NCBI RefSeq assembly: GCF_003865135.1
Contig: NZ_BHZC01000001.1
Coordinates: forward strand, 5,394,001 to 5,458,000
DNA: 64,000 nt
From: Streptomyces chrestomyceticus JCM 4735
GTDB lineage: Bacteria; Actinomycetota; Actinomycetes; Streptomycetales; Streptomycetaceae
Direction of reading: 5' to 3'
Below the pieces are notes generated by a model. It did not search any database. It saw only the letters and a list, made by a program, of their open reading frames with translations, and was not told the origin of the DNA. Of the stretch, positions 1-64,000 are shown piece after piece. The position numbers and the translations under genes are program-made. Every line of letters begins with the position of its first letter. Position 1 is the first letter of the stretch.

Positions 1-2
1 GC

Positions 3-974
3 TACCTCGCCCACGCCACCGAGCGCATCCACCTCGGCTCCGGCATCTTCAACCCGCTCGCCCCGGTCAACCACCCCGTCAAGGTCGCCGAGAAGGCCGC
101 CATGCTCGACCACCTCTCCGGCGGCCGCTTCGAGTTCGGCACCGGGCGTGGGGCGGGCAGCCACGAGATCCTGGGGTTCATGCCGGGCGTGACGGACATG
201 AACCACACCAAGGAGCTGTGGGAAGAGACCATCGCCGAGTTCCCGAAGATGTGGCTCCAGGACGAGTACCAGGGGTTCCAGGGGAAGCACTGGCAACTGC
301 CGCCCCGCAAGGTGCTGCCCAAGCCGTACGGGACCGCGCACCCGCCGATGTGGTACGCGGCCGGGTCGCCCGCCTCGTACGCGATGGCGGGGAAGAAGGG
401 CCTCGGCGTGCTGGGCTTCAGCGTGCAGAAGGTCGCGGACATGGAGTGGGTCGTCGAGTCGTACAAGACGGCCGTGAAGGAGGCCGAGCCGGTCGGCGCG
501 TACGTCAACGACAACGTCATGGTGACCTCCACCGCGATCTGCGCCGAGACCCACCAGAAGGCCGTCGAGATCGCCGTCGGCGGCGGGCTCAACTACCTCC
601 AGTCGCTGCTGTTCCGCTACCACGACACGTTCCCGCGCCCCGAGGGCATCCCGGAGTGGCCGGAGCTGCTGCCGGAGTACACCGAGGAGATCATCGAGCT
701 GCTGATCGCCGAGGAGCTGATGATCTGCGGCGACCCCGACGAGGTGTTCCGCCAGTGCAAGCGCTGGGAACAGGCCGGCGCCGACCAGCTCTCCTTCGGC
801 CTGCCCATCGGCGTCTCGCCCGAGGACACCCTCACCACCATCCGCCTCATCGGCGAGCACGTGATCCCGAAGATCGACACAGACCCGGTGCACCGGACCG
901 CCCGCTTCCGGCAGAGCGCCGCCGGGCCGGACACCGAGCCGGACGCCGGACCGGGCACCGGACCGGCCGCCTGA
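3..974 (+). CDS. LLM class flavin-dependent oxidoreductase (5' partial)
   Basis: The gene enters from the left edge already in frame, so its N-terminus is missing. The visible 323 residues look like the bacterial luciferase-like monooxygenase family: a conserved segment around residues 30-50 (LDHLSGGRFEFGTGRG) is the typical strand and phosphate-binding loop of these TIM barrels. The family uses FMN or F420 to oxidise small organic substrates; the substrate here cannot be read. The last 25 residues are a Pro/Gly/Asp-rich tail. The next gene starts 19 bases downstream, so this is probably the first visible gene of an operon with an amidohydrolase and an aldehyde dehydrogenase. Family is secure, function is not. 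Confidence 0.85.
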   Translation, partial: YLAHATERIHLGSGIFNPLAPVNHPVKVAEKAAMLDHLSGGRFEFGTGRGAGSHEILGFMPGVTDMNHTKELWEETIAEFPKMWLQDEYQGFQGKHWQLPPRKVLPKPYGTAHPPMWYAAGSPASYAMAGKKGLGVLGFSVQKVADMEWVVESYKTAVKEAEPVGAYVNDNVMVTSTAICAETHQKAVEIAVGGGLNYLQSLLFRYHDTFPRPEGIPEWPELLPEYTEEIIELLIAEELMICGDPDEVFRQCKRWEQAGADQLSFGLPIGVSPEDTLTTIRLIGEHVIPKIDTDPVHRTARFRQSAAGPDTEPDAGPGTGPAA

Positions 975-993
975 GCGAAAGGGACCCCCGGGG

Positions 994-2724
994 ATGCTCG
1001 ACCACCTGATCAAGGGCGCCACGATCGTCGACGGCACCGGCGCCCCCGCGTACCAGGCCGACCTCGCCGTACAGCACGGCCGCATCACCGCCATCGGAAG
1101 CATCAGCGACCCCGCCAGCACCACCGAGGACGCCCACGGCCTCGTGCTCACACCCGGCTTCGTCGACCCGCACACCCACTACGACGCCCAGCTCTTCTGG
1201 GACCCCTACGCCACCCCCTCCATGCACCACGGCGTCACCACCGTCGCGGGCGGCAACTGCGGCTTCACCCTCGCCCCGCTCAACCCGGACCGCCCCGGCG
1301 ACGCCGACTACACCCGCCGCATGATGAGCCGCGTCGAAGGCATGTCGCTGGCGGCGCTGGAGCAGGGCGCGCCGTGGAACTGGTCCACCTTCGGCGAGTA
1401 CCTGGACGCGCTGGACGGCCGGACCGCCGTCAACGCGGGCTTCATGGTCGGCCACTGCGCGCTCCGCCGCCACGTCATGGGCCCGGACGCGATCGGCGGA
1501 CAGCCCACCGAGGCCCAGCTCCACGCGATGCTGCGGCTGTTCCACGACGCGATGGACGCGGGCGCCTGGGGCCTGTCCACCACCCAGTCCTCGACCCACG
1601 CCGACGGCGACGGACAGCCGGTCGCGTCCCGGCACGCCCGCCCCGCCGAACTGCTCGCCCTCTCCCGCGCGGTCGCCGACCACGAGGGCACCCAGTTGGA
1701 GGCGATCGTCGCGGGCTGCCTCGACCAGTTCGCGGACGAGGAGATCGACCTGCTCGTCGAGATGTCGGCCGCCGCCGGGCGCCCCCTCAACTGGAACGTG
1801 CTGACCATCGACAGCGCCGTACCGGAACGGGTGCCCCGCCAACTGGAGGCGAGCGAACGCGCCCGTAAGGCGGGCGGCCGCATCGTCGCCCTCACCATGC
1901 CGATCCTCACCCCCATGAACATGTCGCTGGGCACCTTCTGCGCCCTCAACCTCATCCCCGGCTGGGGCGACATCCTCGCCCTGCCCGTACCGGAGCGCAT
2001 CGCCCGGCTGCGCGACCCGGCCGTACGGGAGGAGATGCTGCGGCGCGCGGCGAGCAAGGAGGCGGGCGTCTTCCGGCGGCTGACCGACTTCGCCCGGTAC
2101 GTCATCGGCGACACGTACTCCGCCGCCAACCAGGGACTCTCCGGCCGGGTGGTCGGCGACATCGCCGCCGAACGCGGCCAGGACCCCTTCCGCACCCTGG
2201 TCGAGATCTGCGCCGAGGACGGGCTGCGCACCGTCCTGTGGCCCATGCCGACCGACAACGACCCGGACAGTTGGGCCCTGCGGCAGCGCACCTGGCAGCA
2301 CGAGGACGTCATGCTGGGCGGCTCCGACGCGGGCGCCCACCTGGACCGGATGTGCGGGGCCCCGTACACGACGCGGTTCCTCGGCGACTGCCTGCGCGGC
2401 CGGCAACTGGTCGGGCTGGAGCAGGCCGTACGGATGCTGACCGACGACCCGGCCCGGCTCTTCGGCCTGCGCGACCGCGGCCGGATCGCCGTCGGCCACC
2501 ACGCCGACCTGGTCCTCTTCGATCCGGAACGGATCGACGCCGGTCCGGCGCGGCTGGTGCACGATCTGCCGGGGGACAGCCCGCGGCTGGACTCGGAGGC
2601 CGCCGGGATCGTGAGCGTACGGGTCAACGGCGTCGAGACGGTACGGGACGGTGCGGTGACCGGGGCGGTACCGGGAAAGGTGCTGCGGTCGGGGCGGGAC
2701 ACCGAGACGGTGCGGACGCGGTGA
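994..2724 (+). CDS. Amidohydrolase, N-acyl-D-amino-acid deacylase type
   Basis: 576 residues. The N-terminal beta sandwich (LIKGATIVDGTG) and the metal motif PHTHYDAQ at about residues 63-70 are the hallmarks of the D-aminoacylase/dihydroorotase superfamily, as is the late aspartate in GGSDAGAHLD (about residue 445). Family members hydrolyse amide bonds with one or two zinc ions in the cytoplasm. The ATG at 994 is preceded by an AAAGGGA ribosome site. The stop overlaps the next gene's GTG by four bases, which implies coupled translation. With the flanking monooxygenase and aldehyde dehydrogenase it probably degrades an amide-containing compound; that substrate is an inference only. Confidence 0.85.
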   Translation: MLDHLIKGATIVDGTGAPAYQADLAVQHGRITAIGSISDPASTTEDAHGLVLTPGFVDPHTHYDAQLFWDPYATPSMHHGVTTVAGGNCGFTLAPLNPDRPGDADYTRRMMSRVEGMSLAALEQGAPWNWSTFGEYLDALDGRTAVNAGFMVGHCALRRHVMGPDAIGGQPTEAQLHAMLRLFHDAMDAGAWGLSTTQSSTHADGDGQPVASRHARPAELLALSRAVADHEGTQLEAIVAGCLDQFADEEIDLLVEMSAAAGRPLNWNVLTIDSAVPERVPRQLEASERARKAGGRIVALTMPILTPMNMSLGTFCALNLIPGWGDILALPVPERIARLRDPAVREEMLRRAASKEAGVFRRLTDFARYVIGDTYSAANQGLSGRVVGDIAAERGQDPFRTLVEICAEDGLRTVLWPMPTDNDPDSWALRQRTWQHEDVMLGGSDAGAHLDRMCGAPYTTRFLGDCLRGRQLVGLEQAVRMLTDDPARLFGLRDRGRIAVGHHADLVLFDPERIDAGPARLVHDLPGDSPRLDSEAAGIVSVRVNGVETVRDGAVTGAVPGKVLRSGRDTETVRTR

Positions 2725-4205
2725 GTACATCCTCTGGTGTGTCCGCCGAGCGGCTGCTGATCGGCGGCGAATGGACCGCACCCGACCACGGCCACTACGA
2801 GGTCACCGACCCGGCGGCCGAGGAGACCGTCGGGCTGGCGGCGGAGGCGAGCCGGGACCAGGCGTACGAGGCGGCCCGCGCGGCGCGCGAGGCGTTCGGG
2901 CCCTGGTCGCGCACGGCGCCCGAGACCCGCGCGCGGGTGCTCGACCGCGCCGCCGAGCTCCTGGCGCGCGACATCGGCGCGTACGCCCGGCTCGCGCAGG
3001 CGGAGACCGGCGCGACGACCGGCACCGCCCGCGCGATGCAGGTGGGCGTCGCCATCGCCCGCCTCAAGCGGTACGCGCGCGGAGCGCTGGAGCCGACGGA
3101 AACCCCCCTGCCTCCGCAGATCAACGAGGCGGGCCCCTTCGGCAAGGCCGCCGTCCTCGGCGCGCTGGCGGTGCGCCGCCCCGTCGGCGTCGTCACCTGC
3201 ATCACCTCCTACAACAACCCCTGGGCCAACCCGGCAGGCAAGATCGCGCCCGCCCTGGCCATGGGCAACACCGTCGTGATCAAGCCCGCCCCGCAGGACC
3301 CGCTCTCCGTCCACCGCCTGGCCGCGGCGCTCCAGGAGGCGCTGGCCGAGGCCGGGGCACCGCCCGGCGTCGTCAACCTCGTGACCGGCGGGGACCCGGC
3401 GGTCGGCGAGGCCGCGGTGGACTCCCCGGACGTGGACATGGTCAGCTTCACCGGCTCCACGGCCGTCGGGCAGCGCATCGCCGAGGTGTGCGGACGCGGC
3501 ATGAAACGCCGGCTCATGGAGCTGGGCGGCAAGGGCGCCGCGCTGGTCTTCGACGACGCCGACCTGGACGCGGCGGTGGCCGGCATCGGCACCACGTACT
3601 CCTTCTACAGCGGACAGATCTGTACGGCTCCGACGCGGGTGCTGGCCCAGCGCGGCATCCACGACCGGCTGGTGGAGCGGCTGGCCGCGTACGCGACGCG
3701 CCTGAAGGTCGGCGACCCGGCTGCGGCGGACACGGCCGTCGGCCCGGTGATCTCCGCCGCGCACCGCGACCGCGTCGAGTCGTACATCGAACTGGGCCGG
3801 AAGGAAGGCGCTCGCCTGATCACGGGCGGCGACCGCCCACCCCTCCCACGCGGCTTCTACGTGGCCCCCACCCTCTTCACCGACTGCGCCCCCGCCATGC
3901 GGGTGGTCCGCGAGGAGATCTTCGGCCCGGTGATCGTCGTCCTCCCCTTCACCGACGAGGAGGAGGCCGTCGCGCTCGCCAACGACAGCGACTACGGCCT
4001 GCTGGACTACGTCTGGTCCGGCGACGTGGCGCGCGCGTTCCGGGTGGCGGGGCGGCTGCGCGCGGGCGGGGTCGGCGTCAACACGGTCGGCCGCAACATG
4101 GAGGCTCCGTTCGGCGGCTTCAAGCGGAGCGGGGTCGGGCGCGATGTCGGCTCGTACGCGCTGCACGCCTACAGCGAGACGCAGGCGGTGGTGTGGCCGG
4201 GCTGA
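2721..4205 (+). CDS. NAD(P)-dependent aldehyde dehydrogenase
   Basis: 494 residues, usual length for the family. The catalytic cysteine lies in YSGQICTAPTRV (about residue 301), the general-base glutamate in MELGGKGAALVF (about 266), and the nucleotide-binding FTGSTAVGQRI segment precedes them. The enzyme oxidises an aldehyde to an acid. I chose the GTG at 2721 because it overlaps the upstream stop as GTGA and starts right before the conserved LLIGGEW segment; the reading frame is open further upstream but that part is antisense-like. It closes the three-gene catabolic operon; the permease follows after a 180-230 base gap. Confidence 0.9.
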   Translation: MSTSSGVSAERLLIGGEWTAPDHGHYEVTDPAAEETVGLAAEASRDQAYEAARAAREAFGPWSRTAPETRARVLDRAAELLARDIGAYARLAQAETGATTGTARAMQVGVAIARLKRYARGALEPTETPLPPQINEAGPFGKAAVLGALAVRRPVGVVTCITSYNNPWANPAGKIAPALAMGNTVVIKPAPQDPLSVHRLAAALQEALAEAGAPPGVVNLVTGGDPAVGEAAVDSPDVDMVSFTGSTAVGQRIAEVCGRGMKRRLMELGGKGAALVFDDADLDAAVAGIGTTYSFYSGQICTAPTRVLAQRGIHDRLVERLAAYATRLKVGDPAAADTAVGPVISAAHRDRVESYIELGRKEGARLITGGDRPPLPRGFYVAPTLFTDCAPAMRVVREEIFGPVIVVLPFTDEEEAVALANDSDYGLLDYVWSGDVARAFRVAGRLRAGGVGVNTVGRNMEAPFGGFKRSGVGRDVGSYALHAYSETQAVVWPG

Positions 4206-4441
4206 GACGGGCGGAAGACCGGCGGGAAAATTTTGAATCAGGACGAAGCGGACAGCGCTGCGGTTCCCGCAGTCCGGAACTCGACGGTACGGCCTTCAAG
4301 TTACCGGCCGTAACGCGCGCCGCACCTTGCAAACCACGGCCAAACGGCCCGCAACGCCCCGCGAAGTGAAGCCCTCGCCGTCTTCTCATGGTGGATCTCC
4401 AGCCCCACGATGCGGAAACAGCAGCCCTTAACGTCCTGTTC

Positions 4442-6031
4442 ATGGTTCAGGTAGACCCCCGGCTCCCGGCCGGAGACACGGTAACGAGGGCCGCCGGCAC
4501 GGCTGGTGACAAGGCCCGTGGCCGCGCCGACGGAACCCGCGGCAAGGGCCTGAGCGGCAACTCCGTCGGCCTGCTCGGCAGCGCCGTCATCGGCGTCTCC
4601 ACCGTCGCCCCCGTCTACTGCCTGACCTCGACCCTCGGCCCCACCGTCGGCGAGGTCGGCCTCCAGATGCCGGCCGTCTTCCTCGCGGGCTTCCTGCCGA
4701 TGCTGCTGGTCGCCTTCGCCTACCGCGAGCTGAACAAGGCCGTGCCCGACTGCGGTACGTCCTTCACCTGGTCGGTGAAGGCGTTCGGCCCGCGCATCGG
4801 CTGGATGTGCGGCTGGGGACTGGTGATCGCCACGATCATCGTCCTCTCCAACCTGGCCGGCGTCGCCACCTCGTTCTTCTGGCTGCTGCTCGGCGAACTC
4901 ACCGGCAGCGACGCCATCGCCGCCCTGGACGGCAACAAGGCCGCCCACGTCCTGACGTGCCTGGCCTTCATCGCCCTCGCCACCGCCGTCAGCTACCGCG
5001 GCATGACCGCCACAAAAGGCGTCCAGTACGCCCTCGTCGGCCTCCAACTGGCCGTCCTCGCCGTCTTCGTCGCCATGGCCTTCAGCAAAGCGGGCTCCGG
5101 CGACTTCCCCGGCTCCCTCCACTTCTCCCTCGCCTGGCTGAACCCGTTCTCCGTCCAGTCCTTCTCCGCCTTCACCGCCGGCCTGTCCCTCTCGATCTTC
5201 ATGTTCTGGGGCTGGGACGCCTGCCTGACCGTCAACGAGGAGACCGCGGGCAGCGACAGGACCCCCGGCCGCGCCGCGCTCCTCGCCATGGTCGTCCTCA
5301 TCGGCTCGTACCTGCTGACCGCCGTCGCCGCCCAGATGTACTCCGGCGTCGGCACCGAAGGCCCCGGCCTGGGCAACCCGGACACCGCCGACAACGTCTT
5401 CGCGGCCCTCGCCACCCCCGTCATGGGCCCGGTCCTCGGCATCCTCCTGTTCGTCGCGGTCCTCGCCTCCGCCGCCGCCAGCCTCCAGACCACCTTCATC
5501 CCGGTGGCCCGCACGGTCCTGGCGATGAGCGCGTACGAGGCCCTGCCGCCGTCCTTCGCCCGCATCCACCCGCGCTTCCGCTCCCCGGGCCGCGCCACCG
5601 TCGCGGCGGGCGTCGCCACCGGCGTCTTCTACGCGGGCATGACGTTCCTGTCGCAGAACGTCCTGGTCGACACCATCTACGCCCTCGGCCTCATGATCTG
5701 CTTCTACTACGCGATCACGGCCTTCGCCTGCGCCTGGTACTTCCGCCGCGCACTGCGCCGCTCGGCCCGCGACCTGCTCTTCAAGGGCGTCTTCCCGGTC
5801 CTCGGCGGCGTGCTCCTCACCGCCGTCTTCACCAAGACCCTCATCGACATGTGGAACCCGGCCTACGGCTCCGGCAGCTCCGTCCTCGGCGTCGGCTCGG
5901 TCTTCGTCATCGGCGTCGGACTGCTCCTGCTCGGCTTCGTCCTCATGCTGGTGATGCGGCGGCGCAGCCCGGCGTTCTTCCGGGGCGAGGTGCTGACGCG
6001 GTCGACGCCGGCGATGGTGGTGGACGAGTAG
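4442..6031 (+). CDS. APC-superfamily amino acid permease
   Basis: About 529 residues with roughly twelve hydrophobic helices. The segment NSVGLLGSAVIGVSTVAPVY at the first helix and the repeated helix pattern fit amino acid/polyamine/organocation permeases of the inner membrane. An in-frame ATG at 4388 would add 18 residues, but third-base G/C there is only about 60%, unlike the rest of the gene, so I prefer 4442; neither start has a good ribosome site. It follows the oxidoreductase/amidohydrolase/dehydrogenase operon and may import its substrate. A strong hairpin terminates it before the convergent gene. Confidence 0.82.
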   Translation: MVQVDPRLPAGDTVTRAAGTAGDKARGRADGTRGKGLSGNSVGLLGSAVIGVSTVAPVYCLTSTLGPTVGEVGLQMPAVFLAGFLPMLLVAFAYRELNKAVPDCGTSFTWSVKAFGPRIGWMCGWGLVIATIIVLSNLAGVATSFFWLLLGELTGSDAIAALDGNKAAHVLTCLAFIALATAVSYRGMTATKGVQYALVGLQLAVLAVFVAMAFSKAGSGDFPGSLHFSLAWLNPFSVQSFSAFTAGLSLSIFMFWGWDACLTVNEETAGSDRTPGRAALLAMVVLIGSYLLTAVAAQMYSGVGTEGPGLGNPDTADNVFAALATPVMGPVLGILLFVAVLASAAASLQTTFIPVARTVLAMSAYEALPPSFARIHPRFRSPGRATVAAGVATGVFYAGMTFLSQNVLVDTIYALGLMICFYYAITAFACAWYFRRALRRSARDLLFKGVFPVLGGVLLTAVFTKTLIDMWNPAYGSGSSVLGVGSVFVIGVGLLLLGFVLMLVMRRRSPAFFRGEVLTRSTPAMVVDE

Positions 6032-6037
6032 GACGAA

Positions 6038-6075
6038 GCCGTCCCGCTGCCTTCATACGAAGACAGCGGGACGGC
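6038..6075. terminator. Bidirectional terminator hairpin
   Basis: Perfect 12-bp inverted repeat, GCCGTCCCGCTG and CAGCGGGACGGC, with a 14-base loop. It lies 6 bases after the permease stop and 15 bases before the end of the convergent secreted-protein gene, so it can serve both. Confidence 0.75.
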
Positions 6076-6090
6076 CGGGCCTGTTGTCGC

Positions 6091-6525
6091 TCAGCCCCTG
6101 GGCAGGGTGTGCCACCCGGAAGCGCACTTGTACGCGGACCCGCCCTTGGTGGTGCACTCCTGCACCTCGATCTTGACCACGTTGGCGGCGAAGTTCCACG
6201 TGGTGCTCTTCGTGCCGCCGGAGACGCTCAGGTTCTCCGAACGCGTCCCGCCGTCGTTGTAGCGCGCCTTGAGGTACACGCGGGCGCCGTAGGCGTCGCC
6301 GGGCTTGGAGTCCTTGATGTTGACCTTGACGAACACCCGGGACTGGGCGTCGACCGAACCCCAGGCGTGGGCGCCACCGATGTCCCCGGCCGTGTACTGG
6401 GCGTTCCACCCGACCGCCGCATGGGCCGTACCGCCCGTGACACCCACCAGCAACGCCGCCCCCGCGGCGACGACGCCGGACGCCCGCACCACGCTCTTCC
6501 AGCTCTGTCTCATGTGCTCGACCAC
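6091..6525 (-). CDS. Small secreted protein, unknown function
   Basis: 144 residues. A basic start (VEHMRQSWKSVV) and a hydrophobic core end at GTAHA-A, a classic Sec signal peptide cleavage site near residue 37. The mature part of about 105 residues has two cysteines (QECTTKGGSAYKC), which could form a disulfide, and looks beta-rich. I chose the GTG at 6525 because AGGAG lies five bases upstream; the ATG at 6513 is 17 bases from it. It resembles the many small exported proteins of Streptomyces with no assigned role. It stands alone, with no operon partner. Confidence 0.75.
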   Translation of the reverse strand: MVEHMRQSWKSVVRASGVVAAGAALLVGVTGGTAHAAVGWNAQYTAGDIGGAHAWGSVDAQSRVFVKVNIKDSKPGDAYGARVYLKARYNDGGTRSENLSVSGGTKSTTWNFAANVVKIEVQECTTKGGSAYKCASGWHTLPRG

Positions 6526-6742
6526 GTGCACTCCTAGGTCTCGGTCGGATTCGACGGCGCGCGATCACCCGGAAGACGCGGCACGGCCTTGCACACGCCC
6601 GGTCCCGGTGACGCACGTACGGCAGGACCACGCACACCTTCCGGGTCCTCCGGCCGCGGCGGGCGGATCTCGGATCAACCACCTGGTCGCCGCGGCGGAA
6701 CGAGACTGCGGGCCCGCCGGCCGGTGGGTCAACGGGATCGGC

Positions 6743-6796
6743 TGTCCGGGACAGGCCGGACCGTGTCCGGGACAGGACGGGCCATGTCCGGCCTGG
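6743..6796. repeat. 21-bp tandem repeat, 2.5 copies
   Basis: TGTCCGGGACAGG occurs at 6743 and again at 6764, and a third partial copy (TGTCCGGCCTGG) runs up to the end of the serine hydrolase gene. Each copy contains the palindrome TGTCCGGGACA. It sits just 3' of the minus-strand hydrolase. The rest of 6526-6742 shows no other feature. Confidence 0.6.
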
Positions 6797-7990
6797 TCAG
6801 GACCGGTGCCCGTGTCCGTGCCCGTGCGAGATTGACGTACTCGATCCGGCCGCGGCGTACAGCGCCCGGATCAGACGGCCGTTCTCCGGCGCGGGACCGT
6901 TGGGGAACGGGAACCGGCGGCGGGTGTAGCCGTAAGCCAGTCCGTTGCGCGGGTCGGCGAACGCCTGCTGGCCGCCCGCGCCGCTGTGCCCGAACGCGCC
7001 CTGCCCCAGCACCGGATACACCTCGGACGTGGCGTGGAAGCCGAGCCCGAACGCCTTGTGCTCGCGGGTGACCAGGTCATGCCCCACGGAGTGGACCTGC
7101 GCGAACTCGGCCGCGGTGTCCGGCTTGAGCAGCGGCGCCAGGCCGTCCGGCGGGGTGATCGCCGCCGCGTACATCCGGGCCATGCCGCGGGCCGAGGCCA
7201 CACCGCCGAACGACGCCGGCCCGGCGGCCCGGACCGACCGGAAGTTCGGCAGCCGCCACAGCTCCGGGTTTTGCGGGTGGTGGCGGTTGAAGGCGATACC
7301 GGACAGCGAGTTCGGCCCGGTCGCGCGCACCGCCAGTTCGGCCAGCCGCTCGGGAGTCGGCATCATCGGCTGCGCGCTCAAGTAGCGGTGCTCCTGGTCG
7401 TCCGGGAGCCCGAGGTGGACATCCACCCCGTACGGATCGCGTACGCGCTCGGCGAAGTGCTCCTGAACGGTCCGTCCGGTGGTGCGCCGTACCACCTCGC
7501 CGGTCAGCGCTGCGATGACGAGCGCGTGGTAGCCGAACGCGCTGCCCGGCCGCCAGTACGGGCGCTGCCCGGCGAGGCGTTCGGCGACGACCCGGTCGTC
7601 GGTCAGCTCGTCGAGCGTGAACCCGGCGTCGGCGCCGACCAGGCCGGCGCGGTGCGACAGCAGGTCCCGCAAGGTGACGTCCCGCTTGCCCGCCACACCG
7701 AACTCCGGCCAGTAGTGGCCGACCTCCCGATCAAGGTCCAGCACGCCCTCCTGCACGAGCAGGGCGACCACCAGATGTGCGGCGCCCTTGCTCGCGGAGT
7801 ACGCGCCGAGCAGCGAATCGCCGGTGATCTCCGGTCCGGTCCACAGGTCCACGACCCGCTCGCCGTGCCGGTACGCCACGAGCTGCGCGGCGAAGTCGCC
7901 GCCCTCCTCGGCCGCGACCGCCGCGAACTGGTCCCGTACCGCCTGAAATCCGTCGGCGACGGAGCCCTGAGGTGTGCTGCCGTTCCCCAT
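6797..7990 (-). CDS. Serine hydrolase, beta-lactamase / class C esterase family
   Basis: 397 residues. The catalytic SxxK tetrad lies in YSASKGAAH (about residue 66) and a downstream GYHALV stretch supplies the YxN-like tyrosine; the overall pattern fits the beta-lactamase-related serine hydrolases (EstB, LACTB type), most of which are esterases or peptidases, not resistance enzymes. No signal peptide is seen, so it is probably cytoplasmic. The ATG at 7990 has GGGAGG six bases upstream. The C-terminus ends in a His/Gly run. It is transcribed divergently from a TetR regulator, with a palindromic operator between them, so it is likely the repressed target. Confidence 0.85.
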   Translation of the reverse strand: MGNGSTPQGSVADGFQAVRDQFAAVAAEEGGDFAAQLVAYRHGERVVDLWTGPEITGDSLLGAYSASKGAAHLVVALLVQEGVLDLDREVGHYWPEFGVAGKRDVTLRDLLSHRAGLVGADAGFTLDELTDDRVVAERLAGQRPYWRPGSAFGYHALVIAALTGEVVRRTTGRTVQEHFAERVRDPYGVDVHLGLPDDQEHRYLSAQPMMPTPERLAELAVRATGPNSLSGIAFNRHHPQNPELWRLPNFRSVRAAGPASFGGVASARGMARMYAAAITPPDGLAPLLKPDTAAEFAQVHSVGHDLVTREHKAFGLGFHATSEVYPVLGQGAFGHSGAGGQQAFADPRNGLAYGYTRRRFPFPNGPAPENGRLIRALYAAAGSSTSISHGHGHGHRS

Positions 7991-8070
7991 TTCTTGCCTC
8001 CCGGCATCGAGCATCGACCTGCGACCGGCCGCGATGCCGTCCGGCCGCACCTCACGAAGCCCGACCCTAA

Positions 8071-8099
8071 GCCATTAGTAACCACTGGTCACTAATGGC
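8071..8099. promoter_or_regulatory. Probable TetR operator
   Basis: Inverted repeat with 14-base arms, GCCATTAGTAACCA and TGGTCACTAATGGC, one central base, 13 of 14 positions matching. It lies in the 154-base divergent region, 81 bases from the hydrolase start and 46 bases from the TetR start. The AT-rich core differs sharply from the surrounding GC-rich DNA, as expected of a TetR site. Binding itself is an inference. Confidence 0.75.
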
Positions 8100-8138
8100 C
8101 CCGCCAAGGTTCCGCCAACAGCCCGGTTCCGTATAGTC

Positions 8139-8768
8139 GTGGCCATGCCCGATCCCGCGACCCCCCGACCGCGCCCGGGCCGCCCCGCGCGGCTCAACCG
8201 CGAGCGGATCGTGGACGCGGCCGTCGCGGCCGGAAATCTCGACACCCTGACCATGCGCGCCCTCGCCGCCCGCCTGGACGTCAGCCACGGCGCGCTCTAC
8301 CGCTGGGTCAGCAATCGCGACCAGCTCTTCGACCTCGTCAGCGACGTGATGGTCGAACGCATCCTGCCCACCGGGGGCCCGCCGGGCGGCTCACCCGACG
8401 GCTCACCCGACGGCGCGCGCGACGCCGACTGGCGCCCCTGGCTCGCCCGAGTCGCCTGGTCCATGCACGACCAGTTCCTCGCCGTACCCGGCTACGCCAC
8501 CCGCCTGTCCCGCCCGCACCGCCACAACTCCGACGCCCTCGGCCGCCTCCGGCAGGAAGTCGTCACCGCCTTCACGAACGCCGGCGTCGCCCCCGAACTG
8601 GCCGAGCAGAGCTGGTACATCTTCATCACCACGGTCGTCGGCTGGCTCGCCGTCCAGGAAACACCGTCCGACCTACCTTTCAACCACGGCGCCCCACGCT
8701 TCGACCTGTTCCTCGACACCCTGCTGAGGGGCCTGCCGGCGCGTGAGCCGGGCGCGGAGCGGCCCTGA
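8139..8768 (+). CDS. TetR/AcrR-family transcriptional regulator
   Basis: 209 residues. The N-terminal helix-turn-helix is clear: RERIVDAAVAAGN, then MRALAARLDVSHGALYRWVSNR (about residues 23-62). The C-terminal half is the variable ligand-binding domain. It can start at GTG 8139 or ATG 8145. A TATAGT hexamer at 8132-8137 would place a transcription start close to the ATG, so the message may be leaderless. It faces the serine hydrolase gene across a near-perfect palindrome and probably represses both itself and the hydrolase. Confidence 0.88.
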   Translation: MAMPDPATPRPRPGRPARLNRERIVDAAVAAGNLDTLTMRALAARLDVSHGALYRWVSNRDQLFDLVSDVMVERILPTGGPPGGSPDGSPDGARDADWRPWLARVAWSMHDQFLAVPGYATRLSRPHRHNSDALGRLRQEVVTAFTNAGVAPELAEQSWYIFITTVVGWLAVQETPSDLPFNHGAPRFDLFLDTLLRGLPAREPGAERP

Positions 8769-8795
8769 GCGCCGGGGCGGGGCCAATCCGCATGC

Positions 8796-9815
8796 TCAAG
8801 CGGCCTCCTGTCCCCGCCTCCGCACCTCCACCGCCCGCCGGGTGTCCTCCTCGACCAGATCGAAGTTGATCTCCGTCGCCGCGTGCACGCCCATCGCGGT
8901 GGCGCCGCTGACCTTGGCCATCGGGTCCGCGACGTTACCGGCCACCCACACGCCGGGAATCCGTGTCGCACCACCGGGCTCGGCGACCACGTGTCTTCCC
9001 AGTACGGATCCGTCCCCCGCGGCCTTGCCGGCCACCTCCAGCCCGAGACTGTCGATCACCTTCCCGCATACATCGAAGCGCGGCGCGACCACCAGGGCCT
9101 CACACGGCACGACCGTCCCACCGGCCAGCTTCACCCCCGAAATCCGGTCGTCCCCGGCCCCCGACCACCCGGTGATCTCCACCTCGCTCACCTCGCCGTC
9201 CACCACGGCGATGCCGCGCGCGGCGAGCTGCTCGTACTGCTCGTCCGTGGGCTCGGGCCCCGTGTGCAGGAAGAGCCGCACCTCCGCACTCCACTGCCGC
9301 CACAACAACGCCTGCCGCACGCCCATCGGCCCGGTGGACAGCACCCCGATCGCCCGGTCGCGCACTTCGTACCCGTGGCAGTACGGGCAGTGCAGCACAT
9401 CCCGTCCCCACCGCCCGGCGAGCCCCGGCACATCGGGCAGTTCGTCGACGAGCCCACTGGTCACCAGCAGCCGCCGGGCCCTGGCTGTCGCCCCACTCCC
9501 CAGCACCACCCGGAAGCCGCCGCCCGCCACGGACTCGGCAGCGACCACCTCACCCGCCACGAACTCCCCGCCGTACCCGGCCACCTCGGCCCGCCCTGCG
9601 GCCAGCAGCTCGGCGGGCGGCACGCCGTCCCGCGTCAGATAGTTGTGCGAAGCCTCCGCCGAAGCGTTCCGGGGCTGCCCCGCATCCACCACCAGCACAG
9701 ACCGCCGCGCCCGCCCCAATGTCAACGCCCCGGCCAGCCCGGCGGCACCGCCGCCGATCACGATGATGTCGTAGTGCGGTGCGTTCTCGGCGCTCTGCTT
9801 CTCTTCCGTGGTCAT
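8796..9815 (-). CDS. Thioredoxin reductase-like FAD/NAD(P)-dependent oxidoreductase
   Basis: 339 residues. An N-terminal FAD-binding Rossmann motif (IIVIGGGAAGLAGALTLGRA, about residues 17-36) and a CPYCHGYE redox motif near residue 150 show a thioredoxin-reductase fold; the C-terminal WVAGNVADP segment is the second FAD contact. Stand-alone members of this group often act on small disulfides, such as holomycin-type oxidases, or have unknown substrates; no dithiol product cluster is visible here. The ATG at 9815 follows GGAGGAGG by eight bases. It is convergent with the TetR gene and may be the last gene of the regulatory set upstream, though an 88-base gap separates them. Confidence 0.85.
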   Translation of the reverse strand: MTTEEKQSAENAPHYDIIVIGGGAAGLAGALTLGRARRSVLVVDAGQPRNASAEASHNYLTRDGVPPAELLAAGRAEVAGYGGEFVAGEVVAAESVAGGGFRVVLGSGATARARRLLVTSGLVDELPDVPGLAGRWGRDVLHCPYCHGYEVRDRAIGVLSTGPMGVRQALLWRQWSAEVRLFLHTGPEPTDEQYEQLAARGIAVVDGEVSEVEITGWSGAGDDRISGVKLAGGTVVPCEALVVAPRFDVCGKVIDSLGLEVAGKAAGDGSVLGRHVVAEPGGATRIPGVWVAGNVADPMAKVSGATAMGVHAATEINFDLVEEDTRRAVEVRRRGQEAA

Positions 9816-9903
9816 CTGCACCACCTCCTCCGTATGAGGACGACAGTGCGTCCGGCCTGGGCAATACGGCAAGCATCATTGCCGAAACGGCAAGCCAAGG
9901 ACC

Positions 9904-10947
9904 TCAAACCTTCATCGCCGCGACCTCCCGAACCCGTTCCCCCAGGGCGCGCACGGCTCGCGCGCGGTGGTGCGGGCGGATGCGGGTGCGCAGCGTTGCG
10001 AAGTGGGCGTCGCCGCGGGCGGAGGAGATTTCCGTGTAGTCGTCGAGGAAGCGGTGCCAGGTCGCGCAGGCCGCGTCGAGGTGGCCCAGTTCGAACTGGC
10101 GCTGGGCGAGGAGGGCGTGCGAGTGGACGCGGCCCTGCCGTTCCTGGCGGGGCTGGGTTTTCAGGGAGCTGTTCAGGGCTTTGATTGAGCCGGGCAGATC
10201 CTTGAACTCGTAGAGCACGTGCGAGACGTGGAAGAGGTACGCCGACGCGTCGTACCCGCCGATCGACTCGCGCCGGGAGTCCGCCTTGGAGAGCGCGGTC
10301 TCCGCCTCCCGGAGCCGGGTGATCGCCGTGTGCCGGTCCCCGGTCATCGAAGCGGCGTGGGCCTGCTGCCCGCGCAGAAAGGCCACCAGGCGCGGCCCGG
10401 CCGAGGGGGCGGCGGCCGCGGCTGAGTCTGCCAGCTCCAGGGCCTTCGCGCCGTAACCGAGGCTGGACGCCTGGAGCGACATGCCGCGCAGCGTGCGGCA
10501 GTACGTGAGGTGGTCCTTCGCCTCACCGGCCAGGTGCAGGGCCTTGACGTAGTAGCGCTGCCCGAGGCCGTGCGCCCGCTCGTACATCGCCATCCAGCCG
10601 GTGAGGTACGTCAGGTCGGAGGCCGCCGCGAGCAGGTCGTCGTGCACCTGCTCCGACGCGGGGGCCGTCAGCCACGGCCCCACCGAGTTCACCAGGAACG
10701 CCGCCGCCATCGGCCGCGCATGACCGCCCCCGAACTCGTCGAGGATGTCCGCCACCCGGTCCGTCACCGCCCGGACCGTCTCGACCTGCGCCGCCCCGAC
10801 CCGCCCGGTCCGCCCCGGACGCGCCACCGCCTCGGCCCGCCCGGCGAGGTCGGAGAAGAGCGGCACCGCCAGAGCGGCCGAGTAGAGACCGGCTTGGAGG
10901 ACGCCTCTGCGGGACGGGTCCATGTCGTCGCGGGTCAGGTCCGCCAT
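9904..10947 (-). CDS. TPR protein resembling the C-terminal half of XRE regulators
   Basis: 347 residues. After MADLTRDDMDPSRRG comes a short hydrophobic stretch and then helical TPR-like repeats (GQRYYVKALHLAGEAKDHLTYCRTL and similar). In Streptomyces such a region normally follows an N-terminal helix-turn-helix; none is present here, and the 132 bases upstream do not encode one. The SRRGVLQAG segment looks superficially like a Tat signal but is common in this family. I prefer the ATG at 10947, six bases after GGGAG. It is the third gene of a minus-strand group with a HATPase and an unknown protein, so a regulatory partner role is likely. Confidence 0.7.
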   Translation of the reverse strand: MADLTRDDMDPSRRGVLQAGLYSAALAVPLFSDLAGRAEAVARPGRTGRVGAAQVETVRAVTDRVADILDEFGGGHARPMAAAFLVNSVGPWLTAPASEQVHDDLLAAASDLTYLTGWMAMYERAHGLGQRYYVKALHLAGEAKDHLTYCRTLRGMSLQASSLGYGAKALELADSAAAAAPSAGPRLVAFLRGQQAHAASMTGDRHTAITRLREAETALSKADSRRESIGGYDASAYLFHVSHVLYEFKDLPGSIKALNSSLKTQPRQERQGRVHSHALLAQRQFELGHLDAACATWHRFLDDYTEISSARGDAHFATLRTRIRPHHRARAVRALGERVREVAAMKV

Positions 10948-11079
10948 CATCAACTCCCGGCGGTCTTCGGGGCTTCTGCATCCCGTCGGCTGTCCACGGT
11001 ACGCGCGCAGGCGACGTGCCGAGCCGACCCTTGGGGCCAGCTCGCTTCCGGACAGGCCGCTTGGCTGCGTGTGAGCAGG

Positions 11080-11544
11080 TCAGGCGTGGTACGCCGTGCC
11101 CCAGCGCATGGATCTGCGCAGGTAGCCGCGGCGTACGTGTGCGTCGGTTTCGTGCTGGTCGGCCCCGGCCGGCAGAGGGTCGAACAGGGCCAGGACGCGT
11201 ACGGGGGTGCCGGTACCCACCATGCGGGCCCATGAGGGCGCTGCGGGCAGACAGAGGCGGTACGAGTCGTCGCCGTAGTCGAGCCACGGCAGACCGCGCC
11301 ATATCCGGACGCGATGGCCGATCATGGGTGGGTTTTCGGTGACCGGCCCGAGGCGGAGGGACGCGGCGAGCGATTTCATGCCGGTTCGGATGTGCTCGTC
11401 GCTCTCGTGCGGCAGCCGTGGCGGCAGGTGGGAGACGAGGAGCTGGGCGACGCTGTGTGTCGGGGTGTGGTGGAGGCCGGTCGCGAGCCGGAGGCCGGCG
11501 ACGAACCCGGGGCCGGGAGGCGCTGTGACGCCGGGCGTGGTCAC
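11080..11544 (-). CDS. Conserved hypothetical protein of the HATPase/WhiJ-like locus
   Basis: 154 residues, no recognised motif and no signal peptide. The GTG at 11544 overlaps the stop of the HATPase gene as GTGA, so the two are translationally coupled and probably work together. The central part (RVRIWRGLPWLDYGDDSYRLCLP) is rich in aromatic residues and looks globular. I cannot assign a function. Confidence 0.7.
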   Translation of the reverse strand: MTTPGVTAPPGPGFVAGLRLATGLHHTPTHSVAQLLVSHLPPRLPHESDEHIRTGMKSLAASLRLGPVTENPPMIGHRVRIWRGLPWLDYGDDSYRLCLPAAPSWARMVGTGTPVRVLALFDPLPAGADQHETDAHVRRGYLRRSMRWGTAYHA

Positions 11545-11981
11545 GCCGGCACCTCCGCCCACACGGATTTGCCGAGGGGGATGTTGTCGACGCCCCAGGT
11601 GCCGGGGCACAGGGCGTCAAGGACCAGCAGGCCGCGCCCACGGGTGCGCACTCCGGATTCGGGCCTGGTGCGGGGGCGGCGGCGTACGGGGTCGTGCACC
11701 TCGACGCGCGTACGGCCGCCGTCAGCGTCGAGTACGAGGCGCAGCGAGTCGCCCGGTTCGGTGCCGTAGCGGATGGAGTTGGTGACCAGTTCCGAGACCA
11801 CAAGGGTGACCCGGTCAACGTGATCTGTGGAGGCCCCCGGTACGTGGCAGGCGATGTACTCGCGTACGAACTGCCGTGCTAGGCGCGCTGATTGGCAGTC
11901 GCCGGCCAGGGTCAAAACGGCTGAAGGGGCGATAACGGCAGTGCTGTAGGTGGGTTGGTGGTCCCGCCGTAGTTCGATCAT
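11541..11981 (-). CDS. Anti-sigma-factor-like HATPase (RsbW/AbaA-like) protein
   Basis: 146 residues. The GHKL-type ATPase N-box is LVVSELVTNSIRYG (about residues 62-75) and the later GVRTRGRGLLVLDAL is the glycine-rich lid. These small free-standing ATPases resemble anti-sigma kinases of the SpoIIAB/RsbW kind and are numerous in Streptomyces, often beside XRE and DUF397 genes. The start has AGGGGA upstream. It faces the XRE regulator gene across a 240-base divergent region. The partner sigma or anti-anti-sigma factor is not in this window. Confidence 0.85.
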   Translation of the reverse strand: MIELRRDHQPTYSTAVIAPSAVLTLAGDCQSARLARQFVREYIACHVPGASTDHVDRVTLVVSELVTNSIRYGTEPGDSLRLVLDADGGRTRVEVHDPVRRRPRTRPESGVRTRGRGLLVLDALCPGTWGVDNIPLGKSVWAEVPA

Positions 11982-12108
11982 GCAAGTCCCCTAACGGGAG
12001 CGTGCCATGGAGCACGAGCCAGTCGAGAGCACGTCGATGGCTCGATCGCGGTTCGTCGCACAGAGTGCTCCTGGTTGGCTACGCGCAGCAATAGCTGGCA
12101 TGGGTGAA

Positions 12109-12157
12109 TGCAAAATTGCACTCGTACGGGGAAGGTGGCGATCGCGAACGCAGTGCA
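12109..12157. promoter_or_regulatory. Paired inverted repeats in the divergent XRE/HATPase region
   Basis: TGCAAAATTGCA at 12109-12120 is a palindrome, and its right half begins a wider inverted repeat: TGCACT at 12117 and AGTGCA at 12152. The AT-rich cores stand out in the GC-rich background, midway between the two divergent starts. This is a plausible site for the XRE protein; no binding data. Confidence 0.35.
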
Positions 12158-12221
12158 TTGATGACAGGCGATGACGGGGCACGGCAGACTGTCGGGCAGA
12201 CATCGACCGGAGGGGGAAAAT

Positions 12222-13085
12222 GTGAGCGCACCCACCGTGCGCCGTCGGCGCCTCGGTGCGAAACTGCGCACCTTGCGGGGTGACCTCACACTCGACCAAC
12301 TCGCCGAGAAGTCCGGCGGCCGGTTCGTCGCCTCGAAGGTCTCCCGGATCGAGACGGCCAAGACAGCGGCCAAGGCCAAGGACGTGGAGGCCCTGCTCGA
12401 CCTGTACGCCGAGGCCGGCCGCGAAGTGAGCGAGGAGCTCCGGGCCGCGCTGCTGACACTCACGAAAGAGGGCGGTCAGCGGGGCTGGTGGCACTCGTAC
12501 CGGGGCGTGCTGACGCCGGTGTACGAGGATCTGATCAGCCTGGAAGCCGAGGCGGAATCGGTGTCGGCGTGGCAGTTGGGCGTAGTCCCCGGCTTGCTCC
12601 AGACCGGCGAGTACGCCCGCGAGATCATCCGCGCGACGGCGATGTCCGGGGCGGTCGAGGCACGCGTCGATGCGCTGGTCGAGGTGCGTCTCGCGCGTCA
12701 GGCAGTGCTCACCCGCGAAGAGCCGCCCGCCCTCTGGGCGATCATCTCCGAGCAGGCCCTGCGTTCGACCTCCGAGGCCGAAGGCCTGATGCATGAGCAG
12801 TTGGGCCGACTGCTGGCCATGGGGAAGCGGCCGAATGTGAACATCCAGGTGCTACCCGCTGACGCGGCCTTGCACGTCGGGCAATTGGGCAGCTTCTCGG
12901 TACTGGGATTCGGCTCGCATGTCGACCTGGACGTCGTCCATGTCGAGGGGCTGACCTCGGCTCTGTACATCGAGGAGCACGACAAGGTCGCGGCCCACCG
13001 GGACGCGTGGCAACGGCTTACCTCTGCTGCCCTCCCGGTCGGAGCTTCGGCGGACCTGATCACAGAGATAAGGAAGAACACATGA
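12222..13085 (+). CDS. XRE-family regulator with DUF5753 domain (WhiJ-like)
   Basis: 287 residues. The helix-turn-helix spans about residues 8-62 (LGAKLRTLRGDLTLDQLAEK onward). From about 90 the DUF5753 domain follows, with the typical LGVVPGLLQTGEYAREIIRA and QVLPADAALH segments. The GTG at 12222 has AGGGGGAAAAT just upstream. The gene overlaps the next one, DUF397, as ATGA. Such pairs belong to the WhiJ/BldB-type paralogue sets of Streptomyces, in which the DUF397 partner is thought to modulate the DNA-binding protein and so development or secondary metabolism. Confidence 0.9.
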   Translation: MSAPTVRRRRLGAKLRTLRGDLTLDQLAEKSGGRFVASKVSRIETAKTAAKAKDVEALLDLYAEAGREVSEELRAALLTLTKEGGQRGWWHSYRGVLTPVYEDLISLEAEAESVSAWQLGVVPGLLQTGEYAREIIRATAMSGAVEARVDALVEVRLARQAVLTREEPPALWAIISEQALRSTSEAEGLMHEQLGRLLAMGKRPNVNIQVLPADAALHVGQLGSFSVLGFGSHVDLDVVHVEGLTSALYIEEHDKVAAHRDAWQRLTSAALPVGASADLITEIRKNT

Positions 13086-13303
13086 GTCACGTTGGTGACG
13101 CCTCTGCCCTCCCTGTGACGTGGTGGAAGTCCACGTACAGCGACAGCGGTGCCCAGTGCATCGAGTGCGCCATCGTCGACACCGGGACGGTGGCCGTACG
13201 GGACAGCAAGAACCCGGGCGGGCCGGCGCTGCTGCTCGGCCGCGGACAGTTGGCCGCGTTCGTTTCCGCCGTGGCCGGGGGCCGGTTCGGCGGTCTCGGG
13301 TAG
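13082..13303 (+). CDS. DUF397 domain protein
   Basis: 73 residues. The WWKSTYSDSGAQCIECA start and VAVRDSKNPGGPALL middle are the standard DUF397 signature. The ATG overlaps the XRE stop by four bases, so it is the coupled partner of that regulator. The family is found almost only in actinomycetes next to XRE/DUF5753 genes. A bulged hairpin terminator follows. Confidence 0.9.
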   Translation: MSHVGDASALPVTWWKSTYSDSGAQCIECAIVDTGTVAVRDSKNPGGPALLLGRGQLAAFVSAVAGGRFGGLG

Positions 13304-13321
13304 GGAGTCAGGTAGGAGCGG

Positions 13322-13352
13322 CGGCCCGTCCCCCGGTACCTGGGGCGGGCCG
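13322..13352. terminator. Terminator hairpin between convergent genes
   Basis: CGGCCCGTCCCC and GGGGCGGGCCG pair with a single bulged T, giving an 11-bp GC stem. It lies between the DUF397 stop and the convergent PHP-hydrolase stop, and can act in both directions. Confidence 0.5.
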
Positions 13353-13361
13353 TCGGCCGTG

Positions 13362-14909
13362 TCAGTCCCGGCCCAGGAAAATCGGGTTCGTCATGGCCGC
13401 CATCGGCCCCGGCACCCCCGCTGTCGTCGCCGGATGCCGTACCTCGGCGCGTACGTAGGCGGCGTTGGCCGGGGTGGTGTGCCACGTGGTGGCTTCCGTG
13501 GCGGGGGTGGTGAAGCGTTGGCCCTGGTCGGTGAGGAGGCGGATGGTGCTGTCGGGTGGGGCGCCGGTTACGGCGAGGCGGATGGTGACGGGGGTTGAGG
13601 GGGATACGGGGAGGCGGTCGCCGATGGCGGCGTGTTCGCCCTTGGGGCCGGTGGCGGTGAAGGTGAGGGTGAGGGCGGCGGATTCGGCGAGGTAGGTGTG
13701 GCCCTTGCGGACGCCGGTGAGGATCGCGTCGCGGGTCAGGTCGTCGGCGAGGACGACGGTCTGGGGGAGGCCGATGACGTCCGGGTCGCGGTGGGCGTCG
13801 CTGTGGCCGACGGCGGGGAGGAAGCGGCCCCGGCCGTGGGTGTGCGCCACGAGGGCGTTGTCCCATTCGGCGACGGCCACCTCGTCGTCCAGGGTGAAGG
13901 GGCCGTTCCAGACCTCGACCGCGTCCGCCTCCTCGTAGCCGAACTTCCAATTGCAGCCGATGCAGGTGGCGTGCGGGTGGGCCGGGATGACGAGGCCGCC
14001 CGCGCGGTGGACGCGGCGGGCGAAGCGGCCGAAGACGGCGTCGCGGGCCCGGTAGCGCCAGTCGATGAAGACGCCGGGGTCGGTGCCCATCGCCACCACG
14101 TGGCCGTTGCGGGTGGTGACCTCCTCGCCGGTGAGGATGAGCAGGTCGTCGCCCCAGAGCCCTTCCCACGCCCGGTGCGAGGAGGTGGTGTTGTGCTCGG
14201 TGGTGGTGATGAAGTCCAGGCCGGCGGCGCGGGCGAGGGCGGCGATCTGGGCAGGGGTGCGCTTGCCGTCGGAGTGGACGGAGTGGAGGTGGCTGTCGCC
14301 CCGGTACCAGGAACGGCCGCGGCCCTTGGCGCGTTGGGGAGGGTAGGAGGGGACGGGCGGGGCGGAAGGGGGGCCGTATCGGAGGGTGATGGTCACTTCG
14401 TAGGTGAGGCCCTGCGGGGCGACGGTGTACGGGCCGAGGGCGATGTGCCAGGTGCCGGGGTTGAGAGGGCCGGGCAGATAGCCGGGCGTGGCGTCGTCGG
14501 CGCGCAGGAAGAACTCCGTACGGGCGCCGCCCGACCAGCCGCGGAAGCCGCGTCCGCCGAGGTCCGTGCCGCGTTCGTCGAAGATGCCGATGTCGCAGGC
14601 GTTGCCCGGGGTGCCGGGCGGGGTGGCGGGGCGGTCGTAGGTGTAGGAGACGGCGATCTCGCGTACGCCGTCGGGGATTTCGACGGGGAGGTAGACGTAG
14701 TCGGGGGCGCCGGTGGGGAGGTGTCCGGTGACCTTGCGCGTCTCCGTACGGCGGGCCTCGCCGGTCCGGCCGCCGTCGCGGTCCGGCCCGCCACCGTTCT
14801 CGTCGGCCGCAGCGAAGCTCACACCGTTCAACGTAAGCGCCGCGGCGGCTCCCGTCACCAGGAGCGTGCGGCGACCGACGGGGCCGCTGGTTCTGTCGTC
14901 GTCGCACAT
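13362..14909 (-). CDS. CehA/McbA-like PHP-domain metallohydrolase, Tat-exported
   Basis: 515 residues. The N-terminus carries GRRTLLVTGAAAALTL, a twin-arginine signal followed by an alanine-rich core, so the protein is probably exported folded. Residues about 185-215 hold the PHP motif GDSHLHSVHSDGKRTP, then TTTEHNT, PAHPH and GHSDAHRD, all metal ligands of the PHP phosphoesterase fold. CehA/McbA members hydrolyse esters such as carbaryl; PHP enzymes in general act on phosphoesters. The N-terminal 150 residues form a separate beta-rich domain. The substrate is unknown. It is transcribed toward the DUF397 gene. Confidence 0.85.
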   Translation of the reverse strand: MCDDDRTSGPVGRRTLLVTGAAAALTLNGVSFAAADENGGGPDRDGGRTGEARRTETRKVTGHLPTGAPDYVYLPVEIPDGVREIAVSYTYDRPATPPGTPGNACDIGIFDERGTDLGGRGFRGWSGGARTEFFLRADDATPGYLPGPLNPGTWHIALGPYTVAPQGLTYEVTITLRYGPPSAPPVPSYPPQRAKGRGRSWYRGDSHLHSVHSDGKRTPAQIAALARAAGLDFITTTEHNTTSSHRAWEGLWGDDLLILTGEEVTTRNGHVVAMGTDPGVFIDWRYRARDAVFGRFARRVHRAGGLVIPAHPHATCIGCNWKFGYEEADAVEVWNGPFTLDDEVAVAEWDNALVAHTHGRGRFLPAVGHSDAHRDPDVIGLPQTVVLADDLTRDAILTGVRKGHTYLAESAALTLTFTATGPKGEHAAIGDRLPVSPSTPVTIRLAVTGAPPDSTIRLLTDQGQRFTTPATEATTWHTTPANAAYVRAEVRHPATTAGVPGPMAAMTNPIFLGRD

Positions 14910-15123
14910 GGGGCATCACTCCCGGACAGGCGTGGCGAAACCGGCGTACGGAAACTCTCGTATTGAGTCGTGAACGGGCGGACAAGGGAAGGGGGCCGGA
15001 CAGAAACGCTCTCGTGTGGCGCACCGCGTGGCGTGTTCCGCGGCCACCGCACCGGCGCCTCATGGACGCTGCCCCTTCCCGGCGGTAGGAAGGGAGCACT
15101 GCCGACGCGGAGGTACGCCCAGT

Positions 15124-15948
15124 ATGCGGATCTCGACCACCATCTTCCTGACCGACGAGACGGTCCGGCCCGACCGGCTGGCCCGGGAACTGGAGCAGCG
15201 GGGTTTCGCCGGGCTCTACCTCCCGGAGCACACACACATTCCGGCCGCCCGCGACACACCCGCCCCGATGGGCGAGCCGCTGCCCCGCGAGTACGGGCGC
15301 ACCCTCGACCCGTTCGTGGCCCTGGGGCAGGCCGCCGCCGTCACCGAACGGCTGACGGTCGCCACCGGCGTCACCCTTGTCGCCCAGCACGACCCGATCG
15401 TCCTGGCCAAGCAGGTCGCCACGCTGGACTTCCTCTCGGGCGGGCGGTTCACGTTCGGGGTGGGCTACGGCTGGAACGTGGAGGAGGCGGCGGACCACGG
15501 GGTCGAGTGGTCCTCGCGGCGCGCGCTGGTGCGGGAGCGGATGCTGCTGATGCGTGCCCTGTGGGCGGAGGAGCCGACGGCGTACGAGGGCCGGTTCGCT
15601 TCCGTACGGGCCAGTCTGGCGCATCCGAAGCCGGTCAAGGGCGCGCCGCGCACGCTGCTCGGCGGCGCGCCGGGGCCGCGGCTCTTCGCGGGCATCGCGG
15701 AGTACGCGGACGGCTGGCTGCCGATCGGCGGCGCGGGCCTGGCGGAGGCGCTGCCGGCGCTGCGGCAGGCGTGGGCGGACGCGGGCCGGGACGGCGCGCC
15801 GGTGGTGGTGCCGTACGCGGTGCAGCCGTCGGCCGGGAAGCTGGCGCGGCTGCGGGACTTGGGGGTGGAGGAGGTCGTCGTGGGGCTGCCGTCGGCGGGG
15901 GAGGCGGAGGTACTACGGACGCTGGACGAGTACGCGCAGTATTTGTGA
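15124..15948 (+). CDS. LLM class oxidoreductase, F420-dependent type
   Basis: 274 residues. It opens with a typical LLM barrel start (MRISTTIFLTDETVRPDRLA) and contains ATLDFLSGGRFTFGVGYGWN at about residues 99-118, the conserved cofactor loop. The length and the GYGWN motif fit the TIGR03619-type, probable F420-dependent subfamily. The FO synthase gene for F420 lies just downstream, 216 bases away, which suits this assignment but does not prove it. Substrate unknown. Confidence 0.85.
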   Translation: MRISTTIFLTDETVRPDRLARELEQRGFAGLYLPEHTHIPAARDTPAPMGEPLPREYGRTLDPFVALGQAAAVTERLTVATGVTLVAQHDPIVLAKQVATLDFLSGGRFTFGVGYGWNVEEAADHGVEWSSRRALVRERMLLMRALWAEEPTAYEGRFASVRASLAHPKPVKGAPRTLLGGAPGPRLFAGIAEYADGWLPIGGAGLAEALPALRQAWADAGRDGAPVVVPYAVQPSAGKLARLRDLGVEEVVVGLPSAGEAEVLRTLDEYAQYL

Positions 15949-16164
15949 GGGGCGGCAGGGGCGGCCGGTCACTCGGCGAGGGCGGCACGGCCGGGCGGGT
16001 ACGCCTCCGTACAGGGCCTACGGCCCCCGCACACGGTCGTACCGCCCCCGCCCAGGCTGCCCGCCCGCGGCCCGGAGGGAACCTCCGCATGAAGTGATCA
16101 GTGGCACACCGTCGCAGGCCGTCCGGTCGGCGGCACTGTCGGTGGTCGCTCGTATGCTCGTTGG

Positions 16165-18804
16165 ATGACTAGCAGCGCGCAGGTACCCGGACAGGGGACG
16201 GACCGGGCGGTCCCCACCGGCACGCCCTCTCCCGCCACCGCCCCCACCGCCAACGCCATGCGCCGCGCCCTCAAGCGCGCCCGTGACGGCGTCGCGCTCG
16301 ACGTCGGGGAGGCCGCGGTGCTGCTCCAGGCGCGCGGCGACGACCTGCGCGACCTGTGCGCGTCCGCGGCCCGGGTGCGCGACGCCGGCCTGGCGGCCGC
16401 CGGGCGGCCCGGTGTCATCACGTACTCCAAAAGCGTGTTCATCCCGCTCACCCGCCTGTGCCGCGACAAGTGCCACTACTGCACGTTCGTCACCGTGCCC
16501 GGCAAGCTGCGCCGCGCCGGCCACGGCATGTTCATGTCCCCCGACGAGGTGCTGGACATCGCCCGCCGCGGCGCCGAACTGGGCTGCAAGGAAGCGCTGA
16601 TCACGCTCGGCGACAAGCCGGAGGACCGCTGGCCCGAGGCGCGCGAGTGGCTGGAGGCCGAGGGGTACGACTCCACGATCGCGTACGTACGCTCCATCGC
16701 GATCCGCATCCTGGAGGAGACCGGGCTGCTGCCCCACCTGAATCCGGGCGTGCTGTCCTGGACGGACTTCCAGACGCTGAAGCCCGTCGCCCCCTCGATG
16801 GGCATGATGCTGGAGACCACCGCCGAGCGCCTGTGGAGCGAGCCCGGCGGCCCGCACCACGGCTCGCCGGACAAGGAGCCGGCCGTACGGCTGCGCGTCC
16901 TGGAGGACGCCGGGCGCTCCAACGTGCCGTTCACGTCCGGCCTGCTCATCGGCATCGGCGAGACGTACGAGGAGCGCGCCGAGTCGCTGTTCGCGCTGCG
17001 CAAGGTGCAGCGCGCCTACCACGGCATCCAGGAAGTCATCGTGCAGAACTTCCGCGCCAAGCCGGACACGGCGATGCGCGGCATGCCCGACGCCGAGCTG
17101 GAGGACCTGGCCGCCACCGTCGCCGTCGCCCGGCACATCCTCGGCCCGTCCGGCTGTATCCAGGCGCCGCCCAACCTCGTCGACTCCGAGTACGCGCTGC
17201 TCATCGAGGCGGGCATCGACGACTGGGGCGGCGTCTCCCCGGTGACGCCCGACCACGTCAACCCCGAGCGGCCGTGGCCCCGGATCGAGGAGCTGGCCGA
17301 GAAGTCCGCCGCCGCGGGCTTCGAGCTGCGCGAGCGGCTCGCCGTCTACCCGGAGTACGTCGAGCGCGGCGAACCCTGGCTCGACCCGCGCCTGCTGCCG
17401 CACGTCCGGGCCCTGGCCGACCCGGAGACCGGGCTGGCCCGCCCGGACGCCAAGGTCGAGGGCCGCCCCTGGCAGGAGCCCGACGAGGGCTTCTCGATGG
17501 CCTCCTCGGGCCGTACGGACCTGCACCGCACCATCGACACGGACGGCCGCACCAGCGACCGCCGCAACGACTTCGACGAGGTGTACGGCGACTGGGAAGC
17601 GCTGCGCGAGGCCGCCGCGCCCGGTATGGCGCCCGAGCGCATCGACACGGACGTCCGCGCCGCCCTGGCGCAGGCCGCCGACGACCCCACCAAGCTCACC
17701 GACGCCGAGGCGCTGGCCCTGCTGCACGCCGACGGCCCCGCGCTGGACGCGCTGTGCGGCATCGCGGACGACCTGCGCCGCGCGACGGTCGGCGACGACG
17801 TCACGTACATCGTCACCCGCAACATCAACTTCACCAACGTCTGCTACACCGGCTGCCGCTTCTGCGCCTTCGCCCAGCGCCGTACGGACGCCGACGCCTA
17901 CACCCTCTCCCTCTCCCAGGTCGCCGACCGTGCCCAGCAGGCGTGGGACGTCGGCGCGGTCGAGGTGTGCATGCAGGGGGGCATCCACCCCGACCTGCCC
18001 GGCACCGCGTACTTCGACATCGCGCGCGCCGTCAAGGAACGCGTCCCCGGGATGCATGTCCACGCCTTCTCGCCGATGGAGGTCGTCAACGGCGCGACCC
18101 GCACCGGCCTGTCCATCCGCGAGTGGCTGAGCGAGGCCAAGGCCGCCGGCCTGGACAGCATCCCCGGCACCGCCGCCGAGATCCTCGACGACGAGGTCCG
18201 CTGGGTGCTGACCAAGGGCAAGCTGCCCACCGCCACCTGGGTCGAGGTCATCAAGACCGCCCACGAGCTGGGCATCCGCTCGTCCTCCACGATGATGTAC
18301 GGCCATGTCGACCAGCCCCGGCACTGGCTCGGCCATCTGCGGCTGCTCGCCGAGATCCAGCAGGAGACCGGCGGGTTCACGGAGTTCGTGACGCTGCCGT
18401 TCATCCACACCAACGCGCCCGTCTACCTGGCCGGCATCGCCCGCCCGGGCCCCACCACCCGCGACAACCGCGCCGTGACGGCCATGGCCCGCGTCCTGCT
18501 CCACCCGCACATCCCCAACATCCAGACCAGTTGGGTCAAACTGGGCACCGAAGGCGCCGCCGAGATGCTCCGCTCCGGGGCCAACGACCTCGGCGGCACC
18601 CTGATGGAGGAGACCATCTCCCGGATGGCGGGCTCCAGTTACGGCTCGTACCGGTCCATCCAGGACCTGATCGCCATTGCGGACGCCGCGGGCCGCCCGT
18701 CGCGCGCCCGCACGACGCTGTACGGGCCGGTGGCCGCGGAGCGGGAGGCGGCGGCGCTGGCGTCGGACGGGCATCTGCCGGAGTTGCTGCCGGTGGTGGA
18801 GTAA
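16165..18804 (+). CDS. fbiC: FO synthase, bifunctional CofG/CofH radical SAM enzyme
   Basis: 879 residues, the normal length of actinobacterial FbiC. Two radical SAM domains are fused: the first has CRDKCHYC at about residue 99 and the second CYTGCRFC at about residue 560, both the CxxxCxxC cluster ligands. The enzyme joins a tyrosine-derived fragment to the flavin precursor 5-amino-6-ribitylamino-uracil to make FO, the chromophore of coenzyme F420. The order CofG-type then CofH-type is as in other actinobacteria. It stands alone on its strand with no other F420 genes nearby, as is usual. Assignment is firm. Confidence 0.97.
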
Positions 18805-18885
18805 GGGGGAGGCCGGGCGCGGCCGCCTCCCGCTACGGTTACCTCCCACAGCCCGCCGGGGGAGTGCGGGCCCGGGAGGTGAGCG

Positions 18886-21741
18886 GTGGACCGCAGGCGG
18901 CTCTCGCGCCAGGAACTGATCCGCGCCCGGAGCGGGACCGGGTTCGTCGGCCGCGAGGGCGAACTGTCGGCCTTCCGGGCCAATCTCGCCCGGGACCCGG
19001 CCGACCCGGATTTCCGGTTCCTGCACCACGTACGCGGTCAGGCGGGTGTCGGCAAGACGTCCCTCGTCCAGCGTTTCGAAGAAGAGGCGCGTGAGTACGG
19101 GGCGCTCACCGTGTACGTGGACGAGTCGGTGCACGGTGTCCCGGAGGCGATGGCCGAGATCAGCGCCCGGCTGGCCCGCCAGGGCAGCCCGCTGAAAGCT
19201 TTCGACAAGCTGCTGGCCACCTACCGGCAGCGACGGCAGGAGGCGGAGGCGGCGCTGGCCGGGCCGGACGAACCGGCCGCCGAGGCGCCGCCCTCGGCCG
19301 GCAGCCTGATCGTCGCCAGGGCGGGGGTGGCGGGCATCGGCCTGCTCCCGGGCGTCGGCCCCTTCGCCGGCGCGGTCGACGCCACCCAGGTCGCCCGCGG
19401 CACCGACCGGCTGCGCAGCCGGCTCGGCGCCCGGCTGCGCAACCACGACGACGTCGAGCTGGTCCTGTCCCCGGTCGAGGTGCTGACCCCGGTCTTCGTA
19501 CGGGAGCTGAACGACGCCGCCGACGCCGTGCCCGTCCTGGCGCTCTTCTTCGACACGTACGAGGCGACCGGCCCGCTCCTGGACACCTGGCTGCGCGACC
19601 TCCTCTTCAGCGACCGCTACGGCCCGCTCGCGCAGAACGTCATGGTCACCCTCTCCGGCCGGGACGCACTGGACCGGGGCTGCTGGGCCGACCACCTCGA
19701 ACACGTCACCGACGTACCGCTCGACGCCTTCACGGAGGCCGAGGCCCGCCGGTTGCTGTCGGCCCGGAACGTCACCGACGCGGAGACCGTCGACGTGATC
19801 CTGCGGCTGACCGGCCGCCTGCCGGTCCTGGTGTCCACCCTCGCCGAGAACCGGCCGCACGCGGCGGAGGCCGTCGACGACCCCAGCGACACCGCCGTCG
19901 AACGCTTCCTGAAGTGGGAGACCGACCCGGTACGCAGGGAAGCCGCGCTGGCCGCCGCCCTGCCGCGCCACCTGGACGAGGACGTGTACCGGGAAACGGT
20001 GGACGCGGCGGCCGCCGGCCACTTCGGGTGGCTGTGCACGCTGCCGTTCGTCTCCGGTCGCGGGGACCGGTGGCAGTACCACGAGGTGGTCCGTACGGCG
20101 ATGCTGCGCCTCCAGCGCCGCCGCTCGCCGCGCGCCTGGGCCGCACGGCACGGGCGGCTGGCGGAGGCGGCACGGCGGTGGCAGGCGGAGTGCGCGGGCG
20201 ACCGGAGCCCGGCCGAGTGCCGGTGGGACGCACGGTGGCGGGAGCTGCGCGCGCGGGAGGTCTACCACGCGCTGTGCGCCGATCCGCGGACGGCGCTGCC
20301 CGAGGCACTGTCCGAGGTCGTGACCACGGCCGAGCACGCCCCCGCCGGCGTACGGCTGGTCGCGCAGACCGTCCGGCAGGCGGGGGAGGACGGGGACGCG
20401 GCCGGGGTACGCCGCTGGGGCGAGCGGCTGACGGACGCCCTCGACGGACCGGACGGCCTGGAGCGGGCCCTGACGGCGCTGCTCGCCCGGCCCGGCCTCG
20501 GCACGCCGGAACAGTTGGCGATCCACCACGTACGCGGCCGCGAACGCCGGATGGCGCAGCGCTGGCGGGAAGCGCTCGCCGACTTCGACCGGTGCCTGGA
20601 GCTGGCACCGGACGACGTACGGGCATGGACCGGCCGCGGCCTGACGCACCGCTACCGGCGCGACTTCGAGCGCGCCGCCGAGGATTTCACCCGCGCCCTG
20701 GACCTGGACCCGGGCAGCGTGGCCGCGGCGTTCCACCTGGGCGAGACCAACCGGCTCATGGGACGCCACGAGCAGGCGCTGACGGTGCTCGACCGTACGC
20801 TGGAACTGGACCCGCGGCACGTGTCCGCCCACGGCAGCCGCGCCGTCTGCCTGCGGCACCTGGGGCGTTACGAAGCGGCGCTGACGGGGCTGGAGCGCGC
20901 CGTCGAGATGCGTCCCGACTACGCCTGGGCGATGGCCGAGCGGGGCATGACCTATCGGGCCATGGGCCGTTTCACGGAGGCGCTGGCGGAGTTCGACCGT
21001 GCGCTGGCCGTCAACCCGGCGTACGGCTGGGCCTCCGGAGCCCGGGGGCGGGTCGCGCTCCTCTCGGGGCGGCTCGCGGAAGCGGTGGCGGACTTCGACC
21101 GGGCGGCCGCCCTCGGAACGGTCGACCCCTGGCTCTTCGCCCGCCGCGCCAGGGCGAACGAGCTGCGGGGCGCGGAGACCGAAGCGCTCGCCGACTACGG
21201 CCGGGCCGCCGAGCCGGACGTGCCGGACGGCCCCCGGGCCGTCTTCCTGGCGGCACGCGCCGGATGCCTGCGCCGGGCGGGACGACTGGACGCGGCACGC
21301 GAAGCGGTCGAGGCCGCCACGGCCCTCGCGCCGGACGAACTGTCGGTGCGGTACGAGGCCGCGCTCCTCACCTGCGCCGTACGCGGGCCACGGGCCGCCG
21401 TGCCCGCCTGGGAGGCACTACGGGACGCGGAGTCCCGGCCGCCGGACGACGACGCCTTCACCGACCCCGCCGTGGCCGCCGTCGTCAGCCGCTGCGCCCT
21501 GGCCGACTGGGCCGGTGCCCAGGCCGTGCTCACCGGCCTGCTGCGCGACGGCACGCCCTGGGAGCGGCTGGCCGAAGCGGAGTTCGGGCTGCGGGAGCTG
21601 GCTGGGCTGCGGGAGTCGGCCGGGCTGTGGGAGCCGGTCGGGCTGCGGCCGGGCCTGGACGCGGCGGGTACGGACCGCTTGGCCGCGCTCCGTCGCGTAC
21701 TCCTGGAGCGGATGGCCGAAGTGGGCCCCGACCCTTCATGA
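18886..21741 (+). CDS. P-loop NTPase with C-terminal TPR array
   Basis: 951 residues. A Walker A motif GQAGVGKTSL lies at about residues 50-59, and LFFDTYEATGP (about 222) is a likely Walker B, so the first 400 residues form an NTPase like those of STAND proteins. From about residue 540 the chain holds at least five TPR units (for example ALADFDRCLELAPDDVRAW and AAEDFTRALDLDPGSVAAA). Such proteins are usually signal-responsive scaffolds or switches. The GTG at 18886 follows GGGAGG by six bases. No effector domain is fused. The neighbours, FO synthase and a small unknown protein, give no clue to its partner. Confidence 0.75.
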   Translation: MDRRRLSRQELIRARSGTGFVGREGELSAFRANLARDPADPDFRFLHHVRGQAGVGKTSLVQRFEEEAREYGALTVYVDESVHGVPEAMAEISARLARQGSPLKAFDKLLATYRQRRQEAEAALAGPDEPAAEAPPSAGSLIVARAGVAGIGLLPGVGPFAGAVDATQVARGTDRLRSRLGARLRNHDDVELVLSPVEVLTPVFVRELNDAADAVPVLALFFDTYEATGPLLDTWLRDLLFSDRYGPLAQNVMVTLSGRDALDRGCWADHLEHVTDVPLDAFTEAEARRLLSARNVTDAETVDVILRLTGRLPVLVSTLAENRPHAAEAVDDPSDTAVERFLKWETDPVRREAALAAALPRHLDEDVYRETVDAAAAGHFGWLCTLPFVSGRGDRWQYHEVVRTAMLRLQRRRSPRAWAARHGRLAEAARRWQAECAGDRSPAECRWDARWRELRAREVYHALCADPRTALPEALSEVVTTAEHAPAGVRLVAQTVRQAGEDGDAAGVRRWGERLTDALDGPDGLERALTALLARPGLGTPEQLAIHHVRGRERRMAQRWREALADFDRCLELAPDDVRAWTGRGLTHRYRRDFERAAEDFTRALDLDPGSVAAAFHLGETNRLMGRHEQALTVLDRTLELDPRHVSAHGSRAVCLRHLGRYEAALTGLERAVEMRPDYAWAMAERGMTYRAMGRFTEALAEFDRALAVNPAYGWASGARGRVALLSGRLAEAVADFDRAAALGTVDPWLFARRARANELRGAETEALADYGRAAEPDVPDGPRAVFLAARAGCLRRAGRLDAAREAVEAATALAPDELSVRYEAALLTCAVRGPRAAVPAWEALRDAESRPPDDDAFTDPAVAAVVSRCALADWAGAQAVLTGLLRDGTPWERLAEAEFGLRELAGLRESAGLWEPVGLRPGLDAAGTDRLAALRRVLLERMAEVGPDPS

Positions 21742-21760
21742 CCGGCCCGTAGACCCTCGC

Positions 21761-21827
21761 CCGTCCGCCGTCAGGCCCTCATCCGTCTCCCGGTCAGGCC
21801 CTCACCCGTCCGCCGTCAGCCCCTCAC
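21761..21827. repeat. 22-23 bp tandem repeat, three copies
   Basis: Three abutting units at 21761, 21783 and 21806 share the pattern CCGTCCGCCGTCAGGCCCTCAC with few changes. The last unit reaches into the end of the minus-strand gene at 21824. They fill the gap between two convergent genes. Confidence 0.65.
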
Positions 21828-22084
21828 CCGTCCCCCGTCTCCGCCTCCGCCTCGTGCTGGAGGATGCACTGCTGCCACTGCGCCAGTGCTTCCGCGCGGT
21901 CGCCGCCGGTGTCCTCGGCGGCGGAGATGAGGGCGTCGGCGGCCATCGCGGCCAGCCGGACGGTGATCTGGCACACGTCACGCTGGGAGAGCGGCCGGAG
22001 GAGTTCCACGGCGCCGTCGCTGTCACCGGCCAGGGCGCAGGCCACGGTGGCCATGGCGGTGCGGTCCCACTCGAAGTCGGGCAT
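21824..22084 (-). CDS. Small hypothetical protein
   Basis: 86 residues, acidic and helical (MPDFEWDRTAMATVACALAG at the start). No signal peptide or known motif; the middle (LLRPLSQRDVCQITVRLAAM) looks like an amphipathic helix pair. Codon use is normal for the window. It is divergent from the ADP-ribosylglycohydrolase gene, with 218 bases between the starts. Its ribosome site is weak. Function unknown. Confidence 0.6.
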   Translation of the reverse strand: MPDFEWDRTAMATVACALAGDSDGAVELLRPLSQRDVCQITVRLAAMAADALISAAEDTGGDRAEALAQWQQCILQHEAEAETGDG

Positions 22085-22302
22085 GAAGGAAGCATTCCCC
22101 CCGCACGCCGGACGTATGGCCTCGGTACGCAGGGGGCACGACTGTGCTGATCGGGACCGTAGTGATCAAAAGCCTCCGGTGGGGTGACTGTTCGCATAGC
22201 GTTCCTTGCCCGGAGTTGGCCGTTCTTGGTCGATTACAGTGCTGCGACAGGGGGGCGTAAGGACCCCGTAAGGGAAGTGGTGGGCCACGGGGAGGGACGA
22301 GC

Positions 22303-23424
22303 GTGAGTACAGCGGCAGGCGGTACGGCCATCTGGGGCCGCGCCGAACAGCAGGACTTCCGCAGCCGGGTACGCGGCTGCCTGCTGGGCGGGGCGATCGG
22401 TGACGCACTCGGCGCCGGCATCGAGTTCAGCTCGCTGGACGCGATCCGCGAGGCCCACGGCCAGGACGGCGTGACGGACTACGTACCGGCCTTCGGGCGG
22501 CGCGGCACGGTCACCGACGACACCCAGATGACGCTGTTCACCGTCGACGGACTGATCCGCGCCCAGGTACGGCGCGACACCGGCGCCTGGCACCCGCCCA
22601 CCGACGTGCACCGCGCGTACCTGCGCTGGGCCGCCACCCAGCGCGACTGGGGCCCCGACGAACGCAAGAAGGACGACGGCTGGCTGGCGCGCGAGGAGTG
22701 GCTGTACGCGCAGCGGGCGCCCGGCCGGGCCTGCCTGTCCGGCCTCGGCGACGACGTGATGGGAACGCTGGAACAGCCCAAGAACCCGGAATCCAAGGGC
22801 TGCGGCGCGGTCATGCGGTCGGCGCCCTTCGGGCTGCTGGTCGGCTGGGAACCGCAACTGGTCTTCCAGCTCGCCGTCGAGTGCGCCGCCCAGACGCACG
22901 GCCACCCGACCGGCTACCTCGCGGCCGGCGCCATGGCGGTGATCAACCACTCGCTGGCCCGGGGTGAGGACCTGGACAGCGCCGTACAGAAGTCCCTGGC
23001 CCACCTGGCCACCCGGCCGGACCACGAGGAGACCACCGAGGCGCTCAAGCAGGCGCTGGGCGCCGTACGGCAGGGCATGCCCACGGCCGCCCGCGTGGAG
23101 TCGCTCGGCGCGGGCTGGACGGCCGAGGAGGCCCTGGCGATCGGCGTGTACTGCGCACTGGTCGCCGAGGATGTCCGGCACGGGCTGCTGCTGGCGGTCA
23201 ACCACGGCGGCGACAGCGACTCCACCGGCGCCATCTGCGGCAATCTCCTGGGCACCCTGCACGGCGAGACGGCACTGCCGCCCGTGTGGCTGGCCGAGGT
23301 GGAGGGCCGCGCGACGATCCTGCAACTCGCCGACGACTTCGCCATGGAGATGACCCAGGGCCCGGCCCTGCACGGACCGGGCAACTCCGCGCCGGGGTGG
23401 CTGGAGCGGTATCCGCGGGCTTGA
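22303..23424 (+). CDS. ADP-ribosylglycohydrolase (DraG-like) family protein
   Basis: 373 residues. The family motifs are visible: GCLLGGAIGDALGAGIEF near residue 26, TVTDDTQMT at about 70 (two of the magnesium-binding aspartates) and NHGGDSDSTGAI at about 305 (the second metal site). Members remove ADP-ribose from proteins or small molecules in the cytoplasm. The GTG at 22303 has GGGGAGGG ten bases upstream. It is probably a single-gene unit; a 410-base gap follows. The target cannot be read from the context. Confidence 0.9.
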   Translation: MSTAAGGTAIWGRAEQQDFRSRVRGCLLGGAIGDALGAGIEFSSLDAIREAHGQDGVTDYVPAFGRRGTVTDDTQMTLFTVDGLIRAQVRRDTGAWHPPTDVHRAYLRWAATQRDWGPDERKKDDGWLAREEWLYAQRAPGRACLSGLGDDVMGTLEQPKNPESKGCGAVMRSAPFGLLVGWEPQLVFQLAVECAAQTHGHPTGYLAAGAMAVINHSLARGEDLDSAVQKSLAHLATRPDHEETTEALKQALGAVRQGMPTAARVESLGAGWTAEEALAIGVYCALVAEDVRHGLLLAVNHGGDSDSTGAICGNLLGTLHGETALPPVWLAEVEGRATILQLADDFAMEMTQGPALHGPGNSAPGWLERYPRA

Positions 23425-23510
23425 GGGGGGGCGGCGCGGCTGCGGGGCGGGGGCGTGATGCTTGGTCGCGGGGCGGACGTACGTCGGGCTGCGGCGGCAC
23501 CGTGGGCGCG

Positions 23511-23603
23511 AACCGCGCTTCTACCGGGGCGAATCGAACGCCCACATCCCCCCAGCAGGGGGTTACCCAGGGGCGGCGCGCCGGAACCGTGCCGCCCGCC
23601 CCA
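23511..23603. repeat. Intergenic repeat element, copy 1
   Basis: About 93 bases that match 27031-27123 over most of their length, with an identical core of CCCCCCAGCAGGGGGTTACC. The core can fold as CCCCC...GGGGG. The pattern (GGGG...GGAAC.GYGCC) resembles the short GC-rich intergenic repeats common in Streptomyces chromosomes. The gap 23425-23834 holds nothing else that I can identify except a C/A-rich stretch. Confidence 0.7.
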
Positions 23604-23834
23604 CCGGATCCCGTCCGCACCATTAGGCCCCGCCCCGTCCCACCCCGCCCTGCCCCCATCCCTCCCGCCCCTCCCACCCCAACCGCACCGCCACGAACTC
23701 ACGCCCCCACCACCCCCGTTCGCAATGTCCCGCTTTGGGGTGGCCTTGGTCGACAAACCCGCCCCGGGCATGCGAGAACAGCCCAGGGGGCCGCAGGCGG
23801 TGCGTGCCGCAGCCGTACGAGGGGGAGAGAGATC

Positions 23835-24815
23835 ATGGGCCGCTACCTGCTGCGCAGGCTGGCCGGTTACCTCGTCCTGGTGGCCGTGGCGGCGTCCCTG
23901 ACGTACTTCCTCGCCGGGCTGAGCCTGAACCCGCGGGCCCGGTTCGAGAACCACAACCCGCCGCTGCCCGAGGCCGCCGTCACCCGCACCCTCGACGACG
24001 TCAACATGAACCCGGACACCCCGGTGGCGGTCCGCTTCGCGCGCTGGGCCGGTGACGTCGTCCACGGCGACCTCGGCCGGACCCTCTCCGGCGACTCGCT
24101 CAACGACGACTTCGGCCGCCGGGTCGGTGTCAGCACCCGGCTGCTGCTCCTGGCCACCTTCGCCGGCTCGGCGCTCGGCGTCGCCGTCGGCGCGTACGGC
24201 GCGATCCGCCAGTACCGGTTCTTCGACCGGTTCTCCACCCTCGCCTCGTTCTTCGTCCTGGCCATGCCGGTGTTCGTGGTCGGCGTCGCCCTGAAGATCG
24301 GCGCCACCGCCCTCAACGACGGAACGCAGACGATCAAAGTCCTCGGCGAGTACGACGCGCAGTACGCCGGCCGGTGGGACCCCGCCGCCCTGTTCAACCG
24401 GGCCCAGCACATGCTGCTGCCCGCCCTGACCCTGATCATCGTGCAGGTCGCCCTCTACAGCCGCTACCAGCGCAACACCATGCTCGACGTGCTCGGCGCC
24501 GACTTCCTGCGTACCGCGCGCGCCAAGGGACTGCGCCGCCGCACCGCCTTGTTACGGCACGGGCTGCGCACGGCCGTCCTGCCGGTGGTCCCGCTGCTGG
24601 TCTACAACATCGTGCTGCTCTTCGCCGGTGCCACCTTCGTCGAGAAGACCTTCGGCTGGCACGGCATGGGCGAACTGCTCGTCGACTCGGTCGCCGGCCA
24701 GGACGTCAACGCAGTCGCTGCGGTGGGACTGTTCACCGCCGTACTGGTGCTGGCCGCGGGACTGCTCTCGGACCTCCTGTACGCGGCCCTGGACCCCCGC
24801 GTAAGGGTGCGGTGA
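23835..24815 (+). CDS. Peptide-type ABC transporter permease (DppB-like)
   Basis: 326 residues. It begins MGRYLLRRLAGYLVLVAVAA, the typical first helix of the DppB/OppB family, and has about six helices with the EAA loop in FLRTARAKGLRRR at about residue 223. It forms one half of the membrane channel of an ABC importer for peptides, nickel or similar cargo. The ATG follows GGGGGAGAGAGATC. I rejected the longer open frame because it runs through the upstream repeat. Its stop overlaps the next gene as TGATG, so the operon is coupled. Confidence 0.9.
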   Translation: MGRYLLRRLAGYLVLVAVAASLTYFLAGLSLNPRARFENHNPPLPEAAVTRTLDDVNMNPDTPVAVRFARWAGDVVHGDLGRTLSGDSLNDDFGRRVGVSTRLLLLATFAGSALGVAVGAYGAIRQYRFFDRFSTLASFFVLAMPVFVVGVALKIGATALNDGTQTIKVLGEYDAQYAGRWDPAALFNRAQHMLLPALTLIIVQVALYSRYQRNTMLDVLGADFLRTARAKGLRRRTALLRHGLRTAVLPVVPLLVYNIVLLFAGATFVEKTFGWHGMGELLVDSVAGQDVNAVAAVGLFTAVLVLAAGLLSDLLYAALDPRVRVR

Positions 24816-25888
24816 TGCGTACCGCACCCGGCGGCCGTACGCCGTCGTCCCGCCGCGCGCCGTGGTCCCGCCGTACACCGTCGCCCGGCCGCGCGCCATC
24901 GCCCCGCCGTACGGCATCGCCCCGCCGTACACCGTGGTCCGGCCGTACCCGTACCCCACGGTCCGCCCGCCCGCCCCGTGACCAGCACCCGTCCCGCGCC
25001 CGCCTCACCGCGCGCCGCTTCGCGCGCAACCGGCTCGCCGTGGCCGGGCTGGCGCTGCTCGTCCTCCTCTTCCTCGCCGCGTACGCCGGCCCGCTGCTGA
25101 CCCCCTGGGACCACCGCACCCACGACTTCCTCAACTTCCTCTCCGGACCGTCCGCCGAACACTGGTGGGGCACCACCCAGAGCGGCCTGGACCTGTACGC
25201 GCTCACCCTGCGCGGACTCCAGAAGTCCCTGGTCATCGGCATCCTCGTGGGAGTGGTCTCGACTCTCCTGTCGGCCGTGGTGGGCGCTTTCGCCGGGTAC
25301 TTCGGCGGCTGGACCGACCGCGTCCTGACGGGCGCCGTCGACCTGCTGCTGGTGATGCCCGCGTTCCTGGTCGTCGCCGTCCTGTCGCCGCTGGTCCGCG
25401 GCTCCGGCTGGCCGGTCTTCGTCGTGCTGCTGGCCGCCTTCAGTTGGATGATCACCGGGCGGGTGGTGCGCAGTGTGACGCTCACGCTCAAGGACCGCGA
25501 GTACGTCAAGGCGGCCCGCTACATGGGCGTACCGGGGCCGGTGATCGTCTTCCGGCACATCCTGCCCAACATGGCCTCCCTGCTGATCATCGACGCGGTC
25601 ATCCAGGCCGGGGCCGCGGTCATCGGGGAGAGCGGCCTGTCGTACTTCGGGTTCGGGGTGCAGCCGCCGGACGTGTCGCTCGGCACGGTCATCGCCGACA
25701 ACACCAACATGGCCGCGAGTTACCCGTGGCTGTTCTTCTTCCCCGCCGGGTGCCTGGTGCTCATCGGCGTCTCCCTCGCCTTCATCGGCGACGGACTGCG
25801 GGACGCGTTGGACCCCGACTCGGCGGCGGCGCAGGCGCGCGCCAAGAAGCGTGGGAAGCGCGCCGCCATGGAAGGCCGCCGCCGGTGA
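24815..25888 (+). CDS. Peptide-type ABC transporter permease (DppC-like), Arg/Pro-rich tail
   Basis: 357 residues. From about residue 70 it is a normal DppC-type permease: [20 protein letters not shown], six helices and the EAA loop in [13 protein letters not shown] near residue 231. The first 65 residues are an unusual Arg/Pro/Ser/Thr-rich tract with repeats of the form RRTPSPxR, encoded by degenerate CCGTAC/CGCC units. It is cytoplasmic and may be unstructured. An internal start cannot be excluded; the ATG at 24815 is favoured by its overlap with the upstream stop. The C-terminus overlaps the first ATPase gene as GTGA. Confidence 0.88.
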
Positions 25889-27378
25889 CCGGACAGCGCG
25901 CCACCGCCCCGGAGCCGGCGGCCGCCCGCCCCGCCCTCCAGGTGACGGACCTGCACGTCACCTTCCCCGGCGAACACGGCCCCGTACACGCCGTACGCGG
26001 TCTGAGCTACGCCGTACGGCCAGGCGAGGTGCTCGGCATCGTCGGGGAGTCCGGCTCGGGCAAGTCCGCCGCCGCCCAGGCCGTCCTCGGACTGCTGCCG
26101 GACGGCACCGCCGTACGCGGCTCCGTCGAACTGGACGGCCGGGAACTGCTCGGACTCGGCGACGCCGCGCTGTCCAGGATCCGCGGCAACGGCATCAGCA
26201 TGGTCTTCCAGGACCCGCTGTCCGCCCTCACGCCCGTCTACAGCATCGGCAGCCAGCTCGTCGAGGCGCTCCGGGTCCACCAGGACCTGAGCCGCAAGGC
26301 CGCACGGGACCGCGCCGTCGAACTCCTCGCCCTCGTCGGCATCCCCGACCCTCGGCGCCGCGCCGACGCCTTCCCGCACGAGTTCTCCGGCGGGATGCGG
26401 CAGCGCGCGGTGATCGCCATGGCCATCGCCAACGAACCGAGGGTGATCGTCGCGGACGAGCCGACCACCGCGCTCGACGTCACCGTCCAGGCGCAGATCC
26501 TGGACGTCCTGCGGACCGCCAGGGAGGTGACCGGCGCCGCGATCGTCCTGATCACCCACGACCTGGGGGTGGTCGCGGGGTTCGCGGACCGGGTGCAGGT
26601 CATGTACGCGGGCCGGCCCGTGGAGGCCGGTACGGTCGACGCGATCTACTACCGGCCCCGGATGCCGTACACCATCGGCCTGTTGGGCGCGACGCCCCGC
26701 CTGGACGGGCCCACGGGCGTACCGCTGACCCCCGTACACGGCACCCCGCCGTCCCTGACGGCCCTGCCGCCCGGCTGCCCGTTCGCCCCGCGCTGCCCCG
26801 TCGCCGTCCCCCAGTGCCACGAGACGGAGCCCGACCCGGCCCCGGCGGTATCGACGGCCGTCACCCCATCCGCTGCGGTCGCCCCGGCCACGGCGGCTCC
26901 CGGCCATACCGCCGCCTGCCACCGCAGCGAGGAGATCGCCTCGGGGGCGCTGCCTCGGGCGGGGATCTTCGCGGGGGTCGGGGGGACGCCCTTTGGCGGG
27001 GACGGCACGCCCGCACCCCAAACCCATGCAGACCGCGCGCCTACGAGGGCAAATCGAACGCCCCGGACCCCCCAGCAGGGGGTTACCCAGGGGCCACGGC
27101 CCGGAACCACGCCACCCGCCCCGCAACCCGCCCCCTCGCCCCTGTCCACCCTCTCGCCCCGATCACCCCCTCGCCCAAGCCCCCCGTCCCACCCACCCCC
27201 CACCCCGCCATCCTCGAAGTCGAAGACCTCGTCAAGCACTACCCCCTCACCCGCGGCACCTTCGTCAAGCGCACGATCGGCGCCGTGCGGGCCGTGGACG
27301 GCATCAGCCTCGTCGTGCGGGAGGGGGAGACGCTCGCCCTGGTCGGTGAGTCGGGGTGCGGCAAGACCACCACCCTGA
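25885..27378 (+). CDS. ABC transporter ATP-binding protein (DppD/OppD-like), extended 3' end
   Basis: Conserved residues 1-350 form a full ATPase: Walker A GESGSGKS at about 53, signature FSGGMRQR at about 168, Walker [10 protein letters not shown], and the C-terminal [10 protein letters not shown] oligopeptide-ATPase motif. Normal family members end soon after the CH motif reached near 26920. Here the frame stays open without a stop to 27378, across a repeat element and into the next ATPase gene in another frame. The last 150 residues are therefore Pro/Ser-rich and probably not native. The GTG at 25885 overlaps the permease stop. It energises the importer. Confidence 0.75.
27031..27123. repeat. 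Intergenic repeat element, copy 2
   Basis: Same element as at 23511-23603, offset by exactly 3520 bases, with the identical CCCCCCAGCAGGGGGTTACC core. It sits where the end of the first ATPase gene and the start of the second should be. The two copies flank the two permease genes and the first ATPase gene. Confidence 0.7.
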
Positions 27379-28238
27379 TGGAGATCATGGACCTGGCGGC
27401 CGGGCAGGCGGGCACCGTCCGCCTCTTCGGACGGGACGTACGCGACCTGGACCGCGCCGCGCGCCGCGCCCTGCGCCGTGACCTCCAGATCGTCTTCCAG
27501 GACCCGACGGCCGCACTGGACCCCCGGATGCCCGCCGGCGACATCCTCGCCGAGCCGCTGCGCACCCACCGCTGGCCCAGGGACCGGATCGCCGCCCGGG
27601 TCCCCGAGCTGCTGGAGACGGTCGGCCTGGCGGCCACGGACGCGGGCCGCTACCCGCGCGAGTTCAGCGGCGGCCAGCGCCAGCGCATCGCCGTCGCGCG
27701 CGCCCTGGCGCTGGAGCCACGGCTGCTGGTGCTGGACGAGCCGGTCTCCGCGCTCGACGTGTCCGTGCAGGCCGGTGTGCTGAACCTGCTGGACGAGCTG
27801 AAGGCGCGGCTCGGCCTGAGCTACCTGCTCGTCGCCCACGACCTGTCCGTCGTCCGGCACAGCGCCGACCGGATCGCGGTCATGTACCTGGGCCGCATCG
27901 TGGAAACGGGGGCCACCTCGGACGTGTTCGCGGCGCCGGCGCACCCGTACACCCGGGCTTTGCTGTCCGCCGTACCGCTGCCCGATCCGCGCAAGGAGCG
28001 GGCCAGGACCCGGATTCTGCTGCGCGGCGACCCGCCGAGCCCGGCGGACGTGCCGTCCGGCTGCCGGTTCCGCGGCCGCTGCCCGCTGTACGCGACGCTC
28101 GGCGCGCCGGAGCAGCGGCGCTGCGAGCAGCAGGACCCGCCCCCGGAGCCCGTCGGGCCCGGCCACGAGTCGGCCTGCCACTACGCGGGGCCCGGGACCG
28201 CGGGGCACGGGCCGGTCACACCGCCCACAGGAGGCTGA
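27210..28238 (+). CDS. ABC transporter ATP-binding protein (DppF/OppF-like), no visible start
   Basis: The second ATPase: strand [13 protein letters not shown] at the given start, Walker [10 protein letters not shown], signature FSGGQRQR, Walker [13 protein letters not shown] and the C-terminal [10 protein letters not shown] motif. The frame is open far upstream, but no ATG, GTG or TTG occurs in it between about 26940 and 27285; the GTG at 27285 would delete the first conserved strands. So the gene lacks a normal start, and the frame differs by -1 from the upstream ATPase. It may be made by frameshifting as a fused protein, or be inactive. The coordinate given is the domain start. Confidence 0.7.
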
Positions 28239-28307
28239 AGAACACCTCCCGCACCACGCCCTCCCTGTGTTTCCGTCAGTGCAGTCGAGAAAGGGAACGT
28301 CTCCGCA

Positions 28308-30011
28308 ATGAAGCACTCCAGAGTTCCGCTCGCCCTCGTCGTCACCGTCATGGTGGCGTCCTCGGCGCTGACCGCTTGTGGCACGTCGGACGACGAGGGC
28401 GGTGGCGGCACGGCGAAGCAGCCGCCGAAGACCACCGCGCTGGACATCAACCAGACCGACCCGGCGCGACTGACCCGGGGCGGCACGCTGAACTGGGCGA
28501 TAGACCAGTTCCCCGTCCAGTTCAACGAGATGGAGACGGACGGCAACCAGGCCGCCACCAACGCCGTCGTCGAGGCCGTGCTGCCGTCGCTGTGGCACTC
28601 GCGGCCCAACGGCGAGCAGGTGCCCGACAAGGCGTTCCTGCTGGACGCCGCGAGCCGTACGGAGGGCGGCAAGCAGATCGTCACGTACCACCTGAACCCC
28701 AAGGCGAAGTGGTCCGACGGCACACCGATCACCTACCGCGACCTGGAGGCCAACGTCCGGGCGCTGAGCAGCAAGGACCCGGCGTACAAGGTCGTTTCGC
28801 CGGCCGGGTACGAGGACGTGTCGTCCGTACGCAGGGGCAAGGACGACCACGAGGCCGTCCTGACCTTCGACAAGCCGTACGCGGACTGGCGCGCCCTGTT
28901 CGGGGCGCCCAACAACACCCCGCTCTACCCGGCGAAGTACATGGCCGACGCGAAGAGCTTCACCACCGGCTACCTCAACACCATCCCGGTCACCGCCAAC
29001 GCGTACAAGCTCGGCGGCATCGACAAGACCGCGCAGACCGTCACCCTGGTGCCGGACCCCGCGTGGTGGGGCGACAAGCCGAAGCTCGACAAGATCGTCT
29101 TCCATGCGATGACGACCGAGTCGATGCCCGCCGCCTACGCCAACGGGGAGATCGACTACTTCGACCTGAACGCGAGTGTGGCCGCCTTCAAGCAGGTCTC
29201 GGGCGTGAAGTCGGGTGAGATACGCGAGGCCGGCGGCCCCAACTACCGGCACCTGACCTTCAACGGCAAGAGCCCGAAGCTCAGCGACCCCAAGGTGCGC
29301 AAGGCGCTGTTCAAGGCCACCGACCGCGAGACGCTCGTGAAGTCCGGCTTGAAGGGCCTCAACTGGGAGGGCAAGCCGCTGGGCAACCACTTCCTCATGC
29401 CCAACCAGAAGGGCTACCGGAACAACGCCGGCGACCTCGGCACGTACGACCCGAAGGCCGCCGCCCGGATGCTGGACGAGGCCGGGTGGAAGCTGGACGG
29501 CGGCACGGTCCGCAAGAAGGGCGGCGAGGAGCTGAAGCTGCGCTTCGTGATCCCCACCGGCCAGCCCGCCGCGAAGAACGAGGCCACCATACTCACCCAG
29601 ATGTGGGCCCAGGCCGGGGTCGCACTGGACATCCGGACGGTGCCCGTCAACGAGTTCTTCGACAAGTACGTGACCCCGGGCGACTACGACGTGGCGCCCT
29701 ACAGCTTCTCCCGTACGCCGTTCGCCGCGACCGGCTCCAGCGGCACCTACGCCCGCGACGGCGGCGGCAACGACTCCAAGACCGGCAGCGCCAAGCTGGA
29801 CGACCTGCTGGACAAGGCGGGCCGCAGCGCGGACCAGGCCACCGCCCTGGAGACCGTCAACGCGGCCGACGCGGAGGCGTGGCAGGTGGCCGGCGTCCTG
29901 CCGACCTACCAGCTCCCCGAGATCACCGCGGCCAAGAAGAATCTGGCCAACCTGGGCGCCCAGGGCATGGCCGACATCGCGTACGAGCGGATCGGCTACA
30001 CGAAGCAGTAG
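28308..30011 (+). CDS. ABC transporter substrate-binding lipoprotein, family 5
   Basis: 567 residues. A Sec signal ends in the lipobox LTAC (Cys about residue 24), so the protein is anchored outside the membrane. LTRGGTLNWAIDQFPVQFNE and later MWAQAGVALDIRTVPV are typical of the SBP family 5 that binds peptides, nickel-chelates or siderophore-like ligands. The ATG follows GAAAGGGAACGTCTCCGCA. It lies 69 bases after the second ATPase gene and completes the importer operon, in the order permease, permease, ATPase, ATPase, binding protein. The ligand is unknown. Confidence 0.9.
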   Translation: MKHSRVPLALVVTVMVASSALTACGTSDDEGGGGTAKQPPKTTALDINQTDPARLTRGGTLNWAIDQFPVQFNEMETDGNQAATNAVVEAVLPSLWHSRPNGEQVPDKAFLLDAASRTEGGKQIVTYHLNPKAKWSDGTPITYRDLEANVRALSSKDPAYKVVSPAGYEDVSSVRRGKDDHEAVLTFDKPYADWRALFGAPNNTPLYPAKYMADAKSFTTGYLNTIPVTANAYKLGGIDKTAQTVTLVPDPAWWGDKPKLDKIVFHAMTTESMPAAYANGEIDYFDLNASVAAFKQVSGVKSGEIREAGGPNYRHLTFNGKSPKLSDPKVRKALFKATDRETLVKSGLKGLNWEGKPLGNHFLMPNQKGYRNNAGDLGTYDPKAAARMLDEAGWKLDGGTVRKKGGEELKLRFVIPTGQPAAKNEATILTQMWAQAGVALDIRTVPVNEFFDKYVTPGDYDVAPYSFSRTPFAATGSSGTYARDGGGNDSKTGSAKLDDLLDKAGRSADQATALETVNAADAEAWQVAGVLPTYQLPEITAAKKNLANLGAQGMADIAYERIGYTKQ

Positions 30012-30047
30012 CCCGTGTGGTCCGCCGCGGCGGGGCGTACGGCCGCC

Positions 30048-31640
30048 TCACCGCGGCGCGGCACGGTGTCCGGGCCCGTCGCCCCGCCCGGACGCCGTGC
30101 CGATGCCGTCCCCGCCGCTTCCGCTCCCGTCGTCACCCAGGTCTTCCTGGTCGTCGTCGCCGGAGTTGATCCGGGCGAGCACCGCGTCCCGCTCCGGCGT
30201 GTCCTCCGGTTTGAGGAAGCCGAGCACGACGTACAGGACCAGCGAGGTGGCCACCGGCGCGACGATCTGGATCTGGAGCTGGACACCGGTCAGCCCGTAG
30301 TTGGTGAACCAGAACGCGAACAGGCCCGCCGCCCAGGACACCAGCGCCGCCGTCGGCCCGGACCTGCGAAAACGCGGCACCATGCCGAGCAGGAACGGAA
30401 TGGAGATCGGCCCGACCAGACCGGCCACCCACTTGATCACGACGGTGATGATGTCCTTGAACGTCGGCGAGTTCACCTGGGTGGCGATGGCCATCGACAG
30501 CGCCAGGAAGGCGACGGTGGACAGCCGCGCGGCCAGCAGCCCCGCCCGGTGCGACCAGGTACGGGCCCGCGCGCCCAGCTTCGGCAGCGCGGGTGCGATG
30601 TCCCGGGTGAAGACGGCGGAGATGGCGTTGGCGTCGGACGAGCACATGGCCATCGTGTGCGAGAAGAACCCGACGATGACCAGACCCAGCAGGCCGTGCG
30701 GCAGCAGATGTTCGGTGAGCAGCGCGTACGAGTCGGAGGCGTCCGGTTTCTCGGCCTTCACCAGCAGCGGCGCGACCCACATCGGGAAGAAGAGCACCGC
30801 CGGCCACACGAACCACAGGACGGCTGACAGCCGCGCCGAACGCCGCGCCTCGCGCGCGCTGCGGGTGGCCATGTAGCGCTGCGCCTGGTTCCACATGCCG
30901 CCGCTGTACTCGAACGTCTTGATGAAGAGGTACGCGAGCAGGAACGTCAGCGTGTACGGGCCGACCGTCGGACGGGCGTGGCTGTCCGGCAGCCGGTCCC
31001 ACACCGTCCACAGCGCGCTGACACCGCCCAGCTCCGCCAGGACGGTCACCAGCATCGCCACACCCGCCAGCAACTGGATGACGAACTGCCCCAGCTCGGT
31101 GAGCGCGTCCGCCCACAGGCCGCCGACGGTGCAGTACACGCCGGTGACGACACCTGTGATCAGGATGCCCTGGTTGAGGGAGAGCCCGGTGAAGACGGAC
31201 AGGAGGGTCGCTATCGCCGCCCACTTGGCCCCCACGTCCACGATCTTCAGCACCACGCCGGACCAGGCGAGCGCCTGCTGGGTGGGCAGGTTGTAGCGGC
31301 TCTTGAGGTACTCCAGCGGCGAGGCGACGTGCAGCCGCGACCGCAGCCGGTTCAGCCGCCCGGCGAACAGACGCGCCCCGATGGCGATCCCCACCGCGAT
31401 GGGGAAGGACCAGGTGACGTAGGACGTGACGCCGTACTGATAGGCGATGCCCGCGTACCCGGTGAACATCACGGCGCTGTAGCCCGACATGTGGTGCGAG
31501 ATGCCGGACAGCCACCAGGGCATCCGGCCGCCCGCGGTGAAGAAGTCGCCGACGTCGTCCACGCGCCGGTGGGACCAGACGCCGATCGCGACCATCACGC
31601 CGAAGTAGCCGACGAGCACGGCCCAGTCGAGACTGTTCAT
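30048..31640 (-). CDS. Sodium:solute symporter (SSS) family protein
   Basis: 530 residues with about thirteen hydrophobic helices. The first helix (WAVLVGYFGVMVAIGVWSHR) and GGRMPWWLSGISHHMSGYSA at residues 37-56 are typical of sodium/solute symporters such as those for pantothenate, proline or sugars. The substrate cannot be told from sequence. The C-terminus is Gly/Asp-rich. It converges with the binding-protein gene, with 36 bases between the stops. The start is the ATG at 31640; a 197-base gap precedes it. Confidence 0.87.
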   Translation of the reverse strand: MNSLDWAVLVGYFGVMVAIGVWSHRRVDDVGDFFTAGGRMPWWLSGISHHMSGYSAVMFTGYAGIAYQYGVTSYVTWSFPIAVGIAIGARLFAGRLNRLRSRLHVASPLEYLKSRYNLPTQQALAWSGVVLKIVDVGAKWAAIATLLSVFTGLSLNQGILITGVVTGVYCTVGGLWADALTELGQFVIQLLAGVAMLVTVLAELGGVSALWTVWDRLPDSHARPTVGPYTLTFLLAYLFIKTFEYSGGMWNQAQRYMATRSAREARRSARLSAVLWFVWPAVLFFPMWVAPLLVKAEKPDASDSYALLTEHLLPHGLLGLVIVGFFSHTMAMCSSDANAISAVFTRDIAPALPKLGARARTWSHRAGLLAARLSTVAFLALSMAIATQVNSPTFKDIITVVIKWVAGLVGPISIPFLLGMVPRFRRSGPTAALVSWAAGLFAFWFTNYGLTGVQLQIQIVAPVATSLVLYVVLGFLKPEDTPERDAVLARINSGDDDQEDLGDDGSGSGGDGIGTASGRGDGPGHRAAPR

Positions 31641-31837
31641 GCCCCCTCCAGGGGTCCGCCTTGTGAACGGGGAGACACGTCGGCGTACGGTCCGCGAGGC
31701 GGGTTCCCCTGCCGGAGCGGGGACTTCGGGGATTGAACCGCTCGTGAGGAGGGGCGGTCAAGAGCACGGGCGGTCAAGGATGTGAACTGCTGTCAGCGCG
31801 GCGAACGAACCCGGAGGGCGTCGCCAGGGCCGGTCCG

Positions 31838-32623
31838 CTAGCGCATGACCTCACCGGCGTTCACCAGCAGCGACTGCCCGGTGATCGCCCGCGCCCGGTC
31901 GGACGCCAGGAACACCGCGCTCTCCGCGACATCGGCGTCCGTCGCCATCTCCGGCAGCGCCATCCGGGTGGTGAGCCGGTCCAGCACCTCACGCTCCGGT
32001 ACGTCCTCGGTGTGCGCCGCATAGCGGACGTACGCCTCGACCTGCGGGCCCCACATCCAGCCCGGCTGCACGGTGTTGACGCGTATCCGGCGCGGCCCCA
32101 GCTCGCGCGCGAGCGAGTACATCGCCGAGACCAGCGCGCCCTTGGACGCCGCGTACGCCGCCTGCCGCACCTCGGACGGCGCGGCGACCGACGACTGCGT
32201 GCCGATCAGTACGACCGACCCGCCACCGCGCTCCGTCATGGACGACAGGCAGGCGCGCGCCATGCGCAGCGTGCCGAAGAGGTTGATGTCCACGACGCGC
32301 TGCCAGGTGTCGAAGTCGGCGTCCGCCAGCCCGCCGAAGTGCGAGTCCAGCGCGGCCACCTGAACGAGCGCGTCGATGCCGCCGAAACGTTCGGCCGCGA
32401 GCGCGGCCAGCGCAGCGCACTGCTCCTCGTCCGCGATGTCCGTCACCCGCCAGGCGACGCGCTCGCCCGACGGATCGGCCTGTGCCGCTGTCTCGGCGAG
32501 GCGGGACTCCGTACGGGCGCCGAGCACCACCGAAGCGCCGTCCCGTACACACGCCGTCGCCACCTGGTGGCCGAGCCCGGCGCCGACGCCCGAGACGACG
32601 ACGGTCTTGTCCCGCAGCAGCAT
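31838..32623 (-). CDS. SDR-family oxidoreductase
   Basis: 261 residues, classical short-chain dehydrogenase length. The NAD(P) motif is VVVSGVGAGLGHQVA (about residue 8; TGxxxGxG-type with Ser-Gly) and the catalytic YAASK follows at about 160 with the serine about 14 residues before. The C-terminus ends LLVNAGEVM. The ATG at 32623 has GGAGG five bases upstream. It is separated by 62 bases from the minus-strand aminotransferase gene, so the two may form an operon. Substrate unknown; members reduce ketones or oxidise alcohols. Confidence 0.9.
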   Translation of the reverse strand: MLLRDKTVVVSGVGAGLGHQVATACVRDGASVVLGARTESRLAETAAQADPSGERVAWRVTDIADEEQCAALAALAAERFGGIDALVQVAALDSHFGGLADADFDTWQRVVDINLFGTLRMARACLSSMTERGGGSVVLIGTQSSVAAPSEVRQAAYAASKGALVSAMYSLARELGPRRIRVNTVQPGWMWGPQVEAYVRYAAHTEDVPEREVLDRLTTRMALPEMATDADVAESAVFLASDRARAITGQSLLVNAGEVMR

Positions 32624-32685
32624 GCGCGCCTCCAGCCGGGTGGCATCTGATGGGGCGTCAGGATAGTGGCGCGGGTGACGGATGA

Positions 32686-33888
32686 CTATGGTCGTGGCGC
32701 CCGCAGCGTCTTCGCCAGCCGCAGCAGCCCCTCCCGAATCTCCTCCGGCGGATGCGTCACGAAGGACAGCCGCATCGTCCCCGCGTCGGCCGGCCCGGCG
32801 TAGAAGGGCGCGCCCGGCACGTACGCCACGTCGTACCGGACCACCTCGGGCAGCAGCGCCGCCGCGTCGTACCCGGCGGGCATCGACGCCCAGACGAACA
32901 TCCCGCCGTCCGGCCGGTTCCAGCGCGAGCCCTCGGGCAGGGCCTCGCCCAGACCGTCCACCAGCGCGTCGCGCCGGGCGCGGTAGGCGCCGCGCACCCG
33001 TTCCAGGTGGGCGTCCAGGTCCGGGCCCGCCAGATAGCGGGCGGCGGCCGCCTGGTCGAGCGTCGAGGTGTGCAGGTCGGCCGCCTGCTTCGCGACGACG
33101 CAGGCCCGGCGCAGTACGGCCGGCGCCCGCAGCCAGCCCAGCCGCAGCCCCGGCGCCACGATCTTCGAGAAGGAGCCGAGCAGCGCCGTACGGTCCTCGG
33201 CGCCGGGGAACGAACCGAGGTACGGCACCGGATCGCCCTCGAACCGCAGCTCTCCGTACGGGTCGTCCTCCACGATCCACAGCCCGCGACGGGCCGCCAC
33301 CCGGGCCACCGCGGCCCGCCGCCCCGCCGGCAGCGTCCGGCCCGTCGGATTCTGGAACGTCGGCACGAGGTAGAGCAGCTTCGGCCGCCCGCGCGCCGCG
33401 ATCTCGTCCAGCGCCTGCGGGTCCAGCCCCTCGTCGTCGGTCGGCACCGGTACCACCCGCGCGCCCGCGAGCGAGAAGACCTGGAGCGCCGCCAGGTAGC
33501 ACGGGTCCTCGACCAGCACCGTGTCGCCGGGCTCCAGCAGGGCCGTGGCCAGCAGCGACAGTCCCTGCTGCGAACCGGTGGTGATCAACAGGTCGTCCGG
33601 CGCGGTGGCGAGGCCGCGGGCACTCACCCGGGCCGCCACGGCCGCGCGCAGGGCCGGGTCGCCCTCGGTCGTCGAGTACTGAAGGGCCTGCCGCGGCGCC
33701 TCGTCCAGTACGTGCCGGAAGGCGGCGGAGATGCCGCCGGTGTCGAACAGCTCGCCCGCGGGCAGCCCGCCGGCGAAGGATATGACCTCGGGCCGGGCGG
33801 TCAGGGCGAGGATCTCGCGTACCGGGGAGCCGCCCGTCCGCGCCGCACGCGCGGCGAGCTGCGGGGTGGATCGGACGTCTTCCGGCAT
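32686..33888 (-). CDS. PLP-dependent aminotransferase, class I/II
   Basis: 400 residues. The lysine that binds PLP lies in LGSFSKIVAPGLRLGW (about residue 233), and the NPTG and EDDPYGELR segments are the usual PLP contacts. The N-terminus (SPVREILALTARPEVISFAGGLPA) matches the 2-aminoadipate/valine-pyruvate (LysN, AvtA-like) subgroup and the transferase half of MocR regulators, but there is no GntR domain here. It moves amino groups between amino and keto acids in the cytoplasm. It is the probable first gene of a minus-strand pair with the SDR gene. Confidence 0.88.
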   Translation of the reverse strand: MPEDVRSTPQLAARAARTGGSPVREILALTARPEVISFAGGLPAGELFDTGGISAAFRHVLDEAPRQALQYSTTEGDPALRAAVAARVSARGLATAPDDLLITTGSQQGLSLLATALLEPGDTVLVEDPCYLAALQVFSLAGARVVPVPTDDEGLDPQALDEIAARGRPKLLYLVPTFQNPTGRTLPAGRRAAVARVAARRGLWIVEDDPYGELRFEGDPVPYLGSFPGAEDRTALLGSFSKIVAPGLRLGWLRAPAVLRRACVVAKQAADLHTSTLDQAAAARYLAGPDLDAHLERVRGAYRARRDALVDGLGEALPEGSRWNRPDGGMFVWASMPAGYDAAALLPEVVRYDVAYVPGAPFYAGPADAGTMRLSFVTHPPEEIREGLLRLAKTLRAPRP

Positions 33889-34078
33889 GGCGTTCTCCCG
33901 TCGTCGTACGGCCTGCGCCGCGGGCGCGCGAGGCGGCCCGCCCCTCGATAGGTGCAGGATGCAGGGAGCTTAGGCGGGGGCGTACGGGGTGTGCAGGGGT
34001 GCCCGCATGGTGGGCCGGGGGGTGGTGGGAGGGGCGGGCATCTCGCTACCTGATGCCGCGTCAGCTACACCACTGGAC

Positions 34079-34981
34079 ATGACCCAGAACCCCGGCACGG
34101 ACGACGAGCACGCGGAAACGGAATCGGCCGCGGCTGCGGCAACGGCCGCGGACACCCGCAGCGGGACCTACGCCGAACTGGCCGCCGTCGGCCCCTACGG
34201 CGTGCGCCCCGGGCACGCGCTGATCACCATGGTCGAGCCGCACCCCGGCCACGAGTACACCTACAACCGCTGGTACGAGGACGACCACTACCTGGCCGGC
34301 GCGATGGCGATGCCCTGGATCTTCGCGGGCCGCCGCTGGGTCGCCACCCGTGACCTCCAGCTCCTGCGCTACCCCGCGCGGTCGGCCGTCGCCCGGCCCG
34401 TCACCGCCGGTTGCTACCTGTCCACGTACTGGATCACCGAGGGCCGCTACGACGACCATCTGCGGTGGACCGTCGCCATCAACCGGCGGCTGAACGCCGA
34501 CGGCCGCATCCACCACGACCGCACGCACGTCTTCACGGCCTTCCACGACCACGAGGCCACCGTCTACCGGGACGGCACCCGCGGCCCGCGCGACTTCCAC
34601 GCCCTGGACCACCCGTACGCCGGACTCGTCCTGGAGGTCATCGACACGGCGGGCACCCCGGGCCGTACCGCGCTGCTGCGGTGGCTGACGGAGGAGCGGC
34701 TGCCGCGCCGGCTGGCGGGCTCGCCCGCGGCCATGGTGACGGTCTTCCGGCCCAGGCCGCTGTCGGCCGACCGGATGGCGTACGTGCGGCAGGTGGAGGG
34801 CGCGGACACCCGGCTGACGCTGCTGTGGTTCCTCCAGGAGGACCCGCGCGCGTGCTGGGAGCCGTGGTGCACGGGGCTGGACGGGGAGGTCACGGCCTCG
34901 GGGCTGGGGCGGGTGGAGCTGGTCGCGCCGTTCGTCCCCACGGTGCCGGGGACGGACCGGTACGTGGACGAGCTGCGCTGA
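34079..34981 (+). CDS. Conserved hypothetical protein (EthD/NIPSNAP-like fold possible)
   Basis: 300 residues, no signal peptide. The N-terminal 27 residues are an Ala/Thr/Glu-rich tail. Then come HALITMVEPHPGHEYTYNRW and WYEDDHYLAGAMAMPW, a pattern like the EthD/dimeric barrel fold with a conserved Trp-Tyr-Glu-Asp-Asp-His stretch; the similarity is by eye only. Such proteins often sit in catabolic clusters beside SDR enzymes, and an SDR gene lies nearby on the other strand. No function is assigned. Confidence 0.55.
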   Translation: MTQNPGTDDEHAETESAAAAATAADTRSGTYAELAAVGPYGVRPGHALITMVEPHPGHEYTYNRWYEDDHYLAGAMAMPWIFAGRRWVATRDLQLLRYPARSAVARPVTAGCYLSTYWITEGRYDDHLRWTVAINRRLNADGRIHHDRTHVFTAFHDHEATVYRDGTRGPRDFHALDHPYAGLVLEVIDTAGTPGRTALLRWLTEERLPRRLAGSPAAMVTVFRPRPLSADRMAYVRQVEGADTRLTLLWFLQEDPRACWEPWCTGLDGEVTASGLGRVELVAPFVPTVPGTDRYVDELR

Positions 34982-35149
34982 GGGGGGAGGGGCTGGGGAG
35001 GGGTCGGGCAGGGCCGAGCCCCCTCGGCCGGGACGGCGATCCAGTCGAGAGGGCTCTGGGGTGGTACGCGACATGCGGTGTACGGCATCAGGCCGTGACC
35101 GGCCGGATCGGACCGGGATCAGACCCGGAACAGATCAGGAGGGTCCGGA

Positions 35150-35359
35150 TCAGGTCAGGTCGTACGCGCCTTTGCTCACGTCCCCCACGAAGGAGCTCCA
35201 CGCGGAGGTGTCGAAGGTCAGGCGCGGGCCGTCGGGGTTCTTGGAGTCACGGACCGCGATGGCGGCGGGCGCCGGCACGGCGACCTCGACGCAAGCGCCA
35301 TTGCCACCGGAGTACGAGGACTTCGTCCAGGAGAATGCGGAATTGGGCTGAATGGCCAT
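35150..35359 (-). CDS. DUF397 domain protein
   Basis: 69 residues. FSWTKSSYSGGNGACVEVA and IAVRDSKNPDGPRLTF are the DUF397 signature. The ATG at 35359 follows GGAG by five bases. It lies 200 bases downstream of an XRE/DUF5753 gene on the same strand and is its probable partner, though not overlapping as in the 13.1 kb pair. No HATPase gene accompanies this copy. Confidence 0.88.
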   Translation of the reverse strand: MAIQPNSAFSWTKSSYSGGNGACVEVAVPAPAAIAVRDSKNPDGPRLTFDTSAWSSFVGDVSKGAYDLT

Positions 35360-35559
35360 GTTCACTCCGACTCGATCTGAGTTGCACCGCGTTGCCGCGG
35401 ATTCGGTAGTCCCGACGCTACGCGCCAACATCACCGACGGCAGGAGTAGTTCACCCATCCGTATGGCATATTCCTTGATCTCTTTTGAAGCGGCCGCATC
35501 TCGGTGTACGGTGCCGGACTTCTTCCGGAATCCCGGATTCAGCCAACCTGGCATCGTGA

Positions 35560-36426
35560 TCAGGCCATGCTGTCCGCGTGCTTCTTCGCCGCCGCGGCGA
35601 TGAACTCCCTGCTCTGGTCCGCACTCAGCGCCTGGGCCCGCAGATGTTCGTACATGATCGTGTACTTGTGCACATCGTTGGTCTTCTCCAGGTACAGATC
35701 GCTGGTGACGCCCTCGATGTAGACCACGCTCGAATCGGCCGCGTCGTCGAACTCCAGGATCGAGAAGGTGCCCGACATGCCGGCGTGCGCGCCCGCGTCG
35801 TACGGCAGCACCTGCACCGTCACATGCGGCAGATTGCTGACCTCCACGAGGTGTTCGAGCTGCTCGCGCATGATCAGGTGACTGCCCACCACCCGCCGCA
35901 GCGCGCTCTCGTCCAGGACGACCCACAACCGCAGCGGACTGTCGGGGTGATTGACCCGGTCCTGGCGGCGCATCCGCACTTGAATGCGTTTCTCAAGCTG
36001 CTCCTGCGTCAGCTCGGGGACCGTGCCGGGAATGACGGCCTCGGCATAGCCGGACGTCTGCAGCAGGCCCGGTACGAGCAGCGACTCGTACACCCGCAGC
36101 GAGGCCGCCTCGGTCTCCAGCCCGATGTAGACGCTGTACGGGATGTCGCCGAACGCGTGCCACCAGCCCTGCTGGCGGGAGTCCTTGGCCATCTGCATCA
36201 GCGAATCCACGACCCGGTGGTCGTCGACCTCGTAGACCCCGCACAGGTCCCGGACGTCCCGCTGGCTGATGCTGCGGCGGCCGTTCTCCAGTCGGCTGAT
36301 CTTCGACTGGGACACGAGCAGGCGCTCGGCGACCTCTTCGGCCGTCATGCCCTTCAGCTCGCGGAGCCTGCGCAGCTCCTGGCCCAGCCGGCGCCGCCGG
36401 ACGGTGGGATTGATGTTGGACGCCAC
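35560..36426 (-). CDS. XRE-family regulator with DUF5753 domain
   Basis: 288 residues. The helix-turn-helix is LGQELRRLRELKGMTAEEVA to about residue 60; the DUF5753 part has LRVYESLLVPGLLQTSGYAE and VTVQVLPYDAGAH. The GTG at 36426 follows GGAGG by ten bases; the frame is open to 37338 but that part is antisense to the GPP34 gene, so I reject it. With the DUF397 gene downstream it makes a second WhiJ-like pair in the window, without the HATPase. Confidence 0.88.
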   Translation of the reverse strand: MASNINPTVRRRRLGQELRRLRELKGMTAEEVAERLLVSQSKISRLENGRRSISQRDVRDLCGVYEVDDHRVVDSLMQMAKDSRQQGWWHAFGDIPYSVYIGLETEAASLRVYESLLVPGLLQTSGYAEAVIPGTVPELTQEQLEKRIQVRMRRQDRVNHPDSPLRLWVVLDESALRRVVGSHLIMREQLEHLVEVSNLPHVTVQVLPYDAGAHAGMSGTFSILEFDDAADSSVVYIEGVTSDLYLEKTNDVHKYTIMYEHLRAQALSADQSREFIAAAAKKHADSMA

Positions 36427-36467
36427 GGGACGTGCACCTCCGGCTCCGTACTGCTGATTTCTCCTGC

Positions 36468-36833
36468 TCAGCAGATTGCCATCCCAGGTCCGCGCGGCGC
36501 AGTGGAATGGACACACAAGGCGAGCGGACGTGCGCGCGGGGTGGCGGCCCGGCCGTCGTCCGGAACGGCCGGTCCGCCACCCCGCGCTTGCTGCGGCTCC
36601 CGAACGGGACTGTGGGGACGGTGGTGCTGGTTCTGCTGATCGCGCTCGTGCTCGTTCCGCTGGTCGTACTCGTCGCACGGGTCCTGCTCGTTGTACGGGT
36701 CCTGCTGTTTCTGCCGGTCCTGCTGTTTCTGCTGAGGTGTGGGTGGTGCTTGGTGCTGGTGCTTGGTGCGCCTGACACGCACCGAGCGTGGGTGCCGCGT
36801 GGTGTGTCCGCGCTCCGCGCGACGTGCCGTCAC
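36468..36833 (-). CDS. Possible small Gln/Asp-rich hexapeptide-repeat protein
   Basis: 121 residues if real. The centre consists of six-residue units of the form QKQQDR, QKQQDP, YNEQDP, CDEYDQ, then a degenerate RNEHER. In this frame third bases are mostly G or C, which favours coding; the opposite frame gives only a Leu/Val run. The GTG at 36833 has a weak ribosome site. It lies in a 450-base space between the GPP34 gene and the XRE gene, both on the same strand. It could equally be non-coding low-complexity DNA. Confidence 0.3.
   Translation of the reverse strand: MTARRAERGHTTRHPRSVRVRRTKHQHQAPPTPQQKQQDRQKQQDPYNEQDPCDEYDQRNEHERDQQNQHHRPHSPVREPQQARGGGPAVPDDGRAATPRARPLALCVHSTAPRGPGMAIC
36678..36731. 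repeat. 18-bp tandem repeat, three copies
   Basis: Copies at 36678, 36696 and 36714 follow the pattern CGGGTCCTGCTGTTTCTG with few differences; a more degenerate copy precedes at 36660. The 18-base period keeps a reading frame and codes for hexapeptide units on the minus strand. Confidence 0.65.
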
Positions 36834-36878
36834 CGCCGCGGTACCGGGCTCGTCGTCCGTGCTCGCCGACGCGGGACG

Positions 36879-37652
36879 TCAGCGTGCGCCGACGCGGGCC
36901 ATGGACCCGTGCCGCGGCTGTACCGGTACGCCCGCCGGCTCGGCCGCCACGCGGGTCGCGGGCTGCCTGCCCGCACCCGGCCCGGACGCCGCTCCCGACA
37001 CCGTCACCGGTGCGCGCCTCGGCTGTGCCGCGACGCCGTTCTGCACATCCATGACGGCATGTGCGACCAGCCCGCCCATCGGGTCGTGCCGGATCAGGTC
37101 CCGGAGGCGGGAGCGCGAGGAGCGCCCCTCGTTCCCGGGATACAGGTGCTTGCCGAGACCGACCGCGTGGGCCAGTGCGGCGAGCGCCGCGGTCCGCGGG
37201 TCCGGCGGTACGCCGGTGCGGATCGCGTTGTCCAGCCGGTTCTTGATCTCCCGGCTGATGGCCGTGTCCGTCGCCTGGTAGCGAGTCGTCGGCAGCACCC
37301 CGCACATCTGGCCCGCCACGGCATGCACCATGCCGCACCGCTCCAGATGCGTGAGATACGTCTGGCGCAGCCCCAGCCGGGGCCCGCCGATCCAGTGGAC
37401 GGCGCGCACCGGGCTGCCGCGTCGGCGCAGCAGTTCGAGCGCGGAGTCCAGAGTCGGATCTCCGGTCGGCCGTGGCAGCACCACGGCGATACGATCCCCG
37501 TCAGGGGCTATCCGTCCGGCCAGAGCCAGCTCTACTAGCTGGGCCCCGGCCAGACCGAGGTCGAGCGACTGCGGCTGCGCTGTGGTTCCCGTTGCCGGGT
37601 CCAAAGCGAGCAGCAGAAGCTCCTCCGGAATTGTTCTGCGGCTCCTGCCCAT
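36879..37652 (-). CDS. GOLPH3/VPS74 (GPP34) family phosphoprotein
   Basis: 257 residues. The start RTIPEELLLLALDPATG and LAGAQLVELALAGRI are the GPP34 signature; in eukaryotes these proteins bind phosphatidylinositol-4-phosphate at the Golgi, while the many Streptomyces copies have no known role. The C-terminal 45 residues are Ala/Pro/Arg-rich. The ATG at 37652 follows GGGAGG by five bases. It is divergent from the carboxypeptidase gene across 248 bases. Confidence 0.85.
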   Translation of the reverse strand: MGRSRRTIPEELLLLALDPATGTTAQPQSLDLGLAGAQLVELALAGRIAPDGDRIAVVLPRPTGDPTLDSALELLRRRGSPVRAVHWIGGPRLGLRQTYLTHLERCGMVHAVAGQMCGVLPTTRYQATDTAISREIKNRLDNAIRTGVPPDPRTAALAALAHAVGLGKHLYPGNEGRSSRSRLRDLIRHDPMGGLVAHAVMDVQNGVAAQPRRAPVTVSGAASGPGAGRQPATRVAAEPAGVPVQPRHGSMARVGAR

Positions 37653-37900
37653 CCATGCCTCCCCGCGTGGATGAATGACAGGGTGACCCCTCTCACATTC
37701 ATCTGTCGAGAGTGCCTGGGGGGTTAGGCAGGGAACCTGTAGGTATGTCGTTCTCGTCTAGCTCCTTGGCGACGCCTTCTGTGGGGCGGGGCGCCCAGCG
37801 TTTCGCGTGGCGGTGCGGACGTGCCTCGCGGACACAGGACACTTGGGAACACTGGGCCAGACAGAGCGCGACGTGTCGCGGACGTGTGAAGGAGACATAG

Positions 37901-40798
37901 GTGGCGGGCGAGTCCCCCGGCAAGCCGGAGCAGAAGCAGTCGTCGGGGGAGACGGCGGGGAGCGAACGCGATCCGCGACTCGCAGTCTTCCGTGAAACAC
38001 CGGCCGGTGAGGCGAAAGCCGACGAGGCGGGTAAGGCTGACAAGTCCGGTACGGCCGGTAAGGCCGACAACGGCGACAAGGCGGCCGGTGCCCAGGGCGA
38101 GGGCCGGGACGAACGGCTGCGGGAAGCGGTTGCCGCGTGGGTGGCGACCAAGGACGACGACGGTGCCGAGGGCGGGTCCGGCGAGGAAACCGGGACCGGC
38201 ACGGACGCCGAGAAGGAAACACGTGCGAAGGCTGAGGCGGGGGATGCTCCGGTGACGAAGGCGTCGGCTGATGCCGGAGTCGGTGCCGGTGCTGGTGACG
38301 GTGAGGCCGCTGGTTCCGGTGCTGCGGCCGAGGGCGCGGCGAAGGAATCGGCGGACAAGTCGGTGAAGGCGCCGGCGAAGGAGCCGGCGAAGGGGAAGGG
38401 AACGGCCGGGGAGCCGGCCGAGGGCACCGCTGCGGACGCCTCCAAGGACGCCCCTAAGGGCGCCTCCAAGGACGCCGGGAAGGCTGCTCCCGCGGGCGAC
38501 GCCAAGGAGGCCGGGGCGAAGGCCGCCGCCGAGGGTTCCGCGGCCGGGAGCGCCGCGAAGGGCTCGGCGGGCAAGGGCTCGGGCGCGAAGGGTTCCGCCG
38601 TCAAGGAGAAGGGCGCTTCGGGTGCCGCCTCCGAAGGCGCGTCGGCGTCCGTGGACCAGCCGACGGCGATCTTCAAGGCGCCGAGCCTCGCGGAGGACGG
38701 TGAAGCGTCCGCCGACGAGGCCACGCGAGTGTTCTCGATCGCAAAGCAGAAGGGTTCGGGCGACGCCGATCCGGCGAAGGCCGACACCGGGAGCGGCGCC
38801 GGGGACAGCGCGAAGGGCGGTGCGAAGAACGGCGCGAAGGGCGGAAAGCCCGACGCCGAGGCCGCCGCCCCGAAGTCGGAGAAGTCCGCCGAAGGGGCCG
38901 CTGAGAAGTCCGTCGAAAAGGGCGACCGAAAGGCCGCCGAAAAGCCCACCGGGAAGCCTGCCGAAAAGGCCACCGGAAAGTCCGGCGCCAAGACGGATCC
39001 CGCATCCGACGCCAAGGCCGGCACCAAGTCCGAGGGCAAGCCCGAGGGCAAGCCCGACACCGGTTCCGCCTCCCCGGTCGACCAGCCGACCACCGCGATC
39101 AAGGCCGTCCGGCCCCCCGGCGCCGCGGAGTCGGACGGCGAGCGGACCAGCCAGTTCGTGGCGCTGAAGTCCACCGACCCGCAGCCGATCAAGTCGCCGC
39201 GCCCGGTCGGGGGCGACAAGTCCGGCAAGGCGGGCAAGGGCGGGAAGCAGGCGGCCAAGGACGCCGCGAAGGCCGACGACAAGCCGGGCGCGAAGCCGGC
39301 TGCCGAGCCGGACGTCGCCCCGGGCACGAAGTGGGGCGCGAAGGCTGCCGCCACTTCCGGCGCCGCCACCGGTACGCAGCCGGAGGCCAAGTCCGGCGCC
39401 GCCGAGGCATCCGCCACCGCGGCCCCGGCCGGTACGGCGGCGAAGTCCGGTGCCACCGCGCTGCCCGACTCCGAGCAGACCAGGCAGCAGCCGCTGCCCC
39501 CGCTGGACCTGCTGGCGCAACTGACCAACACCCCGCCGCCGCCCGAGACTCCGATGCGGACGATCGCCCGGCGGTTCAAGATCTGGACGCCGCTGGTCCT
39601 TCTGCTGCTGGTGGTCTTCGTGGTCGTGCAGCAGGTGCGGCCGCTGCCGAGCCCGTCGCTGGCGCTGAACGGGAAGACCTCGTTCACGTTCGAGGGCGGC
39701 TCGTTCCAGATGCCGTGGCCGAAGGAGGGCCAGGCCGCGGCGAAGGTCGTGGGCGCGGGCAGCCTGGGCACGTACGGCGAGGAGAAGCCGGTGCCGACGG
39801 CGAGCGTCGCCAAGATCATGACCGCGTACGTGATCCTGAAGAACCACCCTCTCAAGGTCAAGGAAGAGGGCCCGAAGATCACGATCGACGCGAAGGCGGT
39901 CCGGGAGGGCAACGCCCCGGGCGAGTCGACGATCCCGGGGCTCAAGGAGGGACAGCAGTACAGCGAGGCGAAGATGCTTCAGATGCTGATGATCCACTCG
40001 GCCAACAACATCGCCCGCGCGCTGGCCCGCTGGGACGCCGGTTCGGAGCAGGAGTTCGCCAAGAAGATGAACGCCGCGGCCCAGGACCTCGGCATGAAGA
40101 ACACCACGTACACCGACCCCAGCGGCCTGACCAAGACCACCGTCAGCACCGCCGTCGACCAGCTCAAGCTGGCCGAGGAGGTCATGAAGCTGGACGCGTT
40201 CCGGCCGATCGTCGCGATGCCCGACGCCAAGGACGGGCTGCCCACGCGGATCTTCAACGCCAACGACCTGATCGCGCGGTACCCCGAGCTGAGCGTCAAG
40301 GGCATCAAGACCGGCTCCAGCACGGCGGCCGGCGGTGCGCTGGTGTGGGCGTCCTACAAGGGCGTGGGCGGCAAGGACCAGCTCATCCTCGGCGTGACGA
40401 TGGGACAGCACGCCAAGGGCCCGGACCCCAACGGAACCAGCAGCCTCGCGCTGGTCCTGGAGCGCAGCAGGCCCATGATCGAAGCCGTCCGCAACGCCCT
40501 GACCTCCGCCACCACGGTGAAGAAGGGCCAGGTCGTCGGCTATGTGGACGACGGTGTGGGCGGCGAGACGCCCGTCGTCGCGACGAAGGACCTGCAGGCG
40601 ATCGGCGTCCCCGGCCAGAAGATCGACTTCAAGATCGGCGCCGCCGCCGGCAAGTCCGTCCCGCACGAGGCGAAGGCCGGCACGGTGGTCGGCGAGCTGA
40701 CCGTCGGCACCGGCTCCACTGCGGCGAAGGTGCCGGTGGCCCTGCAGAAGGACCTCGCCGAGCCGTCCTTCGGCGCCAAGCTGAAGCGCATCGCCTGA
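37901..40798 (+). CDS. D-alanyl-D-alanine carboxypeptidase with long cytoplasmic tail
   Basis: 965 residues. The first 550 are Ala, Lys, Glu, Gly-rich and low in complexity, with two DQPT.I.KA motifs (about residues 250 and 395). A single membrane helix (WTPLVLLLLVVFVVVQQV) is at about 565-582. The outer domain is a penicillin-binding S11 peptidase: SVAK at about 634, SANN at about 700, KTGSS at about 803. It trims pentapeptide side chains of peptidoglycan. Start GTG at 37901 has AAGGAG upstream. The long charged tail is typical of Streptomyces DacA homologues but unusually large. A strong terminator follows. Confidence 0.9.
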   Translation: MAGESPGKPEQKQSSGETAGSERDPRLAVFRETPAGEAKADEAGKADKSGTAGKADNGDKAAGAQGEGRDERLREAVAAWVATKDDDGAEGGSGEETGTGTDAEKETRAKAEAGDAPVTKASADAGVGAGAGDGEAAGSGAAAEGAAKESADKSVKAPAKEPAKGKGTAGEPAEGTAADASKDAPKGASKDAGKAAPAGDAKEAGAKAAAEGSAAGSAAKGSAGKGSGAKGSAVKEKGASGAASEGASASVDQPTAIFKAPSLAEDGEASADEATRVFSIAKQKGSGDADPAKADTGSGAGDSAKGGAKNGAKGGKPDAEAAAPKSEKSAEGAAEKSVEKGDRKAAEKPTGKPAEKATGKSGAKTDPASDAKAGTKSEGKPEGKPDTGSASPVDQPTTAIKAVRPPGAAESDGERTSQFVALKSTDPQPIKSPRPVGGDKSGKAGKGGKQAAKDAAKADDKPGAKPAAEPDVAPGTKWGAKAAATSGAATGTQPEAKSGAAEASATAAPAGTAAKSGATALPDSEQTRQQPLPPLDLLAQLTNTPPPPETPMRTIARRFKIWTPLVLLLLVVFVVVQQVRPLPSPSLALNGKTSFTFEGGSFQMPWPKEGQAAAKVVGAGSLGTYGEEKPVPTASVAKIMTAYVILKNHPLKVKEEGPKITIDAKAVREGNAPGESTIPGLKEGQQYSEAKMLQMLMIHSANNIARALARWDAGSEQEFAKKMNAAAQDLGMKNTTYTDPSGLTKTTVSTAVDQLKLAEEVMKLDAFRPIVAMPDAKDGLPTRIFNANDLIARYPELSVKGIKTGSSTAAGGALVWASYKGVGGKDQLILGVTMGQHAKGPDPNGTSSLALVLERSRPMIEAVRNALTSATTVKKGQVVGYVDDGVGGETPVVATKDLQAIGVPGQKIDFKIGAAAGKSVPHEAKAGTVVGELTVGTGSTAAKVPVALQKDLAEPSFGAKLKRIA

Positions 40799-40817
40799 TC
40801 ACTTGACCCGTTCCGTC

Positions 40818-40851
40818 GAGGCCCCGGCAAGCAGACGCTTGCCGGGGCCTC
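40818..40851 (+). terminator. Strong intrinsic terminator hairpin
   Basis: Perfect 15-bp stem, GAGGCCCCGGCAAGC and GCTTGCCGGGGCCTC, with the loop AGAC, 19 bases after the carboxypeptidase stop. It lacks a T run, as is usual in Streptomyces. Confidence 0.85.
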
Positions 40852-40855
40852 GGTC

Positions 40856-42472
40856 ATGCCCGGCGCGCAGTCGCCGCTCACCGGCGGGCCCCGGCCTGCT
40901 GCTGGGCGGCGGCTGTCGTACGGTCTAAGCGTCACAGCCCCAGTCCCCGCCCCCTGGCCCAGTCCCTTTCCCGCCCTCGGAGCCCGCCATCGACATAGCG
41001 CAGACCGCCTACGCGTCCCCGCGCGCGCCCGGAGCATCTGGGCGTCGCGGGGGGCCGTCGCGCTGTTCCCGGCCGCGCTGATGCTCGTCCTGGGGCTGTG
41101 GGGCATCCGCCGCCAGGACAGCATGTGGCGGGACGAGGCGGTCACGTACGACATGGCGCACCGCACCCTGGCGGAGCTGTGGCCGACCCTCCAGACCGTG
41201 GACGCGGTGCACGGTCTCTACTACGTGCTCATGCGCGGATGGTTCCTCGTCTTCGACGGGGGTGTGGTGGCCCTGCGACTGCCGTCGGTGGTGGCGATGG
41301 CGGCAGCCGCCGCCGGGGTCACGCTGCTGGGCAGGCAACTGGCGGGCCGGCGGGCGGGGCTCTTCGCGGGCCTTGTCTTCGTACTGCTGCCGATGGTGCA
41401 GCAGTACGCGCAGGAGGGCCGCTCCTACGCGTTGGTGTGCGCGCTGGTCGTGTGGTCCACCTACCTGCTGGCGCGGGTCACCGCCCGGCCCGGCAAGCGC
41501 CTGTGGGCGGGGTACGCGGCACTGTCGCTGGCGGCCTGCCTGATGCATGAGTTCGCCGTACTGGTCCTGCCCGCGCACGGCGCCGCCGTCGCCCTGTCCG
41601 GGCTGCCGCGCGCGGTGCGCAGGGCCTGGTGTGTGGCGGCGGCCGCGGTGGTCGTCGGCCTGGTGCCGCTGGCCCTGTTCAGCATGGGGCAGTCGGAACA
41701 GCTCAGTTGGCTCCAGTGGCCCAACCCCGTCCAGTTGGGCACCTTCATCGCCCTGGTGCTGGGCGGCCTGCTCTGCTCGCGCGCGCCGGTCGCCCGCGCG
41801 GGCCGGCAGCAACTGCGGCTGCGGCCGGTCGCGTTTCCCCTGCTGGTCCTGCCCACGGCGCTGCTGGTGCTGCTCTCCCAGCTCAAGCCGATGTACGTGG
41901 ACCGTTACGTCCTGTACTACGTGGCCGGGTTCGCCCTCCTGGCGGGAGCGGCGCTCGACTGGGTACTGCGCCCGCCCGGCCGCCGCGGCCAGACCCGGCG
42001 CAGGGTGCTGTACCGGTCGGCGGCGCTCGTGGTGGTCCTGGCGCTGCTCGTCCCCGTCAACGTCTTCCTGCGCAGCCCGCAGAGCCGCACCGACGACGCG
42101 ATCGCGGTCACCCAGGCCGTACGGGAGCTGTCATCGCCCGGCGACGGCCTGCTGTTCCTGCCCGCCCGGCGCCGGGTGTGGGCGGCGGCCGCGCCGCACG
42201 AGTTCCACCGCCTGCGGGACCTCGCGCTCGACGAGAGCCCGGTGGCCTCCCACACGCTGTACGGCACCGAACTGTCCGGCGACCGCATCCACGCGCACAT
42301 GACGCGGGCCCGCCGTATCGTCGCGGTCGGCGACGCGAAGGGACAGCCGCTCGACCGGACCGACCAGGAGATCGCCAAGCGGACCACCTTGAAGGCCGCG
42401 TTCCAGGTCTGCGCGACGAGGGACGTGAAGGGCGCGAGCATCACGCTGTACGCCCGTCCGGGCTACTGCTGA
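40856..42472 (+). CDS. GT-C type glycosyltransferase, membrane protein
   Basis: 538 residues with about nine to eleven hydrophobic helices. DSMWRDEAVTYDMA (about residue 90) is the acidic loop typical of GT-C enzymes such as ArnT/PMT, which use lipid-linked sugars; VDAVHGLYYVLMRGWF follows as in the family. It acts in the cytoplasmic membrane. The ATG at 40856 lies only four bases after a terminator stem, with no ribosome site, but no other ATG or GTG precedes the first helix, so the real start may be a rare codon. It may modify a cell-surface polymer or protein. Confidence 0.75.
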   Translation: MPGAQSPLTGGPRPAAGRRLSYGLSVTAPVPAPWPSPFPALGARHRHSADRLRVPARARSIWASRGAVALFPAALMLVLGLWGIRRQDSMWRDEAVTYDMAHRTLAELWPTLQTVDAVHGLYYVLMRGWFLVFDGGVVALRLPSVVAMAAAAAGVTLLGRQLAGRRAGLFAGLVFVLLPMVQQYAQEGRSYALVCALVVWSTYLLARVTARPGKRLWAGYAALSLAACLMHEFAVLVLPAHGAAVALSGLPRAVRRAWCVAAAAVVVGLVPLALFSMGQSEQLSWLQWPNPVQLGTFIALVLGGLLCSRAPVARAGRQQLRLRPVAFPLLVLPTALLVLLSQLKPMYVDRYVLYYVAGFALLAGAALDWVLRPPGRRGQTRRRVLYRSAALVVVLALLVPVNVFLRSPQSRTDDAIAVTQAVRELSSPGDGLLFLPARRRVWAAAAPHEFHRLRDLALDESPVASHTLYGTELSGDRIHAHMTRARRIVAVGDAKGQPLDRTDQEIAKRTTLKAAFQVCATRDVKGASITLYARPGYC

Positions 42473-42493
42473 GAGGCGAGGTCCGCGCTCCGG

Positions 42494-43237
42494 CTAGAGC
42501 AGCCCCGCCGCCTCCGCGTCCAGTCCCAGCAGGTCACGCAGGGCCTCCGCCCCTGCAGGCGTCAGCCGTACGGCCCGGCCGCTGCCGACGCGCCGTACCC
42601 ACGCCCGTTCCAGCAGCCCCGCGCAGAGCCGGGCGCCCGCCACACCTGCCAGGTGCTGCCGCCGCTCGGTCCAGTCCAGGCAGCCGCGGGCCGTCGGGCG
42701 GCGGCCCGCGCGGAGCGTGGCGGTGTCGGTGGCGAGGGCCTCGGCGAACCAGGTACGGCCCGCAGCGGTGAGCGCGAAGCCGCCGTCCTGGTCGATCAGG
42801 CCGCGCCCGGTCATCGCGTCCGTGACGGCCACGCCCAGCCGCCCGGCCAGGTGGTCGTAGCAGGTACGCCCGCGGGCCAGCGCGGCCGACGCGTTGGCGG
42901 CGCGCAGTCCGCGCGGCCGCTCGGCGGGCGGATCGAGGTGCGCGGTCAGCCCCTCGATCAGCTCGGCGACGCGGGGGCTCGCGAGCTGCACGTACCGGTG
43001 CCGGCCCTGGCGGTGCTCCACCAGCAGCCCGCCCTCGGTCAGCCGCGTCAGATGCTCGCTCGCACTGGACGGCGCGACCCGCGCGTACGCGGCCAGCTCA
43101 CCCGCCGTCCACGCCCGCCCGTCCAGCAGGGCCAGGCAGAACGCGGCCCGGGTCCGGTCGGCGAGCAGGCCCGCGAGCCGCGCGAGCCCGATGCTCTGCG
43201 CCGGTGCCGCGTCCGGCGGCGGTACCTGTGTGGTCAT
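42494..43237 (-). CDS. ArsR-like helix-turn-helix regulator
   Basis: 247 residues. A winged helix is seen in RAAFCLALLDGRAWTAGELA and VAPSSASEHLTRLTEGGLL (about residues 29-72), with the wing HRQGRHRYVQL. The C-terminal half (residues 130-247) contains GRTWFAEAL and WVRRVG segments, seen in ArsR regulators with a fused second domain. No metal-binding cysteine pair is visible. It is divergent from the P450 gene; only 42 bases separate the two starts and they contain a palindrome, its probable site. Confidence 0.85.
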   Translation of the reverse strand: MTTQVPPPDAAPAQSIGLARLAGLLADRTRAAFCLALLDGRAWTAGELAAYARVAPSSASEHLTRLTEGGLLVEHRQGRHRYVQLASPRVAELIEGLTAHLDPPAERPRGLRAANASAALARGRTCYDHLAGRLGVAVTDAMTGRGLIDQDGGFALTAAGRTWFAEALATDTATLRAGRRPTARGCLDWTERRQHLAGVAGARLCAGLLERAWVRRVGSGRAVRLTPAGAEALRDLLGLDAEAAGLL

Positions 43238-43257
43238 GGGTCCATTGTGCGCGGGCA

Positions 43258-43279
43258 CGTTTCGGCCGGGCCCGAAACG
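43258..43279. promoter_or_regulatory. Palindrome abutting the P450 start codon
   Basis: CGTTTCGG and CCGAAACG form perfect 8-base arms around six bases, directly before the ATG at 43280 and 20 bases from the regulator start. It is well placed for binding by the ArsR-like protein so as to control both genes. Inference only. Confidence 0.55.
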
Positions 43280-44263
43280 ATGCGGTTCTACGGTCCTGGC
43301 ATGCGGACCTTGGATCTGGACGACGTGGACGACATGGAAGACGGCGTACGCGAGGGGGCCGGGCCTGACCTGCTCACGGACCCGGGCTGGAGGGTGCCGC
43401 CGGTGCCGGAGGACGTACCCGAGGGCACGATGGCCTGGCTGCGGGCGCGGGTGGCCCGCTTCAGCAGCGGGGAGGCGCATGCGCGGCGGCGGGCGCTGGC
43501 GATCGGTGCACTCGGTGCGCTCGGTGTGTCTGACGGGCCGGACGTGAATGCCGAGGCGCTGCGCGATGCGGCCCGCGTTCGGACGCAGGAGCTGCTGAGC
43601 GCCCCCGGCACGGTCGAGGTGATGGCGCGAGTGGCCCGCGTCGTGCCCGCCGAGGTACTCGCCGCGTCGCTCGGTCTGCCGGTCACGGCCGACACGGCCG
43701 GGCTGGTGGGAGACGTGGCCAGCGCGTACCACGCGCACGGCGAGACCATCCCGGCTGCGGACCGCGCCCTCACTCGGCTCGTGGCGGACTGCGGCGGTAC
43801 GTGGGACGAGGCCACGGCGGCCCGCATCGGCCTGCTGGTGCAGGCGTACGACGCCACGGCGGGGCTGATCGGGAACGCGGCGTACCTGGCGCTGACAGGA
43901 GCGGAAGCAGGAGCGGGGACGGGAACGGGCCACGCGCCGGAGCCCCCACCCGAACCCTCCGCCGACCTCGTCACGGACCGGCTCGATCAGACCCTGCGCA
44001 CCGACCCGCCCGTACGGGGCACCCTCCGAGCCCCCGTCGACGGAGGCGACCCGGTACGCGTCGGCCTGGTCACCTCCGACGGATCGCTGGCCTTCGGCGC
44101 CGGGGCGCACGCCTGTCCTGGCCAGGCCCATGCCCGAGCCGTCGCGGCCGGAGTGCTGGACGCGTTGCTCGCGCGCGGCTGCCGCCTCGTCCGCCCGGAC
44201 CTCGCGTACGAGCCGTCCGTGAACCTGCGGGTGCCGGCGGCACTGGAGGTGGTGTGCGGATGA
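43280..44263 (+). CDS. Short cytochrome P450-like protein without canonical ExxR
   Basis: 327 residues, against about 400 for normal bacterial P450s. The haem loop FGAGAHACPG is intact (about residue 274) and the I-helix reads QAYDATAGLIGNA. The K-helix, normally ExxRxxPP, reads QTLRTDPP, so the glutamate is a glutamine. An Ala/Gly/Pro linker (TGAEAGAGTGTGHAPE) replaces part of the mid region, and the N-terminus is short. It may still bind haem. An internal ATG at 43301 is possible. Its stop overlaps the next gene as ATGA. Streptomyces CYP157-type enzymes also lack ExxR. Confidence 0.8.
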   Translation: MRFYGPGMRTLDLDDVDDMEDGVREGAGPDLLTDPGWRVPPVPEDVPEGTMAWLRARVARFSSGEAHARRRALAIGALGALGVSDGPDVNAEALRDAARVRTQELLSAPGTVEVMARVARVVPAEVLAASLGLPVTADTAGLVGDVASAYHAHGETIPAADRALTRLVADCGGTWDEATAARIGLLVQAYDATAGLIGNAAYLALTGAEAGAGTGTGHAPEPPPEPSADLVTDRLDQTLRTDPPVRGTLRAPVDGGDPVRVGLVTSDGSLAFGAGAHACPGQAHARAVAAGVLDALLARGCRLVRPDLAYEPSVNLRVPAALEVVCG

Positions 44264-45186
44264 GCGCGGTGAACACCGGCACGGACACGACTGCGGACAC
44301 GACCACGGACTCGGAGACGCAAGTGCCCCAACCCGACCGCACGCACCTGACCAGCACCTTCCACGCCCTGCACCACGCCGCCGACGAGCCACTGCTGCTC
44401 CCCAACGCCTGGGACGCCGCCTCCGCCACCGCCCTCGCCGCCGTCGGCTTCGCCGCGATCGGCACCACGAGCCTGGGCGTCGCGGCAGCGCTGGGCGAAC
44501 CCGACGGGCAGGGCTCGGCCCGCGTACGGGACGCCACGGTCGCCCTCGCGCGACGGCTCGGCAGCCGTCTGACCTGCCCGTACACGGTCGACATCGAAGG
44601 CGGCTTCGGTGGCGGGCCGGAGGAAGTGGGCGCGCTGGCGGCGGAGTTGGCGGAGGCGGGTGCGTCCGGCGTCAACTTGGAGGACGGGCTGCCGGGCCGT
44701 ACGGGGGACGGCCCGCTGGTCGCGGCCGCGCGGCAGGCGGAGCTGATCCGCGCGGTCAAGGAGAGTGCGCCGGGCCTCTACGTCAACGCCCGGATCGACA
44801 CGCACTGGCTCGTGGACGACGCCGCGACGCGGCCGCTGGACGAGACGCTGGCCCGCGCCGAAACGTATCTGGCGGCCGGGGCGGACGGCATCTTCGTGCC
44901 CGGCGTCGCGGACGAACGGGTCATCCGCACGCTCGTCGCGGGCATCCCGGCGCCGCTGAACGTCCTGTACACACCAGGCCCGGACGGCGGCCGGGGCCGC
45001 CTCGCCCGCCTTGCCGAGCTGGGCGTACGGCGCGTCAGTACCGGTTCGCTGCTGTTCCGTTCGGCGCTGCACGCGGCGGTGACGCTCGCGGAGTCCGTAC
45101 GGGCGGACGGGGTGGACGGTGGGGGCGGGCCAGGGGGCCTCGCCGGTGTGCCCGGTTACGGGGAGGTGCAGCGGCTGGCGGAGTGA
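44260..45186 (+). CDS. Isocitrate lyase/phosphoenolpyruvate mutase family protein
   Basis: 308 residues. LLPNAWDAASATALAAVGFA (about residues 42-61), TVDIEGGFG with the catalytic metal ligands, and VNLEDG mark the ICL/PEPM superfamily; the ExG-type active site suggests carbon-carbon or C-P bond lyase/mutase chemistry. The N-terminal 30 residues are Thr/Asp-rich. The ATG at 44260 overlaps the P450 stop by four bases, so the two are coupled and probably share a pathway, controlled by the ArsR-like regulator. Exact reaction unknown. Confidence 0.85.
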   Translation: MSAVNTGTDTTADTTTDSETQVPQPDRTHLTSTFHALHHAADEPLLLPNAWDAASATALAAVGFAAIGTTSLGVAAALGEPDGQGSARVRDATVALARRLGSRLTCPYTVDIEGGFGGGPEEVGALAAELAEAGASGVNLEDGLPGRTGDGPLVAAARQAELIRAVKESAPGLYVNARIDTHWLVDDAATRPLDETLARAETYLAAGADGIFVPGVADERVIRTLVAGIPAPLNVLYTPGPDGGRGRLARLAELGVRRVSTGSLLFRSALHAAVTLAESVRADGVDGGGGPGGLAGVPGYGEVQRLAE

Positions 45187-45231
45187 CGGGCCGAAAGGGG
45201 CGGGGCGAGGCTGCGGGCGGGCGGCCTCGGC

Positions 45232-45525
45232 TCAGACCTGCTGTGCCTGGCGGCGCCGGTGCATCGCGACACCCACACCCGCCGCGCCGAGTACACCGGC
45301 CGCGCCCGCGAGCCCGCCCGCGGGCAGCTCGCCGATCCGCTCGGCGACCCCGGCGAGGCCGTTCTCGGGCAGGAGGGCGGACAGGCGGCCCGTCGCGTGC
45401 TGCTGCGTGGTGGCGGCAGTGGCGTCGGTGGCGGCGAACGCGCCGCTCACCGGGAGGAGCAGTGCGGCCGCGACACCGGTCGCGACGGCGGCGGTACGGA
45501 TCACGGAGCGGCGCTTTGCCCGCAT
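45232..45525 (-). CDS. Small exported membrane-anchored protein
   Basis: 97 residues. A Sec signal (RRSVIRTAAVATGVAAALLL, cleaved near AFA-A at about 31) is followed by a short Thr/Gln linker and a second Ala/Gly-rich hydrophobic segment ending in HRRRQAQQV, a basic cytoplasmic tail. The mature protein would therefore be a small type I membrane protein. LPENG occurs at about residues 52-56 but too far from the second segment to serve as a sortase signal. Function unknown. Confidence 0.65.
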   Translation of the reverse strand: MRAKRRSVIRTAAVATGVAAALLLPVSGAFAATDATAATTQQHATGRLSALLPENGLAGVAERIGELPAGGLAGAAGVLGAAGVGVAMHRRRQAQQV

Positions 45526-45799
45526 GGAACTACTCCTCGTCGTGGCGGCCCTGACCGGACTGCCGTAGGTCTGCTGTCTGACGCTGTCTGCTGGTTCGAA
45601 GATGAATGTACGAGGCGTGTTTCACGGCGATCCGTAGGTTGTGTAACAGCCTTGACCCTCTCTGCGGGCAGTGGTGTCACGGCGTGGGCGCAGGTAACCG
45701 TACGCGCGCCGCCACTATGGGTAACTTTGTCTCGTTACGTACATCTGTGTCCGTGCCCGGAAGGTCACGGGGACGCGTCGGACGGGAAGGCGGTGGGCC

Positions 45800-46453
45800 G
45801 TGCGGCGCCGGAAGCTCACGGCGGTGGCACTGACCGTGCTGCCGCTGCCGCTCGCCCTGGCGGCGGGCTGCGCACCCGTCGCCGGTCTGCACGACGACGG
45901 CCGCGCGCGGGACGTCAAAGCCCCGCTCGCCCTGTGGGCGGACCGTACGCCCGCGCCACGCGTCCGCGACGAGGACCCCGGCGACCAGCGCGCCGTACCG
46001 GGCATCGCCCGCGTCCCCTCCGGCAGCATGAAGGACACCGACCCGGCGGCCGTCGTCCGTGCGGACATCGCGGCCGACGGGGACCGGCCGCCCGCCCCCG
46101 GCGCCGTACGCAGTCCGGTCCTCCACGACCTCACCGACGACGGAAAACCGGACCTGATCAGCGCCGTCGACCTGGACGCGCGCACCAGCCTGCTGCGCGT
46201 CTACAGCGTCCGCGACCAGGTCGTGACGCGCGTCCTGGCGATGCGCGCCGTCCTCGCGGGCGTCGAACTGGCCGCGGGCCACCTCGCCGTACGCGAGCCC
46301 ACCAAGGACCCGCGCTACGTCAGCGTCACCGACTACGTGTGGGACGGCCGGCGGATGGGCCTGTGGGACCTCACCCTGGACGAGTACCGGACCCCGCAGA
46401 ACCCGCTGCCCACGGCCCCGTCGAACACCCCGTCCCCGGGGGCTCCCGCATGA
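45800..46453 (+). CDS. Putative lipoprotein upstream of a sensor kinase
   Basis: 217 residues. The signal peptide KLTAVALTVLPLPLALAAGC ends in a LAAGC lipobox (Cys at about 24). The mature part contains SPVLHDLTDDGKPDLISAV (about 105-123), which resembles an FG-GAP or VCBS-like calcium loop. The GTG start at 45800 lacks a strong ribosome site. The stop overlaps the sensor kinase start as ATGA, so this may be an accessory sensor of that kinase. No such pairing is proven. Confidence 0.7.
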   Translation: MRRRKLTAVALTVLPLPLALAAGCAPVAGLHDDGRARDVKAPLALWADRTPAPRVRDEDPGDQRAVPGIARVPSGSMKDTDPAAVVRADIAADGDRPPAPGAVRSPVLHDLTDDGKPDLISAVDLDARTSLLRVYSVRDQVVTRVLAMRAVLAGVELAAGHLAVREPTKDPRYVSVTDYVWDGRRMGLWDLTLDEYRTPQNPLPTAPSNTPSPGAPA

Positions 46454-47860
46454 CCCGCCCGGCACGTCCGACCCGCCCGGCACGCCCGGCGCGTCCGACC
46501 CGCCTGCCGCGCTTGGCGCTCTCCCTCCGCTGGAAGATCGCGCTCACCGTCACGGCGGTGTGCTGCGCGGTCGCCGCCGTGCTGGGCGTACTGGTCCACA
46601 ACGCCGTCGCCCGCCAAACCGTCGGCCAGGTACGGAAGGAGACCCTCGCCGACCTCGACGACGCGCTGGACCTGTACGAGTACGGCACCTCCCGCGAGGG
46701 CCTCAACTCCGTACTCGACCCGGCGGAACTGCCCGCCCAGCTCCGTACGTTGGTGCACCACGACAGGCGCGGCAGCATGGTAGGCACCTACCACGGGCAG
46801 CGCGTGATGTGGACGGCGGCGCCGGCCGGCGACCAGGTGATGGCGGTCTGGTCCCCGTACGAGAACACCCGCCGCTCCCTGGAGAACCTCGACACGGCCA
46901 TCTTCGGCTCCGCCGTCCTCGCCGCCACCGCCGTCGCCCTCGCCGGACTGTTCCTCGCGCACCGCATCAGCCGCCGGCTGAGCACCACGGCGGCCGTCGC
47001 GCGCCGCATCACCGCGGGGGACCTGGACGCGCGGGTCGGCACCGAGGGGGAGGGGCGGCGGGGCCGGCCGGGAGCGCAGGACGAGGTGGCGGCGGTGGCA
47101 GCGGCGCTGGACTCGGTGGCCGGTTCCCTCCAGGCCCGCCTCCAGGCCGAACAGCGCTTCACCGCCGACGTGGCCCACGAACTGCGCACCCCGCTGACCG
47201 GCATCCTCGCCTCGGCCGAACTGCTGCCCGAGGGCCGCCCCAAGGAGATGATGAACGACCGGCTGCGGGCGCTGCACCGGCTCACCGAGGACCTGCTGGA
47301 GATCTCCCGCCTCGACTCCGGCGCCGAACGCCCCGACCTGGCCGCGTACGAACTGGGCGCACTGGTGCGCGGTGCGGTGCGGGGCACGGGCCTCGACACC
47401 GAGGTGCGCGTCGTGCGGGACGCGGTCGTACGGACGGACCGGCGCCGCCTGGACCGCATCCTGTGCAACCTGGTCCTGAACGCGCACCGGCACGGGGAGC
47501 CGCCGGTGGTGGTGACCGTGGACGTACCGGGTGGGGGTGGGGGCGGGGCGTACGGGGAAGAGCCGCACGTCAAGCCATCACAGGACAGGCCACCGCACGA
47601 CGAAGCCCCCGAAGAGGACCGCCCCCGACCCCCGTCGTGGAAGTACGCGACCACGGCCCCGGCTTCCCGGACGAGTTGCTGCACCACGGCCCGCAGCGCT
47701 TCCGTACCGACGCGCCGGGCCGCGGCAAGGGCCACGGCCTCGGCCTGACCATCGCCGTCGGCCAGGCGTCCGTCCTGGGCATCGAACTGCACTTCACCAA
47801 CGCACCGGACGGCGGCGCCCGAGCCGTCCTCCGCCTTACCCCGCCTCCGCCCCACACCCG
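46450..47860 (+). pseudogene. Sensor histidine kinase, frameshifted in the ATPase domain
   Basis: Two membrane helices (about residues 30-50 and 155-175) flank an outer sensor part; then HAMP, and VAHELRTPLTG with the phosphorylated His near residue 243, and the N-box LVLNAHRHG at about 340. The G-boxes (VEVRDHGPGF and RGKGHGLGLTIA) follow in a different frame, so the ATPase is split. Restoring one base in the C-rich stretch near 47620 joins both parts smoothly. As given, the first frame stops at 47748 and the product lacks the ATP lid. No response regulator is next to it. Confidence 0.75.
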
Positions 47861-50078
47861 CCGGAGTTCCGCCCCCGGCCCCTGCCTCGGTCCCCGTCCC
47901 CGTCCGACCCGTCCGGATCGCCAGGGCGTACACCCGGGTGATCTGGTGCGGGCTGTTGTTGTTGTCCGACACGATGAACAGCGGCAGCCGCCCCTTGTAC
48001 GGGCCGGAGGCCAGCGGCACGGTGCCGAGCGCCATCCCCTCGGCGTTCTCCAGCAACGGGTTCGACTGCGGCTGGGCGGCCGCCGCGCCACCCCGGGGAC
48101 AGGTGACGAGGTCGACCGGCTCCCACTTCTTCGCGAACGCGTCGACCGGCTCCGACTGCAACGACGCCACCCGGGAGACGTCCTTCGCCCGGCTCAGGTC
48201 GGCCCCGAAGACGCGTACCGCGTTGCCCTGGCCCTCCGCGTGGTTGGTCTCCAGCACGAGCAGCCGGTCACCGCCCGTCGCCACCAGCTCCGAGACCCGC
48301 AGCCCCGCCGCCGACTGGTAGGCGAACTGCTTGTCCGGTACGTACGCGCCGCCCGGCGTCCCCTTGAAGCGCTGGATACGCAGCAGGCTTCGGCCGCGCG
48401 CCTTGCCGTCATGGAAGAGCGGCGCCTCCATGCCCGCGTACAGATACCGGCCGTCCGGTGACGCGCCCAGCGCCTCCAGGTTCTCCGGCCCGGCCCACTC
48501 GACCAGGTTGCGCGGCAGCTCGACGCGACCCGTCTCCGCGCCGTCCGACAACCGGAACCTGCGGATTGACGGGCCCGCCTCCGAGGCGACCAGAACGGTC
48601 CGTCCGCCCTTCTCCAGGACGAGCCCCTCGCCGTCGAAGCGTCCGCCGCCGGCGGGGCGGAGGGTACGCAGGTGGACGGCGCGGGCGGCCGGCGGTGCGA
48701 CGCCCGACGTGCCGAGGTCGAGGTCGAAGAGCCGGCCCGGCGCGTTGTCGGCCAGCGCCCACGCCCGGGAGGGGCCGGACAGCGCCAGGCCGGACAGGCC
48801 GTCCACCGGTACGGCGCCCTCGTACTCGACGCCGTTGAGCGCGTCACTGTGGCCGATCAGCGCCACGTCGGCGGAGCAGGCGCCGGAGGCCGGCTCGCCG
48901 TCCCGCGTCTGCCACCACACGGCGGCCGGGACCGCTATCGCCACCACCGCGACGCACAGTACGGAGACCAGCGCCTGCCGCCGGACCTTCCGTGTCTTGA
49001 CGGCTTCTGGAGCGAGGGGTGCGGGGGACTGCGCGGTACCCGGGGCCCCAGGAGGGCCGCCGGCCCTCGCGCCCGCTGTCGAGCCGCCGCTCGAAGCCGG
49101 ACCAGGCTGTCCGGGCTGTCCGGGCCGGCCAGGTCGGCCGGTCTCGCCGGTCTGGCCCGCTTGATCTGCCGGGGGAGCGGGGCGCACAGCCCGGTTCCGT
49201 ACGAACGGCAGCTTCTCGATGCCGTTCTGCGCCTGCTGCTGCGGCAGCGGACGGTTCTTCTCGCGGAGGGCGCGGCGGACCTCCCGGTAGATGACTTCGA
49301 GGCTGAGGTGATCGTGGGGCGGGGGAGCCGTGGCCGTGGTGGTTGCCGTGCTCCCGGGGGCCGGTGTCGGGCCCGGGCCCGGGGCCTGGGCCGTGCCGGG
49401 AACCCCCTCCCGCAACACCCGCAGGAACTCCCCGGTGAAGGCGGTGTGCTCCTCGCCCTCCGGCGCCAGCGCCTCGACGTTCCAGGGCGTCGAGGTGAGC
49501 AGGTACGAGACGCCCTCCAGGCTGTCCATGCCCTCGAACAGCGCCTCACCCAGCCGACTGGACGCCTGCTGCGTGGCCGCCACGGTGGACATGGTGCCGC
49601 CCATCGTCCCGGCGGACATGCCCTTGATCACGCTGCCGCTGTAGCAGCAGTCGAGGATGATGATGCGGCGCTTGGGCGGCGTACGGGTGCCCAGGGCACT
49701 GCGCAGCCAGGTGTACGGGATGCCGCTGTGCACCTTCCCCGGTTCCGTACCGGGCAGCGTGAGGTACAGGCCCTCCTGCCGCGAGTCGAGGAAGCCGTGG
49801 CCCGCGTAGTACACGATCAGGGTGTCCCGCGCGGCCCGTACCGCTTCCTCGATGGGCTTCAACGCCCCCGTGATCGTCCGGGGGTTGGACACGATCCGGC
49901 AGTTCTTCCTGGGCATGCCGCCGATGGTCCGGTCGGTCAGCGCGGCCTTGAGCGCCTTGAGGTTGTTGCGGACCCCGGGCAGCGGCGGCAGATTGGCGTA
50001 CCGGTCGACCCCGATGATCACACAAGCCGACTCCGCCGGATCGAACGCCGTCCCCGCATCTCCCCCGACTCCACCCAT
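46788..50078 (-). CDS. Caspase-like peptidase, membrane helix and phytase/esterase-like propeller
   Basis: Residues 1-240 form a caspase (peptidase C14) domain: catalytic His in YYAGHGF (94) and Cys in LDCCYSG (145). After a Pro/Ala/Gly linker a helix (LVSVLCVAVVAIAVPAAVWW, about 365-385) crosses the membrane, and an outer domain follows with GVEYEGAVPVDGLSGLA and NLEALGASPDGRYLYAG, like the esterase-like phytase propeller. Conserved sequence ends near 47905; the frame then continues without a stop, antisense to the kinase, to 46788, probably through an indel. The ATG lies four bases after the EACC1 stop. Likely a sensor-effector of a conflict system. Confidence 0.7.
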   Translation of the reverse strand: MGGVGGDAGTAFDPAESACVIIGVDRYANLPPLPGVRNNLKALKAALTDRTIGGMPRKNCRIVSNPRTITGALKPIEEAVRAARDTLIVYYAGHGFLDSRQEGLYLTLPGTEPGKVHSGIPYTWLRSALGTRTPPKRRIIILDCCYSGSVIKGMSAGTMGGTMSTVAATQQASSRLGEALFEGMDSLEGVSYLLTSTPWNVEALAPEGEEHTAFTGEFLRVLREGVPGTAQAPGPGPTPAPGSTATTTATAPPPHDHLSLEVIYREVRRALREKNRPLPQQQAQNGIEKLPFVRNRAVRPAPPADQAGQTGETGRPGRPGQPGQPGPASSGGSTAGARAGGPPGAPGTAQSPAPLAPEAVKTRKVRRQALVSVLCVAVVAIAVPAAVWWQTRDGEPASGACSADVALIGHSDALNGVEYEGAVPVDGLSGLALSGPSRAWALADNAPGRLFDLDLGTSGVAPPAARAVHLRTLRPAGGGRFDGEGLVLEKGGRTVLVASEAGPSIRRFRLSDGAETGRVELPRNLVEWAGPENLEALGASPDGRYLYAGMEAPLFHDGKARGRSLLRIQRFKGTPGGAYVPDKQFAYQSAAGLRVSELVATGGDRLLVLETNHAEGQGNAVRVFGADLSRAKDVSRVASLQSEPVDAFAKKWEPVDLVTCPRGGAAAAQPQSNPLLENAEGMALGTVPLASGPYKGRLPLFIVSDNNNSPHQITRVYALAIRTGRTGTGTEAGAGGGTPAGVGRRRGKAEDGSGAAVRCVGEVQFDAQDGRLADGDGQAEAVALAAARRVGTEALRAVVQQLVREAGAVVAYFHDGGRGRSSSGASSCGGLSCDGLTCGSSPYAPPPPPPGTSTVTTTGGSPCRCAFRTRLHRMRSRRRRSVRTTASRTTRTSVSRPVPRTAPRTSAPSSYAARSGRSAPESRREISSRSSVSRCSARSRSFIISLGRPSGSSSAEARMPVSGVRSSWATSAVKRCSAWRRAWREPATESSAAATAATSSCAPGRPRRPSPSVPTRASRSPAVMRRATAAVVLSRRLMRCARNSPARATAVAARTAEPKMAVSRFSRERRVFSYGDQTAITWSPAGAAVHITRCPW

Positions 50079-50082
50079 TCCG

Positions 50083-50514
50083 TCAGCCCCCACCCGTCCC
50101 ACCGTCACGCGCTTCTCCCGTACGCGGTTGTCCCGTACGGGTTTCTCCCTCTGCCTCCAACTGCTCCACCCCCTCCAACTCCTCCAACGCGCGAAGGATG
50201 CTCCGGGCACCGTCCGTGTCCGCCGTGGCGAAACTGACCCGTACGCCATTGCGTTCGATCGTCATCTTGGGGCGCGCCGCATACGCCCTGCGCCAGCCGT
50301 CGATGGCGATGGCGAGGCTGCTCAACTGGAACGCGCTGTCGACGATCAGTTGGACGGCATCGAACCCCAGCCCCATCCTCCCGGGCCTGTTCTCCCTCGC
50401 CCGCAGCGAGACGTCCGCGCTCCGGCCCACGGCGGGGTCGTCCGTCAGCCACTCGCACAACGACCGCAACTCCAGGTCGTTCTCCGCCTCGTCCAGCCTG
50501 ACCTGAATCATCAT
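50083..50514 (-). CDS. EACC1-like (effector-associated constant component) protein
   Basis: 143 residues. The pattern LRSLCEWLTDDPAVGRSADV, GRMGLGFDAVQLIVDSAFQL and MTIERNGVRVSFATAD fits EACC1, a small component found beside caspase and other effectors in bacterial conflict systems (family described by Aravind's group). The match is by eye. It starts MMIQVRLDEAEN and ends in a Gly/Thr-rich tail. The caspase gene follows directly, so the two probably form a co-expressed module. Confidence 0.7.
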   Translation of the reverse strand: MMIQVRLDEAENDLELRSLCEWLTDDPAVGRSADVSLRARENRPGRMGLGFDAVQLIVDSAFQLSSLAIAIDGWRRAYAARPKMTIERNGVRVSFATADTDGARSILRALEELEGVEQLEAEGETRTGQPRTGEARDGGTGGG

Positions 50515-50682
50515 CAGTCCCCCACACTCCGGTCCGGCCTCACATCAACTCTCGCCCCATACCCACCCCCTTCGCGGCAATTCCCGGAACTCCGCGCAAT
50601 CACCCTGGGCGCGTGCGCTTCGGCCAGTCGGCTGTAAGAGAACCGGATGCACGGAGTACGACCGTCTGCCAAGATCCGCCGT

Positions 50683-51255
50683 ATGTCGAACATTTCATCG
50701 ATGACGTACGCCCGTATCGGCGCGATCCTGCACGAGATCGGCATGGTGTCCGAGGCGCAAATGCACCGCACCCTGGCGGAGGCGGCAAACTACGCGTACG
50801 AACCACTGGAAGAGCATTTCGAGGCCGCCTGCGCCCTCGAAGAATTCGGCGTCGCAATCTCGGTGCACGCCGACGACATCGACTCCATCCACTACGACTA
50901 CGCCACCCTGCTGGAAGACGCCGTAGCGGTCGCCGGGGGCAGGGTCGCCATCACCGATGTCCGGATCGTCGAGGGCGAAGGCGACTTCGAGGGCGGCCGC
51001 CTGGACCAACTGGAGTTCGAACGGGACGGCAAGCTCGTGTCCATCCTGGCCGACCACCTCGCGGAGGACTACTTCGACCAGGGCGCCGCCTGCGAGGCCA
51101 TAGCCGAGACCGCCCACGACGACGACCCCCGCACCTGGCGCTGTCTCGACTTCGAACGCCAACCGCACCGCGGCTACGACAGCATCATGGTCCTGGCCAC
51201 CCCCGAACAGGCCCAAGCCTTCCAAACCTGCCTAGCCTTCACCTTCCTCAACTAG
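50683..51255 (+). CDS. Hypothetical protein, acidic, soluble
   Basis: 190 residues. It is acidic (VHADDIDSIHYDYATLLEDA), with no signal peptide and no membrane helix, and ends in FTFLN. It may be beta-alpha in structure; I recognise no family. I prefer the ATG at 50683 (MSNISSMTYARIG) to one twelve codons upstream. It faces EACC1 across 168 bases of lower-GC DNA, so it could share control with that module, though nothing in its sequence shows it. Confidence 0.65.
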   Translation: MSNISSMTYARIGAILHEIGMVSEAQMHRTLAEAANYAYEPLEEHFEAACALEEFGVAISVHADDIDSIHYDYATLLEDAVAVAGGRVAITDVRIVEGEGDFEGGRLDQLEFERDGKLVSILADHLAEDYFDQGAACEAIAETAHDDDPRTWRCLDFERQPHRGYDSIMVLATPEQAQAFQTCLAFTFLN

Positions 51256-51321
51256 CCCCCTCCCCCCTCACGCCACACCGGACCCAGCTCTCCTTGCCCC
51301 CCCCGGGCTCTCAGTCCCCCC

Positions 51322-53316
51322 TCACTCCTCCTCAACCGGCGGCTCCCCGCCCCAGTCCCACTCCTCCTCCGGAACCGGCTCCGACCCGGGCCCCGGCTGC
51401 CGCCCCGCGGCCGGCACCGCCACCTGCTCCGCAGGCTCCGCCGGCGGCACCGTCTCCTCCGACAGCACAGCCAGAATCTGCTCGCCGTACTTCGCGAGCT
51501 TGTTCTCGCCCACGCCGTTCACGGTGCCGAGCTCGCCCAGGCTCGACGGCCGGGCCGTGGCGATCTCCCGCAACGTCGCGTCGTGGAAGATCACGTACGC
51601 CGGTACGCCCTGCTCCTTGGCCGTACGCCCCCGCCAGGCGCGCAGCTCCTCGAACACCGGCACGGCCTCCTCCGGGAGGTCCACCGGCACCGCCCGCCGG
51701 CCCTTGGCCGCCTTCGCGACCTTGGCCTTCACGGCCTTCTCCGGCTCCCGCCGCATCAGCACCTCGCGCTGCCCCCGCAGCACCTCACCGCTCGCCTCGG
51801 TGAGCACCAGTGTGCCGTAGTCGCCCTCCACCGCGAGAAGCCGCTGGGCGAGCAACTGCCGGATGACACCGCGCCATTCGGCCTCCCGCAGATCCTCACC
51901 GATCCCGAAGACGCTCAGTTGGTCGTGATCGAACTGGATGACCTTCGCGGTCTTCCGCCCCATCAGGATGTCGACGATCTGCCCGGCGCCGAACTTCTGC
52001 TTCCGCTCGCGCTGCAGCCGTACCACCGTGGAGAGCAGCTTCTGCGACGGGACCGTGCCGTCCCAGGTCTGCGGCGGTGTCAGGCACGTGTCGCAGTTCC
52101 CGCACGGACTGCTCTCCTGCCCGAAGTAGGCGAGCAGCCGCACCCGCCGGCACTCCACCGTCTCGCAGAGCGCGAGCATCGCGTCGAGGTGCGCCGACAG
52201 CCGCCTGCGGTGGGCGTCGTCCCCGTCCGAACCGTCGATCATCTTCCGCTGCTGGACCACGTCCTGCAGCCCGTACGCCAGCCACGCCGTGGACGGCTGG
52301 CCGTCCCGCCCCGCGCGCCCCGTCTCCTGGTAGTACCCCTCCACCGATTTCGGCAGGTCCAGGTGGGCCACGAACCGTACGTCGGGCTTGTCGATACCCA
52401 TGCCGAACGCGATGGTGGCGACGACCACCACCCCGTCCTCCCGCAGAAAGCGGGCCTGGTGTTCGGCGCGCATCCGGGCGTCCAGCCCCGCGTGATACGG
52501 AAGCGCCGTGATGCCGTTCTGCACCAGGAATTCCGCGGTCTTCTCGACCGATGCCCGGGAAAGGCAGTACACAATTCCCGCGTCACCGGCGTGCTCGGTG
52601 CGCAGCAATTCCAGCAGTTGCTTCTTCGGGTCGCTCTTTGCGGCGATCCGGTACTGAATGTTCGGCCGGTCGAAGCTGGCCACGAAATGCCGGGCGTTCT
52701 CCATCCCGAGCCGCGAGGTGATCTCGCGGTGGGTGGCTTCCGTGGCCGTCGCGGTCAGGGCCATCCTCGGGACCTCGGGCCACCGCTCCCGGAGCATCGA
52801 CAGAGCGAGGTAGTCCGGCCGGAAGTCGTGGCCCCACTGCGCGACACAGTGCGCCTCGTCGATGGCGAACAGCGAGATCTTGCCCCGGTCGAGCAGGTTC
52901 AGCGTCTGCTCCACCCGCAGCCGCTCCGGCGCCAGATACAGCAGGTCCAGCTCCCCGGAGAGGAACTCGGCCTCCACCAGCCGCCGCTCCTCCAGGTCCT
53001 GCGTGGAGTTGAGGAACCCCGCTCGCACGCCCAGCGCCCGCAGCGCGTCGACCTGGTCCTGCATCAACGCGATCAGCGGCGAGACGACCACCCCGACGCC
53101 CGGCCGCACCAGGGCCGGAATCTGGTAGCACAGGGATTTTCCGCCGCCGGTCGGCATCAGTACGACCGCGTCGCCACCCGTTATGACGTGCTCGATGATC
53201 GACTGCTGTTCCCCGCGGAACGCGTCGTACCCGAATACCCGTCGCAGCACGCCTACCGCGTCACTGACGTCGTCCTCGGTTTCCCCGGCACCGGAAGCCA
53301 TCTCCACCTCGCTCAT
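51322..53316 (-). CDS. recQ: ATP-dependent DNA helicase RecQ
   Basis: 664 residues. Helicase motifs are complete: [10 protein letters not shown] (motif 0), MPTGGGKS (Walker A, about residue 54), [17 protein letters not shown] (about 150-166), then [15 protein letters not shown] and [13 protein letters not shown]. The zinc ligands are in the CxxC-containing segment [10 protein letters not shown] (about 385), followed by RQC and a C-terminal HRDC domain ([18 protein letters not shown]). The last 60 residues are an acidic Pro/Glu tail. It unwinds DNA 3' to 5' in recombination and repair. The start is the ATG before SEVEMASG. Confidence 0.95.
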
Positions 53317-53408
53317 GCCAGCAGCGTACGAGCAATCCCGCCACCCGCGCTCAGCCCTGTGGATAACTCCGCGCCGGACCACCTCCCTCTGCTACTCCCG
53401 CCCCGAGC

Positions 53409-53451
53409 CCCGTACGAGCCGTATGCGAGCCCCAAACGGGCCTCGTACGGG
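53409..53451. repeat. Inverted repeat in the gap before the DUF4232 gene
   Basis: CCCGTACGAG at 53409-53418 and CTCGTACGGG at 53442-53451 are perfect inverted copies. The gap 53317-53664 between recQ and the next gene is otherwise without visible genes; its right part is C- and A-rich. Confidence 0.45.
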
Positions 53452-53664
53452 CCCACGCGGCCCCGAAACGTCTCACGCCACGCCGCCGTACAACGAAAAC
53501 CGCCGTCCGTCCGTCTCACAGAACAACGAGGAACATCACACATCGCGCCCCGCGAACACGACACCCCACGGCCCCGCCACCGCACCCCACCGCCCCGGCC
53601 CCGGCCCAGGCCCCTCCCTCCCCCTCCCTCCTCCACCAAGACCACCCGCAGGACGGAGACCCAC

Positions 53665-54204
53665 ATGCGCACCACCCCACCTCACCCCACCCACTCCACC
53701 CGCCCCCACGCAGCCAGAACCGCCACAGCCCTCCTCACCACCCTCACAGCCACCCTCGCAACCCTCGCCACCCTCACCCCCACAGCCTCAGCCACCCCCA
53801 CCACCCCCCACTGCCCCGAATCCGCCCTAACGATCAAGGCATCCGTCCCCACCCCCCAACACCCCGACGTCCTGCACATCAGCGCCACCAACCGCACCAC
53901 CAAGCCCTGCGTCATCGGCCGCATCCCGACCGTCACCTTCGGCGATCTCGACGGTGCCGCCGAGCCCGACCCGCCCACCGAGAGTGCCCCGTACCACCTC
54001 GCCCCCGGCTCCACCGCATACGCCACGGTCCACACCGTCACCGGCCGCCCCACCCCGCCCGTCCGTACCGTCGACTTCATCACCGTCGCCGCCGACCCGT
54101 CGCACCACGGCCGCCGCTTCGACGCCACCGCCATCGGCGCCCCGCCCACCGGCATCCGCGTCTGGACCCCGACCACGACCTGGTGGCGCCCGACACCCGC
54201 CTGA
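53665..54204 (+). CDS. DUF4232-type secreted protein
   Basis: 179 residues. A signal peptide (HAARTATALLTTLTATLATL, cut near ASA-T at about residue 44) precedes a mature domain with CPESALTIKASV and ISATNRTTKPCVIGRIPTVTF, the Cys-containing DUF4232 pattern seen in many exported actinobacterial proteins. The two cysteines probably pair. The ATG follows GGAG by six bases. Function is not known for the family. Confidence 0.75.
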   Translation: MRTTPPHPTHSTRPHAARTATALLTTLTATLATLATLTPTASATPTTPHCPESALTIKASVPTPQHPDVLHISATNRTTKPCVIGRIPTVTFGDLDGAAEPDPPTESAPYHLAPGSTAYATVHTVTGRPTPPVRTVDFITVAADPSHHGRRFDATAIGAPPTGIRVWTPTTTWWRPTPA

Positions 54205-54308
54205 CATCAACGCATCAACACGCCAGTCACGCGGTCAAGTGGCCACCATCGAGGGCGGGTTGTACCGAACCGCCCGCCTTCGACCACGCCATCCACCAAA
54301 GTGAGCGC

Positions 54309-54593
54309 ATGAGCCTCACGACCGCCGGCGAACCGCCAGGCCCCGTACGTTTCTTCCTCATGTGCGACCGCCTGGGCTGCGGCGCCCGCGCCGTCCTCGA
54401 CCTGGTCGTCCCCGATCAGCCCCCGGACATCGAGACGGACCTCTTCGGCCACCTCCTGCACAGCGCCAAGGCGGCCGCCCCGCGCATCGCCGACATGGGG
54501 TGGACGTACTACCAGGGCGACGGCTACTGGTGCCCACGCTGCTCGACCCCACGCCCCCAACGCCCCCGAAGAGGCCGCACCCGCTCCTCATGA
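54309..54593 (+). CDS. Small protein with Cys pairs, possible zinc ribbon
   Basis: 94 residues. MCDRLGC near residue 18 and WCPRC near 74 could hold one zinc ion; between them is an aromatic WTYYQGDGYWC stretch. The C-terminus is Arg/Pro-rich. The upstream 104 bases show no clear site. Function unknown. Confidence 0.55.
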   Translation: MSLTTAGEPPGPVRFFLMCDRLGCGARAVLDLVVPDQPPDIETDLFGHLLHSAKAAAPRIADMGWTYYQGDGYWCPRCSTPRPQRPRRGRTRSS

Positions 54594-54728
54594 ACCATGA
54601 CCCGCACCCACGCACAGCTCGCCGCAGCACCCCTCATGAAAGCGGACACCGGCCTGCGGCAGAACGGAGAGCGTGGAAAAGATGTCGCCCGCCGACTCGA
54701 TCGCCGCCGTTGGTGTCCGCTGTGGATG

Positions 54729-54953
54729 TCAGGCAGTTCGAGGCACGATGCTCACCGCGCGGTAGTCGTATCCGTCCTGCTTGAAACCAGGGGCTTCCCA
54801 GGTGAGGTCGACCTGCTGTCCGGCCGACAGAGTGCGGAAGCCGGTCGCCTGGATGTCGGTGAAGTGGCCGAAGCAGCCGCCAGGGGTCTCGGGGGAGTCG
54901 AGAACGCCCCACCCTTGCTCGTCGTCCCACTCACGGACAGTCGCCATCACCAT
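54729..54953 (-). CDS. Cold-shock domain protein
   Basis: 74 residues (72 from the second ATG at 54947). WDDEQGWGVLDSPETPGGCF and FGHFTDI are the RNP1- and RNP2-type motifs of the cold-shock domain, with WDDEQGWG in place of the usual FNxxKGFG. It binds single-stranded nucleic acid. It is divergent in sequence from the classical SC proteins. It lies downstream of the tRNA terminator on the same strand. Confidence 0.82.
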   Translation of the reverse strand: MVMATVREWDDEQGWGVLDSPETPGGCFGHFTDIQATGFRTLSAGQQVDLTWEAPGFKQDGYDYRAVSIVPRTA

Positions 54954-54991
54954 GGACGGAACCTTACGGCTTCCGCTGTGCAGACGCGTCC

Positions 54992-55019
54992 GGCCCCGGA
55001 GCTTGATCGCTCCGGGGCC
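54992..55019 (-). terminator. Terminator downstream of tRNA-Arg
   Basis: Perfect 11-bp stem GGCCCCGGAGC / GCTCCGGGGCC with a six-base loop, 11 bases beyond the tRNA 3' end on its strand. Confidence 0.8.
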
Positions 55020-55029
55020 TTCGCACTGG

Positions 55030-55102
55030 TGCCCCCGGCAGGATTCGAACCTGCGACACCCGCTTTAGGAGAGCGGTGCTCTATCCCCTGAGCTACGGAG
55101 GC
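55030..55102 (-). tRNA. tRNA-Arg (anticodon CCT)
   Basis: 73 bases that fold as a normal cloverleaf on the minus strand: acceptor GCCTCCG with CGGGGGC, D arm GCTC/GAGC, anticodon stem CCGCT/AGCGG with the loop CTCCTAA, T arm GCAGG-TTCGAAT-CCTGC. The CCT anticodon reads AGG, a rare codon in this GC-rich genome. CCA is not fully encoded. A terminator hairpin follows 11 bases on. Confidence 0.95.
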
Positions 55103-55224
55103 GGGGCGTGGTCGGCGCCTGGTGGGCGCGCGGCCGGGCTGCTGGTGGGCAGCTTTGGACAGGGTAGCGGATGGGGGGTGGGTGGTGGGGAGGGGCGGGG
55201 GTCGGGGAGGTAGGCGGCCGCAGG

Positions 55225-55291
55225 CCCAGGTGGGCGGCGCCCACGCCCCAGATAGGCGGCGCCCGCGCCCCAGGTAGGCGGCGCCCACCGC
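55225..55291. repeat. 22-bp tandem repeat, three copies
   Basis: Units at 55225, 55247 and 55269 follow CCCAGGTAGGCGGCGCCCACGC; each holds the palindrome-like GGCGGCGCC. The last unit forms the left arm of the terminator hairpin at 55280. Confidence 0.7.
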
Positions 55292-55314
55292 CCCGGGTGG
55301 GGGCGGTGGGCGCC
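55280..55314 (-). terminator. Terminator of the carbonic anhydrase/SulP operon
   Basis: Perfect 15-bp stem GGCGCCCACCGCCCC and GGGGCGGTGGGCGCC with a five-base loop, 45 bases after the SulP stop. Confidence 0.8.
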
Positions 55315-55359
55315 ATTGGGGACGTCAGGGCCGGCTGTCGGGCCAGCGCAGCCGACCGG

Positions 55360-56982
55360 TTAGGGCGCGTGGGCCGGGTTGTCGGGGGTCGGGGAGTTGG
55401 CGGGGGTGGAGCGGTGGGTGGTCCAGGTGGTGAGGGCGGTGGCGCAGGCGTGGTCGAGGTGGCGCAGGCCGGTGAGGTCGAGGGTGACCTCGCGGTCGTG
55501 GGGGAGGGCCTCCAACTGGTCGAGGATCTTGGGGAGGCGCAGGAAGGTGGCGTTGCCGAGGGCGCGTACCCGGACGGGTTCGGTGGGCGGGGCGTCCAGG
55601 CCGGAGATCTCCAGGTGGACGTGCGAGGTCTCCCAGGCGGTCTTGGCGATCGCCAGGAGGAGGCCGATCAGCACGCCCTCGAACATGTTGGTGACGACGA
55701 TGGCGATCGCCGTCGCGGCGAGCACCACCGCTTCGCCGCGGTGTTCGCGCCACAGGGGGCCGAAGTCGCGTACGGGGATGAGCTTGAAGCCCGCGTGGAC
55801 GAGTACGCCCGCCAGCGCCGCGACCGGGATGATGCCCAGGGCCGCCGGGAGGGCCGCCGCGAAGATCAGCAGCCAGGCGCCGTGCAGCACCCGGGACGCC
55901 TTGGTACGGGCGCCGGCGCTGACGTTCGCGGAGCTGCGCACGATCACCGCGGTCATGGGCAGCGCGCCCAGGATGCCGCACACGGTGTTGCCCGCGCCCT
56001 GCGCCATCAGCTCCTTGTCGTACTGCGTACGCGGCCCGTCGTGCAGCCGGTCCACGGCCGCCGCGCTGAACAGGGACTCGGCGGACGCGATGAGCGCGAA
56101 GGCGAGCACCGTGCCGATCGCGCCGATGCCCGCCAACTGGGCGAAGTCCGAGCCGCCGGGCGGCTGGATCGAGGAGAGCAGGCCATGGACCTCGACGCGG
56201 GCTATGGGCAGGTCGAGGGCGAAGACCGCGAGCGTGGCCAGGGCCACGGCCGCGAGCGGGGCCGGCAGGACGCGGGCCGCGCGCTTCCACCGGGGCCACA
56301 GCACCAGTACGGCGATGGTGCCCGCGCCGACCGCGAGCGCGGACAGGGCGGCTCCGGAGCCGGCGGTGCCGATGACCAGGCCGGGCAGGCCGCCGAGGTT
56401 GGCGAGTCCGCTGCCGGGGGCCTTGGCGTCGGTGAGGGTGTAGAGCTGTGCGGCGATCAGGACGAGCCCGATGCCCGCCAGCATGCCCTGGACGACGGCC
56501 ACGGAGATGGCCCGGAACCAGCGGCCGAGGCGCAGGGCGCCCATGGCGAACTGGAGGAGGCCCGCCACGAGGACGAGCGCGCCCAGGGTGCCGAGCCCGA
56601 ATTCCTTGACCGCCTCGAAGACGAGGACGGTCAGCCCGGCGGCCGGTCCGCTGACCTGGAGGCTGCTGCCGGGCAGGAGGCCGGTGAGCAGACCGCCGAC
56701 GATGCCGGTGATCAGACCGAGTTCGGCCGGGACGCCGGAGGCGACGGCCACACCGACGCACAGCGGCAGGGCCACCAGGAAGACGACGATGGAGGCGGTG
56801 AAGTCCGCCCGGAGGTGCGGCCAGCGGGGGGAGGGGGAGGCGGGAGAGGAGGGAGAGGAGGCGGGGGATTTCGGGTGGGTCGGGGTGGAGTGGGGCGCGC
56901 CGTCGGTGGCGGGCGCCGGGGAGGGAGCTGTCACGCCCGTGGTCACGTCCGTGGTCGTGCCCGGGGTCGATTTCGGTGTCAT
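55360..56982 (-). CDS. SulP-family anion transporter with STAS domain
   Basis: 540 residues. After a Pro/Ser/Thr-rich start come about eleven helices; FLVALPLCVGVAVASGVP and GLLTGLLPGSSLQVSGPAAG are the SulP signature. The C-terminal 110 residues (VTLDLTGLRHLDHACATAL) form a STAS domain. SulP proteins carry sulfate, bicarbonate or other anions. The start is the ATG at 56982, 17 bases after the carbonic anhydrase stop; an operon with this enzyme points to bicarbonate transport, as in BicA-like pairs, though sulfate is possible. A 15-bp terminator follows. Confidence 0.88.
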   Translation of the reverse strand: MTPKSTPGTTTDVTTGVTAPSPAPATDGAPHSTPTHPKSPASSPSSPASPSPRWPHLRADFTASIVVFLVALPLCVGVAVASGVPAELGLITGIVGGLLTGLLPGSSLQVSGPAAGLTVLVFEAVKEFGLGTLGALVLVAGLLQFAMGALRLGRWFRAISVAVVQGMLAGIGLVLIAAQLYTLTDAKAPGSGLANLGGLPGLVIGTAGSGAALSALAVGAGTIAVLVLWPRWKRAARVLPAPLAAVALATLAVFALDLPIARVEVHGLLSSIQPPGGSDFAQLAGIGAIGTVLAFALIASAESLFSAAAVDRLHDGPRTQYDKELMAQGAGNTVCGILGALPMTAVIVRSSANVSAGARTKASRVLHGAWLLIFAAALPAALGIIPVAALAGVLVHAGFKLIPVRDFGPLWREHRGEAVVLAATAIAIVVTNMFEGVLIGLLLAIAKTAWETSHVHLEISGLDAPPTEPVRVRALGNATFLRLPKILDQLEALPHDREVTLDLTGLRHLDHACATALTTWTTHRSTPANSPTPDNPAHAP

Positions 56983-56999
56983 GGTGGGCGCCTTCGCCG

Positions 57000-57602
57000 T
57001 CAGAGGGGGAGGAACGTGTCGGTGTCGGGACGGTGCGCCGTGACCAGGCCGGTGTGGACCTCGTAGTACCAGCCGTGCAGGTTCACCTCGCCCGCGTCGA
57101 CGCGCTCGCGCACGCACGGGTACTCGCGCAGCCGCGCCACCTGCTCGGTGACGTGCCGCTGGACCGCGGTCGCGACCGTCGGCGCCTCGTCCCTGGGCAG
57201 CTCGTCGGAGAGCTCCTGGGTCAGCCAGGCGCGGACGTCGGGAGCACCGGCGAGATCCTCGCGGCGCGCCATGGCGCCGATCGCCCCGCAGTGCGAGTGA
57301 CCGCAGACCACGATGTCGGCGACGCGGAGCACCCGCATCGCGTACTCGATGGTGGCGGCCTCCGCGCTGGCCGGCCGGTCCGGCCGGTGCGCGGGTACGG
57401 CGTTGCCCGCCGTACGCAGTTCGAAGAGTTCGCCCGGCAGCGCCCCGGTGATCAGGGACGGGATGATCCGTGAGTCGGAGCAGGTGATGAACAGGGCGAG
57501 CGGCGACTGGCCGTCGGCGAGCCGCTGGTAGGTCTCACGCTCCTCGTGCGCGGCCGCGATGCGGGCGTTGAAGGTGCGGGCATGTTCGATGAAGGTTTCC
57601 AC
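57000..57602 (-). CDS. Beta-class carbonic anhydrase
   Basis: 200 residues. Zinc ligands are seen in ITCSDSRI (about residue 40) and CGHSHCGA (about 100), and the GNAVP segment follows as in the family. It interconverts carbon dioxide and bicarbonate in the cytoplasm. The GTG at 57602 follows GGAG by ten bases. It is the first gene of a two-gene operon with the SulP transporter, so the two probably supply bicarbonate. Confidence 0.92.
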   Translation of the reverse strand: METFIEHARTFNARIAAAHEERETYQRLADGQSPLALFITCSDSRIIPSLITGALPGELFELRTAGNAVPAHRPDRPASAEAATIEYAMRVLRVADIVVCGHSHCGAIGAMARREDLAGAPDVRAWLTQELSDELPRDEAPTVATAVQRHVTEQVARLREYPCVRERVDAGEVNLHGWYYEVHTGLVTAHRPDTDTFLPL

Positions 57603-57698
57603 GAGGGAATGTCTCCTGCTGGTCGGTAAGTGGTGCCATTGAGGGGCATGGCAGAACCCGTTCGACTGGTGCGGAGCAGGAAGCCCCAGCAGTGCTTC

Positions 57699-57749
57699 TC
57701 AGCAGCGGAATACGCAGTGGAGACAGTGCAAGGCGGGGCGGGTGGCCAC
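57699..57749 (-). CDS. Possible cysteine-rich leader peptide
   Basis: GTG-initiated 16-codon frame, MATRPALHCLHCVFRC, three Cys near the end, 97 bases before the carbonic anhydrase start. It resembles polycysteine leaders that control sulfur genes in actinobacteria by attenuation. It shares frame and stop with the longer membrane-protein gene, so it may be just that protein's C-terminus. Speculative. Confidence 0.25.
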   Translation of the reverse strand: MATRPALHCLHCVFRC

Positions 57750-58610
57750 GCCTGGTCTTGAAGTGGTGAGTGCGGCGGCGGTGCCGGTGTGTGCGGAGAA
57801 CAGGACGTCGGTCGGGTACGACCGGGCCGCGCACGGGTGCGACGGAAGCGGACGGCGGTGCGGGGACGGCGCGCCCGGCGCGGTCCGCGTGCAACGGCGC
57901 GCCTGGTTACGGTCCTTTTCCTTCTCCCGCCCGGGATCGCGTTCGTTGTCGCGCCGGTACTGGATGCCCGTGCTGGAACCGGCCTGGGCGGGGGACACCT
58001 GGGTGGGGGTGCCGTGCGCGCCTTTGGGGGCCGCCGGGGTGGGGGTGGGATCGGGGGCCTGTACGGGCGCGGTGCCGGCGGCCGTGAGGGTCGGGGTCTT
58101 GCCGCCCTTGGCCGCTGCCGTTCCGGAGTAGAGCAGGGTCAGCGCCAGGATGAAGATGCCGAGGACGCTGAGGAGGGGGAGGGGGGTGCGGGAGGTGAGG
58201 GAGGTACGGGGGTGAGGGATGTGGTGGGGGGAGCGGGTGGAGCTGGTGTTGTCGGGTTTCCGGGTGTGCTGGGGCCGCCGTCGGACGGGGGGCCGTACGC
58301 GGGCAGCGGTCCGCATACAGGGCGGCGTTGCCGGACGCTTGCCGGTCGGGGTGACGGCGGCGGGTTCAGCGGCGGTGGCCTCGGAGGCTGCGGCCTTGGT
58401 GGCGGCGGGCCCGGAGGCGGTGCCCGCACCAGTGCCCGTACGTGTCGCCGCGCGCGCCGCCGTACGGACCGCCGTACGCACCGGCCCCGAACCTGGCGGG
58501 CTGTGCGGGCGGTTGGCGGCCGTGTAGTGGGCAGGGTGCCCGGCGGTGTCCGGACGGGTCTGCAGTTGGGGGAAGCCTTTGCGGCCCGTGAGGCTCTTGA
58601 AGTACCTCAT
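57699..58610 (-). CDS. Unknown single-helix membrane protein, coupled to MFS exporter
   Basis: 303 residues. It starts MRYFKSLTGRKGFPQLQTRP, then a long Ala/Thr/Pro/Arg-rich region, one membrane helix (LLSVLGIFILALTLLYSG, about residues 143-160), and a Pro/Thr-rich tail with a charged RDNERDPGREKEKDRN stretch. The ATG overlaps the MFS stop as ATGA, with GGGGAG upstream. Third-base G/C is high up to about 57860, so at least this part is coding; the last 50 residues may not be. No family recognised; part of the peptide locus by position. Confidence 0.5.
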   Translation of the reverse strand: MRYFKSLTGRKGFPQLQTRPDTAGHPAHYTAANRPHSPPGSGPVRTAVRTAARAATRTGTGAGTASGPAATKAAASEATAAEPAAVTPTGKRPATPPCMRTAARVRPPVRRRPQHTRKPDNTSSTRSPHHIPHPRTSLTSRTPLPLLSVLGIFILALTLLYSGTAAAKGGKTPTLTAAGTAPVQAPDPTPTPAAPKGAHGTPTQVSPAQAGSSTGIQYRRDNERDPGREKEKDRNQARRCTRTAPGAPSPHRRPLPSHPCAARSYPTDVLFSAHTGTAAALTTSRPGVATRPALHCLHCVFRC

Positions 58611-60004
58611 GCCTGCTCCCCCGGCGCCGACGGACCCGCGACCGCGCGCGAGCCCGTACCCGTACGGTCACCACGCCCGCTCAGCACCAGCAGCGGTACG
58701 AGGCCCAGCGCCACGATCCCCCCGCCCAGCGCCAGCGTGGAGTAGCCGCCCGTGGCCACGACCAGGCCCGACGCCATGCCGCCCGTGGCGCCGGCGACGG
58801 CGATGCCCACGTCGACCAGGCCCTGCGTCGAGGCGCGGGTGGCCAGTGGTACGGTGTCGGTGACGATGGCGGTGCCGCTGACGAGGCCGAAGTTCCAGCC
58901 GAGGCCCAGGAGTACGAGGGCGGTGGCGAGCGCCGGTACGGAGTGGGCCGGCGCCAGTGCGGCGAGGACGCCCGCGGCGAGCAGGACGATGCCGGAGGCC
59001 GCCGCGACGCGCAGCCGGCCGATCCGGTCCACCAGCATTCCGGTGAGCGGCGACGGCAGGTACATCGCCGCCACGTGCAGGGCGATGACGAGCCCGGCGG
59101 TCTCGGTCGGGTGGCCGTGCGCCCGCATGTGGACGGGCGTCATCGTCATGATGGCGATCATGACCAACTGGGTGAAGGTCATGACGGCGGCGCCGGTGGC
59201 GAGCTTTCGGGTGTCGGTACGGGGCGCGGGGGCGGCGGCCGGATCAGCGGAAGTGTCCTCCGCCGCGCCAAGGGGAGGAGCAGCGCCCGCCTCCGCCTCC
59301 CTCTCCTCCGCAAGCCGCCGCGCCAGACGCAGCGGGTCCGGACGCAGGAACACCCCCAGCACCACGGCCGCCGCCGCGTACGCGACCACCGCCAGCAGGA
59401 ACGGTCCCGCCAGGCGCGGCACGCCCAGCCCGTGCGCGGCCTCGCCCGTCACCCCGACCAGGTTCGGCCCGATCACCGCACCGAGCGTGGTGGCGAACAG
59501 CACCAGGCTCACCGCACGCCCCCGCCGCGCCGGTGCGGCCAGGTCGGCGCCCGCGTACCGGGCCATCAGGGTCGTCGCCGTCCCCGCCCCGTAGACGAGC
59601 AGCGACAGGAACAGCAGCCATACGGAGCCGAGGCCCGCGGCGGCGACGACGCCGAGGCTGCCCAGGCCGGCGGTCGCGTACCCCGCGGTGAGGCCCGGCC
59701 GCCGGCCCCAGCGCTGGCAGACCCGGCCGATGCCGACGGCACCGAGCGCCGCCCCGCCCGTGAACAGGGCGGCGGGCAGGCCGGCCAGCCCCGTCGAGCC
59801 GAGCATCTCCTCCGCGAGCAGCGCCCCCACCGTGATGCCCGCGGCCAGTCCGGCGCCGCTGAGCGTTTGCGACAGCGCGAGCACGATGAGTACACGTTTC
59901 TGCTCCGGGGGCTCCCACACCTCTCCGGTCCGATCGTCGTGCGGGCCGTCCGGTGCGGCGTGCGGTGCGGCTGGTGATGCCGGTGTGCCGGGCCGAGCGC
60001 TCAT
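58607..60004 (-). CDS. MFS exporter
   Basis: 465 residues, twelve likely helices. GRVCQRWGRRPGL (about residue 95) is the family's conserved loop between helices 2 and 3. It belongs to the drug:proton antiporter-like exporters and acts in the cytoplasmic membrane. A loop of about 55 residues with Ala/Glu/Asp lies between the two halves. It is 40 bases after the small protein gene and is in the same operon as the putative peptide enzymes, so it may export their product. Confidence 0.85.
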   Translation of the reverse strand: MSARPGTPASPAAPHAAPDGPHDDRTGEVWEPPEQKRVLIVLALSQTLSGAGLAAGITVGALLAEEMLGSTGLAGLPAALFTGGAALGAVGIGRVCQRWGRRPGLTAGYATAGLGSLGVVAAAGLGSVWLLFLSLLVYGAGTATTLMARYAGADLAAPARRGRAVSLVLFATTLGAVIGPNLVGVTGEAAHGLGVPRLAGPFLLAVVAYAAAAVVLGVFLRPDPLRLARRLAEEREAEAGAAPPLGAAEDTSADPAAAPAPRTDTRKLATGAAVMTFTQLVMIAIMTMTPVHMRAHGHPTETAGLVIALHVAAMYLPSPLTGMLVDRIGRLRVAAASGIVLLAAGVLAALAPAHSVPALATALVLLGLGWNFGLVSGTAIVTDTVPLATRASTQGLVDVGIAVAGATGGMASGLVVATGGYSTLALGGGIVALGLVPLLVLSGRGDRTGTGSRAVAGPSAPGEQA

Positions 60005-60044
60005 GGGTCCGTTTCCTCGTTCTCGGGCTGCCCCGAAAGCGCGC

Positions 60045-60566
60045 TCAGGGCGCGCCGGCAGGCTGGAGCGCCGCGATGTCCCGCAGCGACATGCTGAGCT
60101 GGTCGTGCAGGAAGCGCACGATCGTCCAGTGCGGCAGGGCGCCCTCGTCGAAGGGGCCGAACTCGCGGACGTACAGCGGTATCCAGCGCAGGGCCTCCTC
60201 GATGGCCTGCTCCCGCCCCGGTTCCTGCTGGTACGCGTCGTAGCCGATGCTGCGGTGCTCGATGAAGAACCGTCCCGGCAGCCGCTGCTCGCACCACTCG
60301 CGGTACTCGCGCGTCTGGAGGATGAGGTAGTGCCAGATCTCGTCGATGTCCTGCTCGACGGGCAGGAAGAGGCCGCTGAGCTGCTCGCGGTGGCGCGAGA
60401 CGAGGTAGAGGTAGCGCAGGCACTCGGTGACCTGCCGCTCCACGTACGCGGTCCCGGCGCCGCTCAGCGCCACGAAGTGCTGGACCACTTCGGTGTGCAG
60501 GCGCTCACCGAGCAGGGCTGTGAGGTCGTCGGGCGTGACGTGCGGTTCCCGCGTCTGCGAGGTCAT
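60045..60566 (-). CDS. Unknown protein with WH...Y..WC...H motif (DUF1399/GRDP-like)
   Basis: 173 residues, helical, no signal. The core FLPVEQDIDEIWHYLILQTR followed by EYREWC and FFIEHRS resembles the glycine-rich-domain protein (DUF1399) motif, in which D..WH....T..Y...C...H is conserved; the three His/Cys residues could bind a metal. The ATG at 60566 follows GGGAG by four bases. It lies 133 bases downstream of the adenylate-forming enzyme and 40 before the exporter gene. It may be a tailoring enzyme or partner for the peptide. Family match by eye. Confidence 0.55.
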   Translation of the reverse strand: MTSQTREPHVTPDDLTALLGERLHTEVVQHFVALSGAGTAYVERQVTECLRYLYLVSRHREQLSGLFLPVEQDIDEIWHYLILQTREYREWCEQRLPGRFFIEHRSIGYDAYQQEPGREQAIEEALRWIPLYVREFGPFDEGALPHWTIVRFLHDQLSMSLRDIAALQPAGAP

Positions 60567-60699
60567 GGTGCTCCCGGTCTCTTCGGGTCGAGTCGGTGCG
60601 GTCGCAAGGGTCGGTGCGGTCGGTACGGAAGTCTTCGGGGCCGCTCCGTACGGCTCCGGCCGTACGCGTCTCAGCCGTACGGAATCAAGCGCGCGGGCG

Positions 60700-61977
60700 T
60701 CAGCCGACGCCCTGCCCCCGCTCCAGCCACGCGTACTTCCCCGACTTCCCTATCGGGATGTGCGCGCGGTGCTCGACACGGCACGGAAGCCCCGTCAGCC
60801 GTTCCACTCCCGCGCTCAGCGCCGCCGCTTCCGCCGCGTCCACGGGAGCGCCGTCGAACGTCGTGTACCGCAGCTCGGCGCCGCTCCGGTCCTCCGGCAC
60901 GTGCAGTTGGTGGACGAACACGCGGGTCGACGCCGCGCTGACGCAGTCGTCGAGATCGCCCTGCGCGACCGGGCCCTGGCCGTGTGCCGACGCGAGCAGC
61001 TCCTTCTCGCGGCCGCAGAACCGGGAGATCTTCGCCGGGTCCGGTGTGCCGTCGAGCGTGCGCGCGCAGTCCCCGGAGCGGTAACGGATCAGCGGCATGT
61101 ACGGGTTGCGGACGCTCGACACGATCATGCTGAAGAGGTGGCTGCCCGGCTCCACCGGGACCAGCTCGACGCTCATCTTGTCGAGGTACGGGTGGTACCT
61201 GCCGTGCCGGTCGCTGTAGTAGAGGTAGCCCAGCTCGGTGCTGCCGAACAGGTCGATGACCGGGCAGTCGAAGTGCTCGTGCAGGTAGCGCCGCACGTTC
61301 ACCGGCGTGTACTCGTACGCGTGCACGATGCTCGCCGGCTGCGGGAAGCGGTCCCACAGGCCCCAGTCGGTCACCTTCCGCACGAGGTGCGCCAAGTGGT
61401 AGCTGCTGCAGTCGAGGTGGTAGCGGCCGTGCGGGTGTTCCTGCTGGGCCGTGCGGATCTCGCCGAGCATCCGCTCGACGTCCGCGCGGTCCCAAAGGGC
61501 CGGGTCGAGCGTGCGGTTGACGTAGAAGGTGCGCTCGTCGAGGCGCCGGTCCGCCAGGGTGGGTACGGGCGCGGGCGCGGTACGGCCGTGCTTCTTCGCG
61601 TTGACGCGCGCCACGTGCTCGGTGGCCAGCACGGTGGTGAGGGAGACGCGCCGGCACCCTTCGTGCCAGGTGCCGGCGATGTCCGGGTGCTCGCTCCACA
61701 ACCGGTAGTACGAGTTCAGCAGGAAGTACGGCGGCCGGATGATCTGCATCCGCGCGTGGTTGGTGCCGGTGGAGAGCACGTACTCCGCGGTGCCGGCGGC
61801 GAGGGCGTCGGCCAGTACCGGCGTCATCCAGTTGTCCGGAAATCCCCGGGCGATCTCGGGCTTCTCCAGTATGGGGAAGTGGCCCCGCTCTATCGACGAG
61901 CGGTAGATCGGTATGTCCCTTATCCGGTCCACGATGTCGGCGGTCGGCTGTCCGGGCCTGCTCGGCTGGCCATCCAT
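60700..61977 (-). CDS. Adenylate-forming enzyme, PaaK/phenylacetate-CoA-ligase-like
   Basis: 425 residues. YVLSTGTNHARMQII (about residue 70) is the A3-like Ser/Thr/Gly loop; DLFGSTELGYLYYSD (about 245) is the A5 motif; IRYRSGDCAR (about 305) matches A7, and the C-terminal GKSGKYAWLE carries the A10 lysine. Such enzymes activate a carboxyl with ATP and pass it to a thiol or amine. There is no carrier protein nearby. I prefer the ATG at 61977, six bases after GAGG, to the GTG six bases upstream. It lies between the precursor peptide and the WH-motif gene, so peptide or an added acyl group may be its substrate. Confidence 0.75.
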   Translation of the reverse strand: MDGQPSRPGQPTADIVDRIRDIPIYRSSIERGHFPILEKPEIARGFPDNWMTPVLADALAAGTAEYVLSTGTNHARMQIIRPPYFLLNSYYRLWSEHPDIAGTWHEGCRRVSLTTVLATEHVARVNAKKHGRTAPAPVPTLADRRLDERTFYVNRTLDPALWDRADVERMLGEIRTAQQEHPHGRYHLDCSSYHLAHLVRKVTDWGLWDRFPQPASIVHAYEYTPVNVRRYLHEHFDCPVIDLFGSTELGYLYYSDRHGRYHPYLDKMSVELVPVEPGSHLFSMIVSSVRNPYMPLIRYRSGDCARTLDGTPDPAKISRFCGREKELLASAHGQGPVAQGDLDDCVSAASTRVFVHQLHVPEDRSGAELRYTTFDGAPVDAAEAAALSAGVERLTGLPCRVEHRAHIPIGKSGKYAWLERGQGVG

Positions 61978-62215
61978 GGTCACCCTCAGGTCTGTCTTGT
62001 CTGGCGGACGGGGAGTGATCGGTGTCGCGGCGTACGGGAACCGGTACCAAAAGCGTAGGAAGCGAGCGGAACGCGCGGTTTCCGTGGAACTCGCGGAATC
62101 CGCATAACCGGCCTGCCGCGAACGGGCTGCGAGCGGGCCGTGACCGGGACCGCGACCGGTAACGCGGCCGAATGGCGACCGGACCGCGCCCGGATCGCGG
62201 CCGGATGCTGGAAGT

Positions 62216-62263
62216 GGCGGGGAGGCGGCCGGAGGTGTGCGGGCCGCCGGCCGGCTCCCCGCC
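62216..62263 (-). terminator. Hairpin between precursor peptide and enzyme genes
   Basis: GGCGGGGAGGCGGCCGG and CCGGCCGGCTCCCCGCC pair over 17 bases with one mismatch, 20 bases after the peptide stop. A partial terminator here would make more precursor than enzyme message, as in many RiPP operons. The rest of the 305-base gap (61978-62282) holds degenerate CGGACCG/GGCCGG repeats. Confidence 0.65.
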
Positions 62264-62282
62264 CGGAAGGCTCAGCGCCCGG

Positions 62283-62444
62283 TCAGGAAATACATCCCGT
62301 TTTGGGCGCGGCCGAGGTCGCGCTGATGCAGCCGGACTTCGTCGCGCTGATGCAGCCGTCCTTGCCCGCTTCGCGCGGGGAGTTCACGGCGACCCACTCG
62401 CGCCAGACGTTGTCCTGGGCCATCTTCTTGATCAGCTTTTCCAT
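62283..62444 (-). CDS. Candidate RiPP precursor peptide with GCIS repeats
   Basis: 53 residues. The N-terminal half (MEKLIKKMAQDNVWREWVAV) looks like an amphipathic leader. The C-terminal half carries three Gly-Cys-Ile-Ser motifs: GCISATKS, GCISATSA and a terminal GCIS. The first two lie in a 24-base DNA repeat (62317 and 62341). The ATG at 62444 has GGAGG ten bases upstream. A promoter-like TTGACG-18-TACGTT lies about 80 bases upstream and a hairpin follows. There is no LanM, radical SAM or YcaO gene in view; the neighbours are an adenylate-forming enzyme, a WH-motif protein and an exporter. Confidence 0.7.
   Translation of the reverse strand: MEKLIKKMAQDNVWREWVAVNSPREAGKDGCISATKSGCISATSAAPKTGCIS
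62317..62358. repeat. 24-bp period direct repeat inside the precursor core
   Basis: GTCGCGCTGATGCAGCCG occurs at 62317-62334 and 62341-62358 with no change; on the minus strand it encodes the repeated GCISAT core. Confidence 0.85.
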
Positions 62445-62525
62445 GTCCGTCGAGCCTCCGAAGGCAGGGGATGGCGGAAAACGGCGATGATCAGCCACGC
62501 GAGTCGCGCGGGTGCCGCTCCTTAG

Positions 62526-62555
62526 AACGTAAAAGAAAGACCAAGTGATCGTCAA
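62526..62555 (-). promoter_or_regulatory. Promoter of the precursor peptide gene
   Basis: On the minus strand, TTGACG (62555-62550) and TACGTT (62531-62526) are spaced 18 bases, close to a vegetative sigma consensus. It would start transcription near 62519 and leave a leader of about 75 bases. Confidence 0.6.
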
Positions 62556-63103
62556 AGGCCCGCAATGCAAGGATGGCTCAAACGCCGACAAGGACGGGCA
62601 CTTTGGCTTGATCCTTCCCCTCATGGCCACAGCTCGCAGGGGCTCCGTGGCCGGTAGTGGCCGGTTGCGGCCGACAGGCGTGCGGTCGACTGATGGTCTG
62701 GACCACAGAATTGTTATGTCGCGTTCATGACAAGAAAAACGATGGCCGGAACGGCTTGGAGTGGCCTGGTTACGACAAGGTGGCCACAGAGTGAACGCTC
62801 GGTGAATCGCCGAACGCCCGGTGGATCTCCCGAAGTCGTAGCGGGTTGGCGCGCGAAGTGTGCGGCCCCGCAGGGGGGTGAATCGGGCGTGCCGGACAAG
62901 GCATTCGGCGGCCTCGCTCCGTGCCTTGTCTATGCGTTTCCTGTGTGTCGTCTGTGTGCCGCCTGTGTGTTGTTCATGCGCCGGGGATTCGACAGTCGTG
63001 GTCGCTTCTGTCGGTACGTGAGTTGTTGTGCCGGGTCTTGTCCGAGTTCTTGTGCCGGATTCTTGTCGTTGCGCCCGACTTTCCCTGCCCGCATAGCGCC
63101 TGA
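62556..63103. other. Intergenic region of lower GC, no gene seen
   Basis: About 550 bases between the peptide promoter and the afsA-like stop. GACAAGGCA at 62895 and TGCCTTGTC at 62922 form a 9-bp hairpin (62895-62930), possibly the afsA terminator. It also holds CTGTGTG-type repeats near 62940-62975. I see no convincing coding frame; short frames are Cys/Arg-rich with poor codon bias. Confidence 0.5.
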
Positions 63104-64000
63104 CTAACCGTCATATTCGGGATTCGGTGGCATCCGCGGCTCCGGTACCAGTGGCCGGGCCTCGACCGTTGCGGTGAACAGCTCCCGGCCGTTCTGGTGC
63201 GCGGTGACGCGTACGTGGACGAGGCCGGACGAACCGGTGCGCGCGGCCCCCGATTCCGTCCCGGATTCCGCCCCCGAATCCGCTCCCGTTCCCACCCCTG
63301 ATTCCGTCCCTGGTTCCCCCACCTCGCCCTCCTGGCCGATTATCGTGGCCTCTATCCAGCACGGCGCGTCCAGTTCGGCGTACCGGGCGAATACGGCGCT
63401 CAAGCCGACGGGTATCACGGGCAGCGGGTGGAGTACGGCATGGACGGCCTGGTGCGTGGCTTCCAGCAGCAGCATCCCGGGTGCGTGGTCGACCGGGTGG
63501 TCGAAGATGACCGGGTGGGTGGTGTCCGCACGGAGCTGCCAGCGGTTGCGGGTGTCCGTGGGGGAGAGCACCACACTCTCGTACTGGGCGCGGGCCACCC
63601 GCCGCGGCGCGACCGGCGGCGGCAGCGGCACCGCGCGGGCCATCGCCTCGCGGGCGTCGCCGTATGCTCCGCGCAGGCGGCGGTAGACCGCCGGGGCGTG
63701 GCTGGTGAAACGCGCGACCGCGGTGCCGAGGCGGACGCCGTTCCGCGTCGCCTCGACGTCCATGGTCAGAGAGCTGAGGATGCCCCGGCGGCGCTTGATG
63801 CCGGAGCAGACGATGCGTAGTTCGATCTCGGTGGGGGCAGTCTCGGTACGCAGCACGCCGGGTTCGAGCGCATAAGTGAAGTGGTCCCAGATCAACTGGT
63901 GTCCGAACGGCACCTGATAAGCGAGGTGCGAGAGCAGCGGAATGGTCTGGCGGATCGTCTCGACGAGCAGAAGGGGGTCGTGCAGCCGGTTCCTGGAGGA
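63104..64000 (-). CDS. AfsA-family hotdog protein (5' partial)
   Basis: The gene runs off the right edge; 298 residues are visible. DPLLLVETIRQTI and PFGHQLIWDHF, then HPVIFDHPVDHAPGMLLLEA (both hotdog halves), match AfsA/ScbA proteins, which join a beta-keto acid to a glycerol unit when making gamma-butyrolactone signals. Near the C-terminus is a low-complexity Gly/Ser/Glu/Thr insert. Homologues without signal synthesis exist. It is upstream of, and on the same strand as, the putative peptide locus. No receptor gene is in view. Confidence 0.85.
   Translation of the reverse strand, partial: SSRNRLHDPLLLVETIRQTIPLLSHLAYQVPFGHQLIWDHFTYALEPGVLRTETAPTEIELRIVCSGIKRRRGILSSLTMDVEATRNGVRLGTAVARFTSHAPAVYRRLRGAYGDAREAMARAVPLPPPVAPRRVARAQYESVVLSPTDTRNRWQLRADTTHPVIFDHPVDHAPGMLLLEATHQAVHAVLHPLPVIPVGLSAVFARYAELDAPCWIEATIIGQEGEVGEPGTESGVGTGADSGAESGTESGAARTGSSGLVHVRVTAHQNGRELFTATVEARPLVPEPRMPPNPEYDG

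What the first reader, a model, noticed from the sequence alone, without database searches (positions are those of the whole stretch)
57699..62555. Candidate new RiPP family: repeated GCIS precursor with an adenylate-forming enzyme
The 53-residue peptide has a helical leader-like half and three Gly-Cys-Ile-Ser units, two encoded by identical 18-base DNA repeats, ending at the C-terminal Ser. Its own promoter and a following hairpin match the layout of RiPP operons. Behind it on the same strand are a PaaK-like adenylating enzyme, a small WH/C/H-motif protein, an MFS exporter and a coupled membrane protein. None of the standard RiPP enzymes (LanBCM, YcaO, radical SAM, ATP-grasp) is present, so the chemistry would be unusual, perhaps at Cys or at the C-terminal carboxyl.
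Basis: partly seen in the sequence, partly recalled or inferred. Interest (0 to 1): 0.85.

Follow-up and report, generated by a model that had tools for sequence, protein, structure and literature searches.

The report
New repeat-peptide natural-product operon family
A small bacterial peptide with repeated Gly-Cys-Ile-Ser units sits beside the same two enzyme-like genes in soil bacteria of three phyla, which points to an undescribed kind of peptide-based natural product.

Summary
The 53-residue peptide (62283-62444, minus) is a conserved gene. Among 295 genomes of its genus (Streptomyces, by inference) its homologue occurs in 37: all 36 with the neighbouring PaaK-like enzyme, plus one whose contig ends just after the peptide. 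In a collection of 84,980 species, the 80 best of 117 PaaK loci all have a GC[IV]S-repeat peptide upstream, and 79 of 80 have the small WH/C/H protein downstream. They include Kutzneria, Sciscionella, Paraburkholderia and Sorangium. Units number 2 to 7; two Sorangium strains have tandem [KR]KAGCIS. In 383 units of 121 peptides, Lys sits three residues before Cys in 375. A promoter (30 of 36), GGAGG (36 of 36) and a hairpin (61 of 80) frame the gene. PaaK and the small protein are fused in two genomes. The constant core is peptide + PaaK + small protein. Best reading: a new RiPP-type pathway in which a carrier-free acyl-adenylating ligase acts on the GC[IV]S units. The chemistry is inferred, not shown. 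C-terminal-carboxyl chemistry is disfavoured. No listed paper of ten searches describes it.

The parts
62526..62555 (-). Conserved promoter: -35 TTGACG, 18-nt spacer containing CTTGG, -10 TACGTT
   Evidence: Aligned upstream regions; element in 30 of 36 loci vs 23 of 1750 control windows; only zero-mismatch site in the own genome
62455..62459 (-). Shine-Dalgarno GGAGG of the peptide gene
   Evidence: GGAGG in 36 of 36 aligned upstream regions
62283..62444 (-). GCIS-repeat peptide, 53 aa, putative precursor
62379..62444 (-). Leader half, residues 1-22 (M1, L4, W14, W17, N21, S22 invariant in 22 chosen peptides of three phyla)
   Evidence: Alignment A4
62346..62357 (-). Unit 1 GCIS (residues 30-33)
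   Evidence: G, C, S columns invariant
62322..62333 (-). Unit 2 GCIS (residues 38-41)
   Evidence: G, C, S columns invariant
62286..62297 (-). Unit 3 GCIS (residues 50-53), at the C-terminus
   Evidence: third unit lost or degenerate in some homologues
62317..62358 (-). Two identical 18-bp direct repeats covering units 1 and 2
62216..62263 (-). GC-rich hairpin between the peptide gene and the enzyme genes
60700..61983 (-). PaaK-like adenylate-forming enzyme; alignment suggests the start is ATG at 61977 (MDGQP)
60045..60566 (-). Small WH/C/H-motif helical protein, 173 aa (GRDP-like; most listed homologues carry precomputed PF27765)
58607..60004 (-). MFS exporter (MFS_1)
   Evidence: E 2e-31; homologue in 24 of 35 loci and 55 of 80
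57699..58610 (-). Membrane protein (membrane segment judged by eye) with conserved C-terminal LHCVFRC (HCVFRC codons 57702-57719); accessory, start uncertain
57000..57602 (-). Beta-carbonic anhydrase, accessory neighbour in many Streptomyces loci
   Evidence: Pro_CA E 8e-41; within 6 kb of PaaK in at least 25 of 37 genomes
55360..57117 (-). SulP-type transporter ORF beside the carbonic anhydrase (label recalled, no family scan run on it; start uncertain)
   Evidence: Homologue next to the carbonic anhydrase in most of those loci

Best explanation
The operon encodes a new RiPP-type, peptide-templated pathway. SHOWN: a leader of about 22 conserved residues followed by 2 to 7 units of the form K-x-G-C-[IV]-S, encoded directly ahead of a PaaK-fold enzyme and a small helical WH/C/H protein. 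INFERRED: the leader docks the peptide on the PaaK/WH-C-H pair. The PaaK enzyme makes an acyl-AMP from a carboxylic acid available in many bacteria and, like NatL2, passes the acyl group to a nucleophile without CoA. The nucleophile is most likely the Cys thiol of each GC[IV]S unit (Lys or Ser less likely). The WH/C/H protein, possibly metal-binding, completes the modification. Units are then cut at the Lys-bearing linkers and exported by whichever MFS pump follows.
For: Co-occurrence: peptide in 37 of 295 genus genomes, namely all 36 with PaaK plus G081, whose contig ends 30 bp after the peptide. In the wider collection 80 of 80 PaaK loci have the peptide and 79 of 80 the WH/C/H gene; the 80th contig ends there. 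Three phyla. Repeat anatomy: 2-7 units, tandem 7-residue units in Sorangium, every Cys of the 36 genus-set peptides inside a unit. Single units decay (GYIS, GRIS, GRAS, ECIS), as independent substrates would. PaaK-WH/C/H fusion in two genomes (G093, G247). Residues at ANL-type motifs (STGT, STELG, YR.GD, GR, GKY; roles recalled) invariant or nearly so in 28 sequences; fold matches PaaK1, ClxA and NatL2. NatL2 forms an ester directly from an acyl-AMP without CoA (PMC7204872, passages read). A homologue of the WH/C/H protein follows a short Cys peptide in an operon with a TIGR03975 RiPP radical-SAM enzyme (613.7 bits, cut-off 281.85, scanned in L132; the L131 copy judged by eye) in two other genomes of the class. 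MFS-like pumps of other types follow in Paraburkholderia, Sciscionella and one Sorangium (by eye).
Against: No modification, product or substrate is shown. No protease and no acid-making gene was recognised among the conserved neighbours (by eye; output was cut). The unit-coding DNA is not homogenised within genes in general (0.81 identity within, 0.88 between genes), so tandem amplification is evident mainly in Sorangium. The 36- and 80-locus sets overlap and are mostly one genus. G081 has the peptide but no PaaK of this family in its draft assembly.
Confidence: 0.62

Rival explanations
1. The peptide is a multi-armed carrier or scaffold, not the product: each GC[IV]S thiol is loaded by the PaaK enzyme as an acyl-thioester, the WH/C/H protein acts on the tethered acyl group, and a small molecule is released and exported while the peptide is reused.
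For: No protease recognised among conserved neighbours (by eye); Ala/Pro/Lys linkers look like flexible spacers; varying repeat number and single-unit loss are tolerated; PaaK-family enzymes classically make thioesters (PMC7204872); exporter types vary (by eye).
Against: The promoter-peptide-hairpin layout suggests high peptide output, more like a consumed precursor (inference); no thioesterase-like gene was recognised among the conserved neighbours.
Confidence: 0.2
2. The peptide is a metal- or redox-binding small protein (metallothionein- or chaperone-like) served by the enzymes, perhaps tied to the neighbouring carbonic anhydrase.
For: Only Cys-bearing units are repeated; a carbonic anhydrase lies within 6 kb in at least 25 of 37 genomes.
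Against: Neighbouring Cys are 7-12 residues apart, with no CxxC pair, in the 36-peptide set; 36 of 37 genomes with the peptide also hold the adenylating enzyme; no carbonic anhydrase homologue in the Paraburkholderia, Kutzneria and Sciscionella loci as fetched.
Confidence: 0.08
3. The ORF is a regulatory leader peptide: ribosome stalling at Cys/Ile/Ser codons controls a hairpin terminator ahead of the enzyme genes.
For: Short ORF with repeated Cys codons followed directly by a strong hairpin in most loci.
Against: The N-terminal half is conserved at the amino-acid level across three phyla; third-position divergence exceeds first and second (0.301 vs 0.205 and 0.132; a modest excess); 19 of 80 loci, both Paraburkholderia among them, do not reach z -2; up to seven spaced units are more than attenuation would seem to need.
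Confidence: 0.04
4. The C-terminal Ser carboxylate of the peptide itself is adenylated and amidated, esterified or macrocyclised (MccB-like logic, recalled).
For: 76 of 80 peptides end exactly at GC[IV]S.
Against: Tails R (3 of 80), a Cys-less last unit (1 of 80) and KG (G527) occur beside the enzyme gene.
Confidence: 0.06

Closest known systems
RiPPs in general (leader-core precursor plus maturation enzymes plus exporter)
   Same: Short precursor with conserved N-terminal half and repeated C-terminal units, promoter and hairpin ahead of enzyme genes, exporter downstream
   Different: No LanB/C/M, YcaO, radical SAM, ATP-grasp or RRE recognised among the conserved genes; the putative maturase is an ANL-type ligase
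Multi-core precursors such as those of cyanobactins or dikaritins (recalled)
   Same: Tandem variable-number core units after one leader
   Different: Cores are GC[IV]S; enzymes unrelated; no dedicated protease recognised
NatL2 / ClxA / BagE-FevW carrier-free PaaK-type ligases
   Same: PaaK fold and, for NatL2, acyl-adenylate passed to a nucleophile other than CoA (PMC7204872 passages); ClxA by fold; BagE-FevW only a weak NCBIfam hit
   Different: 12-19% identity in the fold alignments; partner gene is a peptide rather than small-molecule pathway genes; TGT(N/H)HARM loop that differs, from memory, from the usual PaaK loop
TIGR03975 radical-SAM operon of G470/G616 (L132/L131)
   Same: Short Cys-containing peptide directly followed by a homologue of the WH/C/H protein
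   Different: Radical SAM, FAD monooxygenase, PLP enzyme and MATE pump instead of PaaK and MFS; unrelated peptide ending NCWADIK or NCWVDIE
PEARL scaffold-peptide pathways (recalled)
   Same: Idea of a ribosomal peptide used as scaffold
   Different: No LanB-like tRNA-dependent ligase recognised among the conserved genes

Membership tests
RiPP (general) | Ribosomally encoded precursor with conserved leader and distinct core | tested here: met
RiPP (general) | Precursor gene co-occurs with its enzyme genes across genomes | tested here: met
   Peptide-first 36 of 37 genomes (G081 lacks PaaK in its draft); PaaK-first 80 of 80 loci
RiPP (general) | Post-translational modification of the core shown | not testable with these tools
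   Needs mass spectrometry
RiPP (general) | A canonical RiPP maturase class among the conserved genes | tested here: not met
   Conserved genes are peptide, PaaK-like and WH/C/H protein, with MFS in part; other neighbours judged by eye, not all scanned with HMMs
RiPP (general) | RRE domain | tested here: inconclusive
   No Pfam or NCBIfam hit to one in the WH/C/H protein; its model has no PDB match
PaaK family (ANL superfamily) | PaaK fold | tested here: met
   Foldseek E 2e-16 to 2y27, TM 0.64
PaaK family (ANL superfamily) | Adenylation motifs including the C-terminal Lys | tested here: met
   S71-T74, S248-G252, R300, Y301, G304, D305, G324, R325, G415, K416, Y417 invariant, R302 and S303 nearly so, in 28 sequences; motif roles recalled
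PaaK family (ANL superfamily) | Curated HMM cut-off for a CoA ligase or AMP-binding enzyme | tested here: not met
   Below NCBIfam and Pfam cut-offs; CoA ligase activity itself is not testable here
GRDP-like (PF07173, DUF1399) | Pfam gathering score | tested here: not met
   3 of 26 members hit, best E 0.12; precomputed PF27765 on most listed homologues, a model not in the local copy
Peptide attenuator (rival) | Hairpin always present after the ORF | tested here: not met
   z <= -2 in 61 of 80; z 1.0 and 0.2 in the two Paraburkholderia loci

The most novel reading that the evidence does not exclude
A ribosomally made, multi-armed thiol carrier: each GC[IV]S Cys is charged by an acyl-adenylating enzyme as a thioester and processed by the WH/C/H protein, giving a minimal ribosomal counterpart of a carrier-protein assembly line with 2 to 7 near-identical arms, spread across three phyla.
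Probability: 0.2. Interest if true: 0.93.

Novelty: new variant of a known kind. Interest (0 to 1): 0.83.

Why it matters
If true, this adds a RiPP-type class defined by an enzyme family (PaaK-like ligases) that no listed paper of the searches ties to ribosomal peptides. It has an easily recognised motif (K-x-G-C-[IV]-S repeats) and a three-gene core small enough to reconstitute in vitro. It occurs in named producers' species such as S. rimosus, S. griseus and S. noursei and in Sorangium cellulosum, so a widespread product may have been overlooked. It also ties the uncharacterised WH/C/H (GRDP-like) proteins to peptide modification, since a homologue sits in a second, radical-SAM peptide operon.

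Tried and rejected

Limits: genus genomes (G handles) are unnamed; that they are Streptomyces is inferred from the named loci. The 36 genus loci and the 80 collection loci overlap in part and are mostly Streptomyces, so counts are not independent. The other 37 of the 117 relatives were not seen. In one search only 120 of 368, and only 120 of 224, homologues were listed; rests on the listed ones. Four further genomes with strong WH/C/H hits (G530, G634, G547, G618) were not checked for PaaK. The list was cut and I copied its rows by hand into, so 25 of 37 is a lower bound; the expectation assumes five carbonic anhydrases per genome. The outputs were cut in the middle. The tree is midpoint-rooted and G527 is a long branch. 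Gene identities were read by eye unless an HMM call is cited.
Full report
WHAT WAS CHECKED. The peptide ORF is at 62283-62444 on the minus strand: MEKLIKKMAQDNVWREWVAVNSPREAGKDGCISATKSGCISATSAAPKTGCIS. The three GCIS units and the identical 18-base repeats are as described (62341-62358 and 62317-62334; 0 of 2000 shuffles). Following it on the same strand are the PaaK-like gene (60700-61983), the small WH/C/H gene (60045-60566), an MFS exporter (58607-60004, MFS_1 E 2e-31), a membrane protein (57699-58610) and a beta-carbonic anhydrase (57000-57602). The window lies in a 9.38-Mb single-contig genome whose PaaK is, among the 82 rows of the tree, nearest to that of Streptomyces monomycini; I take the genus to be Streptomyces.

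IS IT CONSERVED. Among 295 genomes of the genus the PaaK-like protein has 36 strong matches (E <= 5e-186; the next best is 1e-10). The peptide, searched independently, has 37 (E <= 5e-9; the next best is 0.004). These are the same 36 plus G081, whose peptide sits 30 bp from a contig end and whose draft has no PaaK of this type. The WH/C/H gene follows PaaK in 34 of 35 fetched loci (the 35th contig ends) and an MFS homologue in 24 of 35. In a second, named collection 120 stretches matched and 117 encoded a relative. In the 80 kept, 80 of 80 have a GC[IV]S peptide directly upstream, 79 of 80 the WH/C/H gene (the 80th contig ends) and 55 of 80 the same MFS. The two sets overlap. Outside Streptomyces these are Kitasatospora, Kutzneria, Sciscionella, two Paraburkholderia and three Sorangium cellulosum strains; G527, of another family of the class, came. 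In the midpoint-rooted PaaK tree these loci, except Kitasatospora, group apart from Streptomyces (support 97/97); the Paraburkholderia pair and the Sorangium trio are each tight.

ANATOMY OF THE PEPTIDE. Leader columns M1, L4, W14, W17, N21 and S22 are invariant in 22 peptides chosen from three phyla. The core is a variable number of units: in 80 loci 3 (64), 2 (7), 4 (6), 5, 6 and 7 (1 each). Sorangium GT47 carries seven units built on a 21-base tandem repeat, with linker RK, and So ce26 six with linker KK; other Sorangium peptides vary more. In 121 distinct peptides, 383 units matching GC[IV]S have Lys three residues before Cys in 375 and Ile after Cys in 366, with mostly Ala/Pro/Thr/Ser/Gly linkers. 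Single units decay without loss of the others: GYIS, GRIS, GRAS, ECIS, GCIC, GCVC, GCIF. In the 36-peptide set every Cys lies in a unit. The last unit is at the C-terminus in 76 of 80; three add Arg, one is degenerate, and G527 ends GCISKG. So the chemistry is more likely a property of the unit than of the C-terminus. Third codon positions diverge more (0.301) than first (0.205) and second (0.132), as for a protein under selection; the excess is modest. Unit-coding DNA is more alike between genes at the same position (0.88) than within genes (0.81), so the units are not generally homogenised.

EXPRESSION SIGNALS. A TTGAC-N14..17-TTTAC-type element lies upstream in 30 of 36 loci, 65-112 nt before the start codon, against 23 of 1750 control windows. 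GGAGG precedes all 36 genes. A GC-rich hairpin follows the stop codon, with different sequences in different loci: z <= -2 in 29 of 36 genus loci and 61 of 80 collection loci, but not in Paraburkholderia. This layout would let the peptide be made in excess of the enzymes (inference).

THE ENZYMES. The PaaK-like protein falls below Pfam and NCBIfam cut-offs, but its model (pLDDT 84.8) matches PaaK1, BT_0428, ClxA, NatL2 and AjiA1 (Foldseek E 2e-16 to about 1e-13). Residues corresponding to ANL motifs (roles recalled) are invariant or nearly so in 28 sequences. The stretch that should be the phosphate-binding loop is a TGT(N/H)HARM form, unusual from memory, and is modelled with low confidence. 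NatL2 makes an acyl-AMP and passes it to a hydroxyl group, forming an ester without CoA (PMC7204872, passages read), so carrier-free acyl transfer has precedent in this family. The WH/C/H protein (model pLDDT 80, essentially all helical) has no PDB match. D75, W78, H79, C92, H104, R105 and S106 are invariant in 26 sequences, which would suit a metal site (inference). PaaK and the WH/C/H protein are one ORF in two genomes (G093, G247), which ties them to one process. In G470 and G616 a homologue (117-125 bits) follows a different short Cys peptide and precedes a PLP enzyme, an FAD monooxygenase, a TIGR03975 RiPP radical-SAM C-methyltransferase (613.7 bits, cut-off 281.85) and a MATE pump (HMM scans of the G470 copy only). 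So this protein family appears in two peptide operons with unrelated chemistry.

MOST LIKELY MECHANISM. Leader-directed acyl transfer from an acyl-AMP to the GC[IV]S units by the PaaK-like enzyme, completed by the WH/C/H protein, release of units at the Lys-bearing linkers, and export by an MFS pump. Shown: gene set, repeat anatomy, predicted fold, fusion, expression signals. Inferred: every chemical step. Main rival: the peptide is a reusable multi-armed thiol carrier. The lack of a recognised protease fits that rival; the expression layout and Lys-bearing linkers fit the product reading. I put 0.62 on the RiPP-type reading, 0.2 on the carrier, and the rest on metal-binding, C-terminal and regulatory readings.

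ACCESSORY MODULE. In Streptomyces a carbonic anhydrase lies within 6 kb of PaaK in at least 25 of 37 genomes (about 0.26 expected if five such genes per genome were placed at random), in at least three relative arrangements. The membrane protein ending LHCVFRC lies just before it. The HCVFRC-stop pattern occurs in 10 of 295 genus genomes, all ten at this locus, and in 17 of the 80 collection loci. This is not part of the constant core: no carbonic anhydrase homologue was found in the Paraburkholderia, Kutzneria or Sciscionella loci as fetched, and Sorangium L194 has only a distant one (31% identity) at the far end. It may still be functional.

NOVELTY. No listed paper of ten searches of an open-access library describes this peptide motif or PaaK-type enzymes in RiPP pathways (calls and caps under Tried and rejected). 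Listed homologues are mainly named hypothetical proteins. I file it as a new variant of a known kind: the layout is that of a RiPP, the maturation machinery is not that of any class known to me.

Noticed in passing
57699-58610 (-), HCVFRC codons 57702-57719: Low-complexity membrane protein with a conserved C-terminal LHCVFRC; the HCVFRC-stop pattern occurs in 10 of 295 genus genomes, all at GCIS/PaaK loci, just before a carbonic anhydrase.
   Followed up: partly
57000-57602 and 55360-57117 (-): Carbonic anhydrase (with a SulP-like transporter) lies within 6 kb of PaaK in at least 25 of 37 genomes against about 0.26 expected, in at least three arrangements.
   Followed up: partly
L132:8394-15161 and L131:2359-9131: A homologue of the WH/C/H protein sits in another RiPP-type operon: short peptide ending NCWADIK/NCWVDIE, PLP enzyme, FAD monooxygenase (resembles RdmE/MbnF, below cut-off), TIGR03975 radical SAM, MATE pump (HMMs on L132 only).
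   Followed up: partly
L056:8798-10504 and L059:8976-10721: PaaK-like and WH/C/H proteins fused in a single ORF of 569 and 582 aa.
   Followed up: yes
63104-64000 (-): ScbA/AfsA-type gamma-butyrolactone synthase upstream of the operon (277.6 bits, cut-off 200); among the 35 fetched genus loci a homologue appears only in L032 and L033.
   Followed up: no
L142, about 8601-9083 (+) (own genome, G000:C1 near 4911690): A second, standalone WH/C/HH-type protein in the same genome; several similar genes elsewhere lie beside helix-turn-helix genes (by eye).
   Followed up: no
L144 (G081:C448): Peptide gene at a contig end; no PaaK of this family found in that draft genome.
   Followed up: partly
Promoter spacer, 62526-62555 (-): A CTTGG block inside the promoter spacer is conserved in many loci and may be a regulator site.
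   Followed up: no
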